Assembly (NCBI GenBank): GCA_025141675.1
Contig: CP081161.1
Coordinates: forward strand, 2,082,001 to 2,146,000
Source: Rhodobacteraceae bacterium S2214
GTDB taxonomy: Bacteria; Pseudomonadota; Alphaproteobacteria; Rhodobacterales; Rhodobacteraceae
DNA length: 64,000 nucleotides
Direction of reading: 5' to 3'
Below the pieces are notes generated by a model. The model was not told the DNA's origin and made no database searches. It saw nothing but the letters and a program-made list of their open reading frames with translations. The first letter of the stretch is position 1, and each line of letters begins with the position of its first letter. Of this stretch, positions 1 through 64,000 are shown piece by piece. The translations under genes were made by a program, and so were the position numbers.

Positions 1-942
1 TCCGTCCATGCAGAAGGGCGTGCTGCGAAAAAGCTGCTTGAGCAATCACGCGCAGATATTTCGGACGCGTTGGGTGCAGCTGGTGCCGACATTGTGTTTA
101 CGTCGGGTGCGACAGAATCTGCGGCCCTAATACTTGCGGGTCGTGATTTGCAGGGATCCGGCTTGGAACACGCCGCCGTTGCTGCGTGGATCGATCCGGT
201 TCTGCCAGTCGTCAATGGCGTAGTTCAGGTTGATGATCCGACACGGGCAGTTGTTCAGCTTGCGAATTCCGAGACGGGTTTGATCCAGAAAGTTGATGGC
301 GTGGCTGTAACTGACATCACGCAAGGGTTCGGCCGTGTTCCGTTTGCTTTTGATTGGTCCAGTGTCGGGGCTTCGATCTTGTCAGCGCATAAGTTTGGTG
401 GCCCGAAAGGTGTTGGTGCATTGATTGTGCACGCTGGCGCTGATGTCGCAGCGCAGATCAAGGGCGGTGGGCAAGAAATGGGGCGTCGGTCAGGGACTGA
501 AAACCTGATCCTGATTGCTGGTTTTGCGGCGGCTGCGAAGGCTGCACAAAAAGATTTGACCGAAGGCCGCTGGGAGCAGGTTGCGCAATTTAGAAATATT
601 CTAGAAAAGGCCATTGAGGACGCGACCCCCGACACTATTTTTGTAGGACAGGACGGCGCGCGGTTGCCCAATACCAGTTGTTTCCTCAGCTCCGGCTGGA
701 AAGGTGAAACGCAGGTGATGGCAATGGACCTCGCGGGATTTGCGGTTTCGGCGGGGTCAGCCTGTTCAAGCGGCAAGGTCAAGATTGGCGGCGTGCTGCC
801 GGCGCTTGGCTATTCAGATGAATTGGCGTCGTGTGCGCTCCGGGTGTCGCTCGGGTTGGATACGACGGAAGACGATGTACTGCGCTTTGCGGATGCATGG
901 GCGCGGAAACGAAAGAAGATCAGCGCAGCAGCCGCTGCGTAA
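1..942 (+). CDS. Cysteine desulfurase, IscS/NifS-like (5' end outside the window)
   Basis: The frame is open from base 1, so the N-terminus lies upstream. The visible part is the PLP-dependent class V aminotransferase fold that takes sulfur from cysteine for Fe-S cluster assembly. It shows the GATES substrate motif, ANSETG, the PLP-lysine region [10 protein letters not shown] and, near the C-terminus, [11 protein letters not shown] with the cysteine that carries the persulfide. The gene ends 14 nt before sufB and leads the suf operon. A second desulfurase (SufS type) closes the same operon. By comparison with related genomes an IscR-type regulator may lie just upstream, but it is not in the window. 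Confidence 0.93.
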
Positions 943-956
943 GAGAGGAAAATGCG

Positions 957-2480
957 ATGACAGCTTTGGACGAAGTTCAAGTCAAAGATGGTGTAGATCA
1001 GGAAACCGTGGATGCGGTTTCGGCGCTGTCAGGCAACTACAAATACGGCTGGGAAACAGAGATCGAGATGGAGTATGCGCCAAAGGGCGTTAACACCGAT
1101 ATCGTGAAACTGATTTCCGGTAAAAACAACGAACCCGAATGGATGACCGAATGGCGTCTTGAGGCGTTTGCGCGTTGGGAAAACCTTGAAGAACCCACAT
1201 GGGCGATGGTCAACTACCCTGACATCGATTTCCAAGACATCTACTACTATGCCCGCCCAAAGAGCATGGAGGAAAAGCCGAAGTCGTTGGACGAGGTCGA
1301 TCCAAAGCTGCTCGCGACATATGAAAAGCTTGGTATCCCGCTGAAAGAACAGATGATCCTAGCGGGCGTCGAAGGTGCCGAAGATATTCCTGTGGAAGGC
1401 CGCAAGGTCGCTGTGGATGCGGTGTTTGATTCCGTATCTGTGGGCACGACGTTCCAGAAAGAGCTGGAAAAAGCTGGCGTAATCTTCTGTTCGATCTCTG
1501 AGGCGATTGAAAAGCACCCTGAGCTGGTCAAGAAATACCTCGGCACGGTGGTTCCACCATCCGACAACTTCTACGCGACGCTGAACTCCGCCGTGTTTTC
1601 TGACGGGTCTTTCGTCTACATCCCGCCGAACACACGTTGTCCGATGGAACTGTCCACCTACTTCCGTATCAACGCGGAAAACACCGGCCAGTTTGAGCGC
1701 ACGCTGATTATCGCGGACAAGGGGTCTTACGTGTCTTATCTCGAGGGCTGTACTGCGCCGAAACGCGACACCGCCCAGCTGCACGCAGCTGTGGTTGAGA
1801 TCATCGTCGAAGAAGACGCCGAAGTGAAATATTCCACGGTTCAGAACTGGTATCCCGGCGATGAAGACGGGAAGGGCGGCATCTACAACTTCGTGACCAA
1901 ACGTGCGGATTGCCGTGGCGACCGGTCTAAAGTGATGTGGACCCAAGTTGAAACCGGCTCTGCTGTGACGTGGAAATACCCGTCATGCATCCTGCGCGGT
2001 GATGACAGCCAAGGCGAATTCTATTCCATCGCCATCGCCAACAACCACCAGCAGGCGGACACAGGCACAAAGATGGTGCACTTGGGCAAGAACACCAAGT
2101 CACGGATTGTGTCCAAAGGGATTTCCGCGGGCGTGGCCCAGAACACCTACCGTGGTCTGGTATCGATGCACCCGAAAGCAAAAGACAGCCGGAATTACAC
2201 GCAGTGTGACAGCCTGCTGATCGGCGACAAGTGCGGTGCGCATACTGTTCCGTATATCGAGGTGAAGAATAATTCGTCTCGCGTGGAACACGAAGCGACC
2301 ACATCCAAAGTAGACGACGATCAATTGTTCTACTGCCGCTCGCGCGGGATGGACGAAGAAGAGGCGGTCGCCTTGGTTGTCAACGGGTTCTGTAAGGAAG
2401 TGCTGCAAGCGCTCCCGATGGAGTTCGCGATGGAAGCGCAAGCGCTTGTTGCGATCAGTCTTGAAGGGTCTGTTGGCTAA
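957..2480 (+). CDS. sufB: Fe-S cluster scaffold subunit SufB
   Basis: 507 aa, close to the usual SufB length. It forms the SufBCD scaffold on which Fe-S clusters are built. Family sequence runs throughout, including [30 protein letters not shown] and the C-terminal block with [20 protein letters not shown] followed by RG(M)DEEEA. I chose ATG 957 because a GAGAGGAAA ribosome site precedes it and family similarity begins there; the longer open frame upstream overlaps the desulfurase in another frame. It is the second gene visible in the suf operon. Confidence 0.97.
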
Positions 2481-2598
2481 CAAATGACTGTCGTCTGCCC
2501 GACATATAGCCGCAACAGGGTCACCGCGCTGCCCCGTTTTCGCCCCAGTTCGTCTGCTAGTCAGTCGTGGGGACGTAACGGGACAGGTGCGCATTATC

Positions 2599-3111
2599 AT
2601 GGCGACTCAAGATCAAGCTGCTATTTTTCAGGCTCGTGTGAAGAGCATCAACAACCCGCGCAATACGTACTATCACGATCCGGAAACGGGCATGAAGGTA
2701 CCAAAGCGGGTTGGTCGCGATCAGATCTTGGCCAACGGCAAGACACCGCCCGCAACGACAATCGGCATGATCATGTCGATGATCGTGGGTGCGATGTGTC
2801 TTATCGTGGCACGCTATTTCCAAATCACGTTCTTGGATATCCAACCCAGCGTACCGCACGCGCTTGCCTACGAATTGGGCATGGCAGCGGCGATGGCCTT
2901 CACGTTGGGCGGGTTCATTCGTCAGAAGACGTTCAAACACATGGTTTGTCATTTGGCGGGCGCCGCGTTCGCCGCAGTAACGATGCACAACGCCGTTTGG
3001 ATCGCGCCGGATCAATTTGCGATGGTCTTTTCACAGGGCTTCGTCAACGAAATCTTGATTGCAACCGATCCGATGTCACTGAACATCGCGGGCAACAGCA
3101 TCACAATCTAA
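2599..3111 (+). CDS. Membrane protein of unknown function inside the suf operon
   Basis: 170 aa from ATG 2599; a GTG at 2587 is possible. I do not recognise a named family. A hydrophilic N-terminus of about 50 residues (containing YYHDPETGMKVPKRVGRDQ) is followed by about three hydrophobic segments: TIGMIMSMIVGAMCLIVARYF, a middle one around LGMAAAMAFTLGGFI, and HLAGAAFAAVTMHNAVW. It lies between sufB and sufC on the same strand with gaps of about 120 and 90 nt, so it is probably co-transcribed. A role in Fe-S assembly is only suggested by position. Confidence 0.8.
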   Translation: MATQDQAAIFQARVKSINNPRNTYYHDPETGMKVPKRVGRDQILANGKTPPATTIGMIMSMIVGAMCLIVARYFQITFLDIQPSVPHALAYELGMAAAMAFTLGGFIRQKTFKHMVCHLAGAAFAAVTMHNAVWIAPDQFAMVFSQGFVNEILIATDPMSLNIAGNSITI

Positions 3112-3201
3112 CATCTGACGACATACCGTCGTCATCATCAATATACGCCGCGCAGGATTCCATCCTGACGCGGCCTTTCCACGTTTTCCAAGGAGAATAC
3201 T

Positions 3202-3957
3202 ATGCTTGAGATCAAAAACCTGCACGTCCAGCTCGAAGAAGAGGACAAGCAAATCCTCAAAGGTGTCGATCTGAAGATTGGTGCAGGCGAAGTTCACGCG
3301 ATCATGGGTCCAAACGGCTCTGGCAAATCAACTTTGTCCTACGTGCTGTCCGGTAAAGACGGTTACGAAGTCACAGACGGCGAAGCCGCGCTGGAAGGCG
3401 AAGACCTGCTGGATATGGAACCGGAAGACCGCGCAGCTGCTGGTTTGTTCCTAGCATTCCAATACCCTGTGGAAATTCCGGGCGTTGGTAACATGACGTT
3501 CCTGCGCACCGCTGTGAACGCACAGCGCAAAGCACGCGGTGAAGAAGAACTGTCTGCTGGTGATTTCCTCAAAGAGGTCCGCGCGAAAGCCAAAGACCTG
3601 AAAATTGATGCGGATATGTTGAAGCGTCCGGTCAACGTGGGCTTCTCTGGTGGTGAGAAAAAGCGCAACGAAATCCTGCAAATGGCGATGCTTGAGCCAA
3701 AGATGTGCGTACTGGACGAAACAGATTCCGGTCTGGACGTCGATGCGATGAAACTGGTGTCCGAAGGCGTGAATGCGCTGCGCTCCGAAGGTCGTTCGTT
3801 CCTCGTGATCACGCACTATCAGCGTCTTCTGGACCACATCAAACCGGACGTCGTGCACATCATGGCCAACGGCCGTATCGTGAAAACTGGCGGTCCAGAG
3901 CTTGCTTTGGAAGTTGAAAACAACGGTTACGCTGACATTCTGGCGGAGGTTGCCTAA
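3202..3957 (+). CDS. sufC: Fe-S assembly ATPase SufC
   Basis: 251 aa ABC-type ATPase that powers the SufBCD scaffold. Walker A GPNGSGKS lies at residues 36-43, the Q-loop in AFQYP near 87, the signature as FSGGEKKR at 148-155, and Walker B as MCVLDETDSGLD at 168-179, which is typical of SufC. The H-loop is in ITHYQRLLDHI. A strong AAGGAG site precedes ATG 3202. Its stop overlaps the sufD start by one base (TAATG), which implies translational coupling. Confidence 0.98.
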   Translation: MLEIKNLHVQLEEEDKQILKGVDLKIGAGEVHAIMGPNGSGKSTLSYVLSGKDGYEVTDGEAALEGEDLLDMEPEDRAAAGLFLAFQYPVEIPGVGNMTFLRTAVNAQRKARGEEELSAGDFLKEVRAKAKDLKIDADMLKRPVNVGFSGGEKKRNEILQMAMLEPKMCVLDETDSGLDVDAMKLVSEGVNALRSEGRSFLVITHYQRLLDHIKPDVVHIMANGRIVKTGGPELALEVENNGYADILAEVA

Positions 3958-5246
3958 TGGCTTTGCCGCAACTGAAAAATGACGCAACTGTCGCCCGTTT
4001 AGATGGTCTGACATTGCCGGAAGGCGCTGCATGGGCCACGTCCGCACGCAAAGACGCGCTGTCGCGGGTGACCCAGATGGGACTGCCGCACAAACGTGAC
4101 GAATACTGGCGCTACACTGATCCGGTGAACTTTGTCACAGCGGACTTGGTTGAAGCTGCTACGTTCGATAACGACGAAGCGCCGTTGTTCGATGCGATCG
4201 ATCGCGTGAAGGTCGTCTTCGTGGACGGTGTTTATGACGCTGCCGCATCGGACGACTTGTCCGCTGAAGGTATCGAGATTGAGATGCTGTCAGATGCGAT
4301 GTCTACGGATATCCATTGGGCGAAGGACCTGTACGGTACTTTGGAAACTAACGGTCAGTCACCGGTCGAACGTCCTTTGGCGGCCTTGAACACAGCGTTT
4401 GCCGAAAACGGTGTTGTTATTCGTGCGACTGCCAAAGCTGCGAAACCGGTTAATCTGATTTACAAGCGTGGCGACACAACAGCGTCCGACGCCATGGTGC
4501 ATCACGTCGTAAAGGTCGAAGAAGGCGCGGCAGTGACGGTTCTGGAAACCGGACCAGCGGCGGCCCGTTTGTCATCCGTACTTGAAGTCGATGTGGCCGC
4601 AACGGGCGCATTCCATCACGTCCGTTCGCAAGGCCGCGACCATGAACGTCGCGCTGTAACTCATTGCTTCGCAAGGATTTCAACAGAAAGCACGTTCAAG
4701 TCCTTTACGTTGACAGTGAATGGCGCACTGACACGCAATGAATGCATCATCGAAATCAACGGTGATGACGCGATCGCACATGTCGCGGGTGCTTGCGTTG
4801 GCGATGGCAAAGACTTCCATCACGACGACACGATCTTTATTACTCACGACGCGGTAAATTGCGAAAGCCGTCAGGTCTTCAAAAAAGTACTGCGCAACGG
4901 TGCAACAGGGGTTTTCCAAGGGAAAATTCTCGTGAAAGCAGGTGCGCAGAAAACCGATGGTTATCAGATCAGCCAATCGCTTTTGTTGGACGACGACAGC
5001 CAGTTTTTGGCCAAACCTGAACTTGAAATCTACGCAGATGACGTAGCCTGTTCGCACGGGTCCACGTCCGGCGCGATTGATGAAACGGCGTTGTTCTACC
5101 TGCAATCACGCGGTGTGCCGCGTAGGCAGGCAACTGATTTGTTGACGCTTGCGTTCTTGGCAGAAGCCTTGGACGAGATTGACAACGACGATTTGGCAGA
5201 TGACCTGCGGGACCGGCTGGAAGGCTGGTTGGCACGGCACGGCTGA
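3957..5246 (+). CDS. sufD: Fe-S cluster assembly protein SufD
   Basis: 429 aa partner of SufB and SufC. The C-terminal half carries the SufBD core: NECIIEINGDDAIAHVAG, QVFKKVLRNGATGVFQGKI, KPELEIYADDVACSHGST and the ending RGVPRRQATDLLTLAFLAEAL that is common in SufD. The N-terminal KRDEYWRYTDP region is also family-like. Start and stop overlap both neighbours by one base (TAATG at 3957, TGATG at 5246), so sufC, sufD and the next gene are a coupled unit. Confidence 0.97.
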   Translation: MALPQLKNDATVARLDGLTLPEGAAWATSARKDALSRVTQMGLPHKRDEYWRYTDPVNFVTADLVEAATFDNDEAPLFDAIDRVKVVFVDGVYDAAASDDLSAEGIEIEMLSDAMSTDIHWAKDLYGTLETNGQSPVERPLAALNTAFAENGVVIRATAKAAKPVNLIYKRGDTTASDAMVHHVVKVEEGAAVTVLETGPAAARLSSVLEVDVAATGAFHHVRSQGRDHERRAVTHCFARISTESTFKSFTLTVNGALTRNECIIEINGDDAIAHVAGACVGDGKDFHHDDTIFITHDAVNCESRQVFKKVLRNGATGVFQGKILVKAGAQKTDGYQISQSLLLDDDSQFLAKPELEIYADDVACSHGSTSGAIDETALFYLQSRGVPRRQATDLLTLAFLAEALDEIDNDDLADDLRDRLEGWLARHG

Positions 5247-5755
5247 TGGCAGTCACGACCGACATTGTGCGCACATGGCGCAGTCCGCGCGTTGTAATGC
5301 GTGAACTGCTGTCGCACGGCCAACGTGAAGACAGGGCCATCGCTTATGTGATGGCCGCCTGTCTGATCTTATACGTCGCACAATGGCCGCGCTTGAAACG
5401 GGCTGAACAGTTTGAATTGTTCGGCCCCGACGGCGCGTCAGATTTCCAGATGAACGCAGGCATCGCGTTCTTTTCGATGATGATTGTATGGCCCTTGTTG
5501 CTGTATATCGTGGCAGCAATCGCGCATCTGATTGCGAAGATATTTGGCGCAATAGGCACGCACTACACGGCGCGTTTGGCGCTGTTCTGGGCTTTTTTGG
5601 CGACAACACCCGTCGGGCTACTTTTTGGCTTAACCATGGGTCTAATTGGGGCAGGGCCCGCAGCCAATCTCGTGGGTATCGTTTGGGGGGCAGCCTTTGC
5701 TTGGATTTGGTCGCAGTGCATCCGTGTTGCCGAAGGGGAATCCCATGCACTTTGA
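5246..5755 (+). CDS. Yip1-family membrane protein (first of a tandem pair)
   Basis: 169 aa with about four hydrophobic segments, recognised as a bacterial Yip1-domain membrane protein. Its biochemical function is unknown to me. The start overlaps the sufD stop (TGATG), and the gene overlaps the next Yip1 gene by 11 nt, placing both firmly in the suf operon between sufD and sufS. The N-terminal cytosolic part is WRSPRVVMRELLSHGQRED. A pair of Yip1 genes here is, as I recall, common in related Rhodobacteraceae suf operons; a membrane-linked role in cluster assembly would be inference. Confidence 0.85.
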   Translation: MAVTTDIVRTWRSPRVVMRELLSHGQREDRAIAYVMAACLILYVAQWPRLKRAEQFELFGPDGASDFQMNAGIAFFSMMIVWPLLLYIVAAIAHLIAKIFGAIGTHYTARLALFWAFLATTPVGLLFGLTMGLIGAGPAANLVGIVWGAAFAWIWSQCIRVAEGESHAL

Positions 5756-6338
5756 TGTCGCGACGCTGACTGGTCTCATCGGCCAGACATTCCGCCAGCC
5801 CGCAGCGGTTGCGTCCGAAATCGTGAAACTTCGCCTTCCTCACGCAGTGGGTTGGATGGCGCTTGGCGTCGTGACCATTGCGACAGTGATCATCATCTCG
5901 ATCGAACGCCTGATCCCTGGCCGTCCTGAAATGATATCGGACTTGGGCGGAAACCCGTTCTTCGATGCGCTGTTTCTCGGGGCTATGACGGTCGTTTTCA
6001 TCTTCGTCCTTTATTATGCAGGCCTTGCGATGGGCGGTAAGGGGACCTTTGGCGCGACCCTCTTAATCATGACGTGGTTTCAAACCATCGTTCTTGTACT
6101 TGTGATCGTGCAAATGCTTGCCGTGCTTCTGGTCCCGAGTATCGCAACGCTGGTTAGTTTGGCTGGTTTTGGTCTGCAACTGTGGTGCTTGATGCATTTC
6201 CTGAACGTGCTGCATGACTTTAATAGCTTGGGCAAAGCGTTTGGTTTATTTGCACTTTCTATCATTGGCTTTGTTTTCGGGCTAAGCTTTATTCTTCTAA
6301 TGGTCGGCGGTGCCGCCCTTGTGGGAGGTCCAGTATGA
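5745..6338 (+). CDS. Yip1-family membrane protein (second of a tandem pair)
   Basis: 197 aa from ATG 5745, preceded by GAAGGGGAA. About five hydrophobic segments are visible, ending in a long hydrophobic tail (GLFALSIIGFVFGLSFILLM). The open frame continues upstream to 5646, but that start would overlap the previous gene more and lacks a ribosome site. It shares topology and family with its neighbour, so the pair may be an old duplication or a heterodimer. The 3' end overlaps sufS by 4 nt (ATGA). Confidence 0.85.
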   Translation: MHFDVATLTGLIGQTFRQPAAVASEIVKLRLPHAVGWMALGVVTIATVIIISIERLIPGRPEMISDLGGNPFFDALFLGAMTVVFIFVLYYAGLAMGGKGTFGATLLIMTWFQTIVLVLVIVQMLAVLLVPSIATLVSLAGFGLQLWCLMHFLNVLHDFNSLGKAFGLFALSIIGFVFGLSFILLMVGGAALVGGPV

Positions 6339-7558
6339 CCTACGACGTAAATGCCATCCGTGCCGATTTCCCAATCCTGTCGCGGGAAGTAAACGGCAAG
6401 CCGCTGGTCTATCTTGATAATGGTGCATCCGCGCAAAAGCCGCAGGTTGTCATTGATGCAATCACCAAAGGGTATGCCGAAGAATACGCAAACGTGCACC
6501 GTGGTTTGCATTACCTCAGCAACCTTGCCACTGACAAATATGAAGGTGTCCGCGGTAAGATCGCGACGTTTCTGAATGCTGGGTCCGAGGATGAGATCAT
6601 CTTCAATTCGGGTACGACTGAAGGCATCAATATGGTGGCCTATGGGTGGGCCGCGCCTCGTTTGGAAGCAGGCGATGAAATCGTCCTGTCGATTATGGAA
6701 CACCACGCGAATATCGTACCGTGGCATTTCCTGCGTGAACGTCAGGGCGTTGTGATCAAATGGGTCGACGTGGACGCCAAGGGCGACCTTGATCCGCAAG
6801 CTGTGATCGACGCGATCGGACCTAAGACAAAACTGGTTGCCGTCACGCATATGTCCAACGTTCTCGGGACTATGGTTGATGTCAAAGCGATTTGCGCAGG
6901 CGCAAAAGCAAAAGGCGTCCCAGTACTGATCGACGGATCTCAGGCGGCCTGCCACAGCGTGGTTGATGTGCAAGATATCGGGTGCGATTTCTATGCGATC
7001 ACAGGGCATAAATTGTACGGACCATCTGGATCCGGTGGGATCTACGTGACCAAAGAACGGATGGCGGAGATGCGCCCATTCATGGGTGGCGGCGATATGA
7101 TCAAAGACGTGCGCCGCGATGGGGTTGATTACAACGACGCACCAATGAAGTTCGAAGCTGGGACACCGGGGATCGTCCAGACGATTGGTCTAGGTGTCGC
7201 GCTTGATTACATGATGGACGTAGGCATGACGCAGATCGCAGCACATGAAATGGTGTTGCGGGATTACACGAACGCAAAGCTTGGCGGATTGAACTGGCTT
7301 CAGGTGCAGGGAACGTCAGCGACCAAAGGGGCAATCTTTTCGTTCACGCTTGATGGGGCTGCGCATGCGCATGACATCTCGACAGTGCTTGATAAGAAGG
7401 GCGTTGCAGTACGGGCTGGTAGCCATTGTGCAATGCCATTGATGGATCACATGGGCGTGTCAGCCACATGTCGGGCGTCTATGGGCATGTACAACACCAC
7501 GCAAGATGTGGATGCCTTGGTTGACGCACTGGAATTGTGCCACGATTTGTTCGCCTGA
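6335..7558 (+). CDS. sufS: Cysteine desulfurase SufS
   Basis: 407 aa, normal SufS length. It releases sulfur from cysteine for the SufBCD scaffold using PLP. PLP lysine is K226 in ITGHKLYGPSG; the active cysteine is C365 in RAGSHCAMPLMDHMGV; the start YLDNGASAQKP and MEHHANIVPW are also typical. Overlap of 4 nt with the preceding Yip1 gene. No sufE, sufA or sufT follows within the window: the operon ends here, ahead of tRNA-Arg. Confidence 0.97.
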   Translation: MTYDVNAIRADFPILSREVNGKPLVYLDNGASAQKPQVVIDAITKGYAEEYANVHRGLHYLSNLATDKYEGVRGKIATFLNAGSEDEIIFNSGTTEGINMVAYGWAAPRLEAGDEIVLSIMEHHANIVPWHFLRERQGVVIKWVDVDAKGDLDPQAVIDAIGPKTKLVAVTHMSNVLGTMVDVKAICAGAKAKGVPVLIDGSQAACHSVVDVQDIGCDFYAITGHKLYGPSGSGGIYVTKERMAEMRPFMGGGDMIKDVRRDGVDYNDAPMKFEAGTPGIVQTIGLGVALDYMMDVGMTQIAAHEMVLRDYTNAKLGGLNWLQVQGTSATKGAIFSFTLDGAAHAHDISTVLDKKGVAVRAGSHCAMPLMDHMGVSATCRASMGMYNTTQDVDALVDALELCHDLFA

Positions 7559-7640
7559 TCTGTTTTTTCTTACGAAAATTTGGGGACCTGATCTTTGTTG
7601 GTTGCGAGCCGTTCGACGGACGGCTATAGCACCGCTAGAC

Positions 7641-7717
<77 letters not shown>

Positions 7718-7731
7718 TTCTTCTAAATGAA

Positions 7732-8415
7732 TTACGTGTTTGGATCTTGCGTCATATCGGCAATGCGTTTGGCAAGTGCGTCGCGGCTTAAAACCGTGAT
7801 TTTGCCTTTGCTGAGCATGATGATCTTGTGGTCACGTAGGATGCCAAGTTCCTTGTTCACCGTCTGCCGCGAACAGCCGACCATTGTCGCCAGATAGCTT
7901 TGGCTTTGCCTGATTTCAGCACCTTGCGCCGATAGCTGCCACAGATGACTGCAGATACGTTGCTCGACCGTGTAGTGCTGATCAATCGATTTGCCGCTGT
8001 TATCGCGTTCCAACGTATTGAACGCGAGCGTTGCAATGTTACGGATAAGGACCGGCGATTGTAGCTGCTGATAAAGCAGCGGTGTCGGGCAGAACAGAAC
8101 ACAGGTATTCGGCATGGCGATACAAGTCGCTGCACAAGGCTTTGCCGCCAAGGCTTCGATCACACCGAGAGTTGCCTGCGGGCCAGCATGGAAAATGATC
8201 GTCTGAAAGCCTTCTTCGCTCATGTAGCTGACTTCAACCGATCCATGCGACACGATGAACATCCCGTCGGGCCGTTCACCTTGGTGCAGGATGGGGGTGC
8301 GGGACGAAAAGTTTCGCACCGCAAACTGGTTCACGAATTCGGCCTTTTGGTCGTCAGACATGTCGTTGACGATTTCACAGTCTAACAAATGCGGGAACCG
8401 AATGGTGTTTTTCAT
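7732..8415 (-). CDS. Crp/Fnr-family transcription regulator
   Basis: 227 aa from ATG 8415. The N-terminal half is a cyclic-nucleotide-type beta barrel ([19 protein letters not shown], with [16 protein letters not shown]); the C-terminal half is a Crp-type winged helix ([20 protein letters not shown]). The four-cysteine cluster that marks FNR is absent: only one Cys lies in the first 30 residues, so this is not an oxygen-sensing FNR. Effector and targets are unknown. The open frame extends to 8457, but no ribosome site supports that start. It is transcribed toward the tRNA gene. Confidence 0.9.
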
Positions 8416-8589
8416 CAAATGATCCGTGTGAGGGTGTCGGGGCCGTACCTGCGCCATTGGGGACGGAATTTAAAATGTTTTCAAACTAAAAAATACAGGC
8501 GGGCACCCGACGATACTACCAATGGTATAAAGTCTTTCTCACTCACGTGCATTATCCATAGCCACCGATTCCCCTATGAACTGTCGCTT

Positions 8590-8608
8590 AACTGACAGTT
8601 GGTCAGTT
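8590..8608. repeat. Short inverted repeat (7-5-7)
   Basis: AACTGAC (8590-8596), spacer AGTTG, then GTCAGTT (8602-8608), followed by a few T. It lies in the intergenic stretch 8416-8750 between the Crp-type regulator and ssrA. It could be an operator or a weak hairpin. Otherwise this stretch holds only AT-rich promoter-like sequence and the widely spaced TTGATC/GATCAA repeat at 8693-8716; I see no gene in it. Confidence 0.4.
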
Positions 8609-8750
8609 TTGTCATGTTTTGCGTGCGTTGTCGGGTGTTTGAGCAACATTTTCCAATCTCACGGTCACAAAATGATACAGTAATTCCGCCTGTTGATCTT
8701 GCGCTTGGTGGATCAAAGCCCCATATCTAAGATGTCTCTTCGGGGACTAT

Positions 8751-9058
8751 GGATATAAACGAGCGTGTTATTAGCTGGGCCGGACCGGGGTGCGACTCCC
8801 CGCAGCTCCACCAAAAATCCTTTCATTTGAAGGACTATGGGGCTGAATTAGGATCGACGGACTGTGAACGGGCGTGTCTTTATCTCGGTGAGTTACCACC
8901 GATATCGGTACAAACTGTACAATTGCAAATGACAATCGTGCTCCGATGGCGATGGCTGCGTAAGCAGTCCTAACTATCGAAACTTAACTCCCTAGGATTA
9001 GCGTCTTAGGGCGGGGTTCGCAGGTACCTGGCAACAGAAACCTGCACTTACACCCTAC
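8751..9058 (+). ncRNA. ssrA: tmRNA, permuted two-piece type (ssrA)
   Basis: Rescues stalled ribosomes. The gene is circularly permuted, as known for alphaproteobacteria: the acceptor piece comes first (about 8751-8813), with T arm CGGGG-TGCGACT-CCCCG and 3' end CAGCTCCACCA. After a 25-nt spacer comes the coding piece, starting at 8839 with GGGGCTGAATTAGGATCGAC, the usual tmRNA 5' sequence. GGGGCTG pairs with CAGCTCC to form the tRNA-like acceptor stem. Bases 8752-8765 can largely pair with about 8873-8886, as expected of helix P2. The tag frame is at 8925-8963. The 3' end near 9058 is approximate and touches the stop of the next gene; a GCAGG/CCTGC hairpin lies near it. Confidence 0.93.
8925..8963 (+). 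other. tmRNA proteolysis-tag reading frame
   Basis: Resume codon GCA at 8925, then codons for ANDNRAPMAMAA and stop TAA at 8961-8963. The ANDN start and the hydrophobic AA end match alphaproteobacterial tags (compare, from memory, ANDNRAPVALAA in Rhodobacter). The two Met residues replace Val/Leu positions. The AMAA end is the expected recognition site for ClpXP-type proteases. Confidence 0.93.
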
Positions 9059-9399
9059 AGATTGATCAGAATGGCTGGAACGCCGACGGCGGCTTCAACG
9101 GCGAAGTATCCCCATTTCTTGGATGTTTGCCCATCGCGTAATAGCGATGTCAGGCGGCCAACTGCAGCACCTGTCCAACAGCAGCCCAGCATAAGATATG
9201 CGGCGGGGCTACCGATCAGCAGCGCGCCAAGCCCCATTCCGATGAACAAACAGCCAGCACTCGCGCGGACTTCAGACATGCCCATTGTATCGGTGTGGCC
9301 GGACAGGTTCAGCACATCCATAGTGTAACGCGGCGCAAGCCAGCCAAATGCACCGAGGCCGATGCTGGCGATGGCGAAGATAATATTAAGAATGTCCAT
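9055..9399 (-). CDS. Small integral membrane protein, DUF4345-like
   Basis: 114 aa from ATG 9399, with AAGGAC about seven bases upstream. Four hydrophobic segments, a conserved-looking VRASAGCLFIGMGLGAL stretch and a GRLTSLLRDG motif suggest the DUF4345 family. Function unknown. Its stop codon touches the 3' end of ssrA on the opposite strand. It is transcribed away from the GntR gene, which lies upstream on the same strand with a gap of about 50 nt, so the two may share a transcript. Confidence 0.75.
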   Translation of the reverse strand: MDILNIIFAIASIGLGAFGWLAPRYTMDVLNLSGHTDTMGMSEVRASAGCLFIGMGLGALLIGSPAAYLMLGCCWTGAAVGRLTSLLRDGQTSKKWGYFAVEAAVGVPAILINL

Positions 9400-9450
9400 G
9401 TGATCTGTCCTTATTGCGTGCCACAAGACATGGCCGCGTTCCGGACAAAG

Positions 9451-10203
9451 TCAACTCTGCGGCGCGGTGCCAGCTTTCTGCGCATCACGTTTCGCGAACA
9501 CGCTTTGCGCAAGGGTTTCCGTATATTCGGCCAGTTTACAAAGCAGTGCATCTGCGGCCGCTGCGTCGTTCGCAGCGACGGCATCTGCGATGTCGGTATG
9601 GATCTGGACAATGGTTTCGCGGTTGCGGGCCGTGAATGTGATCATGTTCATTAGCGGCTGCATGGCTTCAACGGCACCGGCCAGTTGGTACGATAGAACC
9701 GGATTACCGGCAGCATCAACCAACGCACGATGAAAGGCGACGTCAGATGCGCAGAACGCTTCATCACTGAGACCCGGTTGGGCTTGGCGGTGTGTCTCTG
9801 CGCGCATAGTGGCCAAATGATCTGCGGTCCTGCGCTGCGCCGATAAGGGCGCACAGGCTCGTTCAAGCGCATAGCGGGCTTCGCAGGCGGTTTGAAAACT
9901 GACCGAGTTCATCGACAATAGTAGCGTCGACGTGGTCACGTGCTGTCCGTAGGCGTCTTCGAACCGCAGCCGGTTAACAAAAGCGCCACCCGTGGCGCCG
10001 CGTTGCGTTCGGATTAGGCTTTGCGCGGCCAATCGTTTCAATGCTTCACGAACTGTCGGCCGCGACACATCAAACTGATCAGCTAGTTCCGCTTCGGACG
10101 GCAGGCGTTCGTCGACAGGTAAGCTACCTGCGATAATCCCGTCGCGGATTGCTTTTGCGATCTGGGCAGAGAGATCAATTTTGCTATCTGGATCAATTTT
10201 CAT
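9451..10203 (-). CDS. GntR/FadR-type transcription regulator, probable DMSP-operon regulator
   Basis: 250 aa. N-terminal winged helix at about residues 10-75 (PVDERLPSEAELADQFDVSRPTVREALKRL in two overlapping parts), followed by an FCD-type all-helical effector domain (ALERACAPLSAQRR, FHRALVDAAGNPVL). It is divergent from the DUF2182-to-acuI unit that contains dmdA, with two GTCNGAC palindromes directly before its own start. In Ruegeria a GntR gene also neighbours dmdA, so control of DMSP genes is a fair inference; the effector might be DMSP, acrylate or a CoA thioester. Confidence 0.93.
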   Translation of the reverse strand: MKIDPDSKIDLSAQIAKAIRDGIIAGSLPVDERLPSEAELADQFDVSRPTVREALKRLAAQSLIRTQRGATGGAFVNRLRFEDAYGQHVTTSTLLLSMNSVSFQTACEARYALERACAPLSAQRRTADHLATMRAETHRQAQPGLSDEAFCASDVAFHRALVDAAGNPVLSYQLAGAVEAMQPLMNMITFTARNRETIVQIHTDIADAVAANDAAAADALLCKLAEYTETLAQSVFAKRDAQKAGTAPQS

Positions 10204-10228
10204 TTGTCAGACAATTAAACGTCTGACA
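10204..10228. promoter_or_regulatory. Paired palindromic operators of the GntR regulator
   Basis: TTGTCAGACAA (10204-10214) is a perfect 5-1-5 palindrome. It is followed by a second core, GTCTGAC (10221-10227). Taken together, TGTCAGAC and GTCTGACA also form an 8-8-8 inverted repeat. The sites sit one base upstream of the gntR start and 39 nt before the divergent gene, the usual place for a GntR autorepressor site. Binding is inferred, not shown. Confidence 0.7.
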
Positions 10229-10266
10229 TATGATTTGGCAAGTGTTTGCGTTGGGAGGCGTAAGAC

Positions 10267-11016
10267 GTGACAACTTCACCCGTTCAATTTCCATTGCGGT
10301 CGATCCTGTGGGTGCTGTTCTTTGCGGCCATTCTAGGCGCGTGGGCATTCATGTTCATAATGGCGCGGATGTCTGGCGTGGATGTGATCGGGCGGCCTGT
10401 GGGCATGAATATGATGCCGATGACCAGCTTCGGTGCCTTGTTCCCGATGTGGGCGATCATGATGGCAGCGATGATGTTGCCAACGATGGTGCCAACATTG
10501 CGCAACTACGAAGCCTTGATGAAAAGCGCGGATGGCACACGGGCAGGGTGGATCGGTGTTCTAATCGGTTATTTCATCACTTGGGTCGGTTTTGCGGCGC
10601 TCATCAGCATCGTGCAGGTCCTTCTGATCCAGTGGAATGTCGTGGACAGCCTTGGCATTTCGACAACCGGTTGGTTCGCGGCCGGTTTATTGATCGTTGT
10701 CGGAGCGTTCCAATTCACCCGCGCGAAAGAGATTTGCCACGGTGTTTGCCACAGCCCGATGACCTATTTTCTTGGACATTGGAAAACTGGATTTGGTGGC
10801 GGGCTGCGGATGGGCCTTGGCTTGGGCGCGTTCTGCGTTGGCTGCTGTTGGGGCTTTATGGCCTTGGGGTTTGTGGGTGGCGTGATGAGCCTGCTTTGGA
10901 TGGGGCTGGCGACGCTCTTTATGATTTTTGAAAAACTACCGCAGATCGGGCACCGGCTGACGAAACCGGCGGGTGTGGTCTTGATTGGTGCGGGCCTGTT
11001 GCTCGCCGTACTTTAG
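10267..11016 (+). CDS. DUF2182 membrane protein (predicted metal-binding)
   Basis: 249 aa, GTG start with GGGAGG upstream. Six to seven hydrophobic segments and many Met-rich patches (VGMNMMPMTSFGALFPMW, AIMMAAMMLPTMVPT) identify the DUF2182 family, described as predicted metal-binding integral membrane proteins. A Cys/His patch, KEICHGVCHSPM, and FCVGCCWG add possible ligands. It is the first gene of the unit that continues through DUF1326, DinB, dmdA and acuI, and is divergent from gntR. Substrate unknown. Confidence 0.88.
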   Translation: MTTSPVQFPLRSILWVLFFAAILGAWAFMFIMARMSGVDVIGRPVGMNMMPMTSFGALFPMWAIMMAAMMLPTMVPTLRNYEALMKSADGTRAGWIGVLIGYFITWVGFAALISIVQVLLIQWNVVDSLGISTTGWFAAGLLIVVGAFQFTRAKEICHGVCHSPMTYFLGHWKTGFGGGLRMGLGLGAFCVGCCWGFMALGFVGGVMSLLWMGLATLFMIFEKLPQIGHRLTKPAGVVLIGAGLLLAVL

Positions 11017-11029
11017 GAAAGGGATGGAC

Positions 11030-11737
11030 ATGGCGGAAAAGACGAGACTTCCAGCGGATCAGATTGCGATTTCCCAACGGATTGACCAGCGGATGCCAAA
11101 TCCCGGCAGACGTAAAATGTCCCCGACGGACTGGGCGATTAAGGGTGAATTGTTCTTGAACTGCTCTTGCACGACCTTCTGTCCTTGCGTTGTGTCGCTT
11201 GGTGCGCATCCGCCAACTGAAGGGCATTGCCATGCATGGATGGCGATTGCGATTGATGAAGGGCATTTCGAGGGCGAAGATCTTGCGGGTCTGAATATTG
11301 GTCTGCTTGTTGATATTCCGGGACGCATGGCCGAAGGCGGCTGGCGCGTTGCGGCCTATGTTGACGAACGTGCAACGCAAAAGGCCTACAACGGGTTGCT
11401 CAAGATTTTCTCCGGCCAAGCTGGCGGCACGACAGGCCTGTTCACGATGTTGGTGTCTGACATCATCGGGGCCGAACGTGAAAAGGTCGAAATCGTGCGC
11501 GATGGGACCAAACGCGGCATCTACATTGGACGTAAAATCCAAGGCGAAATCGAAATGATCACCGGCAAAAACAAAGAAGAACCGGTGATGGTCACCAATT
11601 CGAAATACTGGATGGGTTCCGAAATTATTGCTGCTCAAGGCACCAAGTCCCGTGTCCGTGACTACGGTCGTGTTTGGGACTTTGGTGGGAAATCTGCAGA
11701 GATCTGTCCGATCGATTGGAAAGGTCCACGTCCGTGA
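11030..11737 (+). CDS. DUF1326-family protein with Cys-rich motif
   Basis: 235 aa from ATG 11030; ATG 11024 is equally possible after AGGAAAGGG. The motif LFLNCSCTTFCPCVVS (Cys at four close positions) plus GHCHAW look like a metal or redox site and are typical of DUF1326. No signal peptide. DUF1326 and DUF2182 genes are often neighbours, so they may act together. Its last 4 nt overlap the GTG start of the DinB gene. Confidence 0.88.
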   Translation: MAEKTRLPADQIAISQRIDQRMPNPGRRKMSPTDWAIKGELFLNCSCTTFCPCVVSLGAHPPTEGHCHAWMAIAIDEGHFEGEDLAGLNIGLLVDIPGRMAEGGWRVAAYVDERATQKAYNGLLKIFSGQAGGTTGLFTMLVSDIIGAEREKVEIVRDGTKRGIYIGRKIQGEIEMITGKNKEEPVMVTNSKYWMGSEIIAAQGTKSRVRDYGRVWDFGGKSAEICPIDWKGPRP

Positions 11738-12237
11738 TCACGCCAGAGTTCTGCCGTACAATGGCGCGCTACAACGCGTGGCAAAACGACGGATTGCGCA
11801 AGGTTGTCGCGGAGATGGACGAAGATATACTGCGGCAGGATCGCGGTGCTTTCTTTGGCTCTATTTTTGGTACGTTGAACCATTTGCTCTGGGGCGACAT
11901 GACCTGGATGTCTCGTTTCGATGGCGGTGAAAGTCCTGAGAACGTGATTGAAGGCAGCGAAAACCTGACGCCAACGCCAGCCGAATGGGCCACACAGCGG
12001 TTTCGCATGGACGGGCGCATTCAGTTATGGGCCGAAAGTCTGAAAAGCGTGGACCTGACGGGCGATGTGACGTGGTTTTCGGGTTCAATCCAAGCCGAGG
12101 TCAGCCGCCCGCGGGCGATGTGCATCACGCATTTCTTTAACCATCAAACTCACCATCGCGGTCAAATTCACGCGATGCTCACCGCTGCGGGCGCAAATCC
12201 ACAGCCAACTGATCTTGTTTTCATGCCGGAGACCTGA
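11734..12237 (+). CDS. DinB-family protein
   Basis: 167 aa from GTG 11734, which overlaps the previous stop (GTGA) and has GGAAAGGT upstream. It has the DinB four-helix layout with three histidines able to bind a metal: the one in GTLNHLLWGD near residue 47 and those in HQTHHRGQIHAML near residues 138-146. DinB-fold proteins include thiol-dependent transferases as well as many of unknown role. It ends 4 nt before dmdA, so it is very probably co-transcribed with it. A thiol-linked step in DMSP or acrylate metabolism is speculation. Confidence 0.88.
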   Translation: MITPEFCRTMARYNAWQNDGLRKVVAEMDEDILRQDRGAFFGSIFGTLNHLLWGDMTWMSRFDGGESPENVIEGSENLTPTPAEWATQRFRMDGRIQLWAESLKSVDLTGDVTWFSGSIQAEVSRPRAMCITHFFNHQTHHRGQIHAMLTAAGANPQPTDLVFMPET

Positions 12238-12241
12238 CGAA

Positions 12242-13342
12242 ATGGCGATGATCTCTCAATCTCGGCGCCTGCGCCGCACACCTTTTAGCGATGGTGTCGA
12301 AGCGGCAGGCGTCAAAGCCTATACGATTTACAATCATATGTTGCTGCCGACGGTGTTTGAGAGTGTGGAAGATGACTACCACCATCTAAAAAACCATGTA
12401 CAGATTTGGGATGTCTCTGTCGAACGCCAAGTAGAATTGCGCGGTCCGGATGCAGCACGCTTGATGCAGATGCTGACGCCACGTGATCTGCGTGGAATGA
12501 CAGCGGGGCAATGCTATTACGTGCCGATCGTTGATGAAACGGGCGGTATGCTGAACGATCCCGTGGCTTTGAAGCTATCCGAGGATCGCTGGTGGATATC
12601 GATTGCAGACAGCGATTTGTTGTTCTGGGTGAAGGGGCTCGCATACGGTTACCGCTTGGACGTTCTGGTTGATGAACCGGATGTGTCGCCCTTAGCCGTT
12701 CAAGGTCCGCAAGCCGAAGATTTGATGGCGCGCGTCTTTGGTGAAGCGGTCAGAAACGTCAAATTCTTCCGTTTTGGGTGGTTCGATTTCCAAGGGCAAA
12801 GCCTTGTCGTGGCCCGCTCTGGCTATTCCAAACAAGGTGGTTACGAGATTTACGTCGAAGGGTCAGCGCTAGGGATGCCGTTGTGGAATACGCTGATGGA
12901 AGCCGGTGCCGATCTGGATGTGCGGGCAGGGTGCCCCAATCTGATCGAACGGATTGAAGGTGGTCTGTTGTCCTACGGGAACGACATGAACCGCGAAAAT
13001 ACACCACATGAATGCGGGCTGGGGCGGTTTTGTTCGACGCAAACAGCCATCGGGTGCGTTGGGCGTGATGCCCTGCTGCGGGTGGCGAAGGAAGGCCCGA
13101 CACAGCAGCTCCGCCCGATTGAGATCGCGGGTAAAGTCCCTGCATGTGACCGCGTCTGGCCGATCTTGGCCAATGGAAAGCAGGTCGGGCGCATGACGTC
13201 TGCGGCTAACAGCCCTGATTTTGGCACCGGTGTTGGTATCGGGATGGTGAAAATGACGCATTGGGACCCTGAGACGGTGCTGCAAGTTCAAACACCTGAT
13301 GGGCCGCTTGATGCAATAGTACGCGAAAATTTCTGGATTTAG
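12242..13342 (+). CDS. dmdA: Dimethylsulfoniopropionate demethylase DmdA
   Basis: 366 aa, normal length. It belongs to the GcvT/aminomethyltransferase fold and moves a methyl group from DMSP to tetrahydrofolate, giving methylmercaptopropionate. It matches recalled Ruegeria pomeroyi DmdA closely: SRRLRRTPFSDGVEAAGVK at the N-terminus, YNHMLLPTVF, SPLAVQGPQAEDLMARVFG, SKQGGYEIYVEGS, LSYGNDMNRENTP and the end VRENFW. ATG 12242 has GGAG upstream. acuI follows 87 nt later. A glycine-cleavage GcvT role is unlikely because no gcvH/gcvP neighbour is present and the DmdA motifs are specific. Confidence 0.93.
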   Translation: MAMISQSRRLRRTPFSDGVEAAGVKAYTIYNHMLLPTVFESVEDDYHHLKNHVQIWDVSVERQVELRGPDAARLMQMLTPRDLRGMTAGQCYYVPIVDETGGMLNDPVALKLSEDRWWISIADSDLLFWVKGLAYGYRLDVLVDEPDVSPLAVQGPQAEDLMARVFGEAVRNVKFFRFGWFDFQGQSLVVARSGYSKQGGYEIYVEGSALGMPLWNTLMEAGADLDVRAGCPNLIERIEGGLLSYGNDMNRENTPHECGLGRFCSTQTAIGCVGRDALLRVAKEGPTQQLRPIEIAGKVPACDRVWPILANGKQVGRMTSAANSPDFGTGVGIGMVKMTHWDPETVLQVQTPDGPLDAIVRENFWI

Positions 13343-13349
13343 CGCGTTT

Positions 13350-13405
13350 GGCTGTCGGGGGAGCCTCCGGCGGAGATATTTATGACCAAAAGAATGTGGG
13401 CGGTT
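13350..13405. repeat. Intergenic GCCTCCGGCGG-type motif
   Basis: The dmdA-acuI gap contains GGGGGAGCCTCCGGCGGAGA followed by TATTTATGACCAAAAGAA. As I recall it, close variants of this sequence recur between genes in many Rhodobacteraceae genomes. The core CTCC-GGC-GGAG can fold into a small hairpin followed by an AT-rich run. Its function is unknown; it could affect mRNA processing or be a small RNA-like element. Confidence 0.45.
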
Positions 13406-13429
13406 TGCCCAGATTGAAAGGAAGAGAAG

Positions 13430-14413
13430 ATGTTTAACGCGTTAGTCGTCGACAAAAACGATGAAGGAAAAACATCCGCTGCGGTCAAGCAGTTGGGTTT
13501 GGATGATTTGCCTGCAGGTGAAGTGACCGTCGCCGTTGAGTATTCGACCGTGAATTACAAAGACGGGCTTTGCATTGGGCCGGGTGGTGGTCTTGTACGG
13601 AACTATCCACACATTCCTGGGATCGATTTTGCAGGTACGGTCGAGGCATCCGATGATCCACGCTACAAGGCAGGCGATAAAGTTGTCCTGACTGGCTGGC
13701 GCGTGGGTGAAGCGCACTGGGGTGGCTATTCCCAAAAGGCGCGTGTGAAGGCGGACTGGTTGGTCCCGCTGCCTGCGGGATTGGACACACGTCAGGCAAT
13801 GGCCGTGGGGACTGCTGGTTTCACAGCGATGTTGGCTGTCATGGCGCTTGAAGATCATGGCATCAAGGATGGACCTGTACTGGTGACCGGTGCTGCCGGT
13901 GGTGTTGGATCAGTTGCGACCGCAATTCTGGCAAAGCTCGGCCATGACGTTGCAGCAGTAACCGGGCGCCCCGAAACGGCTGATTATCTAACATCACTGG
14001 GCGCCACCCAGATTGTCCCACGTGAAGACCTGAACGAAACGACTAAACGCCCACTTGAAGCTGAAACATGGGCAGGTTGCGTCGATGCAGTTGGCGGTGA
14101 AATGCTCGCGCGTGTTCTTGGCCAAATGAAATACGGCGCGTCGGTCAGTGCTGTCGGTCTTGCGGGTGGGGCGGGTCTTCCAGCAACTGTCATTCCATTT
14201 CTGTTGCGCGGCGTAAACCTCTTGGGGATCGACAGTGTGATGCAACCCTATGACAACCGCGTACGGGCTTGGGAACGGATCGCAAAAGACCTGCCGATGG
14301 ATAAGCTAGAAGCCATGGTTCAGCCAGCCACTTTGTCTGACCTGCCCGCGTTGGGGCGCGACATTTTGAAAGGTCAGGTCAAAGGGCGTGTCGTCGTTGA
14401 CGTGAACGGCTAA
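13430..14413 (+). CDS. acuI: Acrylyl-CoA reductase (NADPH) AcuI
   Basis: 327 aa zinc-free medium-chain reductase. It reduces toxic acryloyl-CoA to propionyl-CoA during DMSP catabolism. N-terminal YSTVNYKDGL, PHIPGIDFAGTVE, the NADPH-binding VTGAAGGVGSVA (152-163) and DSVMQPYDNRVRAWERIA are typical of the AcuI/YhdH group. AAGGAAGAG precedes ATG 13430. Placement just after dmdA is the known Roseobacter arrangement and supports this function over a generic quinone reductase. Confidence 0.93.
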   Translation: MFNALVVDKNDEGKTSAAVKQLGLDDLPAGEVTVAVEYSTVNYKDGLCIGPGGGLVRNYPHIPGIDFAGTVEASDDPRYKAGDKVVLTGWRVGEAHWGGYSQKARVKADWLVPLPAGLDTRQAMAVGTAGFTAMLAVMALEDHGIKDGPVLVTGAAGGVGSVATAILAKLGHDVAAVTGRPETADYLTSLGATQIVPREDLNETTKRPLEAETWAGCVDAVGGEMLARVLGQMKYGASVSAVGLAGGAGLPATVIPFLLRGVNLLGIDSVMQPYDNRVRAWERIAKDLPMDKLEAMVQPATLSDLPALGRDILKGQVKGRVVVDVNG

Positions 14414-14437
14414 ACGCGACCAGTCACAACTAAAAAT

Positions 14438-14474
14438 CCGGGCTTACGCGTTTGCACGCGTGAGCCCGTTTTTA
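14438..14474 (+). terminator. Intrinsic terminator after acuI
   Basis: A stem of CGGGCTTACGCGT against ACGCGTGAGCCCG (one mismatch) with a short TTGC loop, followed by TTTTTA. It closes the DUF2182-dmdA-acuI transcript and separates it from the BCCT gene, which therefore has its own promoter in 14475-14693, where I see no other gene. Confidence 0.88.
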
Positions 14475-14693
14475 TTGCGATGATTGTACCGAGTCGAAGC
14501 ATTACACCTTTGATGTGAATTTCGGCTCAATTCGCAGTTGAAAGGACTTACGACGCCGTTCGGGCTAAATTTGCTTAACAAACTGTCGTTTCGGTCTCTC
14601 ATATGCGACAGAATGACGCAAATTGGGGTTATCTGGCCTGCGTTTTACCCACATACTGATCGACACAAAAGAACAGGGAACAGGGGAACTACT

Positions 14694-16373
14694 ATGGCGC
14701 TTAAACCACCATTATCGGATCTCCCGATTAATACCGCAGACAGCGGTTTTTATCGGGGCTTTAGCGTAAACGTTACGATTATTTCGAAGATCATCATCAG
14801 CGTGCTCGTCGTTTGGGCGATCGTCTGGCCTGAATGGGCTGGCGAAGTGCTTGGGGCTTGGAACCAGGTGATCCTGCGCAATTTCGCTGCGTGGTACATT
14901 TGGACAGTGACGTTGTTTGTCGTCGTCTGCCTTGGCCTTGCGCTGTGGCCGACCGCTGGCCGGCTGAATTTGGGCCAAGACGGTGAAAAACCGGAGTTCT
15001 CGAATTTCTCGTGGTTCTCGATGATGTTTGGTGCCGGTATCGGTGTGGGGATGTTGACATGGGCGGTCGCAGAGCCTGTCGCGCATTTCCAAAACAACCC
15101 GTCTGTTATTCAAGGCGTCACAACTGCACTTGAAGCAGACAACGTGCGGACCGCATATGTGTGGTCATTCCTGCACTGGGGACTGGGTGCATGGGCGTGC
15201 TATGCAATTGCGGGTCTCGCACTTGCCTTCTTTAGCTACAGACGCGGCTTGCCGCTGACGATCCGGTCGTCACTAACACCATTGTTCGGGAAATCCTTGT
15301 CCGGTGTGTTGGGGCATATCATTGATATCGTCGCTGTTGTTGCCACCATTTTGGGCGTGGCGCAGACACTTGGGTTCGGCGTGGAGCAATTCGTGGCGGG
15401 TCTGTCGCGCATTGGAATCAGCGGACTAGCGCTAGAAGATGGTTCTGCGACATCACTGGGTATCGTCGTTGCTTTGCTGGTGATCATGGGCGCGTCGACG
15501 CTGTCTGCATTGTCTGGTGTTGGTAAAGGGATCAAATGGCTGTCGAACATCAATATGGTTTTATCGATCGTTCTGCTCGGCTTTTTCATCCTGTTTGGTG
15601 CGACGTTCTTTGGTGCGACCGCGTTCTTTGTGGGGATCTTTGACTATCTCGTTGCGTTGCCATGGCTTAGCATTAATGTTTACGCATCTGACGGCGTTGA
15701 AGGATCCGAAGCATTCAAACTGGCGCAGTGGCAGGGCTGGTGGCCTGTGTTCTACTGGGCATGGTGGATTGCTTTTGCGCCGTTCGTAGGTTTGTTCCTT
15801 GCGCGTATTTCGCGTGGCCGCACAATCCGCGAATTCGTGTTGGGCGCGATGATCGTTCCATCCCTGATGTGCTTTGTTTGGTTCGCTTGGGCCGGTGGTA
15901 CTGCCATTGACCTAGAACTAAATGGCGGCGCGGATGGCGTGATCTTGGGCGCGGCGAATGGCGACAAAATCTTCGCGATGACTGCGTATATGCTTGAACC
16001 AATCAGTCAGGTTCTGTCGTGGGCCATGGCCGTTATGATTGTGGTCTTGTTGATGACATTCTTGGTGACGTCCGCTGACTCCGCAGTGTTGATCGTAAAT
16101 ACGATCAACGCAGCTGGTGACGAAGGTCCAAAGGCACGCCCACACATCCTGTTCTGGGGGGCCGCGCTTGCGCTTGTTGTGGGGGGCTTGCTGATCTCTG
16201 GCGGGACAGGAGCCATCCAAACAGCGATGGTGATCGGGGCCTTACCGTTCTCGATCGTGATGGTGTTGATGTGTATCGCGCTGATCAAGGCGATCTACAA
16301 CGATGGCCGTCGCGAAGCTGCAGGCATTCCGACATTGTCTGACGACATTCCGGATGCGATGCCCGCTGAATAA
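14694..16373 (+). CDS. BCCT-family transporter, probable DMSP/betaine uptake
   Basis: 559 aa from ATG 14694, which follows CAGGGGAAC; the open frame reaches 14538 but lacks family similarity before 14694. About twelve membrane helices. The BCCT signature region is clear: FYWAWWIAFAPFVGLFLAR then ISRGRTIREF, and MMFGAGIGVGMLTWAVAEP. BCCT carriers import quaternary ammonium or sulfonium osmolytes such as glycine betaine, choline or DMSP. Its place beside dmdA-acuI suggests DMSP, but substrate cannot be read from the sequence. Confidence 0.92.
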   Translation: MALKPPLSDLPINTADSGFYRGFSVNVTIISKIIISVLVVWAIVWPEWAGEVLGAWNQVILRNFAAWYIWTVTLFVVVCLGLALWPTAGRLNLGQDGEKPEFSNFSWFSMMFGAGIGVGMLTWAVAEPVAHFQNNPSVIQGVTTALEADNVRTAYVWSFLHWGLGAWACYAIAGLALAFFSYRRGLPLTIRSSLTPLFGKSLSGVLGHIIDIVAVVATILGVAQTLGFGVEQFVAGLSRIGISGLALEDGSATSLGIVVALLVIMGASTLSALSGVGKGIKWLSNINMVLSIVLLGFFILFGATFFGATAFFVGIFDYLVALPWLSINVYASDGVEGSEAFKLAQWQGWWPVFYWAWWIAFAPFVGLFLARISRGRTIREFVLGAMIVPSLMCFVWFAWAGGTAIDLELNGGADGVILGAANGDKIFAMTAYMLEPISQVLSWAMAVMIVVLLMTFLVTSADSAVLIVNTINAAGDEGPKARPHILFWGAALALVVGGLLISGGTGAIQTAMVIGALPFSIVMVLMCIALIKAIYNDGRREAAGIPTLSDDIPDAMPAE

Positions 16374-16393
16374 GCAAATTCGATTGAATGAAG

Positions 16394-16425
16394 AGGGCCT
16401 CGGCGGTAACGTCGGGGCCCTTTTT
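16394..16425 (+). terminator. Intrinsic terminator after the BCCT gene
   Basis: AGGGCCTCGGCG / GTCGGGGCCCT stem-loop around a GTAA-containing loop, with TTTTT at 16421-16425. Confidence 0.85.
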
Positions 16426-16539
16426 CGTTTTGGCCCGTTGTGATGTTGGCTGATTTTGCAGAATTGGGCGAATTGCCTACGAACGGTTGTTGACGTCTGT
16501 GACGTAGGGCTATGTCTGACTAAAAGAAGGACAACTGCT

Positions 16540-17961
16540 GTGACCGATACTTGCCCGATTATTGTTTGGTTCCGCCGCGATTTACGTCTAGGCGATCACC
16601 CCGCATTGACGGATGCCTGCAAAACGGGACGGCCGGTCATCCCGCTTTTCATTTACGATCAGGTGACCGAAGAACAGGGAGCGGCCCCACGCATGCGGCT
16701 GGGGCTTTCAGTCAAAGCTCTGGCTCATGATCTTGAAGGGATTGGAAGCAAATTGATCTTGCGGCGCGGGGATGCTCTGACTGTCTTGCAGGACGTCATT
16801 GAGGAAACTGGCGCGGACACGATCTTTTGGTCACGTCTATATGATGTTGCAGCCAAAGCGCGCGACACGGATGTGAAAGCCGCGCTGAACGCGGATGGAC
16901 ACACCGTACAAAGCTTTCCGGGGCATTTGCTGTTTGAGCCGTGGACCGTGGAAACCAAGACCGGCGGCTTCTACAAGGTTTTCACGCCCATGTGGAAAAC
17001 CGTGCGGGGACGTGAACTCGATACTCCGTTGGCCCGACCATCGAAGCTCGCCCAGCCTGACAATTGGCCAAAGTCCGATGCGCTTGATGACTGGGACATG
17101 GGGGGCGACATGAAACGTGCATACGACGTGTTGCTTCCACATTGCACGGTTGGTGAAACAGCCGCGCGGGACCGTTTGGACACCTTTATTGCGGAGCGTG
17201 TCGAGACTTATCAAAAGAACCGCGATCTGCCCGCAGTCAAAGGAACATCAGGGCTGTCTGAAAATCTGACCTATGGCGAGATTTCCCCGCTTGTTTGCTG
17301 GCATGCAGGATGGCAGGCGTTACACGATGGAAAATCCGATGCAGAGATTTTCTTGAAAGAACTCGTCTGGCGCGAATTTGCTTACCACCTGACCCATCAT
17401 ACGCCCCGTATCGAGACGGACAATTGGAAAGAAGATTGGGACGCATTCCCGTGGAATACGGATGAACGGCGTGCAGAAGTGAAGGCATGGAAGCAGGGTC
17501 GCACAGGAATACCGTTTGTCGATGCAGCGATGCGGGAAATGTATGTGACTGGGACGATGCATAACCGTGGTCGCATGATCGTGGCGTCTTACCTAACGAA
17601 ACATCTGATGTGTCATTGGAAAATCGGACGTGATTGGTTCGCCGATTGTTTGATTGATTGGGATCCTGCGTCAAATGCAATGGGCTGGCAGTGGTCAGCG
17701 GGTTCGGGGCCGGACGCCACACCTTATTTCCGCGTGTTCAATCCGGTGTCCCAGTTGGATAAGTTCGATAAGGAGCACCGTTACCCGAAACGCTGGATTG
17801 CTGAGGGACAATCTGATCCGTCTGACACCGCTTTGTCCTACTTCGACGCGATCCCTAAGCACTGGAACATGTCCGCAGATGATCCATATCCCGACGCCAT
17901 CGTTGCCCCAGATGTGGGACGCAAGCGTGCATTAGATGCCTATCAGTCGCGGGATTTCTAA
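16540..17961 (+). CDS. phrB: Deoxyribodipyrimidine photolyase (class I)
   Basis: 473 aa from GTG 16540 with AAGGA eight bases upstream. It uses light to split cyclobutane pyrimidine dimers. The N-terminal antenna domain begins IIVWFRRDLRLGDHPAL; the C-terminal FAD domain has TGIPFVDAAMREMYVTG, MHNRGRMIVASYLTKHL and DWDPASNAMGWQWSAGSG, including the conserved Trp-rich stretch. It ends in a 4-nt tail-to-tail overlap with the deaminase-like gene. In Rhodobacter sphaeroides both phrA and cfaA belong to the RpoE light-stress regulon, so having phrB and cfa two genes apart may be meaningful; I did not find a convincing RpoE site. Confidence 0.95.
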   Translation: MTDTCPIIVWFRRDLRLGDHPALTDACKTGRPVIPLFIYDQVTEEQGAAPRMRLGLSVKALAHDLEGIGSKLILRRGDALTVLQDVIEETGADTIFWSRLYDVAAKARDTDVKAALNADGHTVQSFPGHLLFEPWTVETKTGGFYKVFTPMWKTVRGRELDTPLARPSKLAQPDNWPKSDALDDWDMGGDMKRAYDVLLPHCTVGETAARDRLDTFIAERVETYQKNRDLPAVKGTSGLSENLTYGEISPLVCWHAGWQALHDGKSDAEIFLKELVWREFAYHLTHHTPRIETDNWKEDWDAFPWNTDERRAEVKAWKQGRTGIPFVDAAMREMYVTGTMHNRGRMIVASYLTKHLMCHWKIGRDWFADCLIDWDPASNAMGWQWSAGSGPDATPYFRVFNPVSQLDKFDKEHRYPKRWIAEGQSDPSDTALSYFDAIPKHWNMSADDPYPDAIVAPDVGRKRALDAYQSRDF

Positions 17962-19091
17962 AGGTAGGATTGCGACGCGCGGCTTAACCAAGTTGTCAGA
18001 TAAGTGAGTGCTGCGCGCTTTGCCTGTTCTTCAGCGATGTCGGAACGAACTCTGGTCGCCTTTTCCATAAGCGCAGCGCTTGCACCTTTCAGGATCCTAC
18101 GGGCTTCTTCTGAATCCGAGATTTGACAAGCAATTGAACCACTACCCATACAGCTCGTTAACCCATTTGCGATAACCGTCTTGTATACAGCACCGGCACC
18201 AGCATCGGACGCCACACCTCCCGCAGCTTCATCGATGGCCTTGTCCAATATCGCCTTGGGGCCATCCATCTGATCCGCCAACCGTTTTGAGATCTCGGCA
18301 CCTGCTTTGCCGAATTTGCCGCTGTCGAATTGTCCAAAATAGATTTGCGTATCGGGTGCGCGTGCTTCCTTGAGATAGGCCGTGCATTGTTCGCACGGCG
18401 TAAGTGTTGAAAAGACAACAGACTTTGCTGGTAGTTGCTGGGCCGTGGGGTTTTGCCGGAAGTATGAGATCAACATGCTTACTTCGGCGTGACGGTAAGA
18501 GCCTGTGTTGATGCCAGCAGCCAAGATGGTGCCCGTGTCGCCGACCAGCAATGTCGCCACGTAGTTTCCAAGGCCCGCAAACGCGTCCCCTGAACTTTTA
18601 TCAAGCAGGCCGTAAGCAGCCAGCATATAATAACGCAAGGATCGTGTAACACCGGTCTTGTGCGACCCGTCCTTGGCACCGCCTCGCACGTAAGTGTCGG
18701 GATCACGGGATGCTACTTCAACAGCGGCTGCATGTAATCCACCCTCAGGGAAAGGGGCGCTGCCACCGTTGGCACGCATACTCAACGGCCAGATACGTGG
18801 ATCATGTTTTTCAAGTGTCACTAATTTTGCGCCATCCCCAGTTTCAGATTGCAATGACGTCAATCCTTTGACGCTAGGCGATCCAAACCGCACCCAAGAC
18901 GTTTTTGAATTGGTGTAGTTTGTGTAGATCTTCCGAACAGTCATCGGGCATGATTGGCTACAGTTGATGTAAGCTGGAAGACGCGGGTTTGAGGATTCCC
19001 AATAGTGGAACACATCGCCGTCCAAAAAACCGGCTATATTTTTCTGCGTGTAAGGTGTCGCTTTCAGGAAGTCGTGTAATTTGATTGTCAT
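17958..19091 (-). CDS. Deaminase-fold protein, Bd3614-like (putative nucleic-acid or nucleotide deaminase)
   Basis: 377 aa from ATG 19091 (AAGG upstream); a TTG at 19133 is possible but has no ribosome site. The middle holds the zinc-dependent deaminase motifs: HAEVSML (H201, E203) and, 29 residues on, TPCEQC (C233, C236), preceded by a core strand LLVGDTGTILAAGINT. N-terminal residues 1-150 match no domain I know and include a Cys-Ser-rich NCSQSCPMTV patch; a helical C-terminus follows. I think it fits the Bd3614-type bacterial deaminase group described among toxin-linked deaminases. No signal peptide, immunity gene or secretion gene is adjacent. Substrate unknown; free-nucleotide, RNA or DNA deamination are all possible. 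Confidence 0.75.
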   Translation of the reverse strand: MTIKLHDFLKATPYTQKNIAGFLDGDVFHYWESSNPRLPAYINCSQSCPMTVRKIYTNYTNSKTSWVRFGSPSVKGLTSLQSETGDGAKLVTLEKHDPRIWPLSMRANGGSAPFPEGGLHAAAVEVASRDPDTYVRGGAKDGSHKTGVTRSLRYYMLAAYGLLDKSSGDAFAGLGNYVATLLVGDTGTILAAGINTGSYRHAEVSMLISYFRQNPTAQQLPAKSVVFSTLTPCEQCTAYLKEARAPDTQIYFGQFDSGKFGKAGAEISKRLADQMDGPKAILDKAIDEAAGGVASDAGAGAVYKTVIANGLTSCMGSGSIACQISDSEEARRILKGASAALMEKATRVRSDIAEEQAKRAALTYLTTWLSRASQSYL

Positions 19092-19343
19092 GAAAATGGC
19101 CTTGTTTGAACTCAGAAATGGATTGCTCGGCAAAGGGGACTAAGATTTTTCAACTAAGCCTATGCGGTAGTGAAGCATCAATTTTAGTTGCAATCAACGT
19201 TTGAGAGCTGCTGGGTCTGATATGATTAACCAGCGCTGAAACTAATTTCTTCGACGTGCGTGACTCTTGTTAACAAAACACTAATCTTTTCAACAGCGTC
19301 GGGGACAGCCTCGCGCATCATGACAAGAAACGGACCCTGCACG

Positions 19344-20555
19344 ATGATCCTGACGACGACCCAAGGCCAAAAAGACTTACCGCGCTACTTTGCGTCCATC
19401 TTTGATGTGATGGGAAAAATGAAGCGGGGTCGTGTGGATATTACATTGCCGGACGGTCGGGTTTTTCGGATCGAAGGCGAAGAACCGGGGCACGTTGCCG
19501 AGGTCACCATTCATAATCCCGATACCTTTGCGCGGACGATCCGCGAAGGTGATATGGGATTCTGCGAAGCTTACATGGAAGGCTGGTGGTCCACACCTGA
19601 TCTGATGGCTTTCATGGATTTGATCCACGACGACGACGCGGAAGATATCTACGATGGTTTCCCTGGTCAGTTCTTTGTGCGCGCATACGAACGGATGCGG
19701 TTCTGGATGCAGCGGAACTCAAAATCCCAGGCCCGCAAAAACATCTCCTACCATTATGATCTCGGTAACGATTTTTACAGGCTATGGTTGGACGACACCA
19801 TGACCTATTCGTCAGCGAAATTTCTTACGGGTCAGGAAAGCATGGAAGCGGCGCAGACCGAAAAATACAAATCCATGGTTGACGAAATGGATGTCCAACC
19901 TGGCGATCATGTTCTTGAAATTGGCTGCGGTTGGGGCGGTTTCGCCGAATACGCTGCGAAGGAACGCGGATTGAAGGTGACCTGTCTGACGATCAGTGAA
20001 GAACAGTTTAAGTACGCTGTGGATCGTATTGAAAAGGCGGGTCTTTCTGATCAAGTGACGTTTAAATTGCAAGACTACCGCGATGAAAAAGGTACTTACG
20101 ACGGTATTGCGAGCATCGAGATGTTCGAAGCTGTCGGCGAACAATACTGGCCCGTGTACTTTGATACTGTGCGTGAACGGTTGAAGCCCGGTAAAAACGC
20201 GACGCTGCAAATCATCACAGTCGCCGACAGGCGTTGGGAGATTTACCGCAGCCGCCCAGACTTCATCCAGAAATACATCTTTCCGGGCGGCATGCTGCCA
20301 AGTCCGAAGATCTTGCGCGACGTTGCCACAAAACACGGTTTAGGCGTGAAACAGTCGATCGAATTTGGAGACAGCTATTCGATTACGCTCCGCCGATGGT
20401 ACGATGATTTTAACGCAAAGTGGGATCAGGTCGCCGCGATGGGCTTTGATGACCGGTTCCGGCGGATGTGGAACTTTTATCTGACCTCTTGTGCTGCGAC
20501 CTTTGATAGCGGAAACTGTGACGTGACGCAGATTACCCTGACCAAGGCGGCCTAA
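19344..20555 (+). CDS. cfa: Cyclopropane-fatty-acyl-phospholipid synthase family protein
   Basis: 403 aa from ATG 19344; starts at 19320 and 19260 are also open and none has a strong ribosome site. It transfers a methyl(ene) group from SAM to unsaturated acyl chains of membrane lipids. SAM site VLEIGCGWGGFAEYAA; other family motifs are ISYHYDLGNDFYRLWLDDTM, TYSSAKF, FEAVGEQYWPVYF and KYIFPGGMLPS. The preceding 250 nt between the two divergent genes hold their promoters and no other gene that I can see. Confidence 0.92.
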   Translation: MILTTTQGQKDLPRYFASIFDVMGKMKRGRVDITLPDGRVFRIEGEEPGHVAEVTIHNPDTFARTIREGDMGFCEAYMEGWWSTPDLMAFMDLIHDDDAEDIYDGFPGQFFVRAYERMRFWMQRNSKSQARKNISYHYDLGNDFYRLWLDDTMTYSSAKFLTGQESMEAAQTEKYKSMVDEMDVQPGDHVLEIGCGWGGFAEYAAKERGLKVTCLTISEEQFKYAVDRIEKAGLSDQVTFKLQDYRDEKGTYDGIASIEMFEAVGEQYWPVYFDTVRERLKPGKNATLQIITVADRRWEIYRSRPDFIQKYIFPGGMLPSPKILRDVATKHGLGVKQSIEFGDSYSITLRRWYDDFNAKWDQVAAMGFDDRFRRMWNFYLTSCAATFDSGNCDVTQITLTKAA

Positions 20556-20597
20556 GACCGCGACAAACATGGCAGGGTGCGCAGAGGGAGCTATGAT

Positions 20598-21038
20598 ATG
20601 CCAACCGCCGCCCGCCTAATTGCCGCCATTTGCTTTGGCGCACTTGGTCTTGCATTCGCTTACGCAGCCACAACGTATTTCGCGGAGGCCAGACAACCTA
20701 GTTACTGGTTTCCATTAAACGGAGGCATCGGGCTGATTGTTGGCTGGGTTGTTGCGGGAACGCGCGCAGGGAATGGCACCGGGGCAGGGATCGGGAACGG
20801 TATCACGGCCGGCGTGGCATTGCTGTTTTGGGTCTTCTTCTTCGTTTCATTCGCCGACATGATTCAAAAATCAATGCGCAACGCTTATGATGGGCCAGTC
20901 GAAGCGGTCGTCGGGATTTTTGAATTGATCGGGGATTATGCTGTTCAGTTCGCACATATGGATCTTGGGGTATTGATGCTTGTCGGCTCGGTCGTCTCTG
21001 GTTTGATCGTCGAATTCGTCGCCGCACGTTGGTCCTAA
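20598..21038 (+). CDS. trgA: TrgA-family membrane protein (tellurite resistance locus)
   Basis: 146 aa from ATG 20598, with GAGGGAG seven bases upstream. Four hydrophobic segments; it starts MPTAARLIAAICFG and contains YWFPLNGGIGLIVGWVVAG. The order trgA-trgB-cysK is that of the Rhodobacter sphaeroides tellurite-resistance locus (established knowledge), which supports the name strongly although the biochemical role is unknown. trgB starts 1 nt after its stop. Confidence 0.87.
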   Translation: MPTAARLIAAICFGALGLAFAYAATTYFAEARQPSYWFPLNGGIGLIVGWVVAGTRAGNGTGAGIGNGITAGVALLFWVFFFVSFADMIQKSMRNAYDGPVEAVVGIFELIGDYAVQFAHMDLGVLMLVGSVVSGLIVEFVAARWS

Positions 21039-21039
21039 C

Positions 21040-22158
21040 GTGAGCGTCTTCATCTATGGAACGCTGCTAGATGCGACACTGCGGCGCCGTTTGCTGGGGC
21101 GCGATGTATCGGCAAAAGCGGCGACGCTGTCCGGATATATTTTGCGCGAACAAAAGTCGGCGCCGCTGCCTGCGATCGTTGCTCAATCTGGCGCGGTCAT
21201 TTCCGGTCTCTTGTTGGATGATCTCACAGCGCAGGAGGTTGCGAAACTAGACGCCTACGAATTGCCGTTTGATTACAACCCCATACCGGCGGCGATCAAT
21301 GTAGAAGGTCTGAGCGTTGAGGCGCAGGTCTATCTTCCCGGACCGTCGGTCGATATCTCGGATCGTGATTGGTCGTTGGAACGCTGGCAGGATCAATCAG
21401 GTGCGTTAAGCCGCGAAATGGCAGTCGAGATTGGCAGCTACGATCCGCCCTTGGCTGGTGATGCGTTGCGTAGGCAGTGGAACATGATCGCATTGCGGGC
21501 ATCGGTACGCTTGCGGGCGCAAGATCAAGACATTCCGGCAAGGGTGAGGTCTGCGGCACAACCTTCTGATTTTGCTGTGGAACACAGCGGTCCGCTGTCT
21601 GGTGATTTCTTCCGACTGGCGCAGTTGAATGTGACCCATCGTACTTTTCAGGACGACACCGCTGGTCCATTGCCACGCGAAGTTTTCATTGGGACGGATG
21701 CTGCACTTGTGCTGCCTTACGATTTGGTGACCGATCACGTCCTGCTGGTCGAACAAATCCGGATGGGACCGATGCTGCGCGGGTCTACAAACCCATGGGC
21801 GCTTGAACCCATCGCGGGGATGATCGACGCAGGCGAGACACCGGAAGAAGCCGCGCAACGCGAAAGCGAAGAAGAGGCGGGTCTGCAGGGCGTCGCACTG
21901 CAGAAAATGTTCTCCTATTATCCGTCTACCGGCAGTTCCACGGATTACTTTTATTGCTATCTGGGTCTGTGTGATTTGCCTGAACCCACGACCTATACCG
22001 GCGGCTTGGCAACCGAGGCTGAAGATCTGCGGCTGCATGTGATCCCATTCGATGCTGCGTTTGCGTTAATCGAGACCGGAGAAGCCGAAAATGCCGCCAT
22101 TGTTTCCATGCTTTTATGGCTTGCGCAGAATCGCAGTCGATTGCGCGGCACCGCTTGA
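21040..22158 (+). CDS. trgB: TrgB: gamma-glutamylcyclotransferase-like domain fused to a Nudix hydrolase
   Basis: 372 aa, GTG start one base after trgA. The N-terminal half is an AIG2/GGCT-like domain opening with VFIYGTLLDATLRRRLLG (YGTL motif, residues 6-9). The C-terminal half is a Nudix hydrolase; the Nudix box (G-x5-E-x7-RE-x2-EE-x-G) spans residues 260-282, and the surrounding sequence resembles ADP-ribose or ADP-sugar pyrophosphatases. It belongs to the trgA-trgB-cysK locus. The link of these activities to tellurite tolerance is not understood. Confidence 0.92.
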   Translation: MSVFIYGTLLDATLRRRLLGRDVSAKAATLSGYILREQKSAPLPAIVAQSGAVISGLLLDDLTAQEVAKLDAYELPFDYNPIPAAINVEGLSVEAQVYLPGPSVDISDRDWSLERWQDQSGALSREMAVEIGSYDPPLAGDALRRQWNMIALRASVRLRAQDQDIPARVRSAAQPSDFAVEHSGPLSGDFFRLAQLNVTHRTFQDDTAGPLPREVFIGTDAALVLPYDLVTDHVLLVEQIRMGPMLRGSTNPWALEPIAGMIDAGETPEEAAQRESEEEAGLQGVALQKMFSYYPSTGSSTDYFYCYLGLCDLPEPTTYTGGLATEAEDLRLHVIPFDAAFALIETGEAENAAIVSMLLWLAQNRSRLRGTA

Positions 22159-22210
22159 GTTTGCGCCCCGACAAGCCTACTTAGGGACAACACAAACGAA
22201 AGCTCTTTTC

Positions 22211-23260
22211 ATGTCCTCATTCGCGCCCATTAAGTCCGATCTTGCCGCCGCCGTAGGCAACACGCCACTGATCAAATTGCGTGGCGCGTCAGAGGCAACT
22301 GGTTGCACCATTCTTGGTAAGGCAGAGTTCATGAACCCTGGTCAATCCGTCAAGGATCGCGCGGCTTTGTTCATCATCCAAGACGCCGTTGCCAAAGGGC
22401 TTTTAAAGCCAGGCGGGACGATTGTTGAAGGCACGGCAGGCAATACCGGAATTGGGCTGGCTTTGGTTGGTGCATCGATGGGATTCAAGACGGTTATCGT
22501 GATCCCGGAAACGCAATCCGAGGAAAAGAAAGACATGTTGCGGCTGGCCGGCGCGGAACTTGTTCAGGTGCCAGCAGCGCCGTACCGCAATCCGAACAAT
22601 TTTGTGCGTTATTCTGAACGTCTGGCCAAGGCGTTGGAGCGGACGACGAACGAAGGCGTCATTTGGGCGAACCAATTTGACAACGTGGCCAATCGCCAAG
22701 CCCACATTGAAACCACAGGTCCCGAGATTTGGGATCAAACGGACGGCAAGGTAGATGGTTTTATCTGTGCGGTAGGTTCCGGTGGGACGCTGGCTGGTGT
22801 TGCCGCGGCTTTGCAGCCGAAGGGCGTGAAGATCGGCTTGGCCGATCCGGATGGTGCAGCGCTTTATAATTACTACACCAAGGGTGAACTGACGATGACC
22901 GACGGGTCGTCCATCAATGAAGGCATCGGTCAGGTGCGGATCACTAAGAACCTCGAAGGTCTGAAACCCGATTTCAACTACAATATTCACGATGCTGAGG
23001 CGCTGCCTGTTGTCTTTGACATTATGGAAAACGAAGGCCTGTGTCTTGGTGGATCATCCGGTGTAAACGTCGCTGGCGCAATGCGCATGGCGCGGGACAT
23101 GGGGCCGGGACATACGATCGTGACGATCCTGTGTGATTATGGAACGCGGTATCAATCCAAGCTCTACAACCCGGCGTTCTTGAAAGAAAAAGGCCTGCCT
23201 GTACCATCTTGGCTTGAACGCGCTCCCGCAGATATCCCGTCGGTGTTTGAAGACGTATGA
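22211..23260 (+). CDS. cysK: Cysteine synthase A (O-acetylserine sulfhydrylase)
   Basis: 349 aa. It makes cysteine from O-acetylserine and sulfide with PLP. PLP lysine is K48 in MNPGQSVKDRAA; GTAGNTGIGLALVG binds substrate; the PLP phosphate loop is GSGGTLAG; SSGVNVAGAMRMA is also typical. Start ATG 22211 fits the family beginning SDLAAAVGNTPLIKL. Cysteine production in trg loci probably supplies thiols that handle tellurite. It overlaps the next start by 4 nt. Confidence 0.95.
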   Translation: MSSFAPIKSDLAAAVGNTPLIKLRGASEATGCTILGKAEFMNPGQSVKDRAALFIIQDAVAKGLLKPGGTIVEGTAGNTGIGLALVGASMGFKTVIVIPETQSEEKKDMLRLAGAELVQVPAAPYRNPNNFVRYSERLAKALERTTNEGVIWANQFDNVANRQAHIETTGPEIWDQTDGKVDGFICAVGSGGTLAGVAAALQPKGVKIGLADPDGAALYNYYTKGELTMTDGSSINEGIGQVRITKNLEGLKPDFNYNIHDAEALPVVFDIMENEGLCLGGSSGVNVAGAMRMARDMGPGHTIVTILCDYGTRYQSKLYNPAFLKEKGLPVPSWLERAPADIPSVFEDV

Positions 23261-25731
23261 GCACACCACCAAAACAGTCAGACAGGCGGCTGATTTGGGC
23301 AATTGTAGCCTTTATTCTATGCGTTTGGATTGGCTCTGTTTCGTTCGGCCAAACGGTAGATGATACCGAGACATCGATTGCGGACGCCGGTCATCAGACG
23401 ATTGGTGACCTGTTAGGGATTGACATCGAATCTTGGTCAAAGGTCGCCACGCGTACTGAAGGTATACTGCTGCGGAACAACACGTCTGCGTTTGGTTTGG
23501 ATCGTGTCCGCACGGAACTGACGACTTGGCGCGACGTGTTCGCTGACGCCAAGGAAGAAAACGCAGCGCGTCTCGCGACTGTTGAAAGTCAGATCGCGGC
23601 ATTGGGCACAGTACCTGCCGAGGATGAAACCGAAGCACCGGCTGTGACGGCACGCCGGTCGGAGTTGATTGCTTTTCGTGATGAACTCGCAGCACCCGGA
23701 TTGCTTGCCGCTGAAGCACATGCACGCGCAGACGGGATGATGAGCGAAGTCGAATCCCAACTGCGTGCACGTCAAACGGCGGCGTTGATGGTGCGCAGTG
23801 TATCGCCCTTAAACCCAGTCTATTGGCCTGATGCAGCGTTGCATCTGTTTGATGGCGTCAAAGCCATTGGCAACGAAATCACTGCTGGTGTGGTTAACCG
23901 CCAATGGAACAGCACGAATTTAGGGCGATCACTTTGGGCGTTGATTACGATTGGCGGTTCATTTCTGCTTTTCCGACGTACGCAAAAATTCATGGATAAT
24001 CGCACGTCGTCCACTGCCGACGGCGCGGGGCATTTGGTGTCGGATTTCTTTGGTACGGTGCTGCAAGCATTGATCCCGCTGTTTGGGCTTGTTCTACTGA
24101 CGTACGGATTAACGACTTTAGATGTGTTCGGTGTGCAGGGTGAAACGGTCCTGCGCGAATTGCCGTTAACAGGTAGCACCATCATTTTGGCGTCCTGGCT
24201 GGGTAAGCAATTCTTTCCAATGGGCGACAAGTACGGTCCCTTGAACCAACCAGCAGGGGTTCGGATCAAGACCCGCCGCACGGCTATCATTCTGGCATGG
24301 CTCGTAGGGCTTTGGTGGCCGTATTCTGCGTTCGTGTCGTCCGGATCAGATAGCCCAGACGCGATATCGGTGCTTTATTTCCCATTCATTCTGGTCGTGG
24401 CCATTGTCCTGTTCCGGTTTTCGACGTTGCTGCGCCATGCCCCTGACGAGGCTGCTGGCGAAGACATCAGCGTCGGGCGGACGCGGTCTGTTGTGGGGCG
24501 TGTGGTGCAATTGGTAGCCATCGCAGCGCCCGTTCTGGGCCTATTCGGTTACGATGCCGCAGCAAGGGCTGTGTTGTTCCCGACCTGTATTTCGCTAGGG
24601 CTTATCGGGGTGATCATTTACTTGCAGTCACTGTGCTACAGGGTCTACGACCTTTTGTACGGCATCGAGGAAGGACGCAAAAAGGCGCTTGTTCCCGTGG
24701 TTGTTGGATTTGTGCTGTTCATCGTTTCACTGCCGATCTTTGCGTTGATTTGGGGTGCCGAACGGTCTGATTTGCTATCGTTCTGGTCTCGGTTCACGGC
24801 CGGTTTTTCCATCGGCGAAACCAGTATTTCTCCATCCGATTTCTTGACGTTCGTGCTGATCTTCAGCGTCGGGTACCTTCTGACGGGCTTCATCAAGACG
24901 TCATTGCGGTCGTCGGTTTTGCCGCGCACGTCGCTGGATTTAGGCGCGCAAGACGCGATTGTGGCGGGTTTCGGATACGTTGGGATTTTCCTTGCCGCGG
25001 TCATCGCAATCACCAGCGCGGGGATTGATTTGTCGAACCTTGCGATTGTGGCGGGTGCATTGTCCGTTGGTATCGGTTTTGGTTTGCAAACGATCGTGTC
25101 GAACTTTGTCTCGGGGATCATCCTTTTGATCGAACGTCCCGTAAGCCAAGGAGACTGGATCGAGGTCGGCGACCGTATGGGGTATGTGCGTAATATTTCG
25201 GTACGATCCACCCGCATTGAGACCTTTGACCGATCCGACGTGATCGTTCCGAACGCTGACCTGATCAGCAATCAGGTTATCAATTGGACACGTGGAAACC
25301 TTGCGGGACGTCTGATCCTACCTATCGGTGTGGCCTACGGAACGGATGTTGATAAGGTCGCAGCTATCCTGAAAGATATCGCAGAGGCGCACCCGATGGT
25401 GATCATGACGCCGCCACCGGCGATTATGTTTGTGAACTTTGGTGCTGATGCGTTGGAGTTCGAAATCAGAGCGATTTTGCGGGACGTCAATTTTGTGGTT
25501 TCCGTACGATCCGAATTGAATTTTGAAATCTCGCGCCGTTTTGCCGCTGAAAACATCGAAATTCCGTTCGCCCAACGTGACATTTGGTTGCGCAATCCGG
25601 AAGTTTTGCGCCAAGCTGATAGCGGGAAACAAGCCGATGACAGTAAAGATATGACCGAAACACCGAAATTCGCACAAGAACCGCATCCAGATGTTGATAT
25701 GTCTGATCCGGATGCTGGGGATATCACATGA
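23257..25731 (+). CDS. Large MscS-family mechanosensitive channel with N-terminal DUF3772-like domain
   Basis: 824 aa, longer than E. coli MscS (286 aa) and nearer the large MscK/YbdG types. A signal-like hydrophobic N-terminus (LIWAIVAFILCVWIGSVSF) is followed by a periplasmic, partly coiled-coil region (about 35-200) and then around ten membrane segments. The MscS pore helix and beta domain lie at the end (LAIVAGALSVGIGFGLQTIV, ERPVSQGDWIEVGDRMGYV, RSTRIETFDRSDVIVPNAD). The C-terminal tail is acidic. It relieves osmotic down-shock. ATGA overlaps bind it to cysK and alaX. Confidence 0.93.
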   Translation: MSTPPKQSDRRLIWAIVAFILCVWIGSVSFGQTVDDTETSIADAGHQTIGDLLGIDIESWSKVATRTEGILLRNNTSAFGLDRVRTELTTWRDVFADAKEENAARLATVESQIAALGTVPAEDETEAPAVTARRSELIAFRDELAAPGLLAAEAHARADGMMSEVESQLRARQTAALMVRSVSPLNPVYWPDAALHLFDGVKAIGNEITAGVVNRQWNSTNLGRSLWALITIGGSFLLFRRTQKFMDNRTSSTADGAGHLVSDFFGTVLQALIPLFGLVLLTYGLTTLDVFGVQGETVLRELPLTGSTIILASWLGKQFFPMGDKYGPLNQPAGVRIKTRRTAIILAWLVGLWWPYSAFVSSGSDSPDAISVLYFPFILVVAIVLFRFSTLLRHAPDEAAGEDISVGRTRSVVGRVVQLVAIAAPVLGLFGYDAAARAVLFPTCISLGLIGVIIYLQSLCYRVYDLLYGIEEGRKKALVPVVVGFVLFIVSLPIFALIWGAERSDLLSFWSRFTAGFSIGETSISPSDFLTFVLIFSVGYLLTGFIKTSLRSSVLPRTSLDLGAQDAIVAGFGYVGIFLAAVIAITSAGIDLSNLAIVAGALSVGIGFGLQTIVSNFVSGIILLIERPVSQGDWIEVGDRMGYVRNISVRSTRIETFDRSDVIVPNADLISNQVINWTRGNLAGRLILPIGVAYGTDVDKVAAILKDIAEAHPMVIMTPPPAIMFVNFGADALEFEIRAILRDVNFVVSVRSELNFEISRRFAAENIEIPFAQRDIWLRNPEVLRQADSGKQADDSKDMTETPKFAQEPHPDVDMSDPDAGDIT

Positions 25732-26462
25732 CGACGACGCCGTTGTACCTTGAAGACGCTTATCGCCGCGAAGCCGCGACGCGTGTGACCCAAATCACGG
25801 ATGAAGGCGGCATTGTCCTGGATGCGTCCTTGTTTTACCCGACTTCAGGTGGCCAACCCGGTGATAGCGGTGTTGTCCGTTGGGGGCTTGCCGAAGACGA
25901 AAACGCGATTGAAATTGCAACGACCGTCAAAGGGTCCGATGGTCAAATCGTACTTGTGCCAGCTGAACCGTCCGCTTTGCCACCAGAGGGCACGTTGGTC
26001 AGACAGGAAATCGCGTGGGATCGCCGTTACAAACATATGCGGGTGCACACGGCACTTCATCTGCTGTCGGTTGTCATTCCCTTGCCCGTGACAGGCGGGT
26101 CCATTTCGCCGGACAAAGGGCGTTTGGACTTTGATATGCCAGAAGCGCCAGAAGATCGCGAAGAGATCGAAAAGACACTCAATATGTTGATCGACTGTGA
26201 TTTCGCCGTGAACGAAGAATGGATCACGGACGCCGAAATGGATGCCAACCCCGGGCTCGTGAAAACGCTTCGTGTGAAACCACCGCGCGGGACTGGACGT
26301 GTGCGGTTGGTGCGGATTGGCGTTGGTGATGATACGGCTGATCTGCAACCTTGCGGCGGTACACATGTATCGCGAACATCGGAAATTGGACGCGTGCGGC
26401 TTGGCAAAATCGAAAAGAAGGGCAAACAGAACCGCCGGGTCTATTTGCACCTCGACACGTGA
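25728..26462 (+). CDS. Alanyl-tRNA editing protein (AlaX)
   Basis: 244 aa stand-alone editing domain related to the AlaRS editing module; it removes Ser or Gly from tRNA-Ala. Zinc-site motifs are HTALH (HxxxH) around residues 106-110 and CGGTH near 205-209; FYPTSGGQPGDSG at the start is a family hallmark. It overlaps its upstream and downstream neighbours by 4 nt each. Function follows from the family; nothing in the sequence suggests loss. Confidence 0.95.
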   Translation: MTTTPLYLEDAYRREAATRVTQITDEGGIVLDASLFYPTSGGQPGDSGVVRWGLAEDENAIEIATTVKGSDGQIVLVPAEPSALPPEGTLVRQEIAWDRRYKHMRVHTALHLLSVVIPLPVTGGSISPDKGRLDFDMPEAPEDREEIEKTLNMLIDCDFAVNEEWITDAEMDANPGLVKTLRVKPPRGTGRVRLVRIGVGDDTADLQPCGGTHVSRTSEIGRVRLGKIEKKGKQNRRVYLHLDT

Positions 26463-27079
26463 TCCGGTCAGCGATCTTTCTTGGTGCTGCTATCACTGTA
26501 TTTGCCGCGACACCCGCCGCCGCCCAAACATTCGAGGGCTGCACAAAGGCGGAACGTGGGATCATCATTGCAGCACTGGATCGGTCGAAACGGCTAGTCC
26601 TCACGGCAGCGACCGCGGTTGGTCCAACGCCGGTTTACACAAGGTGGTTTGGCAAGTTTAGTCCGCGCAACGGCGATTTAGTTCGGCGGAACCTCAAAGC
26701 GGTCGTGTCAGCAGTCCGGACCGGTCAAGTAAGTGCAGTCTGTGTCAATCACGGTATCGGCCTTTGTGATCAGGACACCTATGCCTTCGTCGATCCTGAC
26801 GAACACTACGAAGTGAAGCTGTGCCCGAGCTTTTTCCAGATGCAAACGATGAAAGAACTCGACGACGAAAGCGCGGCTGCGGGGAATGGAACGCGGGCAG
26901 GGACCCTTATCCACGAAATCACGCACTTCACAGTCGTCGCCGGAACCGATGATATCTGCTATTCGCGCGAAGTCTGTACTGAAATGGCGATTGATGCGCC
27001 CCAAGATGCGTTGATCAACGCTGATAGCTATCAGTACTTCGTTGAGGATGTGACGTTTTATGGGGTCGAAGGCGAATGA
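26459..27079 (+). CDS. Secreted M35-type (aspzincin) metalloprotease
   Basis: 206 aa from GTG 26459, which overlaps the alaX stop (GTGA). A Sec signal peptide ends near AAAQ at residue 23. Zinc motif HEITH lies at 152-156 and GTDDICYSR at 162-170 supplies the Asp zinc ligand that defines aspzincins (family M35, deuterolysin or peptidyl-Lys type). Several Cys pairs suggest disulfides, so it acts in the periplasm or outside the cell. The N-terminal extension in the open frame before 26459 overlaps alaX and is not used. Confidence 0.85.
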   Translation: MIRSAIFLGAAITVFAATPAAAQTFEGCTKAERGIIIAALDRSKRLVLTAATAVGPTPVYTRWFGKFSPRNGDLVRRNLKAVVSAVRTGQVSAVCVNHGIGLCDQDTYAFVDPDEHYEVKLCPSFFQMQTMKELDDESAAAGNGTRAGTLIHEITHFTVVAGTDDICYSREVCTEMAIDAPQDALINADSYQYFVEDVTFYGVEGE

Positions 27080-27444
27080 CGTTTCAGATGGCCTGTCGGA
27101 TTACGGCCTTGGTTGGCGTATTATTGTTCGTTATTCTTGTCGCAGTTCCGGGCAGTTACACCGCAAACTATGGCGTCGCCGCTGATGTGGGTGGCAGTTT
27201 CATGGGCCGAAGGGCCAGTCCGCTGTTCTTAGGACTGGCGGTACTACTATGGGGGCTCAGCCAGAACCAAGACCGCGATGTGCAGCGCGTGGTTTGTATT
27301 TGTATGATTATAACGTTTGCGGGTGTCGCCTTGACGGGTATCTCTGCGTTCCTTGGTGGGATCGCATCGTCGGTCGTCCTATTAGCTGCGGTCGGTGAAC
27401 TTTTGATCGCAGCCGCGTTCTGGTACGTTAGGCCGAGGGCCTAG
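27076..27444 (+). CDS. Small membrane protein, unknown function
   Basis: 122 aa with four hydrophobic segments, beginning inside the end of the protease gene (ATGA). Not a family I can name, although FMGRRASPLFLGLAVLLWG recalls small DUF4345-like proteins. It is the last gene of the trgA-to-27444 chain. Its 3' end overlaps the convergent AI-2E gene by 4 nt. Confidence 0.8.
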   Translation: MTFQMACRITALVGVLLFVILVAVPGSYTANYGVAADVGGSFMGRRASPLFLGLAVLLWGLSQNQDRDVQRVVCICMIITFAGVALTGISAFLGGIASSVVLLAAVGELLIAAAFWYVRPRA

Positions 27445-28583
27445 CGGGCAGCACCATGCGGCTGTCTTGGCCGGTCTGGGGTGCGGTACAAAGCTGTTTC
27501 TTCCTCCGGCAATCCCTCACGTGATAGCAGAATCGCAATAGGGCGCAGAGCAGGCACATGGCTGCAGACCACCAAGAGCATCACCATGATAGGGACAGAC
27601 AAGAACATCCCCGGAATACCCCAAACAGCGCCCCAGAACGCAAGTGACAAGATGATCCCAAAGGATGACAGCCGCAATGCGCGTCCCATCATCATCGGAT
27701 CTATGATGTTCCCGTTGATAAACTGAATGACGCCCGCAATGCTGACAATCACAATTGTCGTGGCGGGATCATGAAACTGGACATGCGCAATGAGCGCTAT
27801 AAGCGCAGTCGCGATGATCGATCCGACATTGGGCAGGAAATTCAGCATGAATGTGATTAAACCGATCGCAACAGCCAATTCGATGTCGAAGGTCACCGCC
27901 AAGGCGTATGTCATAAGGCCGGTCAAAGCACTGACAACCGTTTTGACCAAAAGATAGTAGTTCACACGCCAAATGATCGATGAGATGATCTTGCTGACAC
28001 GTGCCGCTCTTTGTGGATCGCCGATGAGGTTCACTAGCTTGATGTCGAACCAAATCCGCTCAGCAAAAAGAAATCCGACAAACAAGATGACGAGAACCGC
28101 TGCTTGGGTCACGTCACTGGCGCGTCCGGCTAAGGTCCGCGCGTAACTGCCAACGTCGAAAGACTGTAAGGCGCTGAGGATCGCAGCTTCGGTGCCTTCG
28201 CCCATGAACCCGAACAATGACGCGACGGCCGTCGGTGCTTGTTCCGCAAAACTGACTGTTGTGATCAGGACGTTGTTGATCTGGGTGAGCATAAAGCCTG
28301 ATGCCGCCATCAACGCGGCTGCAATCAAGACAAGGGCTGCAATACTCGCGACAACATCCGGCACGCGGAACGGCCCGAGGCGTTGACGTGCAATAAAATC
28401 GATCACGGCGCTGGTCAGGCTAAACAACACAATCGCAGTCGCCAGTGACACAAGCATGAACCGCGCCTGAACCAACAAGAACAGAACCACGGCAAAGGCG
28501 ATAATGATCAACGCAGCAGATTGGACCCGCGCCAAATCGACGGTGCCTTGCTTGTGAGATTGAGGATCGAGTTTGGGCTGCAT
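27441..28583 (-). CDS. AI-2E-family (TqsA/PerM-like) transporter
   Basis: 380 aa with about eight membrane helices and the family's long middle section. The C-terminal motif INFMLNF-like region appears as GLITFMLNFLPNVGSIIA, followed by FINGNIIDPMMMGRALRLS and LAFWGAVWGIPGMFLSVPIM, which identify the AI-2E transporter family. Substrate varies among members (autoinducer-2 export, ion/proton antiport), so no symbol is given. A single gene, convergent with the trg chain. Confidence 0.93.
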   Translation of the reverse strand: MQPKLDPQSHKQGTVDLARVQSAALIIIAFAVVLFLLVQARFMLVSLATAIVLFSLTSAVIDFIARQRLGPFRVPDVVASIAALVLIAAALMAASGFMLTQINNVLITTVSFAEQAPTAVASLFGFMGEGTEAAILSALQSFDVGSYARTLAGRASDVTQAAVLVILFVGFLFAERIWFDIKLVNLIGDPQRAARVSKIISSIIWRVNYYLLVKTVVSALTGLMTYALAVTFDIELAVAIGLITFMLNFLPNVGSIIATALIALIAHVQFHDPATTIVIVSIAGVIQFINGNIIDPMMMGRALRLSSFGIILSLAFWGAVWGIPGMFLSVPIMVMLLVVCSHVPALRPIAILLSREGLPEEETALYRTPDRPRQPHGAAR

Positions 28584-28723
28584 ATGTCCGGCTTAGATGG
28601 TGGCGACGACATGCGCAATATAGGCACTAATCGTGTCATCGGTAAGACTTTCGAAAAAGGTGCAAAAACTTGGAACTTAGGGTATTGCAAACCGCCCCCG
28701 CTTGGCGATAAACCCCGCGCAAC

Positions 28724-28813
28724 GGACAGGTGGCCGAGTGGTCGAAGGCGCACGCCTGGAAAGTGTGTAGGCGGGAGACCGTCTCCAGGGTTCGAATCCC
28801 TGTCTGTCCGCCA
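28724..28813 (+). tRNA. tRNA-Ser (anticodon GGA)
   Basis: A 90-nt class II tRNA with CCA encoded. Acceptor GGACAGG pairs with TCTGTCC (one G-T), the anticodon loop is CTGGAAA (anticodon GGA), a long variable arm GGCGGGAGACCGTCTC follows, and the T arm is CAGGG-TTCGAAT-CCCTG. It lies upstream of the cyclase-like gene; I saw no copy of its 3' end further on that would mark an integrated island. Confidence 0.96.
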
Positions 28814-28856
28814 CTCCCCATCCACAACAATTTCCATAGCTTGATTTTTTCGACAG

Positions 28857-28894
28857 TTGGACTGAACGAGCTCATTTTCGAGTCTTCAGTTCAA
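28857..28894. repeat. Inverted repeat before the cyclase-like gene
   Basis: TTGGACTGAA (28857-28866) and TTCAGTTCAA (28885-28894) pair over ten positions with a single G-T. The repeat lies in the AT-rich 164-nt gap between tRNA-Ser and the gene at 28978. It may be an operator or an RNA stem-loop in the leader. Confidence 0.5.
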
Positions 28895-28977
28895 GGTATC
28901 GTGCGCGTTTACAGAAATTACGTGACCTGTCCTCTGAAACCTGTCAGCCATTTTGTATTTAGTTCGGGGGATTAGAG

Positions 28978-29952
28978 ATGAACGATACGATTAAAGGCAG
29001 CAACAACATGCAGGCGGACTTGATCCAGTTTGCACGGCGCCTGTTGGAAGAGCAGGGCCAGGAAGTGAGCGGTCAGTCCGACAAGCAGATTAAATCGATG
29101 TTGGATCAGATACCTCGTAATGATCAGATCAAACTGCTTGCAATGCGCTCTGCATACCGGCTTGCAGGCGGAACGATCGAAGGAACCCAAACGCTGGCGC
29201 AGCAGCAGGCAGGTGTTGGTGTTGTGACCGCCGATCCTGCTGCAATGGCTCGGACAATCCGAATGATTGTCAAAAACTTTGACCATTCGACGCCAGACGA
29301 CGGCAGTGTCTTTTGGACAGGCGTGGACCGCAACAAGCTTCGGTACCTGATCTCGACGTGGAACAAACAACATCCGACGAAGATGTTTGGCCAGCTTGAA
29401 GCGACAACAGATACGCGTTTTATGGATGGCGTTTTAGGAGGCGACTGGAATACGGGGGGCGGCAAGACCTATTTTGACGCTGCGTCCGCGGCTTTGGGGC
29501 GCGGTGCGACCGGCCACGTGACCAGCGTACAAATGTACGGTTTGCAATCATCGCCCGATAAAATTTTCACCAATGTCGAACTGCCAGCGCTTCTCAAGTC
29601 CATGGACGATGATCTCGCGAACAACAAACAGCCCAAAATTACGAACCTGTCCATCATCGTCATCAATCCAATTGGATATCCCGAAACTTGCCGTACGTTC
29701 ACGAACCTACAGATTTGTAGTATCAACTTGATCAAGAATATTGGGGGCAAGGCGCAGATCTATAATGCGTCTCAAGGGGCTGCCGCAGGGAAAGTTGGGC
29801 TGCATGGTCCAACACGCATTCCCGATCGCGTGCGTCACTATTGGCTGCAAAAATATCCGGTGCCAGTCAGCGCGACCGCACAGACGATTGCGCAAAACAT
29901 TGCATCAATCCTGTATGGGCCTGACCGGTTTGATTTTAATAAGCAGCTCTGA
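28978..29952 (+). CDS. Putative ADP-ribosyl cyclase/NAD glycohydrolase, CD38/Aplysia-cyclase-like
   Basis: 324 aa; ATG 28978 follows CGGGGGATTAGAG. Residues 1-105 are helical and unrecognised. From 110 on, motif order follows Aplysia cyclase and CD38 as I recall them: FWTG (112-115; Aplysia FWSG), LEATTD (140-145; TLEDT), a Trp at W157 near the LVWCG position, YFDAASAAL (165-173; FWGMASSSY, with the Trp replaced by Phe), VTSVQMYGL, then TNVELPALL (198-206; GKYELPNL) where E201 would be the catalytic Glu, SIIVIN (225-230; KVIVLH) and a final Cys region. Most vertebrate disulfide cysteines are absent. No signal peptide is evident. If right, it would consume NAD to make (c)ADPR and nicotinamide. 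No partner gene is next to it. Recognition is by eye only. Confidence 0.62.
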   Translation: MNDTIKGSNNMQADLIQFARRLLEEQGQEVSGQSDKQIKSMLDQIPRNDQIKLLAMRSAYRLAGGTIEGTQTLAQQQAGVGVVTADPAAMARTIRMIVKNFDHSTPDDGSVFWTGVDRNKLRYLISTWNKQHPTKMFGQLEATTDTRFMDGVLGGDWNTGGGKTYFDAASAALGRGATGHVTSVQMYGLQSSPDKIFTNVELPALLKSMDDDLANNKQPKITNLSIIVINPIGYPETCRTFTNLQICSINLIKNIGGKAQIYNASQGAAAGKVGLHGPTRIPDRVRHYWLQKYPVPVSATAQTIAQNIASILYGPDRFDFNKQL

Positions 29953-29970
29953 ATAATCCGTGACCTTGTC

Positions 29971-29998
29971 GCGTGTCGGCTTTGTGCCAACGACACGC
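29971..29998. repeat. Stem-loop downstream of the cyclase-like gene
   Basis: GCGTGTCG (29971-29978) and CGACACGC (29991-29998) form a perfect 8-bp stem that can extend by an inner GC/GC pair. It lies 18 nt after the stop codon and has no T-run, so it is a weak or Rho-assisted terminator, or an mRNA-stabilising hairpin. The rest of 29999-30089 holds nothing I can identify. Confidence 0.5.
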
Positions 29999-30089
29999 AA
30001 TGGGTCATGCTTGGGAGTGCGATGCGCTAGTCGAGTCGTTTGCTACCTTGGCGGGTCTGATTTGACCTGGCGAAAATTCTGCCCGCATC

Positions 30090-30114
30090 AAAAAAGGGCC
30101 GGCGAAGCCGACCC
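30090..30114 (-). terminator. Intrinsic terminator of ssb
   Basis: Read on the minus strand: GGGTCGGC-TTC-GCCGGCCC stem-loop followed by TTTTTT, 11 nt after the ssb stop codon. Confidence 0.9.
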
Positions 30115-30124
30115 CTGATATTTT

Positions 30125-30640
30125 TTAGAACGGGATTTCATCGTCCAGGTCGGACCGGCTACTGCCGCCGCCACCTGAATCGCGACCGCCACCGCTTGGG
30201 CCGCTGTCATACCCGCCGCCACTACCACCGCCGTAGCCGCCGCTGTCACCACCGTAGCCGCCACCACCGCCGCCGCCTTGGCTGTCGCCACGGCCGTCAA
30301 GCATCGTCAGCACGCCGCCAAAACCTTGCAGAACAACTTCTGTCGAATATTTGTCCTGACCGGACTGGTCCTGCCATTTACGTGTTTGCAAAGCGCCTTC
30401 GATGTACACTTTGGAACCCTTGCGCAGGTACTGCTCTGCGATACGGACAAGGCCGTCGTTGAAAATCGCGACCGAATGCCATTCCGTCTTTTCGCGGCGT
30501 TCGCCTGTGTTTTTGTCTTTCCAAGTCTCAGAGGTCGCGATGCGCAAGTTGCACACCTTTCCGCCATTCTGAAACGAACGGACTTCAGGGTCGCGGCCCA
30601 GATTCCCAATCAAGATAACTTTGTTGACCGATCCAGCCAT
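30125..30640 (-). CDS. ssb: Single-stranded DNA-binding protein
   Basis: 171 aa from ATG 30640, with GGGGAG upstream; the open frame further up is not conserved. An N-terminal OB fold ([41 protein letters not shown]) is followed by a long glycine/serine/tyrosine-rich linker from about residue 118 and the acidic tip DLDDEIPF that binds partner proteins of replication and repair. The Gly-rich linker explains the repetitive CCGCC-like DNA at 30170-30290. Confidence 0.97.
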
Positions 30641-30789
30641 GTCTAAACTCCCCAGCGATTCTGCATATTCGATTTGGCGCAATCTACGTTTCTCCGCTCA
30701 GAGTTAATAGTCCGTTGACACGAGAGATTGGCAATTTCTGGAAAAGTTATTAGGTTCGCGGCAAGCGACACATTGTAAGGCGCCTGTTT

Positions 30790-31377
30790 ATGAAAAAAGT
30801 AACCGTGTTTTTGGCGACCTTCGGGATGTTTGCGGGATCCGTCGTTTGGGCTGATACCGTGTCGACCCGCACCCGTTCAGGATTGTTGCAAAGCCAGTTG
30901 TCCGTATTGGATGGTCGCGCAACGTCACAATATTCCAGTTCGATCCGGCTTCAACCGCCACGGGCCATTGTGCCATCGGCGCAGCCGCAGACGCCTGCAT
31001 ACACCGGCCGGTACAAAGGCCCGTTTCTGAATGTCGCGCGGTCTGCCGCACAGCGGCACCAAATTCCTGAAGATTTGTTCTTGCGCCTCGTTCAGCAGGA
31101 AAGCGGCTGGAATGCCAATGCGGTTTCGGTCAAAGGCGCGCTCGGCCTCGCCCAATTAATGCCAGATACGGCGCGAGGCTTGGGCGTTGATCCACGTGAT
31201 GCCGCGCAAAATCTTGAAGGCGGCGCACGCTACCTGAAGGCGCAATACGACAAATTTGGTGATTGGCGTCTCGCACTTGCAGCTTACAATGCAGGGCCGG
31301 GTGCCGTTGAGCGGTACAACGGCATTCCGCCGTACAATGAAACCCAGAACTATGTGCGCGTCATTTTCGGTAGCTGA
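30790..31377 (+). CDS. Lytic transglycosylase (SLT domain)
   Basis: 195 aa. Signal peptide to about residue 21 (ends VVWADT), a Pro-rich linker, then a C-terminal SLT domain: catalytic Glu in [45 protein letters not shown] and [17 protein letters not shown]. It cleaves peptidoglycan glycan strands in the periplasm. Small size resembles soluble Slt-type or pilus-assembly-linked enzymes. It meets the AraC gene tail to tail with no gap between stops. Confidence 0.93.
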
Positions 31378-32232
31378 TTAAACAGGCCGCAACCCTTTAC
31401 CAGCGCCGTTCTTACGGAAATGCGATGGTGTGTGGCCCATTTTGGCCTGGAAGCTGCGCGTAAAGTAAGCAGCGGATCGAAAACCAAGGTCTTTGGCAAT
31501 GTCAGCGACAGGCGTATCCGTTTCGCGCAGAAGCAGGCAAGCCTCATAGGTGATCCGGTCGCGCAGCAGTGCCAGTGCCGATCTGCCGCATGTTTGATTG
31601 CAGCAGCGGGTCAGGTGGGTTGGTGTTACGCCCAGTGCAGCTGCAAAATCCGCGACACCCTGTGCCGTTTTGTAATCTCGTTCGATCAGGTCCGTATAAG
31701 CCGCAACCAGTCGCGCAGCTGTGCCTTCAGTACGATCATCAACGGCCCGCACTTGGGTGAGCGCCATTTGACGTTCGAAGAAAACAGACAGCAGTCCCAA
31801 GTGGTAATGTGCGGCGCGGGAATGCGTCTGTTGCGTAGCGGTGAGTTCTTGTTCGATTGCTTCGAACATCGTTGCGGCCTGTTTTTGACCTTGAACGTCG
31901 CGGAGCCGCAGATGAACCGGTTCATCAGGCCATTCGCCCGCCATTGCGTTTGGAATGGTGAGCATGGTGCCAAAAACGGTTGGACCTGCCTCATATCCAT
32001 ACATCACATTTGCGGGCAGATAGATCAGGTTGTTTGGCCCATAGCCGTGCGTCATGCCGGCGACCGTAATGCGGCCCTGTCCTTTGGTGATGAACAAAAG
32101 ACGGGGCGACGCGTGACTCCGCATGGCTTCGGTGCGCCAGTTGCCAGCCAATTGGTTGTACGCAATAGGCGTCATGGAAAGCGAAGTCGATTGCATCGTC
32201 TTAACCGACGGTTGTGATCTTGGCAGTGTCAT
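31378..32232 (-). CDS. AraC-family transcription regulator
   Basis: 284 aa. The N-terminal half is a cupin-like sensor region (LLFITKGQGRITVAGM, LIYLPANVMYGYEAGP). The C-terminal 100 residues hold the two helix-turn-helix motifs: VADFAAALGVTPTHLTRCC and TPVADIAKDLGFRSAAYFTR, ending in FQAKMGHTPSHFRK. GGGGAC before ATG 32232 supports the start. The ligand and target genes are not evident. Confidence 0.93.
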   Translation of the reverse strand: MTLPRSQPSVKTMQSTSLSMTPIAYNQLAGNWRTEAMRSHASPRLLFITKGQGRITVAGMTHGYGPNNLIYLPANVMYGYEAGPTVFGTMLTIPNAMAGEWPDEPVHLRLRDVQGQKQAATMFEAIEQELTATQQTHSRAAHYHLGLLSVFFERQMALTQVRAVDDRTEGTAARLVAAYTDLIERDYKTAQGVADFAAALGVTPTHLTRCCNQTCGRSALALLRDRITYEACLLLRETDTPVADIAKDLGFRSAAYFTRSFQAKMGHTPSHFRKNGAGKGLRPV

Positions 32233-32296
32233 TGCATGTCCCCACAGCAGCTATGTACAATTCTGCCAAGCAAAAACCCTTAAAACAATGGGGAAT

Positions 32297-33184
32297 TCAT
32301 GTTTGAAATGTGAAATCTGTGGACAAATCTGTGGATGAAATCGGTATTGTTGACCAATCCTTCATTCGTGCGCGGAACCAGGTTCTTTGACGCTTTGCGT
32401 ATCGGCGTGACGCAATGATTGCAGCTTCACGTGCTTGGGCGAGCGACATCGTACCTTTCAGGTGCGCTATCAGTTCCGGTGCGCCGATCGCCTTCGACGA
32501 CAAATGATCGGGATTCCAAGTGGCCAACATCGCCTCTGCTTCGGCAAGCGCACCCGCTTCCAACATCAAATCAAAGCGCTGTTCGATCCTTGGCGTTAGC
32601 CATTCTTTCGGTGCATCTAAAACGATAGGTGTAACGTCTGCCAATGGCAGTAAAGGGGCAGGGGTATTGTCTTGCCAGTCTGCCAAAGTCCGACCGGTGG
32701 TCGTCAGAACTTCCCAAGCACGCTGCACACGGACCGGGTTCTTTGTGTCGATCCGCGCGGTTGTTTCGGGGTCAAGTTCGGCCAACATCTCTCGGTAGTC
32801 TTGGGCATCTGCTTGTGCGCGTACCTCGGCTGGTGTCGGCGGAATATCTGCCAAACCTTCGGTCAATGCCGTCAGGTACAGACCTGTGCCCCCCACAATG
32901 ATCGGGCGTTCACCGTCTAACAGCTTGGCCACATCACGCAGCCAGTGTCCGACCGAATAGCTGCCATCGAACGGGACATGTCCGTATAACGCATGTGGGG
33001 CACGCGCGAGATCCGCATCGTCTGGTCGTGCTGTTACAATGCGCCAGCCGTCAAATACCTGTAATGCATCAGCATTTACGATCACCCCGCCTTGAGTCTC
33101 GGCGATATGTAGCGCAAGGGCGGACTTACCTGACGCCGTCGGCCCTGCGATCACAACTGGCCTGTCTTTCGAAATTGTAATCAT
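32297..33184 (-). CDS. miaA: tRNA dimethylallyltransferase
   Basis: 295 aa, slightly shorter than E. coli MiaA. It adds a dimethylallyl group to A37 of tRNAs reading UNN codons. P-loop [12 protein letters not shown] at residues 14-25, [32 protein letters not shown] and the end [13 protein letters not shown] are diagnostic. Divergent from pyrH with a 158-nt shared upstream region. Confidence 0.96.
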
Positions 33185-33342
33185 GTCAGTCGATTAGGCC
33201 TTCTGTGGCGGTTCGTCGTGTGGCGTCGTCGTATCAATCGCGATCAATAGGGATTTCCGTCACTCTGCCATTGTACCCAAGCCGTTTTTGCGACATTTTG
33301 CGCGAAGTTGGAAGACACGCATTGATCATAGGGGCACACATC

Positions 33343-34068
33343 ATGGCGGACACCGAAAAAGCAACATACAAACGGGTGATGTTGAAGATCTCGGGCGAGG
33401 CTTTGATGGGCGACACCGCCTTTGGTCTGCATCCGCCAACAGTCCAGCGGATCGCCAAAGAAGTGAAAACTGTCCACGACATGGGCGTTGAAATTTGCAT
33501 GGTGATCGGTGGCGGCAATATCTTCCGCGGACTTCAGGGGTCTGCCCAAGGGATGGAGCGCACCACTGCGGACTACATGGGGATGCTCGCCACTGTGATG
33601 AACGCGCTTGCGATGCAATCAGCCTTGGAAGAACTCAACATCCATACACGTGTCATTTCGGCAATCACAATGAACGAAGTGGCGGAGCCCTACATCCGCC
33701 GCCGTGCCGTGCGCCACCTCGAAAAGAAGCGTGTTTGCATCTTTGCGGCCGGGACGGGCAACCCGTATTTCACGACAGACACTGCGGCGACCCTGCGAGC
33801 CAATGAGATGAACTGCGAAGCGATCTTTAAGGGGACGAAGGTCGATGGCGTCTACGACAAAGATCCAGCCAAGTACGATGATGCAGAACGCTATGACAAA
33901 GTCAGCTATGACGAAGTCCTGCAAAAGCACCTTGGCGTGATGGACGCATCCGCAATTGCGCTTGCCCGCGACAACCACCTTCCGATTGTTGTTTTCAGCT
34001 TGGATGAACCGGGCGGCTTCCGCGGTATCCTTGCGGGAACGGGTACTTCGACGGTTGTGCACGACTAA
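33343..34068 (+). CDS. pyrH: UMP kinase
   Basis: 241 aa from ATG 33343 (AGGGG upstream); the longer open frame from 33205 lacks family sequence. Amino-acid-kinase fold: [56 protein letters not shown] and [14 protein letters not shown]. It phosphorylates UMP to UDP. First gene of the pyrH-frr-uppS-cdsA-dxr-rseP-bamA block. Confidence 0.97.
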
Positions 34069-34201
34069 CGTGCAACTTTAGGCCAAATCTTGCGTAACTC
34101 TTATAGGGTGCTGATTGTTGCATCCTATACAGATGACGTTTTTTAACGTATAGCGACGGAAATCATGCGGGGCAGAAGCCCCAGAAGTAAGAGCAGAACA
34201 C

Positions 34202-34765
34202 ATGTCAGACGATTTTGAACTTGATACCGACGACCTTGGCCGCCGTATGGATGGTGCAATTGCAAACCTGCGCGTCGAACTTGCGTCCTTGCGGACAGGC
34301 CGCGCGTCCGGCTCTATGTTGGAACCTGTTATGGTTGACGCTTACGGGTCAATGACCCCAATCAACCAAGTCGGGACAGTGAACGTGCCTGAACCGCGGA
34401 TGGTGACGATCAACGTGTGGGACAAGGGCCTTGTAGGTAAAGTCGAAAAAGCGATCCGCGAAAGCGGTTTGGGTATTAACCCACAGCTGAACGGCACGAT
34501 CATTATGTTGCCAATTCCCGAGTTGAACGAAGAACGTCGTCGCGAGCTGGGCAAAGTTGCTGGTGGTTATGCGGAAAACGCGCGCGTTTCCGTGCGGAAC
34601 CTGCGCCGTGACGGTATGGACCAGATCAAAAAAGCCAAGGCCGACGGGATGTCCGAGGACGATCAGAAGTTCTGGGAACAAGAAGTCCAAGATCTGACCG
34701 ATAAATACATCAAGATCGTTGATCAAACGGTTGAAAGTAAACAAGAAGAGATCATGCAGGTTTAA
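34202..34765 (+). CDS. frr: Ribosome recycling factor
   Basis: 187 aa, standard length. It splits post-termination ribosomes together with EF-G. Typical sequence includes [55 protein letters not shown] and a C-terminal helix ending [11 protein letters not shown]. The 133-nt gap from pyrH contains a GGGGC-AGAA-GCCCC hairpin about 30 nt before the start; no gene lies there. Confidence 0.97.
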
Positions 34766-34815
34766 GTCGACTTTAGCTGATCCAAACCGAGCATTCACTG
34801 GAAGGAGGCCACAAG

Positions 34816-35544
34816 ATGGCCAAAGACCTGAACCCCGAACAAACCGGCCCCGGCCACGTTGCGATCATCATGGATGGCAACGGACGTTGGGCGCAACAGC
34901 GGAATCGGCCGCGTTTGTTCGGTCATCACGCTGGCGCGAAACGCGTTCGTGAAATCGTGAATGCTTGTCCAGACATCGGCGTCAAATACCTGACGATCTT
35001 TGCTTTTTCGACTGAGAACTGGAAACGGACCCAGACCGAAGTTTCGGGTCTAATGCGTCTGTTCCGTCGTTACATTGAACGCGAAGCGCGTGATTTGCTC
35101 GAAGAAGGCGTGCGCGTCCGTTTCATCGGTGATCGCATGAAGCTGGATGCGAAACTCGTGACGCTGATGGATAATCTCGAATTGCTCACGTCAAACAATG
35201 ACCGTGTCCATTTGACGATTGCGCTGAACTACGGTGGTCGTGATGAAGTGACGCGCGCCGCCAAGAAGATGGCCTTTGAGATCGAACAGGGCCGGTTGAC
35301 ACATAAAGATGTCGATGCGGAAACCCTTGCGAAATTCCTCGATACGCAGTTCCTGCCTGATCCGGATCTTGTGATCCGTACAAGCGGTGAAGCACGGATT
35401 TCGAATTTCTTGCTGTGGCAATCTGCTTACGCGGAATACGAATTTGTCGACACGCTTTGGCCGGATTTTTCTGCCGAAGAATTTGGTAAGGTTGTGGGCA
35501 ATTTTGGCAGCCGCGAACGCCGTTATGGCGCGGTTTCTGCCTAA
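34816..35544 (+). CDS. uppS: Undecaprenyl diphosphate synthase (isoprenyl transferase)
   Basis: 242 aa with GGAAGGAGG before ATG 34816. It makes the C55 lipid carrier for peptidoglycan and O-antigen. HVAIIMDGNGRWAQQR carries the catalytic Asp; HHAGAKRVREIV, TIFAFSTENWKR, DLVIRTSGEARISNFLLWQ and the Tyr/Glu-rich end AYAEYEFVDTLWPDF match the cis-prenyltransferase family. cdsA starts 1 nt after its stop. Confidence 0.96.
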   Translation: MAKDLNPEQTGPGHVAIIMDGNGRWAQQRNRPRLFGHHAGAKRVREIVNACPDIGVKYLTIFAFSTENWKRTQTEVSGLMRLFRRYIEREARDLLEEGVRVRFIGDRMKLDAKLVTLMDNLELLTSNNDRVHLTIALNYGGRDEVTRAAKKMAFEIEQGRLTHKDVDAETLAKFLDTQFLPDPDLVIRTSGEARISNFLLWQSAYAEYEFVDTLWPDFSAEEFGKVVGNFGSRERRYGAVSA

Positions 35545-35545
35545 G

Positions 35546-36352
35546 ATGTCGGACGAAACGCCTGCCCAAGCGGCAAAATGGGATGATCTGACCGTTCGGA
35601 TCACATCCGCTGTCTTAATGACATTTGTCGGCGCGGTCGGCGTTATCCTCGGCGGGCATTGGTTCCAGATGATGGTCGTTTTTGTGACGGCTGTGATGGT
35701 CTGGGAGCTGTGGATGATGATCCGTCCGGAATCCGCAACGTCGGGTATGTTGTTGGCTGCATTGGTTGCATCGGTGATGTCGGGCCAGTTGCTGGACGAA
35801 ACATGGCTTGGTCTTGCGTTGTTTCTTGTGGTGCCAAGCGTCGGCGCATTCTATTTGCGCAAGGAAAAGGTCACGTTCTTTTTCTTCGCGCTCGGCATCC
35901 AAGTCGCAGGTTGGGGATTAGTCAGTTTTCGCGGCGATTACGGGTTCACTTGGATTTTATGGTTAATGACTGTCGTGATCGCGACGGACGTGTTTGGCTA
36001 TTTCGCAGGCCGTACGCTTGGCGGGCCGAAGTTTTGGCCGTCGATTAGCCCCAAGAAAACATGGAGCGGGACATCCGCAGGTTGGATTGCCGCAGGTGTC
36101 GTCGGGTTCATCTTTACACTGTTTACCAATGCGGGCTGGTCCATCGTTTGGATTTCGATGGTGCTCAGCTTTGCCAGCCAAATGGGTGATATCGCGGAAA
36201 GCGCGCTGAAGCGGCGGATGCGGGTTAAGGATAGTTCGACCCTGATCCCAGGTCACGGTGGCCTGTTTGACCGGTTCGATGCATTGCTCGGTGCGGCGTT
36301 GTTTATGCTGTTGGTCGCTTACGTCTTCAATGTTCCCGGAGTGGCCTTTTGA
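35546..36352 (+). CDS. cdsA: Phosphatidate cytidylyltransferase
   Basis: 268 aa from ATG 35546; an in-frame ATG at 35525 inside uppS is an alternative. It makes CDP-diacylglycerol, the precursor of the phospholipids. About seven membrane helices; the family signature SALKRRMRVKDSSTLIPGHG followed by GLFDRFDALLGAA is present near the C-terminus. It overlaps dxr by 4 nt. Confidence 0.95.
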   Translation: MSDETPAQAAKWDDLTVRITSAVLMTFVGAVGVILGGHWFQMMVVFVTAVMVWELWMMIRPESATSGMLLAALVASVMSGQLLDETWLGLALFLVVPSVGAFYLRKEKVTFFFFALGIQVAGWGLVSFRGDYGFTWILWLMTVVIATDVFGYFAGRTLGGPKFWPSISPKKTWSGTSAGWIAAGVVGFIFTLFTNAGWSIVWISMVLSFASQMGDIAESALKRRMRVKDSSTLIPGHGGLFDRFDALLGAALFMLLVAYVFNVPGVAF

Positions 36353-37518
36353 AGACTGTCAGCGTTTTTGGAGCGACAGGATCGATTGGTCAAAATACGC
36401 TCGACCTGATTAAGCGCGATCCACAAGCATATGATGTTGTTACCTTAACCGGTGGTCGCAATGTGGCGCAACTGGCTGCAGATGCGATTGCGTTAAATGC
36501 AGATGTTGCAGTCATTGACGATCCGGATTGTTACACTGAGCTGAAGAACCTTCTATGGGGGAGCGATGTCGAAGCTGCGTCTGGCAGTGCAGCAATCGTG
36601 GAAGCGGCCAAGCGGCCGTGCGATTGGACAATGTCTGCGATCGTCGGTGCAGCAGGCTTGGCCCCAGGTTGGGCTGCATTGGAACAAGGTAAAACGCTGG
36701 CGCTAGCGAACAAGGAATCGCTTGTGACCGCTGGCCCCATACTCATGGATCACGCGAACCAGCACGGGGCCACGGTGCTTCCCGTCGATAGTGAACATTC
36801 TGCCGTCTTTCAGGCGTTGATCGGCGAAGATATCGCAGCGGTCGAACGGATCATCATCACGGCGTCAGGCGGTGCATTCCGTGATTGGCCGCTCGAGGAT
36901 TTGCCGAACGCATCCTTGGCCGAAGCATCAAGCCACCCGAATTGGGACATGGGACAACGGATCACGATCGACAGCGCATCGATGTTTAACAAAGCGATGG
37001 AACTGATCGAAACCAAAGAGTTTTTCGGCGTCCGTCCTGATCAGATCGAAACGATTATCCATCCCGAAAGCTTGATCCATGCACTTGTCGGTTTCAACGA
37101 CGGGGCGCTGATGGCGCACGTCGGTCCGCACGATATGCGGCACGCGATTGGATTCGCGCTGAATTGGCCGGTGCGCAAAGACTTACCTGTTCAACGTCTG
37201 GACCTTGCCGCAATAGGATCGCTTAACTTCAAAGCGCCCGAAGATGCGCGTTATCCCGCCTTACAAATCGCGCGTGACGTGATGGACGAAGGCGGTCTTA
37301 TGGGCGCTGCGTTTACGGCTGCTAAAGAACAAGCACTTGATAGTTTCATCGCCGGCGATATCGGTTTTATGGACATGGCGCCGGTAGTGGCGAAAGCTTT
37401 GGACACCATGACGTCGCGCGACGGGCTGAAAAATGTCAAAATGACATTAGATACGGTCAATGAAATAGACCAACTTGCGCGCGTGCGTGCAATCGAGATC
37501 ACAAAAACACTGAGGTAG
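36349..37518 (+). CDS. dxr: 1-deoxy-D-xylulose 5-phosphate reductoisomerase
   Basis: 389 aa. First committed MEP-pathway step to isoprenoids. NADPH motif VFGATGSIGQNTLDLI near the start, ALANKESLVTAG, PVDSEHSAVFQAL with metal ligands, TASGGAFRDWP, and MGQRITIDSASMFNKAMELI are diagnostic. The start is TTG at 36349, overlapping the cdsA stop (TTGA), and no ATG nearby would keep the N-terminal motif. Confidence 0.97.
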   Translation: MKTVSVFGATGSIGQNTLDLIKRDPQAYDVVTLTGGRNVAQLAADAIALNADVAVIDDPDCYTELKNLLWGSDVEAASGSAAIVEAAKRPCDWTMSAIVGAAGLAPGWAALEQGKTLALANKESLVTAGPILMDHANQHGATVLPVDSEHSAVFQALIGEDIAAVERIIITASGGAFRDWPLEDLPNASLAEASSHPNWDMGQRITIDSASMFNKAMELIETKEFFGVRPDQIETIIHPESLIHALVGFNDGALMAHVGPHDMRHAIGFALNWPVRKDLPVQRLDLAAIGSLNFKAPEDARYPALQIARDVMDEGGLMGAAFTAAKEQALDSFIAGDIGFMDMAPVVAKALDTMTSRDGLKNVKMTLDTVNEIDQLARVRAIEITKTLR

Positions 37519-37522
37519 ACCT

Positions 37523-38857
37523 TTGGACCTGACACAAATCTTGCCTGCCCTTGGTGGCACGGCGTGGACATTGATCTTCTTTGTGATCGCGCTTTCGGTA
37601 ATCGTCGCGATCCATGAATACGGTCATTATATCGTTGGGCGTTGGTCTGGGATCCATGCAGAGGTATTCAGCCTCGGGTTTGGGCCGGTTATCTTTGCGC
37701 GCACGGATAAACACGGAACCGTTTGGCAAATCGCGGCCTTACCTTTCGGCGGATACGTGAAATTTCTTGGCGATGCGAATGCCGCGAGTGTCGGATCGGA
37801 CGGCACAGTCTCGGAAGCTGATATGCGCCGGACAATGACGGGTGCACCCTTGTGGGCAAGGGCTGCGACGGTTGCCGCGGGTCCGATCTTTAACTTCATT
37901 CTCGCGATTGCCATCTTCGCTGGCTATTTGATGTGGCAAGGAGCGGACAAAACGCCGCTGACGTATGGGTCAGCCCCCGAATTGCCTGCGATCTATCAAT
38001 CAGAGCTGCAACGCGGCGACGAGATCATCGCAATCGGTGGCATACCAATGAACGACAACGATGCCTCAACGGGCACGCTGGATGATATTCCTGTATCGCC
38101 AACAGTTGATTACGACATCCGTCGGGATGGCGTCGACATGACGGTGCAGGGTCCGTTCCCGATTTTACCATTGGTCAGTGGCATTGCGCCACGGTCTGCC
38201 GCTGATGATGCAGGTGTGCGGATCGGCGATTTTATTCTTGCCGCAGACGGTGAGCCCATCATTGCGTTCCGTGATCTTGTTGCGGCGAAGGATGCGGCAG
38301 GCGAAAAACCGCTGGAATTGACCGTCCTGCGTGGCGACGAAACGCTGACGTTGTCCATGGCTGCACGCGCGGTCGATCTGCCGTTGCCCGAAGGCGGGTT
38401 CGAACAACGGTTCTTGATCGGCATCAACGGTGGCATCTTCTTCGAAGCAGAACGCGATTCTGTCGGGCTGTGGACCGCTTTGAAATCCGGAACCCAGCAG
38501 TTGTGGTGGCGGATTACAACGTCGTTGTCAGGATTATGGCATCTTATGACGGGCGCAATTTCCAGCTGTAACCTGTCTGGTCCAGTTGGAATCGCGCAAA
38601 CGTCCGGTTCTATGGCACAGCAAGGGGCAGGGAGTTTTGTTCTCTTTATCGGCATTCTGTCCGCCGCCGTGGGTCTTCTAAACCTGTTCCCGATTCCCGT
38701 ATTGGACGGCGGGCACCTTGTTTTCCATGCCTACGAGGCCGTCACACGCCGGAAACCGTCCGAATTTGCATTGCGCGTTCTGATGTCCGGTGGGCTGGCT
38801 ATCATTGCGACACTGATGATCTTTGCATTGCTGAATGATCTGATCCTTTGCCCTTGA
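37523..38857 (+). CDS. rseP: Site-2 protease RseP (membrane zinc metalloprotease)
   Basis: 444 aa. Zinc motif HEYGH at residues 31-35 in the first membrane helix, two PDZ-like regions between about 130 and 300, and the third zinc ligand in PIPVLDGGHL near the C-terminus, inside the last helices. It cuts membrane-bound anti-sigma factors and cleared signal peptides. The start is TTG 37523, 4 nt after the dxr stop, with AGGTAG upstream. Confidence 0.95.
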   Translation: MDLTQILPALGGTAWTLIFFVIALSVIVAIHEYGHYIVGRWSGIHAEVFSLGFGPVIFARTDKHGTVWQIAALPFGGYVKFLGDANAASVGSDGTVSEADMRRTMTGAPLWARAATVAAGPIFNFILAIAIFAGYLMWQGADKTPLTYGSAPELPAIYQSELQRGDEIIAIGGIPMNDNDASTGTLDDIPVSPTVDYDIRRDGVDMTVQGPFPILPLVSGIAPRSAADDAGVRIGDFILAADGEPIIAFRDLVAAKDAAGEKPLELTVLRGDETLTLSMAARAVDLPLPEGGFEQRFLIGINGGIFFEAERDSVGLWTALKSGTQQLWWRITTSLSGLWHLMTGAISSCNLSGPVGIAQTSGSMAQQGAGSFVLFIGILSAAVGLLNLFPIPVLDGGHLVFHAYEAVTRRKPSEFALRVLMSGGLAIIATLMIFALLNDLILCP

Positions 38858-38902
38858 TCGGTCACAGGGCTGCCCAGATGTTGCCTTAATTCGCAGTCAC
38901 AG

Positions 38903-38920
38903 TGTGCACAGCAATGCACA
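38903..38920. promoter_or_regulatory. Inverted repeat directly before the 41-aa gene
   Basis: TGTGCA (38903-38908), spacer CAGCAA, TGCACA (38915-38920): a perfect 6-6-6 repeat that ends where the GGAGTG ribosome site starts. It could be a repressor operator or a leader hairpin that masks the ribosome site. Confidence 0.5.
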
Positions 38921-38930
38921 GGAGTGACCA

Positions 38931-39056
38931 ATGCAGACGATTGCACAAGGCTACAAAAGCGTATCCCTTCTCGTTGAACTCAACTGGGATCGTATTTTGA
39001 CGACCGCGACAGTGATTGGATCACTGTATGCTGGCGCCTACATTATGCTTGGCTAA
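38931..39056 (+). CDS. Small conserved-looking protein, 41 aa
   Basis: An ATG with GGAGTGACC upstream opens a 41-codon frame. It starts MQTIAQGYKSVSLLVELNWD and ends in a hydrophobic stretch (TTATVIGSLYAGAYIMLG), suggesting a single membrane-associated helix at the C-terminus. It is alone between rseP and bamA, followed by a terminator-like hairpin at 39089. I recall similar short proteins in relatives but cannot name a family. The good ribosome site, codon-clean frame and following hairpin support a real gene. Confidence 0.65.
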   Translation: MQTIAQGYKSVSLLVELNWDRILTTATVIGSLYAGAYIMLG

Positions 39057-39088
39057 TTCATTCACCAAATGATGTGGACGATGATTGA

Positions 39089-39112
39089 ACGCACCCCAAC
39101 GGGTGCGTTTTG
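39089..39112 (+). terminator. Hairpin after the 41-aa gene
   Basis: ACGCACCC (39089-39096), loop CAAC, GGGTGCGT (39101-39108), then TTTGTGCTTTT. A strong stem with a broken T-run; probable intrinsic terminator of the rseP/small-protein transcript. Confidence 0.75.
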
Positions 39113-39117
39113 TGCTT

Positions 39118-39146
39118 TTGACAACCCTGTTCGGACAGGGTACGCC
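39118..39146 (+). promoter_or_regulatory. Candidate bamA promoter with a palindrome in its spacer
   Basis: TTGACA (39118-39123), 17-nt spacer and TACGCC (39141-39146; weak -10). The spacer is almost wholly a 7-4-7 palindrome, ACCCTGT-TCGG-ACAGGGT (39124-39141). It may be a regulated promoter for bamA or a second terminator hairpin. Sequence match only. Confidence 0.4.
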
Positions 39147-39181
39147 TTCGGGCAATAAACACAGTCAAAGCGGACGATCGA

Positions 39182-41494
39182 ATGCACCTCAAATCGCGGT
39201 ACGCCTCTGGGCGTTTTAACTCACTTATGCGGACTGTCGCGATTGTTGGTTTAGTTGGGGCGTTCAGTGGCGTAGCTGATCCGGCTCTTGCGCAAAACTT
39301 TGCATTTAATGCTGTGACAATCAGCGGGAACCAACGGGTCGCCGACGGAACCATTCTGACTTTTGCGGGAATCGCGCGGGGCGAACAGGTGACTGCGGCG
39401 ACAGTGAACGATGCCAGCCAACGTATTCGCGAATCTGGCCTGTTTTCAGAAGTGAATGTGCGCACGCAGGGCAACACGCTTGTCATTGACGTTGTTGAAT
39501 TCCCGACGGTCAACCGCATCAACATTGAAGGCAACAGCCAAGTCCGCGATGCGCAGTTGCTTGAGGTGGTCCGGTCCGAACCTCGTCGCGTCTATACGCC
39601 AACACAAGCAGAAGCCGATACCGCAGCTATTACCGAAGTGTATGCAAGCCTAGGTCGGATCAATGCCGTGGTGACACCGCGCATCATTCCGCTGTCGGAT
39701 AACCGCGTTGATTTGGTGTTCGAAGTTGTCGAAGCTGGCCTGACTGAAGTCGAACGCATTTCGTTCGTTGGGAACCGGACTTATTCGGAAGGCCGCTTGC
39801 GCCGTGTGCTTGAAACGAAACAAGCGGGTATCCTGCGCAGTGTGATTTCACGCGATACTTTCGCGGCGGACCGGATTGCGGTTGATCGTCGTGTCCTGAC
39901 TGATTTCTACCAATCGCGCGGTTACGCAGATTTCCGCGTCCAGAACGTTGATGTGGCCCTGACGCGTGAACGCGACGCATATCTTGTGACGTTTAACGTT
40001 CAAGAAGGGCAGCAGTTCAAATTTGGTGATGTGACTGTCAGCAGTGCAATCCCTGAAGCCGATGCCGCCGTTTTCCGTGATGCATTGAAAACGCGGTCTG
40101 GCGCCACTTATTCCCCAGAACTGCTCGACAGCGATATTTCGCGGTTAGAGCTTTTGGCGACGCGCATGGGTATTAACTTCTTGCAAGTTGAACCGCGCAT
40201 TACACGCGACGACCGCAATCTGCGCCTGAACGTCGAATTCGCGCTTGTGCGTGGGGAACGCATCTTTGTCGAACGCATCGACATCGAAGGGAACTCTACG
40301 ACGTTGGATCGCGTGATCCGGAACCAGTTCCGCGTGGTTGAAGGCGATCCATTTAACCCGCGTGAAGTCCGCGAAGCCGCAGAACGTATCCGCGCCTTGG
40401 GTTTCTTCCAAAACGCTACCGTGAATGCGCGCGAAGGGTCTTCTGCCAGTCAGGTGATCGTAGACGTGGACGTTGAAGAGGGGCCAACAGGTTCGTTGTC
40501 CTTTGGTGCCAATTTTAACACGGACGTCGGTCTCGGTCTTTTGGCCAGCTACAAACAACAAAACTTCCTCGGTCGCGGTCAGCGTTTGGATTTCCAAATC
40601 TCGACAGCTGAGACAAACCGTGTCTTCAACTTTGATTTCTCTGAACCAAACTTCTTGGGCCGTGATTTGCGTGCCGGGATCGGGATCGATTACCAGACGA
40701 CCGACAACGAAAACGCAAACTTTGATACTGAACGGTTCACGTTAAGACCATCGTTGAACTTCCCTGTCAGCGACAATGGTCGTCTGACAACATTCTATGC
40801 GTTCAGCTACGAAGATTTGACGGACGTATCCGATACCGTCAGTCAGGTCATCCAAGAAGAGGCGGCTTCTGGCGCCATCTCCACGAATTCCTTGGGTTAC
40901 ACATACAGCTACGACAGCCGTCGCGGCGGGATCGATCCGTTGACAAGTTTCGTGTTCCGCTTTGGTCAGGAATTTGGGATCGGCGACGCGGATTATATCC
41001 AGACGACTGCACTGGCTGCTGTGGAGACAAAGGTTCTGAGCGAAGAACTGACACTGCGGGCCACGATCGAAGGCGGCAGCTTGGACTACGCGAACAACAA
41101 CAGCCGCGTGACGGACCGTTTCTTCCTTGGTTCGCGTTTGATGCGTGGTTTTGATGCCGGCGGTATCGGCCCACGTGACGCGGATACCGGTGACGCATTG
41201 GGCGGTAACAAATTCGCGGTCGCGCGTCTGGAGGCTGAATTCCCGCTTGGTTTGCCAGAAGAATATGGGATTTCAGGCGGTCTGTTCGTCGATCACGGGT
41301 CAGTCTGGGACGTTGGCAATACCTTTGACGCTGATGTTCTTTACAACGACTACACGGCGCGGACAGTTGTTGGTGCGACGATCTTCTGGACAACGCCAAT
41401 CGGCCCGCTGCGCTTCAACTTTACAGAAGCACTTGATGCACAAACTGAAGACGAGACGAAATCGTTCGACGTGACTATTTCGACAAACTTCTAA
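39182..41494 (+). CDS. bamA: Outer membrane protein assembly factor BamA
   Basis: 770 aa. Signal peptide ending at ALAQ (about residue 38), then five POTRA domains (about 40-430) and a 16-strand beta-barrel. VRGERIFVERIDIEGNSTT is POTRA-like; GSRLMRGFDAGGIGPRD contains the conserved RGF loop motif; the protein ends in Phe, as outer-membrane proteins do. It inserts beta-barrel proteins into the outer membrane. Its stop overlaps the next start by one base (TAATG). Confidence 0.97.
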   Translation: MHLKSRYASGRFNSLMRTVAIVGLVGAFSGVADPALAQNFAFNAVTISGNQRVADGTILTFAGIARGEQVTAATVNDASQRIRESGLFSEVNVRTQGNTLVIDVVEFPTVNRINIEGNSQVRDAQLLEVVRSEPRRVYTPTQAEADTAAITEVYASLGRINAVVTPRIIPLSDNRVDLVFEVVEAGLTEVERISFVGNRTYSEGRLRRVLETKQAGILRSVISRDTFAADRIAVDRRVLTDFYQSRGYADFRVQNVDVALTRERDAYLVTFNVQEGQQFKFGDVTVSSAIPEADAAVFRDALKTRSGATYSPELLDSDISRLELLATRMGINFLQVEPRITRDDRNLRLNVEFALVRGERIFVERIDIEGNSTTLDRVIRNQFRVVEGDPFNPREVREAAERIRALGFFQNATVNAREGSSASQVIVDVDVEEGPTGSLSFGANFNTDVGLGLLASYKQQNFLGRGQRLDFQISTAETNRVFNFDFSEPNFLGRDLRAGIGIDYQTTDNENANFDTERFTLRPSLNFPVSDNGRLTTFYAFSYEDLTDVSDTVSQVIQEEAASGAISTNSLGYTYSYDSRRGGIDPLTSFVFRFGQEFGIGDADYIQTTALAAVETKVLSEELTLRATIEGGSLDYANNNSRVTDRFFLGSRLMRGFDAGGIGPRDADTGDALGGNKFAVARLEAEFPLGLPEEYGISGGLFVDHGSVWDVGNTFDADVLYNDYTARTVVGATIFWTTPIGPLRFNFTEALDAQTEDETKSFDVTISTNF

Positions 41495-42162
41495 TGCTGC
41501 GATTTGCGCGCATCTGTTCTTTCACCATCGCGGCGTTCCTTGGTTCGCCTGCGATGGCCCAAGATCAGACGGTCGTCTTGCCTTCGCCCATCATGGTCGT
41601 CGACTTTGAACGCATTTTTGTTGAAACGCTGTATGGTCAGCGCATTGCTGAAATGGTGTCTGAAGAACGGGCACGTGTACAGGCGGACAATGACCGTATC
41701 GCCGCTGAACTTCTGGCCGAAGAAACAGCGCTGACTGAAGCGCGGGCCACGATGGACCCTGCCGCGTTTCGTGATGACGCGCGGGCGTTCAACGAACGCG
41801 CACAGGCGGTCCGATTGGACCGTGAGGCCGAACAGGCCAAGTTGGTCCAATTGCGTGATACGGAACGTTCGCAATTTCTCGAACGGATTCGCCCGATCAT
41901 TTTGGCGTTGATGTTGGAACGTGGGGCCGTGGTGTCCATGGATCGCCGCGCCGTCATTCAGGCGATTGGCAGCGCAAATGCGACAGAAGATGCGGTAAGC
42001 TTGATTGATACGACACTTGGCGACGGTTCACGTGATCCAAGCGAACGACCAGCCTTGCGACCGATCGACGAAACAGACAGCCTGCCAGAGGTGGCGCCGA
42101 TTATTGCTGATGACGCTCTAGAGCTGCCATTGCCGCAAGACGACTTGCCGCAATCTGAGTGA
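41494..42162 (+). CDS. OmpH/Skp-family periplasmic chaperone
   Basis: 222 aa with a signal peptide ending near AMAQ (residue 23). The middle is a charged coiled coil (about 45-130) typical of the Skp arms, preceded by the OmpH-type strand PIMVVDFERIFVETLYGQR. The C-terminus carries an unusual acidic, Pro-rich tail of about 50 residues. It holds unfolded outer-membrane proteins for BamA. Coupled to bamA by a 1-nt overlap. Confidence 0.88.
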   Translation: MLRFARICSFTIAAFLGSPAMAQDQTVVLPSPIMVVDFERIFVETLYGQRIAEMVSEERARVQADNDRIAAELLAEETALTEARATMDPAAFRDDARAFNERAQAVRLDREAEQAKLVQLRDTERSQFLERIRPIILALMLERGAVVSMDRRAVIQAIGSANATEDAVSLIDTTLGDGSRDPSERPALRPIDETDSLPEVAPIIADDALELPLPQDDLPQSE

Positions 42163-42232
42163 CTAGGTAAACAAGTCTAAAGCAGTGGGTGGTGCAAGTC
42201 GTGCGGCCCAAAAGACCAAGAAAGAGTTCCCG

Positions 42233-42694
42233 ATGTCCGAGACACCAACATTTGCCGATATTCACCTGATTCAGGCTATTCTACCGCACCGGTATCCGTT
42301 TTTGTTGGTTGATAAGGTGCGTGACATCGACGGGACGTCTTCTGCTGTTGGCATTAAGAACGTCACGATGAACGAACCGCATTTTCAGGGCCATTTCCCG
42401 GGCACACCAATTATGCCTGGTGTGACGATTGTTGAGGCGATGGCGCAGACAGCCGCCGTGATGGTCGGCACGACCATGGGCCTGACCGAAGGCAATTTGC
42501 TGGTGTACTTCATGGGCATCGATGGTTGTAAGTTCCGCCGCAAGGTTATTCCCGGCGATATTCTCGAAATGAAGATTGAAACGACACGTGGCAAAGCGGG
42601 CGGGAAGGTCTGGAAGTTCAAAGGCGTGGCGACTGTTGACGGTGAAATGGCTGCTGAAGCTGAATTTACCGCCATGATGGATATGCAAGGCTAA
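42233..42694 (+). CDS. fabZ: 3-hydroxyacyl-[acyl-carrier-protein] dehydratase FabZ
   Basis: 153 aa from ATG 42233. Hot-dog fold with catalytic His in [11 protein letters not shown] and Glu in [12 protein letters not shown]; it begins [20 protein letters not shown]. It dehydrates 3-hydroxyacyl-ACP in fatty acid synthesis, in competition with lipid A for the same acyl pool. Stop and lpxA start overlap (TAATG). No lpxD precedes it, unlike E. coli. Confidence 0.97.
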
Positions 42695-43476
42695 TGGCTG
42701 GTATTCATCCCAGTGCTGTGATCGCCGAAGGTGCCAGCATTGGGCCTGATTGCGAGATTGGACCGTTTTGCGTTGTTGGACCTGACGCTGTTCTTGGGCG
42801 CGGTGTCACGTTGAAAAGCCATGTTGTTGTCGATGGCGATACGCATATTGGCGATGAAACAACTGTGTTTTCGTTTGCGGTACTTGGCGAGATTCCACAG
42901 GATCTGAAGTTCGACGGCGAAAAGACGAAATTGCGCATTGGGGCGCGGAACCGTATTCGCGAACATGTCACCATGAATACTGGCACGACTGGTGGCGGTG
43001 GCATGACGCAAGTCGGTGATGACAACCTGTTCATGGCGGGCTGCCACGTCGCGCATGACGCGCAAATTGGAAACCGTGTCATCGTGGTGAATAACAGCGC
43101 GATTGCAGGTCACTGCGTGCTCGAAGACGACGTGATTGTCGGCGGGCTTTGTGGCGTTCACCAGTTTGTCCGGATCGGCAAAGGTGCGATTATCGGCGCT
43201 TTGTCGATGGTCACGTCTGACGTTATCCCGCATGGGCTTGTGATGGGACAGCGCGGTGAATTGGATGGGTTGAACCTTGTCGGCCTGAAACGCAAAGGCG
43301 TGGCCCGTGGCGACATCACGGCACTACGCGCGGCATTCCAGATGCTCAAAGATGGTGAAGGCACGTTCCACGATCGCGCCGAAAAGCTGAAAGAGGAAAG
43401 CGACAGCGCTTTTGTGCAGGATATGGTCCGCTTTATCCTTGGCACCAGCGATCGTGGTTTTCTGACGCCGAAGTAA
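42694..43476 (+). CDS. lpxA: UDP-N-acetylglucosamine acyltransferase LpxA
   Basis: 260 aa left-handed beta-helix built from hexapeptide repeats (IGPDCEIGPFCVVGPDAVLG and following). Catalytic His region in NLFMAGCHVAHDAQIGN; C-terminal helices DITALRAAFQMLKDGEGTF. First step of lipid A synthesis. One-base overlaps with fabZ and lpxI. Confidence 0.97.
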   Translation: MAGIHPSAVIAEGASIGPDCEIGPFCVVGPDAVLGRGVTLKSHVVVDGDTHIGDETTVFSFAVLGEIPQDLKFDGEKTKLRIGARNRIREHVTMNTGTTGGGGMTQVGDDNLFMAGCHVAHDAQIGNRVIVVNNSAIAGHCVLEDDVIVGGLCGVHQFVRIGKGAIIGALSMVTSDVIPHGLVMGQRGELDGLNLVGLKRKGVARGDITALRAAFQMLKDGEGTFHDRAEKLKEESDSAFVQDMVRFILGTSDRGFLTPK

Positions 43477-44378
43477 TGATTGCGTTGATTGCAGGAACGG
43501 GCGATTTGCCGGCTGCGATTTTGCATCGCGTACAGAACTCTGTCGTGGTCTGTGCATTGGCAGGATTCACCCCAAACATCGACGTCGATATATCGTTTCG
43601 TATTGAACGCTTAGGGAGCTTTCTTCAGGCTTTGCATGAGCGTGGTGTGACGGAAATTTGCATGGCAGGCGCGATCAAAAGGCCACCTGTTGATCCATCG
43701 GCCATCGATGCCGCGACCATGCCATTGGTGCCACGTATTCAGGCAGCTATCGCAAAAGGTGATGACGGCGCATTGCGCGAAGTCATTGCGATCTTCGAAG
43801 AACATGGTTTCGCGATTGTCGCCGCACATGACATTGCACCTGATCTGTTGCCGCCCGAAGGCGTTCTCACGGAGGTTCAGCCGTCTGACTGGCACAAAGC
43901 CGACGCAATGGTCGGTCAGGCGACTGTCGCGACCATGGGCCAAGGGGACATCGGACAAGCCTGCATCATTCGGATGGGGCAAGTCGCGGCAAAAGAAGAC
44001 GCCGATGGCACAGATGCGATGCTAGTGAAATTTCATGAAGAATACCGCGACGATGATGAACCCGCTGGCCTCTTTGACGAACTTACAGATTTTGTCGGGG
44101 ACGCTGTTAGGCCCATACTGGACAAGATTAAGGGCACGCCGCCCGAAGCCGTGACTGCCGACGATGGCATCCTTTTCAAAGCCCCGAAGCCAGACCAAGA
44201 TCGGCGTGCCGATTTGCCCGTGATCGGTTTCGAAACCGTAAAAGGCGCAGCAGAAGCAGGACTTGCAGGGATCGTGATCGAAGCGGGCGGTGTTATGGTA
44301 CTTGATCTGCCAAGTGTTGTGGAAACGCTCGATCTACATGGTATGTTTCTTTGGGTGCGTCCTAAGGGGGCGGCATGA
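43476..44378 (+). CDS. lpxI: UDP-2,3-diacylglucosamine pyrophosphatase LpxI
   Basis: 300 aa (former DUF1009). Alphaproteobacteria use LpxI instead of LpxH to make 2,3-diacylglucosamine 1-phosphate. IALIAGTGDLPAAI opens the protein; DLPVIGFETVKGAAEAGL and GIVIEAGGVMVLD are typical of the C-terminal domain. Position between lpxA and lpxB fits. Overlaps lpxB by 4 nt. Confidence 0.95.
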   Translation: MIALIAGTGDLPAAILHRVQNSVVVCALAGFTPNIDVDISFRIERLGSFLQALHERGVTEICMAGAIKRPPVDPSAIDAATMPLVPRIQAAIAKGDDGALREVIAIFEEHGFAIVAAHDIAPDLLPPEGVLTEVQPSDWHKADAMVGQATVATMGQGDIGQACIIRMGQVAAKEDADGTDAMLVKFHEEYRDDDEPAGLFDELTDFVGDAVRPILDKIKGTPPEAVTADDGILFKAPKPDQDRRADLPVIGFETVKGAAEAGLAGIVIEAGGVMVLDLPSVVETLDLHGMFLWVRPKGAA

Positions 44379-45505
44379 AGGTCTTTATCATCGCAGGCGA
44401 GGTATCGGGCGATAAATTGGGCGGCGCGCTGATGGCCGGCTTGCACAGCTTGACGGATGTCAGTTTTGACGGGGTTGGCGGTGACTTGATGCAGGCGCAA
44501 GGCTTGCAAAGCCGTTTCGCGATGGAAGAGCTTAGCGTTATGGGCTTGGCCGAAATATTGCCGAAATACAAAGCCTTAAAAGCACGTGTTCATCAAATGG
44601 CGCAGGCTGTGATCGACACGAAACCCGATGTCCTGATCACCATCGACAGCCCCGATTTTTGCCTGCGCGTGGCGAAACTTGTGAAAGCGGCGACAAACGT
44701 TCCAACGATCCATTACGTGGCACCGACTGTGTGGGCGTGGCGGTCCGGCCGTGCGGCCAAGATGGCCCATCACATTGACCATGTTCTCGCTTTATTTCCG
44801 TTTGAACCGCCGCTGATGCAAGCCGCTGGCATGACTTGCGATTTTGTCGGGCATCCGGTTGTGGCGGAACAAGTTGCCACTGATGCCGAAGCGCGTGCAT
44901 TTCGCGACAAACACGATGTCACCGGACCGTTGATCCTCGCCTTGCCGGGGTCGCGGAAGGGCGAAGTGACACGCCTTGCCGAACGCTTCGGCGAAACATT
45001 GGGGCAGGTGGCCCAAGCCCATCCCGACGCGACGGTGGCGGTTCCTTGTGCGGCGCCGGTAACGACATTGGTGCGAGAACTGACGCAAAGTTGGCCAGTG
45101 ACCCCGCTTTTGATCCCAGCCCAAGCGACAGCGACGAAACGCGCTGCATTTCGGGCGGCAGACGTCGCATTGGCGGCATCCGGCACCGTATCGTTAGAAC
45201 TGGCGGCCAATCAGACGCCTATGGTTATCGGTTACGACATGGCGTGGTTATCGCGGATCATTATCGGGCGGATGCTGAAGGTCGACACAGTTACATTGGT
45301 CAACTTGGTGTCTGACACGCGGGTCGTGCCAGAGTTTGTTGGCAAGGCGTGTCAACCCGATCAGATGGCTGCGGCGCTTTTGAAAGTACTTGATGACCCG
45401 TCCGCACAGCTAGATGCCATGCAGCTAACAATGAAACGGCTAGGGCAAGGCGGCGAAGCCCCCGGACTACGGGCAGCCCGTTCGGTCCTTGCGGCGTTGC
45501 AATAG
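44375..45505 (+). CDS. lpxB: Lipid-A-disaccharide synthase LpxB
   Basis: 376 aa GT-B glycosyltransferase. FIIAGEVSGDKLGGALM at the start, TIDSPDFCLRVAK, HYVAPTVWAWRSGRA, LPGSRKGEV and ASGTVSLELA are diagnostic. It joins two acyl-glucosamine units. The last 39 nt run antisense to the end of the EamA gene. Confidence 0.97.
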   Translation: MKVFIIAGEVSGDKLGGALMAGLHSLTDVSFDGVGGDLMQAQGLQSRFAMEELSVMGLAEILPKYKALKARVHQMAQAVIDTKPDVLITIDSPDFCLRVAKLVKAATNVPTIHYVAPTVWAWRSGRAAKMAHHIDHVLALFPFEPPLMQAAGMTCDFVGHPVVAEQVATDAEARAFRDKHDVTGPLILALPGSRKGEVTRLAERFGETLGQVAQAHPDATVAVPCAAPVTTLVRELTQSWPVTPLLIPAQATATKRAAFRAADVALAASGTVSLELAANQTPMVIGYDMAWLSRIIIGRMLKVDTVTLVNLVSDTRVVPEFVGKACQPDQMAAALLKVLDDPSAQLDAMQLTMKRLGQGGEAPGLRAARSVLAALQ

Positions 45506-46387
45506 ACGACCATCTAGAATGATCAGGCCTGCAGCCAGAATTGCAAAGCCAAAATAGGATCTTATAGGCAGTTCTTCACCTAGAACTATAGCACCTAGAA
45601 TGATGGCAACTGGGGCTACCAATAACGTACAAAGCATCAGGTTGCCGGCGCCGGCCATCTTCAACACCCTGTAATACAAAAGGTATGCCAGTGCCGTGGC
45701 GATCAAGGCGTAGTACCCGATTGCAGCCCAAGTGACAGGTTGCAGGTCAAAACGGATCGGCCCTTCGTAGATCAACGCTAGCGGCAATATGATGACGCTC
45801 GATCCCGTTAACATGCCTGCGGCCGCTACATGGGGTGATAGCCCAACCAACCGTTTCTTGGCCCAAACACCGGCTAGGGCATAACTGATCGTGCCGCCGA
45901 TAACCGCAAGCTGGCCAAGCGACCTAAGGTCAAAGGACAAAAAGGCGTCCAAGCCAATCGCAGTTGCAACGCCAAAGAACCCAACAGTCACGCCAATCGC
46001 ACGTCTGAGAGTAAGTTTCTCATCAGCAAAGAACATCGACGCCGCAAGCACTCCAAAAACGGCTGTCGCGGCATTCAGGATCGACGTCAGTCCAGTTTCG
46101 ATATGCAACTGGCCCCACGCCATCAATGAAAACGGGATCACATTGTTCAACAGCCCCATGATCAGGAATGCAAACCAAACGCGTGGATCCCGAGGAACTG
46201 CAAATCCTTTGAAATAGACAACAATCCATAAGCCCAGCATTGCCCAAACTGTGCGGTGCGCCACAGCATTCAAAGGGCCTACTTCATCAAGCGCAACACG
46301 AATCGAGAGAAACGATGCGCCCCAGATAAGCGACAGCAGACAAAGTTCGATCCAGGCGCGTGCGGACATGGTTTGTTGTTTGATCAT
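45467..46387 (-). CDS. EamA/DMT-family transporter
   Basis: 306 aa with ten predicted membrane helices in two EamA repeats (first from LCLLSLIWGASFLSIRVAL, second from GGTISYALAGVWAKKRL). Substrate unknown; members export amino acids or metabolites. Start is ATG 46387, with ATG 46369 as an alternative; no ribosome site decides. Its C-terminal 12 codons overlap lpxB on the other strand. Confidence 0.9.
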   Translation of the reverse strand: MIKQQTMSARAWIELCLLSLIWGASFLSIRVALDEVGPLNAVAHRTVWAMLGLWIVVYFKGFAVPRDPRVWFAFLIMGLLNNVIPFSLMAWGQLHIETGLTSILNAATAVFGVLAASMFFADEKLTLRRAIGVTVGFFGVATAIGLDAFLSFDLRSLGQLAVIGGTISYALAGVWAKKRLVGLSPHVAAAGMLTGSSVIILPLALIYEGPIRFDLQPVTWAAIGYYALIATALAYLLYYRVLKMAGAGNLMLCTLLVAPVAIILGAIVLGEELPIRSYFGFAILAAGLIILDGRLLQRRKDRTGCP

Positions 46388-46446
46388 GCCAACATATGGG
46401 AAGCGCGTGTCTTTCTACGCAACCCGAAAGATGCGGAACGCCCACG

Positions 46447-46476
46447 AAAAAGCCCCGCCGCGTGATGCGACGGGGC
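46447..46476 (-). terminator. Intrinsic terminator of the FadL-type gene
   Basis: On the minus strand: GCCCCGTCGC-ATCAC-GCGGCGGGGC-like stem-loop followed by TTTTT, about 25 nt after the stop of the porin gene. Confidence 0.85.
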
Positions 46477-46500
46477 CATTGTTTCTAATCGTCGGTGTTC

Positions 46501-47667
46501 TTAGAACTGATAGCCGACTGTCAGACCCACTGCGATTGCAGAGTTGTCTGCAAATTCAACACCGGATGCGTCCGTTGCGTCACCCAATTTGACATACTCA
46601 AGACCGCCAGTGAATTTGACGTTGTTGTAAGTGTACGACCCACCGAACCCAAATGCGGTTGAACCGTCAGTTGGTGACAAGCGGGAGGCTTCGCCGCCGT
46701 TGCCGTCTTCGTATGTGACGCGTGCAAATACTGACAGATCATCATTGATCTTACGACCAACACCCAAACGCAGAGTTGTCACGTCGTCGTCGATACCAGT
46801 AACGCGACCGCCACCGGTCAATGCTTCGTAACCATTCGGGCGTACTTCCCAAACAGACCATTCAGCCCAACGGATCGAACCGAAGACCAATGTGTCGGCA
46901 GCAACGCCGGATTGGAAATCAAGTGTCACAGATTGCGGCATCTCGATTTCGAAATCAGATGTGCCGCTGACAGTTGGCACGGCTGGAACGGATTCTGTTC
47001 CAGCGAATGTGTGCGTGTAACCTGTTTCATATGTCAGTGCGACGCGTAGTGCGATTTCTGGACGCTCATATGCAGCACCAACAATATAGCTTGTTTCACG
47101 GTTCGCATCTGTTTCAGCAGTATAACCCAGTGTTCCAGCAGGGGCCCCAGCAGCCAAAGCGCCCGCTTGTGCGTTACCGGCTGCAGCGGCAACGGCAAGA
47201 CCACCACGGACCAATGCATCTGGAATTGCGATGTTAGCTTCGGATTCGACGCTGCGAACACCACCGTAGACTGAGATATTTGGCGTTGCTTGATACTTCA
47301 GAACCAATGCAACTTGGTTGCTATCCCAATCGGCGGCCAGACCAGTGTAAGCGCCAGCTGTGTATTCAGCGTTTGCGCCATATGGCTGGTTCAGGAATAG
47401 ACCAACGTCGAACTGTTCATTGAGCTCATATTTCAATGCCACACCAAAGTTGGTGTAGTCGTCAGACATGTTATCTGTGGAACCGCCGCCCAAAGTGGCA
47501 GGGTAATCGCCAGATACGTCTGGACGTACTGATGAGAATGACAAAGCAACGTAGTTGCCTTCCTCAAACAATACTGAATAGTTGTTGCCGCCGCGCTCAA
47601 TACCACCGGCAGTTGCTGCTGTGGTTGTCAGCATCAAAGCCGCTGTCAATTTAAGTGTATTCTTCAT
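46501..47667 (-). CDS. FadL/TodX-type outer membrane transporter
   Basis: 388 aa. Signal peptide ends near ATAGG (about residue 21). The rest is strand-rich, ending in Phe (GLTVGYQF), with IRWAEWSVWEVRPNGY, TLRLGVGRKINDDLSVFARV and FGFGGSYTYNNVKFTGGLEY like the OMPP1/FadL/TodX family. It would let fatty acids or other hydrophobic compounds cross the outer membrane. A long Ala/Gly-rich loop is present at about 150-180. A GCGTCA half-site array lies 60-83 nt upstream. Confidence 0.9.
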   Translation of the reverse strand: MKNTLKLTAALMLTTTAATAGGIERGGNNYSVLFEEGNYVALSFSSVRPDVSGDYPATLGGGSTDNMSDDYTNFGVALKYELNEQFDVGLFLNQPYGANAEYTAGAYTGLAADWDSNQVALVLKYQATPNISVYGGVRSVESEANIAIPDALVRGGLAVAAAAGNAQAGALAAGAPAGTLGYTAETDANRETSYIVGAAYERPEIALRVALTYETGYTHTFAGTESVPAVPTVSGTSDFEIEMPQSVTLDFQSGVAADTLVFGSIRWAEWSVWEVRPNGYEALTGGGRVTGIDDDVTTLRLGVGRKINDDLSVFARVTYEDGNGGEASRLSPTDGSTAFGFGGSYTYNNVKFTGGLEYVKLGDATDASGVEFADNSAIAVGLTVGYQF

Positions 47668-47726
47668 GTCTCCGTCCCTGTCATGAAAGTGTCTCCCTAA
47701 GTCAGCCTAGGGACGTAATGCCGCAT

Positions 47727-47750
47727 GCGTCAATTAATGACGCCGCGTCA
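47727..47750. promoter_or_regulatory. Three alternating GCGTCA half-sites upstream of the FadL-type gene
   Basis: GCGTCA (47727-47732), ATTAA, TGACGC (47738-47743), C, GCGTCA (47745-47750). Neighbouring half-sites form two overlapping perfect palindromes (6-5-6 and 6-1-6). Another dyad, TCCCTA...TAGGGA, lies at 47694-47713. Probable operator region for the porin gene on the minus strand; the binding protein is unknown. Confidence 0.55.
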
Positions 47751-47778
47751 GAGATTTCCAACCGTGAAATCGGTGCAA

Positions 47779-48651
47779 TTAAGCACTAGCTGTCCGATTT
47801 CGATTTTGCAGCGTGATGTTCATATAGTTCGCGCCAAAAATGATGATCGCCCCGACAAAAACCCAGATATCGATGGTTTCACGATACAGAACCATGCCCA
47901 CAATCGCGATCGTGGGCAGCCGCGCGAAATCGATTGGCATGACGATGTTTGCGGGCGCGAGCGATAGGGCCGTTGTTAGGCAGAAGTGCGCCAAAAGCCC
48001 TGCGCAGCCTATCCCAACGACCCAAAAGACTGCGATTCCTCTCGGGATTGCGATGTCTCCATCGAAGCCTGCGCTGATCAGGCCAAACACCAATTGTGTG
48101 ACCGTCAGGTAAAACAGAATTGTCGCAATGGTTTCGGTTTGGGTCAGCTTTCGCGTGAGGATCGCCGTCAGCGCAAATGCAATCGCGCAACTTGCGGCGG
48201 CCACCAAACCTGGACTTATTTCCGTTGGGTCGGGACGGGCGACGATCAAAACGCCAAAAAAGCCTAATACCGCTGCAGCGATCCCAACACGTGTGATTCG
48301 TTCGCCGAGAAGAAGCGGCGACAGGAGAATCACCCAGATTGGTGTGGTGAATTCAAACGCGAAGACTTGGGCCAGCGGTAGGACTGTGATGGCATAGAAC
48401 CACAGGTTTTGTCCGGTAAAATGGGCGAGGTTCCGAACGCCGTGCAGCTTCCAGTGTTTGGTGGTGATGTTTGACCAAGCGCCCGTTGCCGTGATCACGA
48501 CGAACATGATGCACAGACCGGTCAGGCTGCGGAAGAACATGATCTCAAACGTATCCAAGCTATTGCTGACTTCACGGCCAGCGACGGCCATCAAAGTGAA
48601 CGACACGATGGACCCGATCATCCAAAATGCGGCGCGGAGCGTGGGTGACAT
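47779..48651 (-). CDS. EamA/DMT-family transporter
   Basis: 290 aa from ATG 48651, with AAGGAT upstream; the open frame continues to 48723 without support. Ten membrane segments in two EamA repeats (MIGSIVSFTLMAVAGREVS; LVAAASCAIAFALTAILTRK). PIWVILLSPLLLGERITR is typical. Similar to RhaT/YdcZ-like exporters of unknown substrate. Divergent from the next gene. Confidence 0.91.
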   Translation of the reverse strand: MSPTLRAAFWMIGSIVSFTLMAVAGREVSNSLDTFEIMFFRSLTGLCIMFVVITATGAWSNITTKHWKLHGVRNLAHFTGQNLWFYAITVLPLAQVFAFEFTTPIWVILLSPLLLGERITRVGIAAAVLGFFGVLIVARPDPTEISPGLVAAASCAIAFALTAILTRKLTQTETIATILFYLTVTQLVFGLISAGFDGDIAIPRGIAVFWVVGIGCAGLLAHFCLTTALSLAPANIVMPIDFARLPTIAIVGMVLYRETIDIWVFVGAIIIFGANYMNITLQNRNRTASA

Positions 48652-48736
48652 GTCTGATAATCCTTCACACGACTGCGTGGACCTTTGTCCCCGAACACCG
48701 CTACGGTATCTCAAGTAAAGCAAAAGGAAACGTCAG

Positions 48737-49351
48737 ATGTTGCGATGGTTGCTACCAATTTTGATGTTCGGAACTGCCGCGTCGGCAGATGCGGTGGACA
48801 ACGTGATGCAGGCTGCGGCGAATGCTTTTGACCGAATGCCGCGGCTAGAACGTGTCGCGCGCATCGAAGGCGCATGTGGCGCAGATAGTCACGTGAACCA
48901 AGACGTCGCATATTGTACGACCCGCAACCTTGTTTTGCTAAGCGAAGCCGCAGCGTCGCGGCCGGAAGCGCCCTATTTAGTCGCCCACGTACTCGGGCAC
49001 GCGGTACAGGTCCAACACGGGATTGCAGACACAGCGCTTCGCGAGATCAGAGCACGCCGAGCCGAAGAGCCGACCCTACGTGGGTATGTTGCCAGTCAGG
49101 TCGAATGTATCGCTGGTTTTTTGATGACGCGGGCAGGGCAACAAGGTGCCTCTTTGACCGATTGGTTTAACGCGGAACCTTTCACCGGCACCCATTGGGG
49201 GCGTGATCCGCTTCGTGTCGGACCGCAGGTGGCGATTGGATTGGACGGTCGTAACGCGTGGTTTATGCGGGGCCAAGCGGCCACAACTTTGCAGGATTGC
49301 GCCGCTGGTGAATTCGGCGCAGAGCTGTTGCTCCGCGCCTATAAGGGATGA
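48737..49351 (+). CDS. Exported zinc-peptidase-like protein lacking the catalytic Glu
   Basis: 204 aa. Signal peptide to about residue 19 (ends SADA). The core resembles neutral zinc metallopeptidases of the YpfJ type: LVAHVLGHAVQVQHG (residues 81-95) sits where HExGHHxQ is expected, and QVECIAGFLMTRA where ADCFAG is expected. Both His remain (H84, H88), but the catalytic Glu is Val (V85). It is therefore probably a non-catalytic relative, perhaps a binding or scaffold protein in the periplasm. Not clearly in an operon. Confidence 0.8.
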   Translation: MLRWLLPILMFGTAASADAVDNVMQAAANAFDRMPRLERVARIEGACGADSHVNQDVAYCTTRNLVLLSEAAASRPEAPYLVAHVLGHAVQVQHGIADTALREIRARRAEEPTLRGYVASQVECIAGFLMTRAGQQGASLTDWFNAEPFTGTHWGRDPLRVGPQVAIGLDGRNAWFMRGQAATTLQDCAAGEFGAELLLRAYKG

Positions 49352-49373
49352 AGATCGGACTGTAAGTACCTGA

Positions 49374-50933
49374 TTATTCCCACTCAATCGTTCCCGGAGG
49401 TTTCGATGTAATGTCGTAAGTCACACGGTTGATGCCTTGGACTTCGTTGATGATCCGCGTTGCGGTTTCACCCAAGAATTCATGACTGAACGGATAGTAA
49501 TCGGCTGTCATCCCATCCACAGATGTCACGGCACGAAGCGCACAGGCGAAATCGTAAGTCCGGCCATCACCCATCACACCGACGGTACGCACAGGCAGGA
49601 TCGCGACAAACGCCTGCCAGATATCGTCGTACAAACCGTGCTTACGGATTTGATCGATGTACACGGCATCTGCCTTGCGGAGAATTTCGAGTTTTTCGCG
49701 GGTAATCTCACCGGGACAGCGGATCGCAAGACCCGGTCCTGGGAACGGGTGCCGACCGATAAACGACGCAGGCAAACCAAGCTCACGACCCAGTGCCCGC
49801 ACTTCGTCTTTGAACAATTCGCGCAGTGGTTCGACCAGTTTCAGGCCCATCTTTTCGGGCAGGCCGCCAACGTTGTGGTGGCTCTTGATGGTAACTGACG
49901 GGCCACCAGAAAACGAAACGGATTCAATCACATCTGGGTACAATGTACCCTGCGCCAGGAACTCTGCGCCTTCGATACCATTTGCGTACTTCTGGAATAC
50001 GTCAATGAACAGCTTGCCGATAATCTTGCGCTTGGTTTCGGGGTCTGATTGACCGTCAAGCTCGCCCAAGAACAATTCCTGCTCGTCGGCATGGATCAAC
50101 GGCATATTGTAGTGGTCACGGAACATGGTGACGACTTCTTCAGCCTCACCTTGGCGTAGCAATCCGTGGTCAACGAACACACAGGTCAATTGATCACCGA
50201 TCGCTTCGTGGATCAATACGGCAGCCACAGACGAATCGACGCCACCGGACAAACCGCAGATCACCTGCTTGTCGCCAACCTGTTCGCGGATCGCAGCAAT
50301 AGCCTGTTCGCGGTACGCACCCATTGTCCAATCGCCCGTAAAACCGGCAATACGTACGAAGTTTTCATACAACTTGGCGCCATTTGGTGTGTGGTGAACT
50401 TCGGGGTGGAACTGGACCGCATAGAAATTGCGGGCCACATCTGCCGTTACCGCGAACGGTGCATTTGGCGAAGTGCCATAAACCGCAAATCCGGGCGCAA
50501 TTTCAGAGACATGATCGCCATGGCTCATCCAAACTTGTTCTTTGTCAGCTGCAAACCAACCGTCCAACAACGATAGTTTACCTTCGGGCGTCACAAAGGC
50601 GCGTCCGAATTCGGCCGTGCCATGACCGCTTTCGACTTTGCCGCCCAACTGCGTCATCATCGTTTGCTGACCGTAGCAAATCCCAAGAACAGGCAGACCC
50701 ATGCCCCAGAGGCTTTCCGGTGCGCGCGGTGATCCTTCGCGGGTTACTGAATCCGGTCCGCCGGATAAGATCACAGCCTTTGGCCCGAATGCGGCCAAAA
50801 ACGCATCATCGACGTTCTGGTAAGGGTGGATTTCGCAGTAGACATTCAGCTCGCGGAGGCGGCGGGCAATCAGCTGGGTGACTTGGCTACCGAAATCAAT
50901 GATCAGCAGGCGTTCATGATGCATATTTTCCAT
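49374..50933 (-). CDS. guaA: GMP synthase (glutamine-hydrolysing)
   Basis: 519 aa from ATG 50933 (ATG 50924 also possible); the frame is open to 51068 but family sequence starts at [19 protein letters not shown]-terminal class I amidotransferase with nucleophile in LGICYGQQ and VQFHPEV; ATP-pyrophosphatase domain with [12 protein letters not shown]; dimerisation domain ending PPGTIEWE. It converts XMP to GMP. Confidence 0.97.
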
Positions 50934-51040
50934 GATCGTCTCGTAAAACCACGCGGGCCTTTGCGCAAGGGGCAGTGTGGAAACCCTGACTAACGACCAA
51001 AGTATTTTCGGGTATGATTGCCCCAACGGAGGATGAACCC

Positions 51041-51841
51041 ATGCAAGTCTTTCAACATGCGTTGGCACGCGTCGCAGTCTGGAACCTCGCGGGGTTTGGC
51101 GGGATCAAAGAACCACGAATGAAACAACAAGCCTTAGGCTTGGCGCTACTTGATGCGGAACTGGTGACATTGGTCGAAGTCAATCCGGTCAGTCATATCT
51201 ACGCACTCGCCGCCAAAATCGCGCAATATGGTATCGAATACGACGTCGCGATCATCGAACAACCGGGTAATCTGCACACCGGATTTCTGTTCAAGAAAGG
51301 CGTAGACGTCAGCCATTTGCGTATGATTAACGGGTCCCAAGGGGATTACGCCCGCGGACGGCGGGCTGTTGCGATTGATGTCAAAATTGGCAAATTCGCC
51401 GCCACTCTCATTGGTGTTCATCTAAAAGCCGGACGCGACAAAGCGGATCAAAAATTGCGTGATAGTCAGTGTAAGGTCATCGGGAAGTGGATTGATGATC
51501 TGCGCGACACTCCCGGATACAAGCGCGACACCATCCTGTTAATGGGCGATTTCAACATGATTCCCGGTCAAGACGTCAGCAATTTCCATCATCTCGGTGG
51601 TGATGACGTGATGGATTTTGTTTCGTGCTGGGACCTCCAGGACCGCTTTAGTCACATTCTGGACAAAGGACGGGCGAATCTGCTGGACGGTTTCGCTGTT
51701 TCTCGGGCGTATTCCAAAGACTACGTGCGCGGTTCTTTACGCCTGTTTCCGATGCATTGGACAATGGACATGGGCCGAGAGCGGTTCAAAGATGAGGTGT
51801 CGGATCATCTGCCATTTGTCGCAAGCTTTAAAGTCTTCTGA
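51041..51841 (+). CDS. Endonuclease/exonuclease/phosphatase-family protein
   Basis: 266 aa from ATG 51041, chosen because CGGAGG precedes it by eight bases; ATG 51014 lacks this. EEP fold: [18 protein letters not shown] (catalytic Glu), [26 protein letters not shown] and [10 protein letters not shown] (final Asp-His). No signal peptide. Could be a nuclease or a phosphodiesterase; substrate not readable. Alone between guaA and mttB. Confidence 0.88.
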
Positions 51842-51942
51842 CCAAAATGTCGGTTTTGCCCTTTATAGGACGCAAAAACGTCAGGGATTGAACGGTCAGA
51901 TGGGTATCACGGGGCCAACACAAAAGTCTTAAGGATGCCGTC

Positions 51943-53499
51943 ATGTCTGACACCACAGCCCCAGCAGCCCCAACACGCCGCGCCAGAGGAGGCGGAGGTG
52001 CCGCACGTCGCGCCGCACGGACTGCGGTGAGCGTCGAGACTGCCAAATATATTGAACGCAATGTACCCAACTATGAAGTACTGACAGAAGAAGCGTTGGA
52101 CGTCATCGAAGCAAACGCTGAAACTGTACTGGCCGAAATTGGCGTGAACTTTGTAGATAATCCCGAAGCACTTGAACGGTGGAAATCCGTCGGGGCAACA
52201 GTCGAAGGCGAACGGGTGCGTATTCCACGTGGTTTGGCCCGTAAACTATGTGCAACAGCCCCAAGCCAATTTACGCAATGCGCCCGCAATCCTGAACGCA
52301 ATGTCGAGATCGGCGGCAAGAACCTTGTTCTGGCTCCTGTTTATGGACCTCCATTTGTACGGGACGCCGAAGGCGGGCGTCGCTACGCCACAATGGACGA
52401 TTTCGAAAAGTTCGTGAAGCTGGGCTACATGTCCAAATGGCTGCACCATTCCGGCGGGACGGTTTGCGAACCGACAGATGTCGCCGTGAACAAGCGCCAC
52501 CTCGATATGTTGCTGGCCCATATGGTCTATAGCGATAAGCCATTTATGGGGTCCGTCACCGAACCATCGCGGGCGCAAGATTCGGTGGACATGTGTAACA
52601 TTCTGTTCGGCGAAGATTTTGTTCAGAACAACACAGTGATGACGTCGTTGATTAACATCAACTCGCCCCTGACATTCGACAGCATCATGATGGGTGCGCT
52701 AGAGGTTTTTGCCAAGAATAACCAAGCCAGCATCATCAGCCCGTTCATCGTCGGCGGGGCGATGGCACCGGTTTCTATCGCTGGTACATTGACGCAAGTC
52801 TTGGCCGAAGTACTGGCAGGAGTCGCTTATTCCCAGATTATCCGGCCGGGGGCGCCCGTAATCATGGGAACATTTGTGACATCCATTGATATGAACTCTG
52901 GCGCACCGACATTCGGAACACCGGAGGCGTCACATATCACATATGGGGCCGGGCAATTGGCACGGCGTTTAGGACTGCCATACCGGTCAGCGGGATCGTT
53001 CTGCGGATCGAAATTGCCGGATGCGCAGGCGGCTTACGAGACAGCAAACAGCCTGCAAATGGGCTTGTTGTCTGGGGTGAACTTCATGCTGCACTCTTGC
53101 GGTTGGTTGGAAGGCGGACTTGTTGCGTCATTCGAAAAGTTCGTGATGGATGCAGATCAGCTGGGCACTTTGCATCACTTTGCGAAGGGCGTGGATATGT
53201 CAGATAACGGCCAAGCCATGGGAGCCATCGCTGAAGTGGGGCCGGGTGGTCACTACCTTGGTTGTGAACACACGCAAGCCAACTTCAAGGACGCGTTCTG
53301 GCGGTCCGATCTTTTGGACTATAAACCGTTCGAGACGTGGGATGAAGAAGGCGCACGAGACACCCAAACGCTCGCAACTGCGCGTGTCAAAAAGATGCTG
53401 GATACTTACCAACAGCCGGCACTTGATCCCGAAATCGAAGCGAATTTGCGCGCCTACGTCGCGGCTAAAAAGGCATCGATGCCAGACGCGTTTTCCTGA
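51943..53499 (+). CDS. Trimethylamine methyltransferase (MttB)-family protein, non-pyrrolysine type
   Basis: 518 aa. Typical family sequence runs throughout, e.g. EIGVNFVDNPEALERWKSVG, AISPFIVGGAMAPVS-like (IISPFIVGGAMAPVSIAGT) and the C-terminal EVGPGGHYLGCEHTQANFKDAFW. The frame has no internal TAG, so it lacks pyrrolysine and is of the MtgB-like group that demethylates quaternary amines such as glycine betaine or related compounds. The N-terminus is Ala/Arg-rich. No corrinoid protein (MttC) is next to it. Substrate unknown. Confidence 0.92.
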   Translation: MSDTTAPAAPTRRARGGGGAARRAARTAVSVETAKYIERNVPNYEVLTEEALDVIEANAETVLAEIGVNFVDNPEALERWKSVGATVEGERVRIPRGLARKLCATAPSQFTQCARNPERNVEIGGKNLVLAPVYGPPFVRDAEGGRRYATMDDFEKFVKLGYMSKWLHHSGGTVCEPTDVAVNKRHLDMLLAHMVYSDKPFMGSVTEPSRAQDSVDMCNILFGEDFVQNNTVMTSLININSPLTFDSIMMGALEVFAKNNQASIISPFIVGGAMAPVSIAGTLTQVLAEVLAGVAYSQIIRPGAPVIMGTFVTSIDMNSGAPTFGTPEASHITYGAGQLARRLGLPYRSAGSFCGSKLPDAQAAYETANSLQMGLLSGVNFMLHSCGWLEGGLVASFEKFVMDADQLGTLHHFAKGVDMSDNGQAMGAIAEVGPGGHYLGCEHTQANFKDAFWRSDLLDYKPFETWDEEGARDTQTLATARVKKMLDTYQQPALDPEIEANLRAYVAAKKASMPDAFS

Positions 53500-53507
53500 T
53501 CCGCGAC

Positions 53508-53813
53508 CTAACCAAATACTAGCCGCGGCTGGCTTGTCGCACGCAACAGTTGCGATTCAGACATGATCGCGACAAGGATATCGATATGGCGAGACGGCAT
53601 GTATGTGCCCGTCTTTGCCAAGCGCGTATCATTCATTTCTCGTTCCAAATCGAACAATTTCATTAATGCAACACCGGGCCCCGGTACTGGGTCGATCGGC
53701 ATGTATCGGGCCAAATGTGTTGTTCTGTCGTATCCGGCCAGACTGTGACGGGCTGCGTGGACCAATAATTTGGGACGCCTTAAGTCATTGATGTAGCTGT
53801 TAATGTCTTTCAT
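53508..53813 (-). CDS. DUF6477-family protein
   Basis: 101 aa from ATG 53813, with AAGGACC upstream. It starts MKDINSYINDLRRPKLLVHA and looks like the small DUF6477 proteins of Rhodobacteraceae. Soluble, basic, function unknown. It is divergent from the DUF6456 helix-turn-helix gene and shares a 242-nt upstream region with a CtrA-like box, which suggests a common cell-cycle or motility-linked regulation. Confidence 0.82.
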   Translation of the reverse strand: MKDINSYINDLRRPKLLVHAARHSLAGYDRTTHLARYMPIDPVPGPGVALMKLFDLEREMNDTRLAKTGTYMPSRHIDILVAIMSESQLLRATSQPRLVFG

Positions 53814-53961
53814 TTTCTGGTCCTTACTTGATATTAATTTCAACAGGTCCAGATTGTCTTCGCATGACATCATAGGGTGTTGCGCAATCGTGGTTTTTGT
53901 AGAACGATGGTCTCAGAAAGTTTTACCTTTTCGAAACAATGGTTGTGGTGTGAACAAACTA

Positions 53962-53977
53962 TTAACCATTGAGTAAC
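53962..53977. promoter_or_regulatory. CtrA-like binding site
   Basis: TTAA (53962-53965), seven bases, then GTAAC (53973-53977); consensus is TTAA-N7-TTAAC, so eight of nine positions match. It lies between the divergent DUF6477 and DUF6456 genes. The remainder of the 242-nt gap is AT-rich without another gene. Confidence 0.55.
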
Positions 53978-54055
53978 AATACACGCTTAAGTTGTACGCT
54001 TGGGGATTCCGCCTGTTCTTTTGGCGAAGCAAGCGAAGTGTGGGAAGGGAAACGA

Positions 54056-55159
54056 ATGCGTAACATGACGAATGTTGAATCGTGTCGCAACTTACCAAAG
54101 TGGGTGCCAACAGCCGCCCGACACTACCTAGCACATACAGAAGACGGGCTTTCCATACGCGCCCTTGCGCGTGCAACCGACTGCCATCCATCCACAATTC
54201 TGCGACAAGTTCGCCGGTTCGAAGGGCGACGGGATGACCCGTTGATCGACGCGGCGCTTAAATCGCTTGCAGAACAAACAGACGGAAAAAATGTAAAACA
54301 AGAGACCAAACAGATGAAAATGTCCGGTGGATTTGATCAAGCGCTGACGCAAGAACGTATCGACAGCGAAGCAAAACGTATCCTGCGGCGTATGTGTGAA
54401 CCTCGCGCTGTTTTGGCGGTCGCTCGCGAAATGGAAACGGCCGTAGTCGTCCGCGAGAATGACGAAGGTGAAAGCCTACGCACCGCCATCGTGGACCGCG
54501 AAATTGCGCAGGCGATGGCATTGAAGGGATGGATCAATTGTCCAGATGATGGCAGCCGCATTCGACGGTACTTCATCACCAATTCCGGGCGCGCTGCATT
54601 GCGACGCCTGACGGCAGCAGACGAAAACAAAGCACATGGGTTTGCAGAACAGCGCGGCACTTTCGACCCCGATCTGGACGGCTGGACGTTCCCGAAAGAA
54701 ACCGACGGCATGCGCAGTCGGTCTCGATACTACGCGACAGAAAGTCCGCTCCTGGGACTGGCGCGACGCAAGGACCGCGATGGATCACCATTTTTGACAA
54801 ACGATCTTGTGAAAGCCGGCGAACGCCTGCGCGAAGACTTTGAATTGTCACAGATTGGTGGTCCGGGTGTGCGGACCTATGATGGATTCATGGAAACGAT
54901 TGAGGTGCCAAAAGACAGTATGATCCCGAAAGGCGCGATCAAAGCGCGTGAACGGGTACAGGCCGCCATGCAGGACTTGGGCCTGGGGCTTGGCGACGTG
55001 GTGCTGCGGTGTTGCTGCCTGCTTGAAGGTCTTGAAGTGACAGAACGCAATCTTGGTTGGTCGGCACGGTCCGGCAAGATCGTTTTGCGCATCGCCTTGC
55101 AACGTCTCAAGGTGCATTACGAAACCACGCAAGGCAGGTTTGGTCCGATGATTGGCTAG
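54056..55159 (+). CDS. DUF6456-domain protein with helix-turn-helix N-terminus
   Basis: 367 aa from ATG 54056, with GGAAGGGAAA upstream. The N-terminal 70 residues hold a helix-turn-helix-like motif (LSIRALARATDCHPSTILRQ); the C-terminal part from about 220 matches DUF6456 as I know it (ESPLLGLARRKD, FLTNDLVKAGERLREDFELS, and a C-terminal region with DVVLRCCCLLEGLEVTER). Probable DNA-binding regulator conserved in alphaproteobacteria. Target genes unknown. The CtrA-like site lies about 80 nt before its start. Confidence 0.83.
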   Translation: MRNMTNVESCRNLPKWVPTAARHYLAHTEDGLSIRALARATDCHPSTILRQVRRFEGRRDDPLIDAALKSLAEQTDGKNVKQETKQMKMSGGFDQALTQERIDSEAKRILRRMCEPRAVLAVAREMETAVVVRENDEGESLRTAIVDREIAQAMALKGWINCPDDGSRIRRYFITNSGRAALRRLTAADENKAHGFAEQRGTFDPDLDGWTFPKETDGMRSRSRYYATESPLLGLARRKDRDGSPFLTNDLVKAGERLREDFELSQIGGPGVRTYDGFMETIEVPKDSMIPKGAIKARERVQAAMQDLGLGLGDVVLRCCCLLEGLEVTERNLGWSARSGKIVLRIALQRLKVHYETTQGRFGPMIG

Positions 55160-55259
55160 CCACTATGCGTGCCGCGCAGTTCTGACATGCAACCGCATCG
55201 GACTGTTGGACATTGTCCCCGCATGACACTAGGTAACATGTGACAAAAGGGGATATCCT

Positions 55260-56219
55260 ATGGCCACGCGTGACCTCAAAATACCTGCCCAGCGGCATCC
55301 GGAAAAACAGCGGCGCGCAGATGCGCCACAGCCGAAGAAACCGGACTGGATCAGGGTGAAAGCACCAACGTCTGAGGGCTATAAACAAACCCGCGATATC
55401 ATGCGTGAAAACAAACTTGTGACAGTCTGCGAAGAAGCAGGCTGTCCCAACGTTGGCGAATGCTGGAGCCAAGGACACGCAACCATGATGATCATGGGTG
55501 AGGTTTGCACACGCGCTTGTACATTCTGCAATATCGCAACGGGCAAACCGCCAGAGGCGCTAGATGTTTTTGAACCGGGTCGGGTGGCTGATGCGGTGAA
55601 AAAGCTTGGCTTGAACCACGTCGTCATCACATCAGTTGACCGCGACGATGTGGAAGACGGCGGCGCGGAACATTTCGCGCAGACAATCCGCGCAGTGCGC
55701 CGTCAATCGCCCGGCACAACCATCGAAATCCTGACGCCCGACTTTATTCGCTGTGATGAAAGTGTCTTGAAAATCGTTGTTGATGCGAAGCCTGATGTGT
55801 TCAATCACAACCTTGAAACGGTGCCCGGCCTGTACCCAGAAGTCCGGCCCGGCGCACGGTATTTCCATTCTTTGCGCCTGTTACAGCGCGTAAAAGAAAT
55901 TGATCCGTCGATGTTTACGAAGTCTGGCATCATGGTCGGCTTGGGCGAAGACCGCCAAGCTGTTGTGCAGGTCATGGAAGACATGCGTGCAGCGGACATC
56001 GATTTCTTGACGATTGGTCAGTATTTGCAGCCTACGCCGAAACACCACGCTGTTGATCGTTTCGTAACACCAGAAGAATTCGCAGCTTACGAAAAAGCCG
56101 CCTATGGCAAAGGGTTCCTGATGGTTTCAGCGACACCTTTGACACGATCAAGCTACCATGCCGGTGACGATTTTGCGCAATTGCGGGCTGCGCGGCTCAA
56201 GAAACTGAGCGCAAAGTAG
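55260..56219 (+). CDS. lipA: Lipoyl synthase
   Basis: 319 aa radical-SAM enzyme that inserts two sulfurs into octanoyl-lipoyl domains. Auxiliary cluster motif [12 protein letters not shown] and radical-SAM motif CTRACTFC are both complete, with [17 protein letters not shown] and the C-terminal serine motif RSSYHA. It needs Fe-S clusters of the kind made by the suf operon. The 3' end overlaps the EAL gene by 23 nt on the opposite strand. Confidence 0.97.
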
Positions 56220-57432
56220 GGTTCGATTTACTATAGTCCCGCATTCGTCGTGCTATTGTTGCGGCTTCTGCAGGTCGGGCGTAATAGAAACCTTGGCCAA
56301 GGCGTACACCAAGCGCCTTGAGCGATACATGTTCCGCTTCGGTTTCGACGCCTTCAGCGACAAGAAATGCGTTCATTTCATTGGCAAAATGGACCATCGC
56401 TTTCGTTAAGGATTGTTTGACAGTACAGCTGTGAATCGCGGAAACGAGTGATCGGTCAAGCTTGATCACGTCGGGCTTGAGGCTGACGATTGTATTCAAC
56501 CCAGCGTATCCCGCGCCCACATCATCAATGGCAATACCTATCCGTTTGTCACGCAAAACTGTGAGCGCTTGCATCAATTGCGGGGTTTCGACAATGATTT
56601 CCCGCTCGGTCAATTCGACCAATAGGCGGTCGGTCGGCACCCCTTGCATCGCGTCCATGAACAGCGGGGACGCAACCGTCAGCGGTGACGCATTCACGCT
56701 CAGGTAGGCCTTCGCTGGCATTTCTTGCAGATGTGTCAGCGCCAGTTGGATCGCTTTCACCTCCAGCTCGATTTGCATATCGCTGCGTTGGGCCTGCGCG
56801 AACCACCATTCCGGCCCAAGTCCCGGATGAACAGAAAAACGGGACAACGCCTCAGCGGCCATTGGACGGCCATCGCTAAGCGACACGATGGGCTGCAGAT
56901 GGATGGATAGAGAATCATCTTGGATGACGCGGGACAATTGTTTCTTGAGCGCATTAATCTCATGTTGCGCATCGAAGTGTTGTTTCAGCGACCGCGTTGT
57001 CAGTTTGGCGAACATCGATACCGTGGCGATGTCGCGTTCGCTGATGTCATCGCGGGGCGCATGGGCGTAACAACAGAACATCCCAAAATAACCGCTCCGG
57101 CTTTGTCCAATCGGAACCGCAACAAAGGACCCAACATCAGCTTCGCGGACAAAGGGCAGATCATGGATTTGTGGAATATTGGCGGTATCGTTGATCACGC
57201 AAGGCACGTCACCCACAGCGATCTTGTTGCAAAAGATATGATTTGCAGGGATTTTTCGACCAACCCGCACGTAATTGTTCGTGTCGATACCGGACACGTG
57301 CCGGAAAACGACACTGTCCGGATAGGCCTCCGACACGTAAGCTACATCCATACCAAGATGCAGCCGCACCGCTTCAAGCGCATCATCGATGACGTCATCG
57401 GGCAGTTCTTGAGCAGGATCGTGAAGAAACAT
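56197..57432 (-). CDS. GAF-EAL protein, probable cyclic-di-GMP phosphodiesterase
   Basis: 411 aa. N-terminal GAF domain at about 10-150 and C-terminal EAL domain at about 165-405. The catalytic set is complete: EAL at 194-196, N248 in NASP, ELTERE at 273-278, DDVG at 303-306, K324, E360 in EGVE and Q380. It should hydrolyse c-di-GMP, with the GAF as a sensor of an unknown ligand; no GGDEF domain is attached. Tail-to-tail overlap with lipA. Confidence 0.93.
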
Positions 57433-57516
57433 GTTTCACCGGCAGAACAATTACCTCAGCAGGTGTACCGGAACAGAACTTAACAACGCGTAAAATCTAA
57501 AATGTGTCTGGCGTGA

Positions 57517-57684
57517 TTATCGCCGAAGCGGCGTTACCGTCAGCGCGTCGGGCCATCCCCAGATCGCTTCAATGGCATAAAGCACACCGCAGACGGCAAT
57601 GATCCCAAATACCAACAGGACTCGCGACAAAGGCGGCGGGTTTTGCGCCCACCGCTTTGCCCGCAATAGCCACATCGGGTTCAC
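57517..57684 (-). CDS. Small membrane protein of 55 aa downstream of hpt
   Basis: A GTG at 57684 overlaps the hpt stop by 4 nt and opens a 55-codon frame to TAA at 57517. It starts [18 protein letters not shown], continues with one hydrophobic helix ([20 protein letters not shown]) and the motif WGWPDALT, then a basic end. Topology N-in is likely. Translational coupling and a sensible membrane protein make a real gene probable. I recall similar partners of hpt in relatives but cannot name the family. Confidence 0.68.
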
Positions 57685-58229
57685 GAAGCGTCATCCGTGA
57701 AGCGGACCTTGCCGATGTAGGGTAAGTTGCGGTTGCGTTGCGCAAAATCGATCCCGTAGCCCACGACAAATTCATCCGGAATCTCAAAGCCAATCCAATT
57801 GGGTTTGTAATCCACTTCGCGACGGGCAGGTTTGTCGAGCAATGCGATGGATTTCAGGCGGGCAGGGTGCTTGGCCTCTAAGAACTCCATCACGTGATGA
57901 AGGGTGTGACCTGTATCAATGATGTCCTCAACGACAAGCACATCGCGCCCTTCAATCCGGCCACGCAAATCTTTGAAAATCCGGACTTCGCGGCTGCTTT
58001 CCATAGCGTCGCCGTAAGACGATGCTTCGATGAAATCGACCTCGACTGGCAGGTCCAATTCACGCACCAGATCGGCGATGAACACAAACGATCCACGCAG
58101 CAGGCCGACAACCACCAGTTTGTCGGTGTCTTTGAAGTCGGTTTCGATTTCGGTCGATAGCTCTTCAATCCGAGCCGCGATAGATTTCGCACTGATCATC
58201 TGATCAATCACGTAAGGGCGATGTGACAT
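57681..58229 (-). CDS. hpt: Hypoxanthine phosphoribosyltransferase
   Basis: 182 aa type I phosphoribosyltransferase that salvages hypoxanthine (and often guanine). PRPP motif [28 protein letters not shown] and [19 protein letters not shown] are typical, the last holding the base-binding residues. ATG 58229. Divergent from the RatA-like gene with a 74-nt gap. Confidence 0.95.
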
Positions 58230-58303
58230 GAGGTCCCCAAGTCTTGCAATTTCGGCCCAACTCTACGACATCATCAGGTGAAGTACACGACCGAAAGCCG
58301 CCA

Positions 58304-58747
58304 ATGCCCGCTCATTCCGAAACAAAAGTTCTGCCGTACACCGCAGATCAAATGTATGACCTTGTTGCTGATGTGGCGAATTATCCTAAGTTTTTGCCTT
58401 GGACGGCCGCGGCGCGGATCAGATCGACCACCGATGAAGGGGATCATCAGGTCATGCTGGCGGACCTCGTCATTTCGTTCAAAGTGTTCCGCGAAAAGTT
58501 TGGCAGCCGCGTCACGCTATGGCCTGACCGCAAACAGATCGACACGGCTTATATTGACGGGCCCTTCAAGCATCTGGAAAGCACATGGACTTTCAAAGAC
58601 TTGGACGACGGTTGCGAAGTCGCATTTGAGGTCGATTTCGAATTCAAGAACCGATTGTTGCAAGGTGCCGCTGGAATGTTCTTTAATGAAGCCATGAACA
58701 TGGTTGTCAGATCATTTGAACGCCGCGCCGCAGAGCTCTACGGATGA
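58304..58747 (+). CDS. RatA/Coq10-type START-domain protein
   Basis: 147 aa from ATG 58304; the frame is open to 58244 but conserved sequence begins at HSETKVLPYTADQMYDLV. It has the SRPBCC fold (VADVANYPKFLPW, FNEAMNMVVRSFERRA). Relatives are Coq10 (ubiquinone binding, respiration) and E. coli RatA, described as a ribosome-association toxin. In alphaproteobacteria the ubiquinone role is more likely. Overlaps the next gene by 4 nt. Confidence 0.92.
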   Translation: MPAHSETKVLPYTADQMYDLVADVANYPKFLPWTAAARIRSTTDEGDHQVMLADLVISFKVFREKFGSRVTLWPDRKQIDTAYIDGPFKHLESTWTFKDLDDGCEVAFEVDFEFKNRLLQGAAGMFFNEAMNMVVRSFERRAAELYG

Positions 58748-59994
58748 GCGCGCAGGACCAACTTATCCGGCTGGCCCAAGGCTGGCTTGGCAATGGTCCG
58801 TCGCGCCTGATGTATTTATGTCTGTATGATTGGATTGCCTGTGCCATAGCTGGCATGGACGAACCTGCCGCGAAGCTGTTGCAGCCCGAAGGCGAAGGGG
58901 CTGCACAAGTCTTTGGACGTTTTCCAATGTCCGCACCGAATGCTGCTTTGATCAACGGGACAATGGGGCATGCGCTTGATTACGATGACACGCACTTCGA
59001 CCACATTGGCCATACGTCAGCTGTGATCATGCCCGCTGTCTTGGCTATGGCGCAGGATCAAATGTTGGATGGCACAAGTCGTGTATTGGATGCAGCTTTG
59101 GTCGGGTCCGAGGCCGCAGTGCGGGTCGGTAAATGGCTGGGTCGCGATCATTACCAAATTGGGTATCACCAAACAGCGACCGCTGGTGCTTTTGGCGCGA
59201 CTGTTGCGTTGTCTCGGTTGATGCAACTCAAACGCCCCCAAATCCACCATGCACTTGGACTGACGGCGACCATGGCATCCGGCCTGAAGGGGCAGTTCGG
59301 GACCATGGGGAAACCGCTCAACGCAGGACTGGCAGCGCGGACCGCAATTGAAGCAGTCACATGGGCAAAGGCCGGTATGACGTCTGATCCTGAAGGGTTG
59401 GAGAGTTTTGCAGCCACCCACCACGGCATGCGCGATGAAGCCGCGTGGACCGACGAAGACCCTTGGATGATCAGCCGGATTAGCCACAAATTCCACGCCT
59501 GCTGTCATGGTCTACATGCAGCACTGGAAGCTATCGGTGATATGCGCGTCGACGGCGATGATATCGTGGACATGATAATTACCACCCATCCACGCTGGAT
59601 GAGCGTCTGCAATCAGCCGTCACCGGACACCGGGCTCGGGGTGAAGTTTTCGTATCGGCATACGGCAGCGATGGCGGTCCACGGGATTTCGACGGCAAAC
59701 ATTGCGAGTTACAGCGATGCGACAGCCCGCGATCTACTGCTGATCGCATTCCGAGATAAAGTAACTGTCGTGGCGGACGAAAGCCTTAGCGAAATGCAGG
59801 CGCGCGTGCAAGTGACGTTGAAAGATGGCAGCGGACTGACCGAAAGCCATGACCTCAACGCGCCGATAACGCTGGAAGCCCGCGAGGTACGTCTGCGCGA
59901 TAAGGCGGGGGCATTGCTCGGGTCCACGAAAGCATCCGCGCTATGGGACTCGCTTGCTACGCATGACACCAACGCGATCTTTGACGTCGTTTAA
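58744..59994 (+). CDS. MmgE/PrpD-family protein
   Basis: 416 aa. Family sequence includes NGTMGHALDYDDTHFDHIGH, the N-terminal helical domain, and HKFHACCHGLHAALEAI. Members dehydrate 2-methylcitrate (PrpD) or related tricarboxylates, but several paralogues have other or unknown substrates. No prpB/prpC neighbour, so 2-methylcitrate cannot be assumed. ATGA overlap with the START protein gene. Confidence 0.9.
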   Translation: MSAQDQLIRLAQGWLGNGPSRLMYLCLYDWIACAIAGMDEPAAKLLQPEGEGAAQVFGRFPMSAPNAALINGTMGHALDYDDTHFDHIGHTSAVIMPAVLAMAQDQMLDGTSRVLDAALVGSEAAVRVGKWLGRDHYQIGYHQTATAGAFGATVALSRLMQLKRPQIHHALGLTATMASGLKGQFGTMGKPLNAGLAARTAIEAVTWAKAGMTSDPEGLESFAATHHGMRDEAAWTDEDPWMISRISHKFHACCHGLHAALEAIGDMRVDGDDIVDMIITTHPRWMSVCNQPSPDTGLGVKFSYRHTAAMAVHGISTANIASYSDATARDLLLIAFRDKVTVVADESLSEMQARVQVTLKDGSGLTESHDLNAPITLEAREVRLRDKAGALLGSTKASALWDSLATHDTNAIFDVV

Positions 59995-60011
59995 GGCCAA
60001 AAAACATACCT

Positions 60012-60041
60012 AAAAACAGAAAAGGGCGCCTGACGGCGCCC
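60012..60041 (-). terminator. Intrinsic terminator of amt
   Basis: On the minus strand: GGGCGCC-GTCA-GGCGCCC perfect stem-loop (60024-60041), followed by TTTTCTGTTTTT. It lies 24 nt after the amt stop and may also stop transcription from the convergent gene. Confidence 0.88.
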
Positions 60042-60065
60042 CAATCATTTGAACTATTGGTTCAA

Positions 60066-61244
60066 TTAGCTTGTGATGTCGTAAGCACGTTCACCATGTA
60101 CAGCTAGATCCAGACCACCGACTTCTGTTTCTTCATCGACGCGCAGCGGCGTGATGGCTTTACAGATGTAGATCAACGCAACCGTGACAACAGTCGTGAA
60201 GATGCCAACGATCGCCAACGCACCCAATTGGGATGCCCATGACCCGATCCCGAAGACCGCAATCATGATTGTCCCGAAGATACCGCCAACACCGTGCACC
60301 GCGAAAACGTCCAGCGTATCGTCGATTTTCACTTTGTTGCGGATCAGGTTCACAGCTTCCTGACACAGGATACCAGCAACAGCACCAATGATCAGCGCTT
60401 GGATCGGGTTAATGAAACCGGATGCCGGTGTCACGGAGGCCAGACCAGCAATTGTACCTGTCACGATGCCAACCAAGGACGCTTTGCCGAACTTGATCTT
60501 TTCCCACAGCGCCCACGTCAGGGACGCAGCAGCAGCGGACAAATGTGTCACGGTCAGCGCCATCGCGGCACCAGCATCAGCAGCCAGTTGTGATCCGCCG
60601 TTAAAGCCGAACCAACCAACCCAAAGCATCGCAGCACCGATCATCACCATGCCTGGATTGTGCGGAGGTTTGCTGTCCACCTTACGTGCGCCAAGGAACA
60701 CAGCCAAAATCAAGGCTGCGAGACCAGCTGTTTCGTGCACCACGATACCGCCTGCAAAGTCCATCACGGCTGTTTCAAAGAACATACCGTTGGCCAGCAT
60801 GCCGCCGCCCCAGACCCAGTGAACAACCGGTGCGTAGCACAAAAGCATCCACAAAGATGAGAACAGCAACACAAAGCCAAAGCCGATCCGTTCGACATAT
60901 GCACCAACGATCAGCGCAGGCGTGATGATGGCGAATGTCATTTGGAAGGCGAAGAAAAGGATCTCAGGCAACGTGCCAGAAAGGCTTTCCAGATCGACGC
61001 CATTCAAGAACATCTTGTCCAGACCGCCCCAGTATCCGCTGGTGCCGCTGCCGAAAGCAATGGAATAGCCGAAAGCGAACCACAGAATGCTCATCAAGCA
61101 GGCGATAGCGTAGCAATGCATAAACACGCTTAGCACGTTGCGTGACCGCACAAGGCCACCATAAAATAAGGCAAGACCGGGCAAAGTCATAAACAGCACC
61201 AGTGCTGTTGCCACGATCATCCAAGCGGTATCCGCTCCGTTCAT
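60066..61244 (-). CDS. amt: Ammonium transporter
   Basis: 392 aa from ATG 61244, chosen because GGAGGG lies six bases upstream; ATG 61250 would have no spacing. Eleven membrane helices. GLALFYGGLVRSRNVLSVF, the substrate-gate Asp in VMDFAGGIVVHETAGLAAL and the pore His in LDVFAVHGVGGIFGT are typical of Amt/MEP/Rh carriers. No glnK (PII) gene is adjacent, although amt-glnK pairing is common. The tail is short. Confidence 0.94.
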   Translation of the reverse strand: MNGADTAWMIVATALVLFMTLPGLALFYGGLVRSRNVLSVFMHCYAIACLMSILWFAFGYSIAFGSGTSGYWGGLDKMFLNGVDLESLSGTLPEILFFAFQMTFAIITPALIVGAYVERIGFGFVLLFSSLWMLLCYAPVVHWVWGGGMLANGMFFETAVMDFAGGIVVHETAGLAALILAVFLGARKVDSKPPHNPGMVMIGAAMLWVGWFGFNGGSQLAADAGAAMALTVTHLSAAAASLTWALWEKIKFGKASLVGIVTGTIAGLASVTPASGFINPIQALIIGAVAGILCQEAVNLIRNKVKIDDTLDVFAVHGVGGIFGTIMIAVFGIGSWASQLGALAIVGIFTTVVTVALIYICKAITPLRVDEETEVGGLDLAVHGERAYDITS

Positions 61245-61336
61245 ATCCATCCCTCCGGTAATGGGGTTTCCCCGTTAACGCGGGGCAGTGCGGGATTCGG
61301 AGCGCTAGGAAAAGAAGCGTCTGGGTTTTGTGCTGC

Positions 61337-61351
61337 GCAATTGTTGTGCAG
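61337..61351 (-). promoter_or_regulatory. Weak sigma-54-like element upstream of amt
   Basis: On the minus strand the sequence CTGCACAACAATTGC resembles the -24/-12 box TGGCAC-N5-TTGC with the first G of GG replaced (TG-N10-GC). It lies about 90 nt before the amt start. Nitrogen control of amt makes it plausible, but the mismatch is at a key base. The rest of 61252-61405 is AT-rich with one GGGG/CCCC hairpin (around 61264-61287) and no gene. Confidence 0.3.
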
Positions 61352-61405
61352 TTAGTGTAATGATTAATAATTGGGCAATATATTGCGTCGTTGATTAAAC
61401 ATTGA

Positions 61406-61882
61406 TCACAAGTTGGCCATGCCGTTCAGCAGAAGTTTCAGCGCATGGTTTACCGTTTCAGCACGGACTTGATGCCGCCCGATAGCCCCGAACCGCTGGG
61501 TTTCTGACCGGATGCCATTTGCCGTCGCGATCCCGAAACACACCATGCCTTCAGGCTTCGCGAGAGTCCCGCCCGGTCCTGCGACACCTGTCACGGACAC
61601 GGTGATCGCTGCGTTTGACTCATCAAGCGCACCAGCCGCCATCGCCTCTGCAACAGGTCGTGAAACGGCGCCGTGTGTCTCAATCAGCGCCATGTCAACG
61701 CCCAGCATTTCTGCTTTCGCTTCATTGCTGTAGGTCACAAAACCCCGATCAAACACAGCGGAGCTGCCGGGAATATCCGTCAATGCGCCGGCGATCAGAC
61801 CGCCTGTACAGCTTTCAGCCGTTGCGATCATCACGCCGCGCTGCTTGGCGAGATCCAGAACGTCCTCGGCAGAGACAGTCAC
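61406..61882 (-). CDS. CinA C-terminal-domain protein (nicotinamide-nucleotide amidase)
   Basis: 158 aa, only the C-terminal CinA domain. MIATAESCTGGLIAGALTDIPGSS and VSVTGVAGPGGTLAKPEGMV are typical of PncC, which turns nicotinamide mononucleotide into nicotinate mononucleotide for NAD recycling. Third gene of ispDF-pgpA-cinA; overlaps pgpA by 4 nt. Confidence 0.94.
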   Translation of the reverse strand: MTVSAEDVLDLAKQRGVMIATAESCTGGLIAGALTDIPGSSAVFDRGFVTYSNEAKAEMLGVDMALIETHGAVSRPVAEAMAAGALDESNAAITVSVTGVAGPGGTLAKPEGMVCFGIATANGIRSETQRFGAIGRHQVRAETVNHALKLLLNGMANL

Positions 61883-62367
61883 ACCAGTACCACATGATAA
61901 AGCGCTGCAAGGATTATCACGCCAATCGCCGCGAAAATTCCGGCAATAACGTCATCCAACATCACGCCGGTTGCATTGTCCTTGCGGTCTGCCCACCCAA
62001 TTGGTCCGATCTTTGTGATGTCAAAAAGCCGGAACAAAACAAAAGCCGCGATCCAACCGGGCCAAAGGTCCAATATCGCGACGCCATTGTTTGCGGCGCC
62101 AAAAAGAACAGGCAGAAGTGCGATCCATTGGCCGCAAACTTCATCAATGACGATCTCGGATGGGTCGTGGTTTGCCTTGCCACGTGTTTCTTCAATCGTC
62201 GCCCAAAGCCCCAAGCCGTAGGATGCAAAAACACCAATGACGACCAACCAAGGCCCGCCAAGCGCATAAAGAACCATCGCGGCGGGCAGGGCGGCGAATG
62301 ATCCCCAAGTGCCGGGCGCAGGCCGTAGGTGCCCGATGTAAAAGAACGTCGCGATCAGATTTGTCAT
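61879..62367 (-). CDS. pgpA: Phosphatidylglycerophosphatase A
   Basis: 162 aa integral membrane enzyme that removes phosphate from phosphatidylglycerophosphate. [20 protein letters not shown] at the start, [17 protein letters not shown] with acidic residues, [18 protein letters not shown] and the end with [10 protein letters not shown] are diagnostic. 4-nt overlaps with ispDF and cinA. Confidence 0.95.
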
Positions 62368-63494
62368 TGTTTGATTAACACGGCTGTTGCCAAGCTCGCG
62401 ATCCCTTCTGAACGTCCGGTGAAGCCAAGCCGTTCGGATGTTGTGGCTTTGACGCTGATCCTTGATGGATCAAGCCCCATGATTTCCGCCATTTTGTCTT
62501 TCATTACAGATTGGTGCGGGCCGATCTTGGGGTATTCGCACACCAAGGTGCAGTCGATATTGGAAATCTCAAACCCTTGCGATCGCGCAAGGGTTACGGC
62601 GTGCTCTAGGAAAATTCGGCTGTCCGCCCCCTTCCATTGCGGGTCGCTCGGCGGAAAGTGCTGACCGATATCGCCTTGCCCCAACGCGCCATAGATTGCG
62701 TCGGTCACGGCATGCATGCCAACATCGGCGTCAGAATGCCCTTGCAGGCTGCGCGTATGCGGAACTTTCACCCCGCAAAGCCACACATGATCCCCGTCAC
62801 CAAAGCGGTGCACATCGTATCCGTTGCCAAGCCTGACGTCCATCTGGGTCCCCAATATACGGGCGGCGCGGGCGTGATCGTCCGGGCCGGTGATTTTCAT
62901 GTTATCCTCATCGCCGTTCACGATGGCAACGTCCAGCCCTGCAAGGCGCGCGATTGTCACGTCGTCCGTTGCTTCGGGGTGGGCGGCGTAGGCGTCCAAA
63001 AGCGCATCAAGATGAAACCCTTGCGGGGTCTGCGCACGATACAGATCATCGCGAGGTACGGTCCCGTCAACTTTACCGCCATCACCACGCCAAAGCGTAT
63101 CCGTAACGGCAAGGGCGGGCGCGGCCGCGGGATGCGTTTTTAGCGCTGAAAGCACATCATCAATCACACCGTGACGAATATGTGGGCGGGCGGCATCGTG
63201 GATCAACACAGTCTTTGTTCCGTCGGGCGCCGCATCCAGACCATTCTGCACGGATGCACTTCGTGTGACGCCGCCGTGCACCACGATAAGTCCTTCAAAG
63301 TCATTCCAGTGATCACTTGTCGCGTCATCAGGGTGCACAACTAGCACGACGTGGGCGATATCAGGGTGATCCGCAAAGGTCGTGATCGCATGATCTGCCA
63401 CGCTGCGGTCGCCAAGTCTTTGCCATTGCTTGGGAATATCGCCCCCCGCACGTGTGCCGCGGCCGGCCGCTACAAGTATGGCAGTGGTGGTCAT
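62364..63494 (-). CDS. ispDF: Bifunctional IspD/IspF of the MEP pathway
   Basis: 376 aa from ATG 63494, with AAGGAG upstream. N-terminal IspD (about 1-220: [30 protein letters not shown]) and C-terminal IspF (about 225-376: [31 protein letters not shown]). It performs cytidylyl transfer and cyclisation in isoprenoid synthesis, together with Dxr encoded at 36349. This fusion is the normal form in many alphaproteobacteria. Confidence 0.97.
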
Positions 63495-63684
63495 GTCGTC
63501 TCCTTTTTGCAAATCAAGGTGTACGACTTGCACGTCGAAGGCGCAATTCCAACAATTGGGCCTTACTTGCGATTAAAATTTGTGCAACTTGTGTATGGCG
63601 CACTATTTTTGGGCGCATCGCATTGTCGCCCCCGAACCGCGCGGCTAATTTTTGATCACGACTAAAACGAAGGCCACCCACACT

Positions 63685-64000
63685 GTGAGTAACGATTTCC
63701 TTAATATCCTGAACGGTCAGGCCGCATCAACGCCTGTCGTTCTTGCGCCGCTTGCCGGAATCACGGACCTGCCATTTCGGCAGTTGGTCGCGTCCTTTGG
63801 TGTGTCGTGGGTCGTAAGTGAAATGGTCGCGTCGCAAGAAATGGTGCAAGCCAAGCCCGGCGTGCGCGAACGGGCCGAATTGGGTTTCGATCAAGATGGC
63901 ACTGCCGTTCAGCTTGCCGGACGCGATGCACAATGGATGGCTGAGGCCGCGAAGATGGTCGCGGACAACGGTGCCGCAATCATCGATATCAACATGGGGT
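63685..64000 (+). CDS. dusB: tRNA-dihydrouridine synthase, DusB/NifR3-type (3' end outside the window)
   Basis: Open from GTG 63685 to the window end (105 complete codons). VVLAPLAGITDLPFRQLVASFG, VSEMVASQEMVQ and VQLAGRDAQWMAEAA, then AAIIDINMG, give the FMN-binding TIM-barrel start of DusB. It reduces uridine in the tRNA D-loop. Divergent from ispDF. In related genomes this gene (nifR3) is followed by ntrB-ntrC, which cannot be seen here. Confidence 0.93.
   Translation, partial: MSNDFLNILNGQAASTPVVLAPLAGITDLPFRQLVASFGVSWVVSEMVASQEMVQAKPGVRERAELGFDQDGTAVQLAGRDAQWMAEAAKMVADNGAAIIDINMG

What the first reader, a model, noticed from the sequence alone, without database searches (positions are those of the whole stretch)
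28978..29952. Bacterial CD38/ADP-ribosyl-cyclase-like protein as a single gene after tRNA-Ser
In one 324-aa protein the motifs FWTG (112), LEATTD (140), a Trp near the second motif (157), YFDAASAAL (165), TNVELPALL (198), SIIVIN (225) and a Cys-containing helix follow the order found in Aplysia cyclase and CD38, with E201 at the place of the catalytic Glu. One active-site Trp appears as Phe, and most disulfide cysteines are gone, fitting a cytosolic protein. Such NAD-consuming folds are known in bacterial toxins; as a stand-alone chromosomal gene with no partner it could be a defence effector, a signalling enzyme making cADPR, or a toxin. The homology was judged by eye from remembered sequences.
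Basis: partly seen in the sequence, partly recalled or inferred. Interest (0 to 1): 0.85.

Follow-up and report, generated by a model that had tools for sequence, protein, structure and literature searches.

The report
Orphan bacterial CD38-like NAD-cutting protein
A single bacterial gene of unknown function looks like a very diverged relative of the human enzyme CD38, which cuts the cofactor NAD, and it seems to stand alone without the protective partner gene that related bacterial toxins usually have.

Summary
The homology, judged by eye, holds at sequence level. The top phmmer hit in the PDB is Tac1 (9OUF), a bacterial ADP-ribosyl cyclase (ARC) toxin: weak (E 1.1), but it registers E141, F166 and E201 on Tac1 E516, W540 and E573. 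An ARC profile built without this protein finds only this ORF in its genome at E<=10 (E 0.005), and 0 of 20000 shuffles score as high (1, 2 or 8 do with narrower row sets). AlphaFold2 failed (pLDDT 37.5, 34.7), so the fold is untested; Pfam's CD38 model does not match.
It is an orphan: protein searches of 56 genus and 394 family genomes gave only the own gene and two weak matches. It sits at a synteny breakpoint between tRNA-Ser and ssb. No immunity gene, delivery domain or defence neighbour was recognised; the genome has a T6SS gene. E141 suggests NAD(P)+ hydrolysis rather than cADPR release. Bacterial ARCs (Tac1, ARCtox, non-toxic Nac1) were published in 2025 and Tox-ARC in 2012, so this is a diverged stand-alone variant of a known kind. 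Its role is undecided.

The parts
28978..29952 (+). 324-aa ORF, diverged ADP-ribosyl cyclase-superfamily protein (P0001)
28978..29235 (+). N-terminal extension (residues 1-86, boundary my choice), no family match; low-confidence helices in AF2
29311..29322 (+). FWTG (112-115), counterpart of FFWSG in bacterial ARC toxins; W113
   Evidence: alignments; position
29395..29412 (+). LEATTD (140-145); E141 in register with Tac1 E516 / CD38 E146
   Evidence: not in register
29473..29475 (+). F166, where Tac1 has W540 and ARCtox W323
29476..29601 (+). C-lobe core (residues 167-208), the stretch matched by ARC profiles
29578..29580 (+). E201, in register with catalytic Tac1 E573 / CD38 E226
28724..28813 (+). 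tRNA-Ser(gga), left border of the 1.3-kb unique segment
30125..30640 (-). ssb, right border; synteny with two relatives resumes at 30124

Best explanation
The ORF encodes a strongly diverged, stand-alone member of the ADP-ribosyl cyclase (ARC/CD38) superfamily that breaks the nicotinamide-ribose bond of NAD(P)+. Residues W113, E141, W157, F166 and E201 would line the cleft; E201 would be the essential catalytic Glu, and E141 would push the reaction to linear ADP-ribose rather than released cADPR. Shown here: sequence-level similarity above background and register of E141, F166 and E201. Inferred: fold, activity and product. Role (inferred, weak): an enzyme that acts inside its own cell and is kept weak or silent until triggered (Nac-like or regulated), about 45%; a secreted effector, for instance through a T6SS of this genome, about 25%; an anti-phage or stress NADase, about 15%; other, 15%. 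The confidence below is for the ARC-superfamily NAD(P)-cleaving identity, not for a role.
For: phmmer against 177635 PDB sequences gives two hits at E<=10; the first is 9ouf_A, 133-209 against 65-138, E 1.1. 9OUF is Tac1. That alignment pairs E141 with E516, F166 with W540, E201 with E573 (numbers counted by me along the alignment). An ARC profile of 7 rows without P0001 (A6), run on the own genome in six frames, scored 16 candidates and gives one match at E<=10: this ORF, E 0.0051, 17.8 bits. The same profile locally ranks P0001 first of 3032 sequences (2000 shuffles, the reversed sequence, 1030 other ORFs and itself). 0 of 20000 shuffles reach it without L012. A profile of 13 ARC rows gives 20.1 bits, E 4.3e-4, best of 20000 shuffles 11.0. 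Upstream, an ordered pair xW[ST]G ... xE.[TSL] occurs in 153 of 300000 shuffles of residues 1-166 (pattern chosen after seeing the protein). Nearest relative seen is a Hint-bearing ARC frame in the same family, L092: 42% over 50 aa, 33.1 bits. Profile A1 (with P0001) also draws ARCtox, Tac1, Aplysia cyclase, BST-1, RDTND and CD38 from the PDB. Product: Tac1 E516A releases cADPR, Nac1 with Ala there makes cADPR. No immunity gene recognised: no Imm74 in the genome at E<=1, and the only ORF of 60 aa or more on the + strand in the spacers starts inside the tRNA gene (28730-28975).
Against: No match in Pfam, NCBIfam or PADLOC at E<=10, although other bacterial ARCs also stay under the Pfam cut-off. 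The PDB hit is weak and a beta-hexosaminidase fragment scores about equally. With the five toxin rows 1 of 20000 shuffles scores as high, with the three alphaproteobacterial stand-alone rows 8, with six divergent rows 2. hhalign against A3 gives only 7.7%. The HMMER match covers about 42-52 residues. Both structure predictions failed. E141 is in register with the second active-site Glu and (five toxin rows) 127, but not, nor in the two-sequence and fragment alignments with L057. One active-site Trp is Phe; alanine there cuts activity in Tac1 and abolishes toxicity in ARCtox.
Confidence: 0.78

Rival explanations
1. It is a secreted effector (T6SS or other) that depletes NAD(P)+ in competitors or eukaryotic hosts, and needs an activating factor in the target, as the MARTX domain RDTND needs RID and calmodulin.
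For: The genome carries a T6SS sheath gene VipB, E 2.8e-119, on contig C5, in a run of frames that look like T6SS genes by eye. The published bacterial ARCs are mostly delivered toxins. RDTND shows that an ARC domain can stay silent until activated in the host. ARC domains sit in longer frames of two other genera of the family, one with Hint modules.
Against: No delivery domain matched, no signal-like hydrophobic stretch (max 19-residue Kyte-Doolittle mean 1.1), no immunity gene recognised beside it, and VipB is on another contig.
Confidence: 0.25
2. It is an anti-phage or stress NADase that empties the NAD pool of its own cell.
For: NAD depletion is a common end point of abortive infection (established knowledge, recalled); a stand-alone orphan at a variable site fits a defence gene.
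Against: No PADLOC match for the protein; of 10 neighbours only miaA has one, at 17.7 bits; no sensor domain recognised.
Confidence: 0.15
3. The resemblance is chance or convergence of short motifs, and the protein is an unrelated orphan.
For: Weak scores, short matched stretch, no structure, no close homologue.
Against: A profile built without it picks this ORF alone from the genome; shuffle controls; three functionally named residues fall in register in a motif-blind alignment.
Confidence: 0.15
4. It is a decaying or inactive ARC, left from a polymorphic toxin cassette after rearrangement.
For: Lies at a synteny breakpoint; F in place of the Trp; no immunity gene recognised.
Against: Intact 324-codon frame, normal codon usage, E201 and apparently E141 kept although the rest has diverged far.
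Confidence: 0.12

Closest known systems
Tac1 (toxic ADP-ribosyl cyclase, Streptococcus parasanguinis LXG toxin; PDB 9OUF; PMC12356396)
   Same: Both active-site glutamates in register (E141/E516, E201/E573); C-lobe motif (F/W)xxAS...G.(V/I)...P..I(F/W).N.ELP
   Different: No LXG domain matched, no Imm74 in the genome; F166 for W540; 86 residues before and about 90 after the aligned core; sequence similarity at the noise limit
Nac1 (non-toxic ADP-ribosyl cyclase, Actinophytocola oryzae; PMC12356396)
   Same: Stand-alone gene, no immunity or toxin system recognised
   Different: Nac1 has Ala for the second Glu and a predicted signal peptide; here Glu seems kept and no signal-like segment is seen. 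Nac1's sequence was not compared
ARCtox of Pantoea ananatis (PANA_2924; PDB 9RO8; PMC12605009)
   Same: W273, E299 and E356 correspond to W113, E141 and E201 (profile register, counted by me)
   Different: W323 is F166; no PAAR domain matched; no immunity gene recognised
Stand-alone ARCs of about 150 aa in another family of the same class (L004, L088, L089)
   Same: Stand-alone frames; F rather than W before the catalytic Glu; colinear 30.4-bit blastp match to L089 over both lobes
   Different: Half the size; Tyr where W113 lies; two of the three sit directly behind a clpB-type gene
RDTND of a MARTX toxin (PDB 8K9Z; PMC11266601)
   Same: CD38-like NADase domain, drawn by the same profile (E 0.014)
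   Different: Part of a giant toxin; shown to need RID and calmodulin, whereas any activation is unknown here

Membership tests
ADP-ribosyl cyclase (ARC/CD38) superfamily | Sequence similarity to ARC domains above background | tested here: met
   weaker with narrow row sets (1, 8 and 2 of 20000 shuffles score as high)
ADP-ribosyl cyclase (ARC/CD38) superfamily | Catalytic Glu (CD38 E226, Tac1 E573) | tested here: met
   E201; Glu in that column in 14 of 14 sequences
ADP-ribosyl cyclase (ARC/CD38) superfamily | Second active-site acid (CD38 E146, Tac1 E516) | tested here: inconclusive
   E141 in register and, with the five toxin rows, 127; not nor in the alignments with L057 alone
ADP-ribosyl cyclase (ARC/CD38) superfamily | Active-site tryptophans | tested here: inconclusive
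   W113 present (Trp in 6 and Tyr in 8 of 14 rows); F166 where the other 13 rows have Trp; W157 two residues off the toxin Trp. A conservative change, not a loss
ADP-ribosyl cyclase (ARC/CD38) superfamily | Two-lobe CD38 fold | tested here: inconclusive
   AlphaFold2 pLDDT 37.5 and 34.7; fold search not run on such models
ADP-ribosyl cyclase (ARC/CD38) superfamily | Match to Pfam PF02267 (diagnostic, not defining: the Tac1 piece and the bacterial ARCs L004, L007 and L054 also stay under its cut-off) | tested here: not met
   no family at E<=10
ADP-ribosyl cyclase (ARC/CD38) superfamily | Cleavage of NAD(P)+ | not testable with these tools
   Needs purified protein
ARC polymorphic toxins (Tac1, ARCtox, Tox-ARC) | Fusion to a delivery domain or place in a secretion cluster | tested here: not met
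   No domain by Pfam or NCBIfam; none of 10 neighbours scanned matches a secretion-system family
ARC polymorphic toxins (Tac1, ARCtox, Tox-ARC) | Adjacent immunity gene | tested here: not met
   No Imm74 in the genome at E<=1; no ORF of 60 aa or more on the + strand between the ORF and ssb except one overlapping its end (29741-29956), and upstream only a frame that starts inside the tRNA gene. An unrelated immunity fold in a shorter or antisense frame is not excluded
Non-toxic ARCs (Nac) | Stand-alone, no immunity | tested here: met
   with the limit just named
Non-toxic ARCs (Nac) | Loss of the second Glu, cADPR as product (Nac1) | tested here: inconclusive
   E141 seems kept; product not testable here
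Known anti-phage defence systems | Match to a PADLOC model or defence neighbours | tested here: not met
   (one 17.7-bit match of miaA to mad8, taken as chance)

The most novel reading that the evidence does not exclude
A CD38-type NAD(P)ase with toxin-like glutamates lives in the cytoplasm without any immunity protein, held silent by its own N-terminal extension until a signal releases it: a self-contained, autoinhibited bacterial ARC switch for NAD depletion or ADP-ribose signalling, unlike the immunity-bound toxins and the weak secreted cyclase known so far.
Probability: 0.18. Interest if true: 0.75.

Novelty: new variant of a known kind. Interest (0 to 1): 0.45.

Why it matters
If active, the protein shows how far the CD38 fold has spread and diverged in bacteria beyond what Pfam can see, and it raises a sharp question: how does a cell tolerate a potential NAD(P)+ destroyer without a recognisable immunity protein. 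Stand-alone bacterial ARCs are candidates for natural bacterial cADPR or ADP-ribose signalling (the suggestion made for Nac1), and this protein and the clpB-linked group found on the way are concrete genes on which to test that.

Tried and rejected
Direct relatives: none confirmed in genome contigs by two scans (13 and 46 stretches matched a pattern) or in viral contigs with the protein and with A1 (1 and 21 stretches); these scans see only contigs that carry one of the exact peptide patterns. No match in plasmids or phages. G068 (E 0.0098) looks like chance: it lies among unrelated long frames. G416 (E 0.08) was not examined. Fold search was not run, since a low-confidence model gives meaningless matches. 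No copy of the tRNA end (att site) was found elsewhere in the window, so tRNA-targeted integration is not supported. tRNA-Ser as an operon partner was rejected: tRNA-Ser with the AI-2E transporter gene lies away from ssb in 6 of 6 relatives tested, without the ORF. Foreign origin by composition is not supported: GC 0.52 (lowest of 15 genes, 0.52-0.58), GC3 0.59 and codon score are like the neighbours, though the upstream spacer is only 44% GC. A literature search for ARC with Rhodobacteraceae or Roseobacter found 2459 papers with two of five terms; none of the 12 listed holds an ARC term.

L012, L088, L089, L090, L091, L092 and L093 were fetched with profile A1, which contains P0001, so tests that use them are not fully independent; a profile of five toxin rows plus L004, without P0001 and without them, scores each of them (E 2.3e-16 to 5.4e-5). 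The test includes L012; without L012 the shuffle result stands (0 of 20000), but the whole-genome test was not repeated without it.

Full report
Observation. The ORF at 28978-29952 (+) encodes 324 residues, and the motifs lie at the stated residues. It looks coding by codon preference. It appears as a single gene: tRNA-Ser at 28724-28813, 164 bases of spacer, the ORF, 172 bases, then ssb on the other strand at 30125-30640. On the + strand the only other listed frames of 60 aa or more there are one that starts inside the tRNA gene (28730-28975) and one that overlaps the end of the ORF (29741-29956). Neighbours matched in Pfam are an AI-2E family transporter, an M35-type metallopeptidase, a tRNA_SAD protein, an MscS-type channel, a GGACT-NUDIX protein, ssb, a lytic transglycosylase, an AraC-type regulator and miaA; one of the 10 scanned has no match.

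What it resembles. Pfam, NCBIfam and PADLOC give no match at E<=10, PHROGs one match of 0.37 that I take as chance. phmmer against 177635 distinct PDB sequences gives two hits, E 1.1 and 1.3. The first, 9ouf_A, is called Ribonuclease in the PDB copy, but it is the structure of Tac1, a bacterial ADP-ribosyl cyclase toxin. The alignment knows nothing of active sites, yet sets E141 on E516, F166 on W540 and E201 on E573, residues that Colautti and colleagues mutated (numbers counted by me along the alignment). W157 falls two residues from the nearest Tac1 Trp. With the fragment 105-281 the two hits change places (E 0.68 and 0.72); the fragment 157-267 has none.

Independent profile test. From ARC domains found through Tac1 or Pfam PF02267 plus L012, I built A6, seven rows without the window protein. 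Run on the whole own genome in six frames it scored 16 candidates and gives one match at E<=10: this ORF, E 0.0051. Locally it ranks first of 3032 sequences. Against 20000 shuffles: none reaches it with 6 or 7 rows, one does with the five toxin rows; none with 11 rows, 8 with the three alphaproteobacterial stand-alone rows, 2 with six divergent rows; none with 13 rows (20.1 against 11.0 bits) or with 8 divergent rows (17.3 against 7.8). hhalign of the single sequence gives probability 68% against A6 and 7.7% against A3. The HMMER matches cover residues 157-208 at most. Upstream, the ordered motif pair is found in 153 of 300000 shuffles, with a pattern chosen after the fact. E141 is in register with the toxin Glu, not nor in alignments with L057 alone. 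blastp to L089 is colinear over both lobes, 104-210 against 23-130, 30.4 bits. The nearest relative seen is the ARC part of L092, 42% over 50 residues, a frame that also matches PF02267 (just under its cut-off) and Hint modules. The profile with P0001 draws ARCtox, Tac1, Aplysia cyclase (E 0.0011), BST-1, RDTND and CD38 from the PDB. I put ARC membership at about 0.8-0.85.

Structure. Single-sequence AlphaFold2 gave mean pLDDT 37.5, and a core construct with pieces of one viral-collection ARC gave 34.7.

Distribution and site. Protein search: the own genome and one chance-looking match in 394 family genomes at E<=0.01; the own genome and one unexamined match of E 0.08 in 56 genus genomes. Profile A1, at E<=0.01 and own genome included each time: 3 of 398 phylum genomes, 6 of 385 class genomes, 3 of 311 family genomes. 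Of the nine other matches I take eight (L012, L087 which is the same gene as L004, L088, L089, L090, L091, L092, L093) as ARC-like and one (L013) as chance; none is close to P0001. In the two relatives nearest by ssb sequence, synteny on the ssb side begins at 30124, while tRNA-Ser with the AI-2E transporter gene lies elsewhere, as in 6 of 6 relatives searched; in G438 other genes follow it. Of 30 ssb loci scanned (30 of the 55 genus genomes with a match), only the own one has a tRNA in the fetched stretch. So the ORF fills a 1.3-kb segment at a rearrangement breakpoint. No copy of the tRNA end was found.

Mechanism. In Tac1 the Glu equivalent to CD38 E226 is essential, and the one equivalent to E146 favours hydrolysis over cADPR release; with its loss, or the Ala of Nac1, cADPR is released. 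ARCtox needs two Glu and two Trp. The window protein appears to keep both Glu and one of those Trp and has Phe for the other, so I predict NAD(P)+ hydrolysis to ADP-ribose, perhaps slower than in the toxins. This is inference. A free CD38-type NADase would be expected to harm its own cell: even most weakened Tac1 variants stay toxic in E. coli. Yet no immunity gene is recognised, and there is no Imm74 in the genome at E<=1. Either the activity is low, as may hold for Nac1, which could be purified from E. coli without immunity, or it is held back, by the unassigned N-terminal 86 residues or by need of a partner as in RDTND, or the protein acts elsewhere. The genome has a T6SS sheath gene. I favour an intracellular, weak or regulated enzyme, without strong evidence.

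Known or new. Tox-ARC was described in 2012 (PMC3482391, passages seen; a 2022 survey of NAD systems in viruses, PMC9503650, passages). Tac1 and Nac1 (PMC12356396; abstract, start of the introduction, Results, Discussion and one methods section read) and ARCtox (PMC12605009; abstract, start of the introduction, two Results sections and Discussion read) followed in 2025. says ARC-like domains are exclusively associated with secretion-targeting or surface domains, against which Nac1, the group L004, L088, L089 and this ORF stand. RDTND: passages of PMC11266601. So the kind is known; the stand-alone form with toxin-like glutamates, its own extensions and no close relative found is a variant. Four literature searches on bacterial ARC enzymes (listings only, the last showing 12 of 2459) showed no paper that I recognised as describing this protein.

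A side result: two stand-alone ARC frames (L088, L089; one genus) start inside or directly behind the end of a clpB-type gene, and a third (L004) lies behind a HAD-like gene by eye.

Noticed in passing
L088:1459-1917 and L089:1492-1938 (-): Stand-alone ARC frames of about 150 aa directly behind a clpB-type gene in two genomes of one genus: an ARC neighbourhood without a recognised toxin system that might point to a stress role.
   Followed up: partly
L092:1-1977 (-): ARC domain together with Hint/pretoxin-Hint modules in a large frame (3095 aa open in the genome) of another genus of the same family; nearest relative of the window protein seen.
   Followed up: partly
L090, L091, L012, L093: Divergent ARC-like segments inside long frames with Tyr for the first Trp and, in some, Asn or Asp in the place of the second Glu by eye; PF02267 matches only L093 of the four, under its cut-off.
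   Followed up: partly
L009:2911-3186: Unannotated 92-residue ARC-like frame on a Paraburkholderia plasmid about 2.8 kb before a filamentous-hemagglutinin-type gene, perhaps an orphan toxin tip.
   Followed up: no
L086 (contig C5 of the own genome): VipB T6SS sheath gene (E 2.8e-119) in a run of T6SS-like frames, by eye, on a 78-kb contig.
   Followed up: partly
window 28814-30124: Synteny breakpoint between tRNA-Ser and ssb relative to the two nearest relatives tested.
   Followed up: partly
PDB 9ouf: The PDB copy names the Tac1 ADP-ribosyl cyclase chain 'Ribonuclease', which hides the relation from name-based readers.
   Followed up: yes
window 26429-27076: M35-type (Aspzincin) metallo-endopeptidase, PF14521 E 8.9e-31.
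   Followed up: no
window 8721-9054: tmRNA marked with an asterisk by ARAGORN, probably the two-piece permuted form (meaning of the mark recalled).
   Followed up: no
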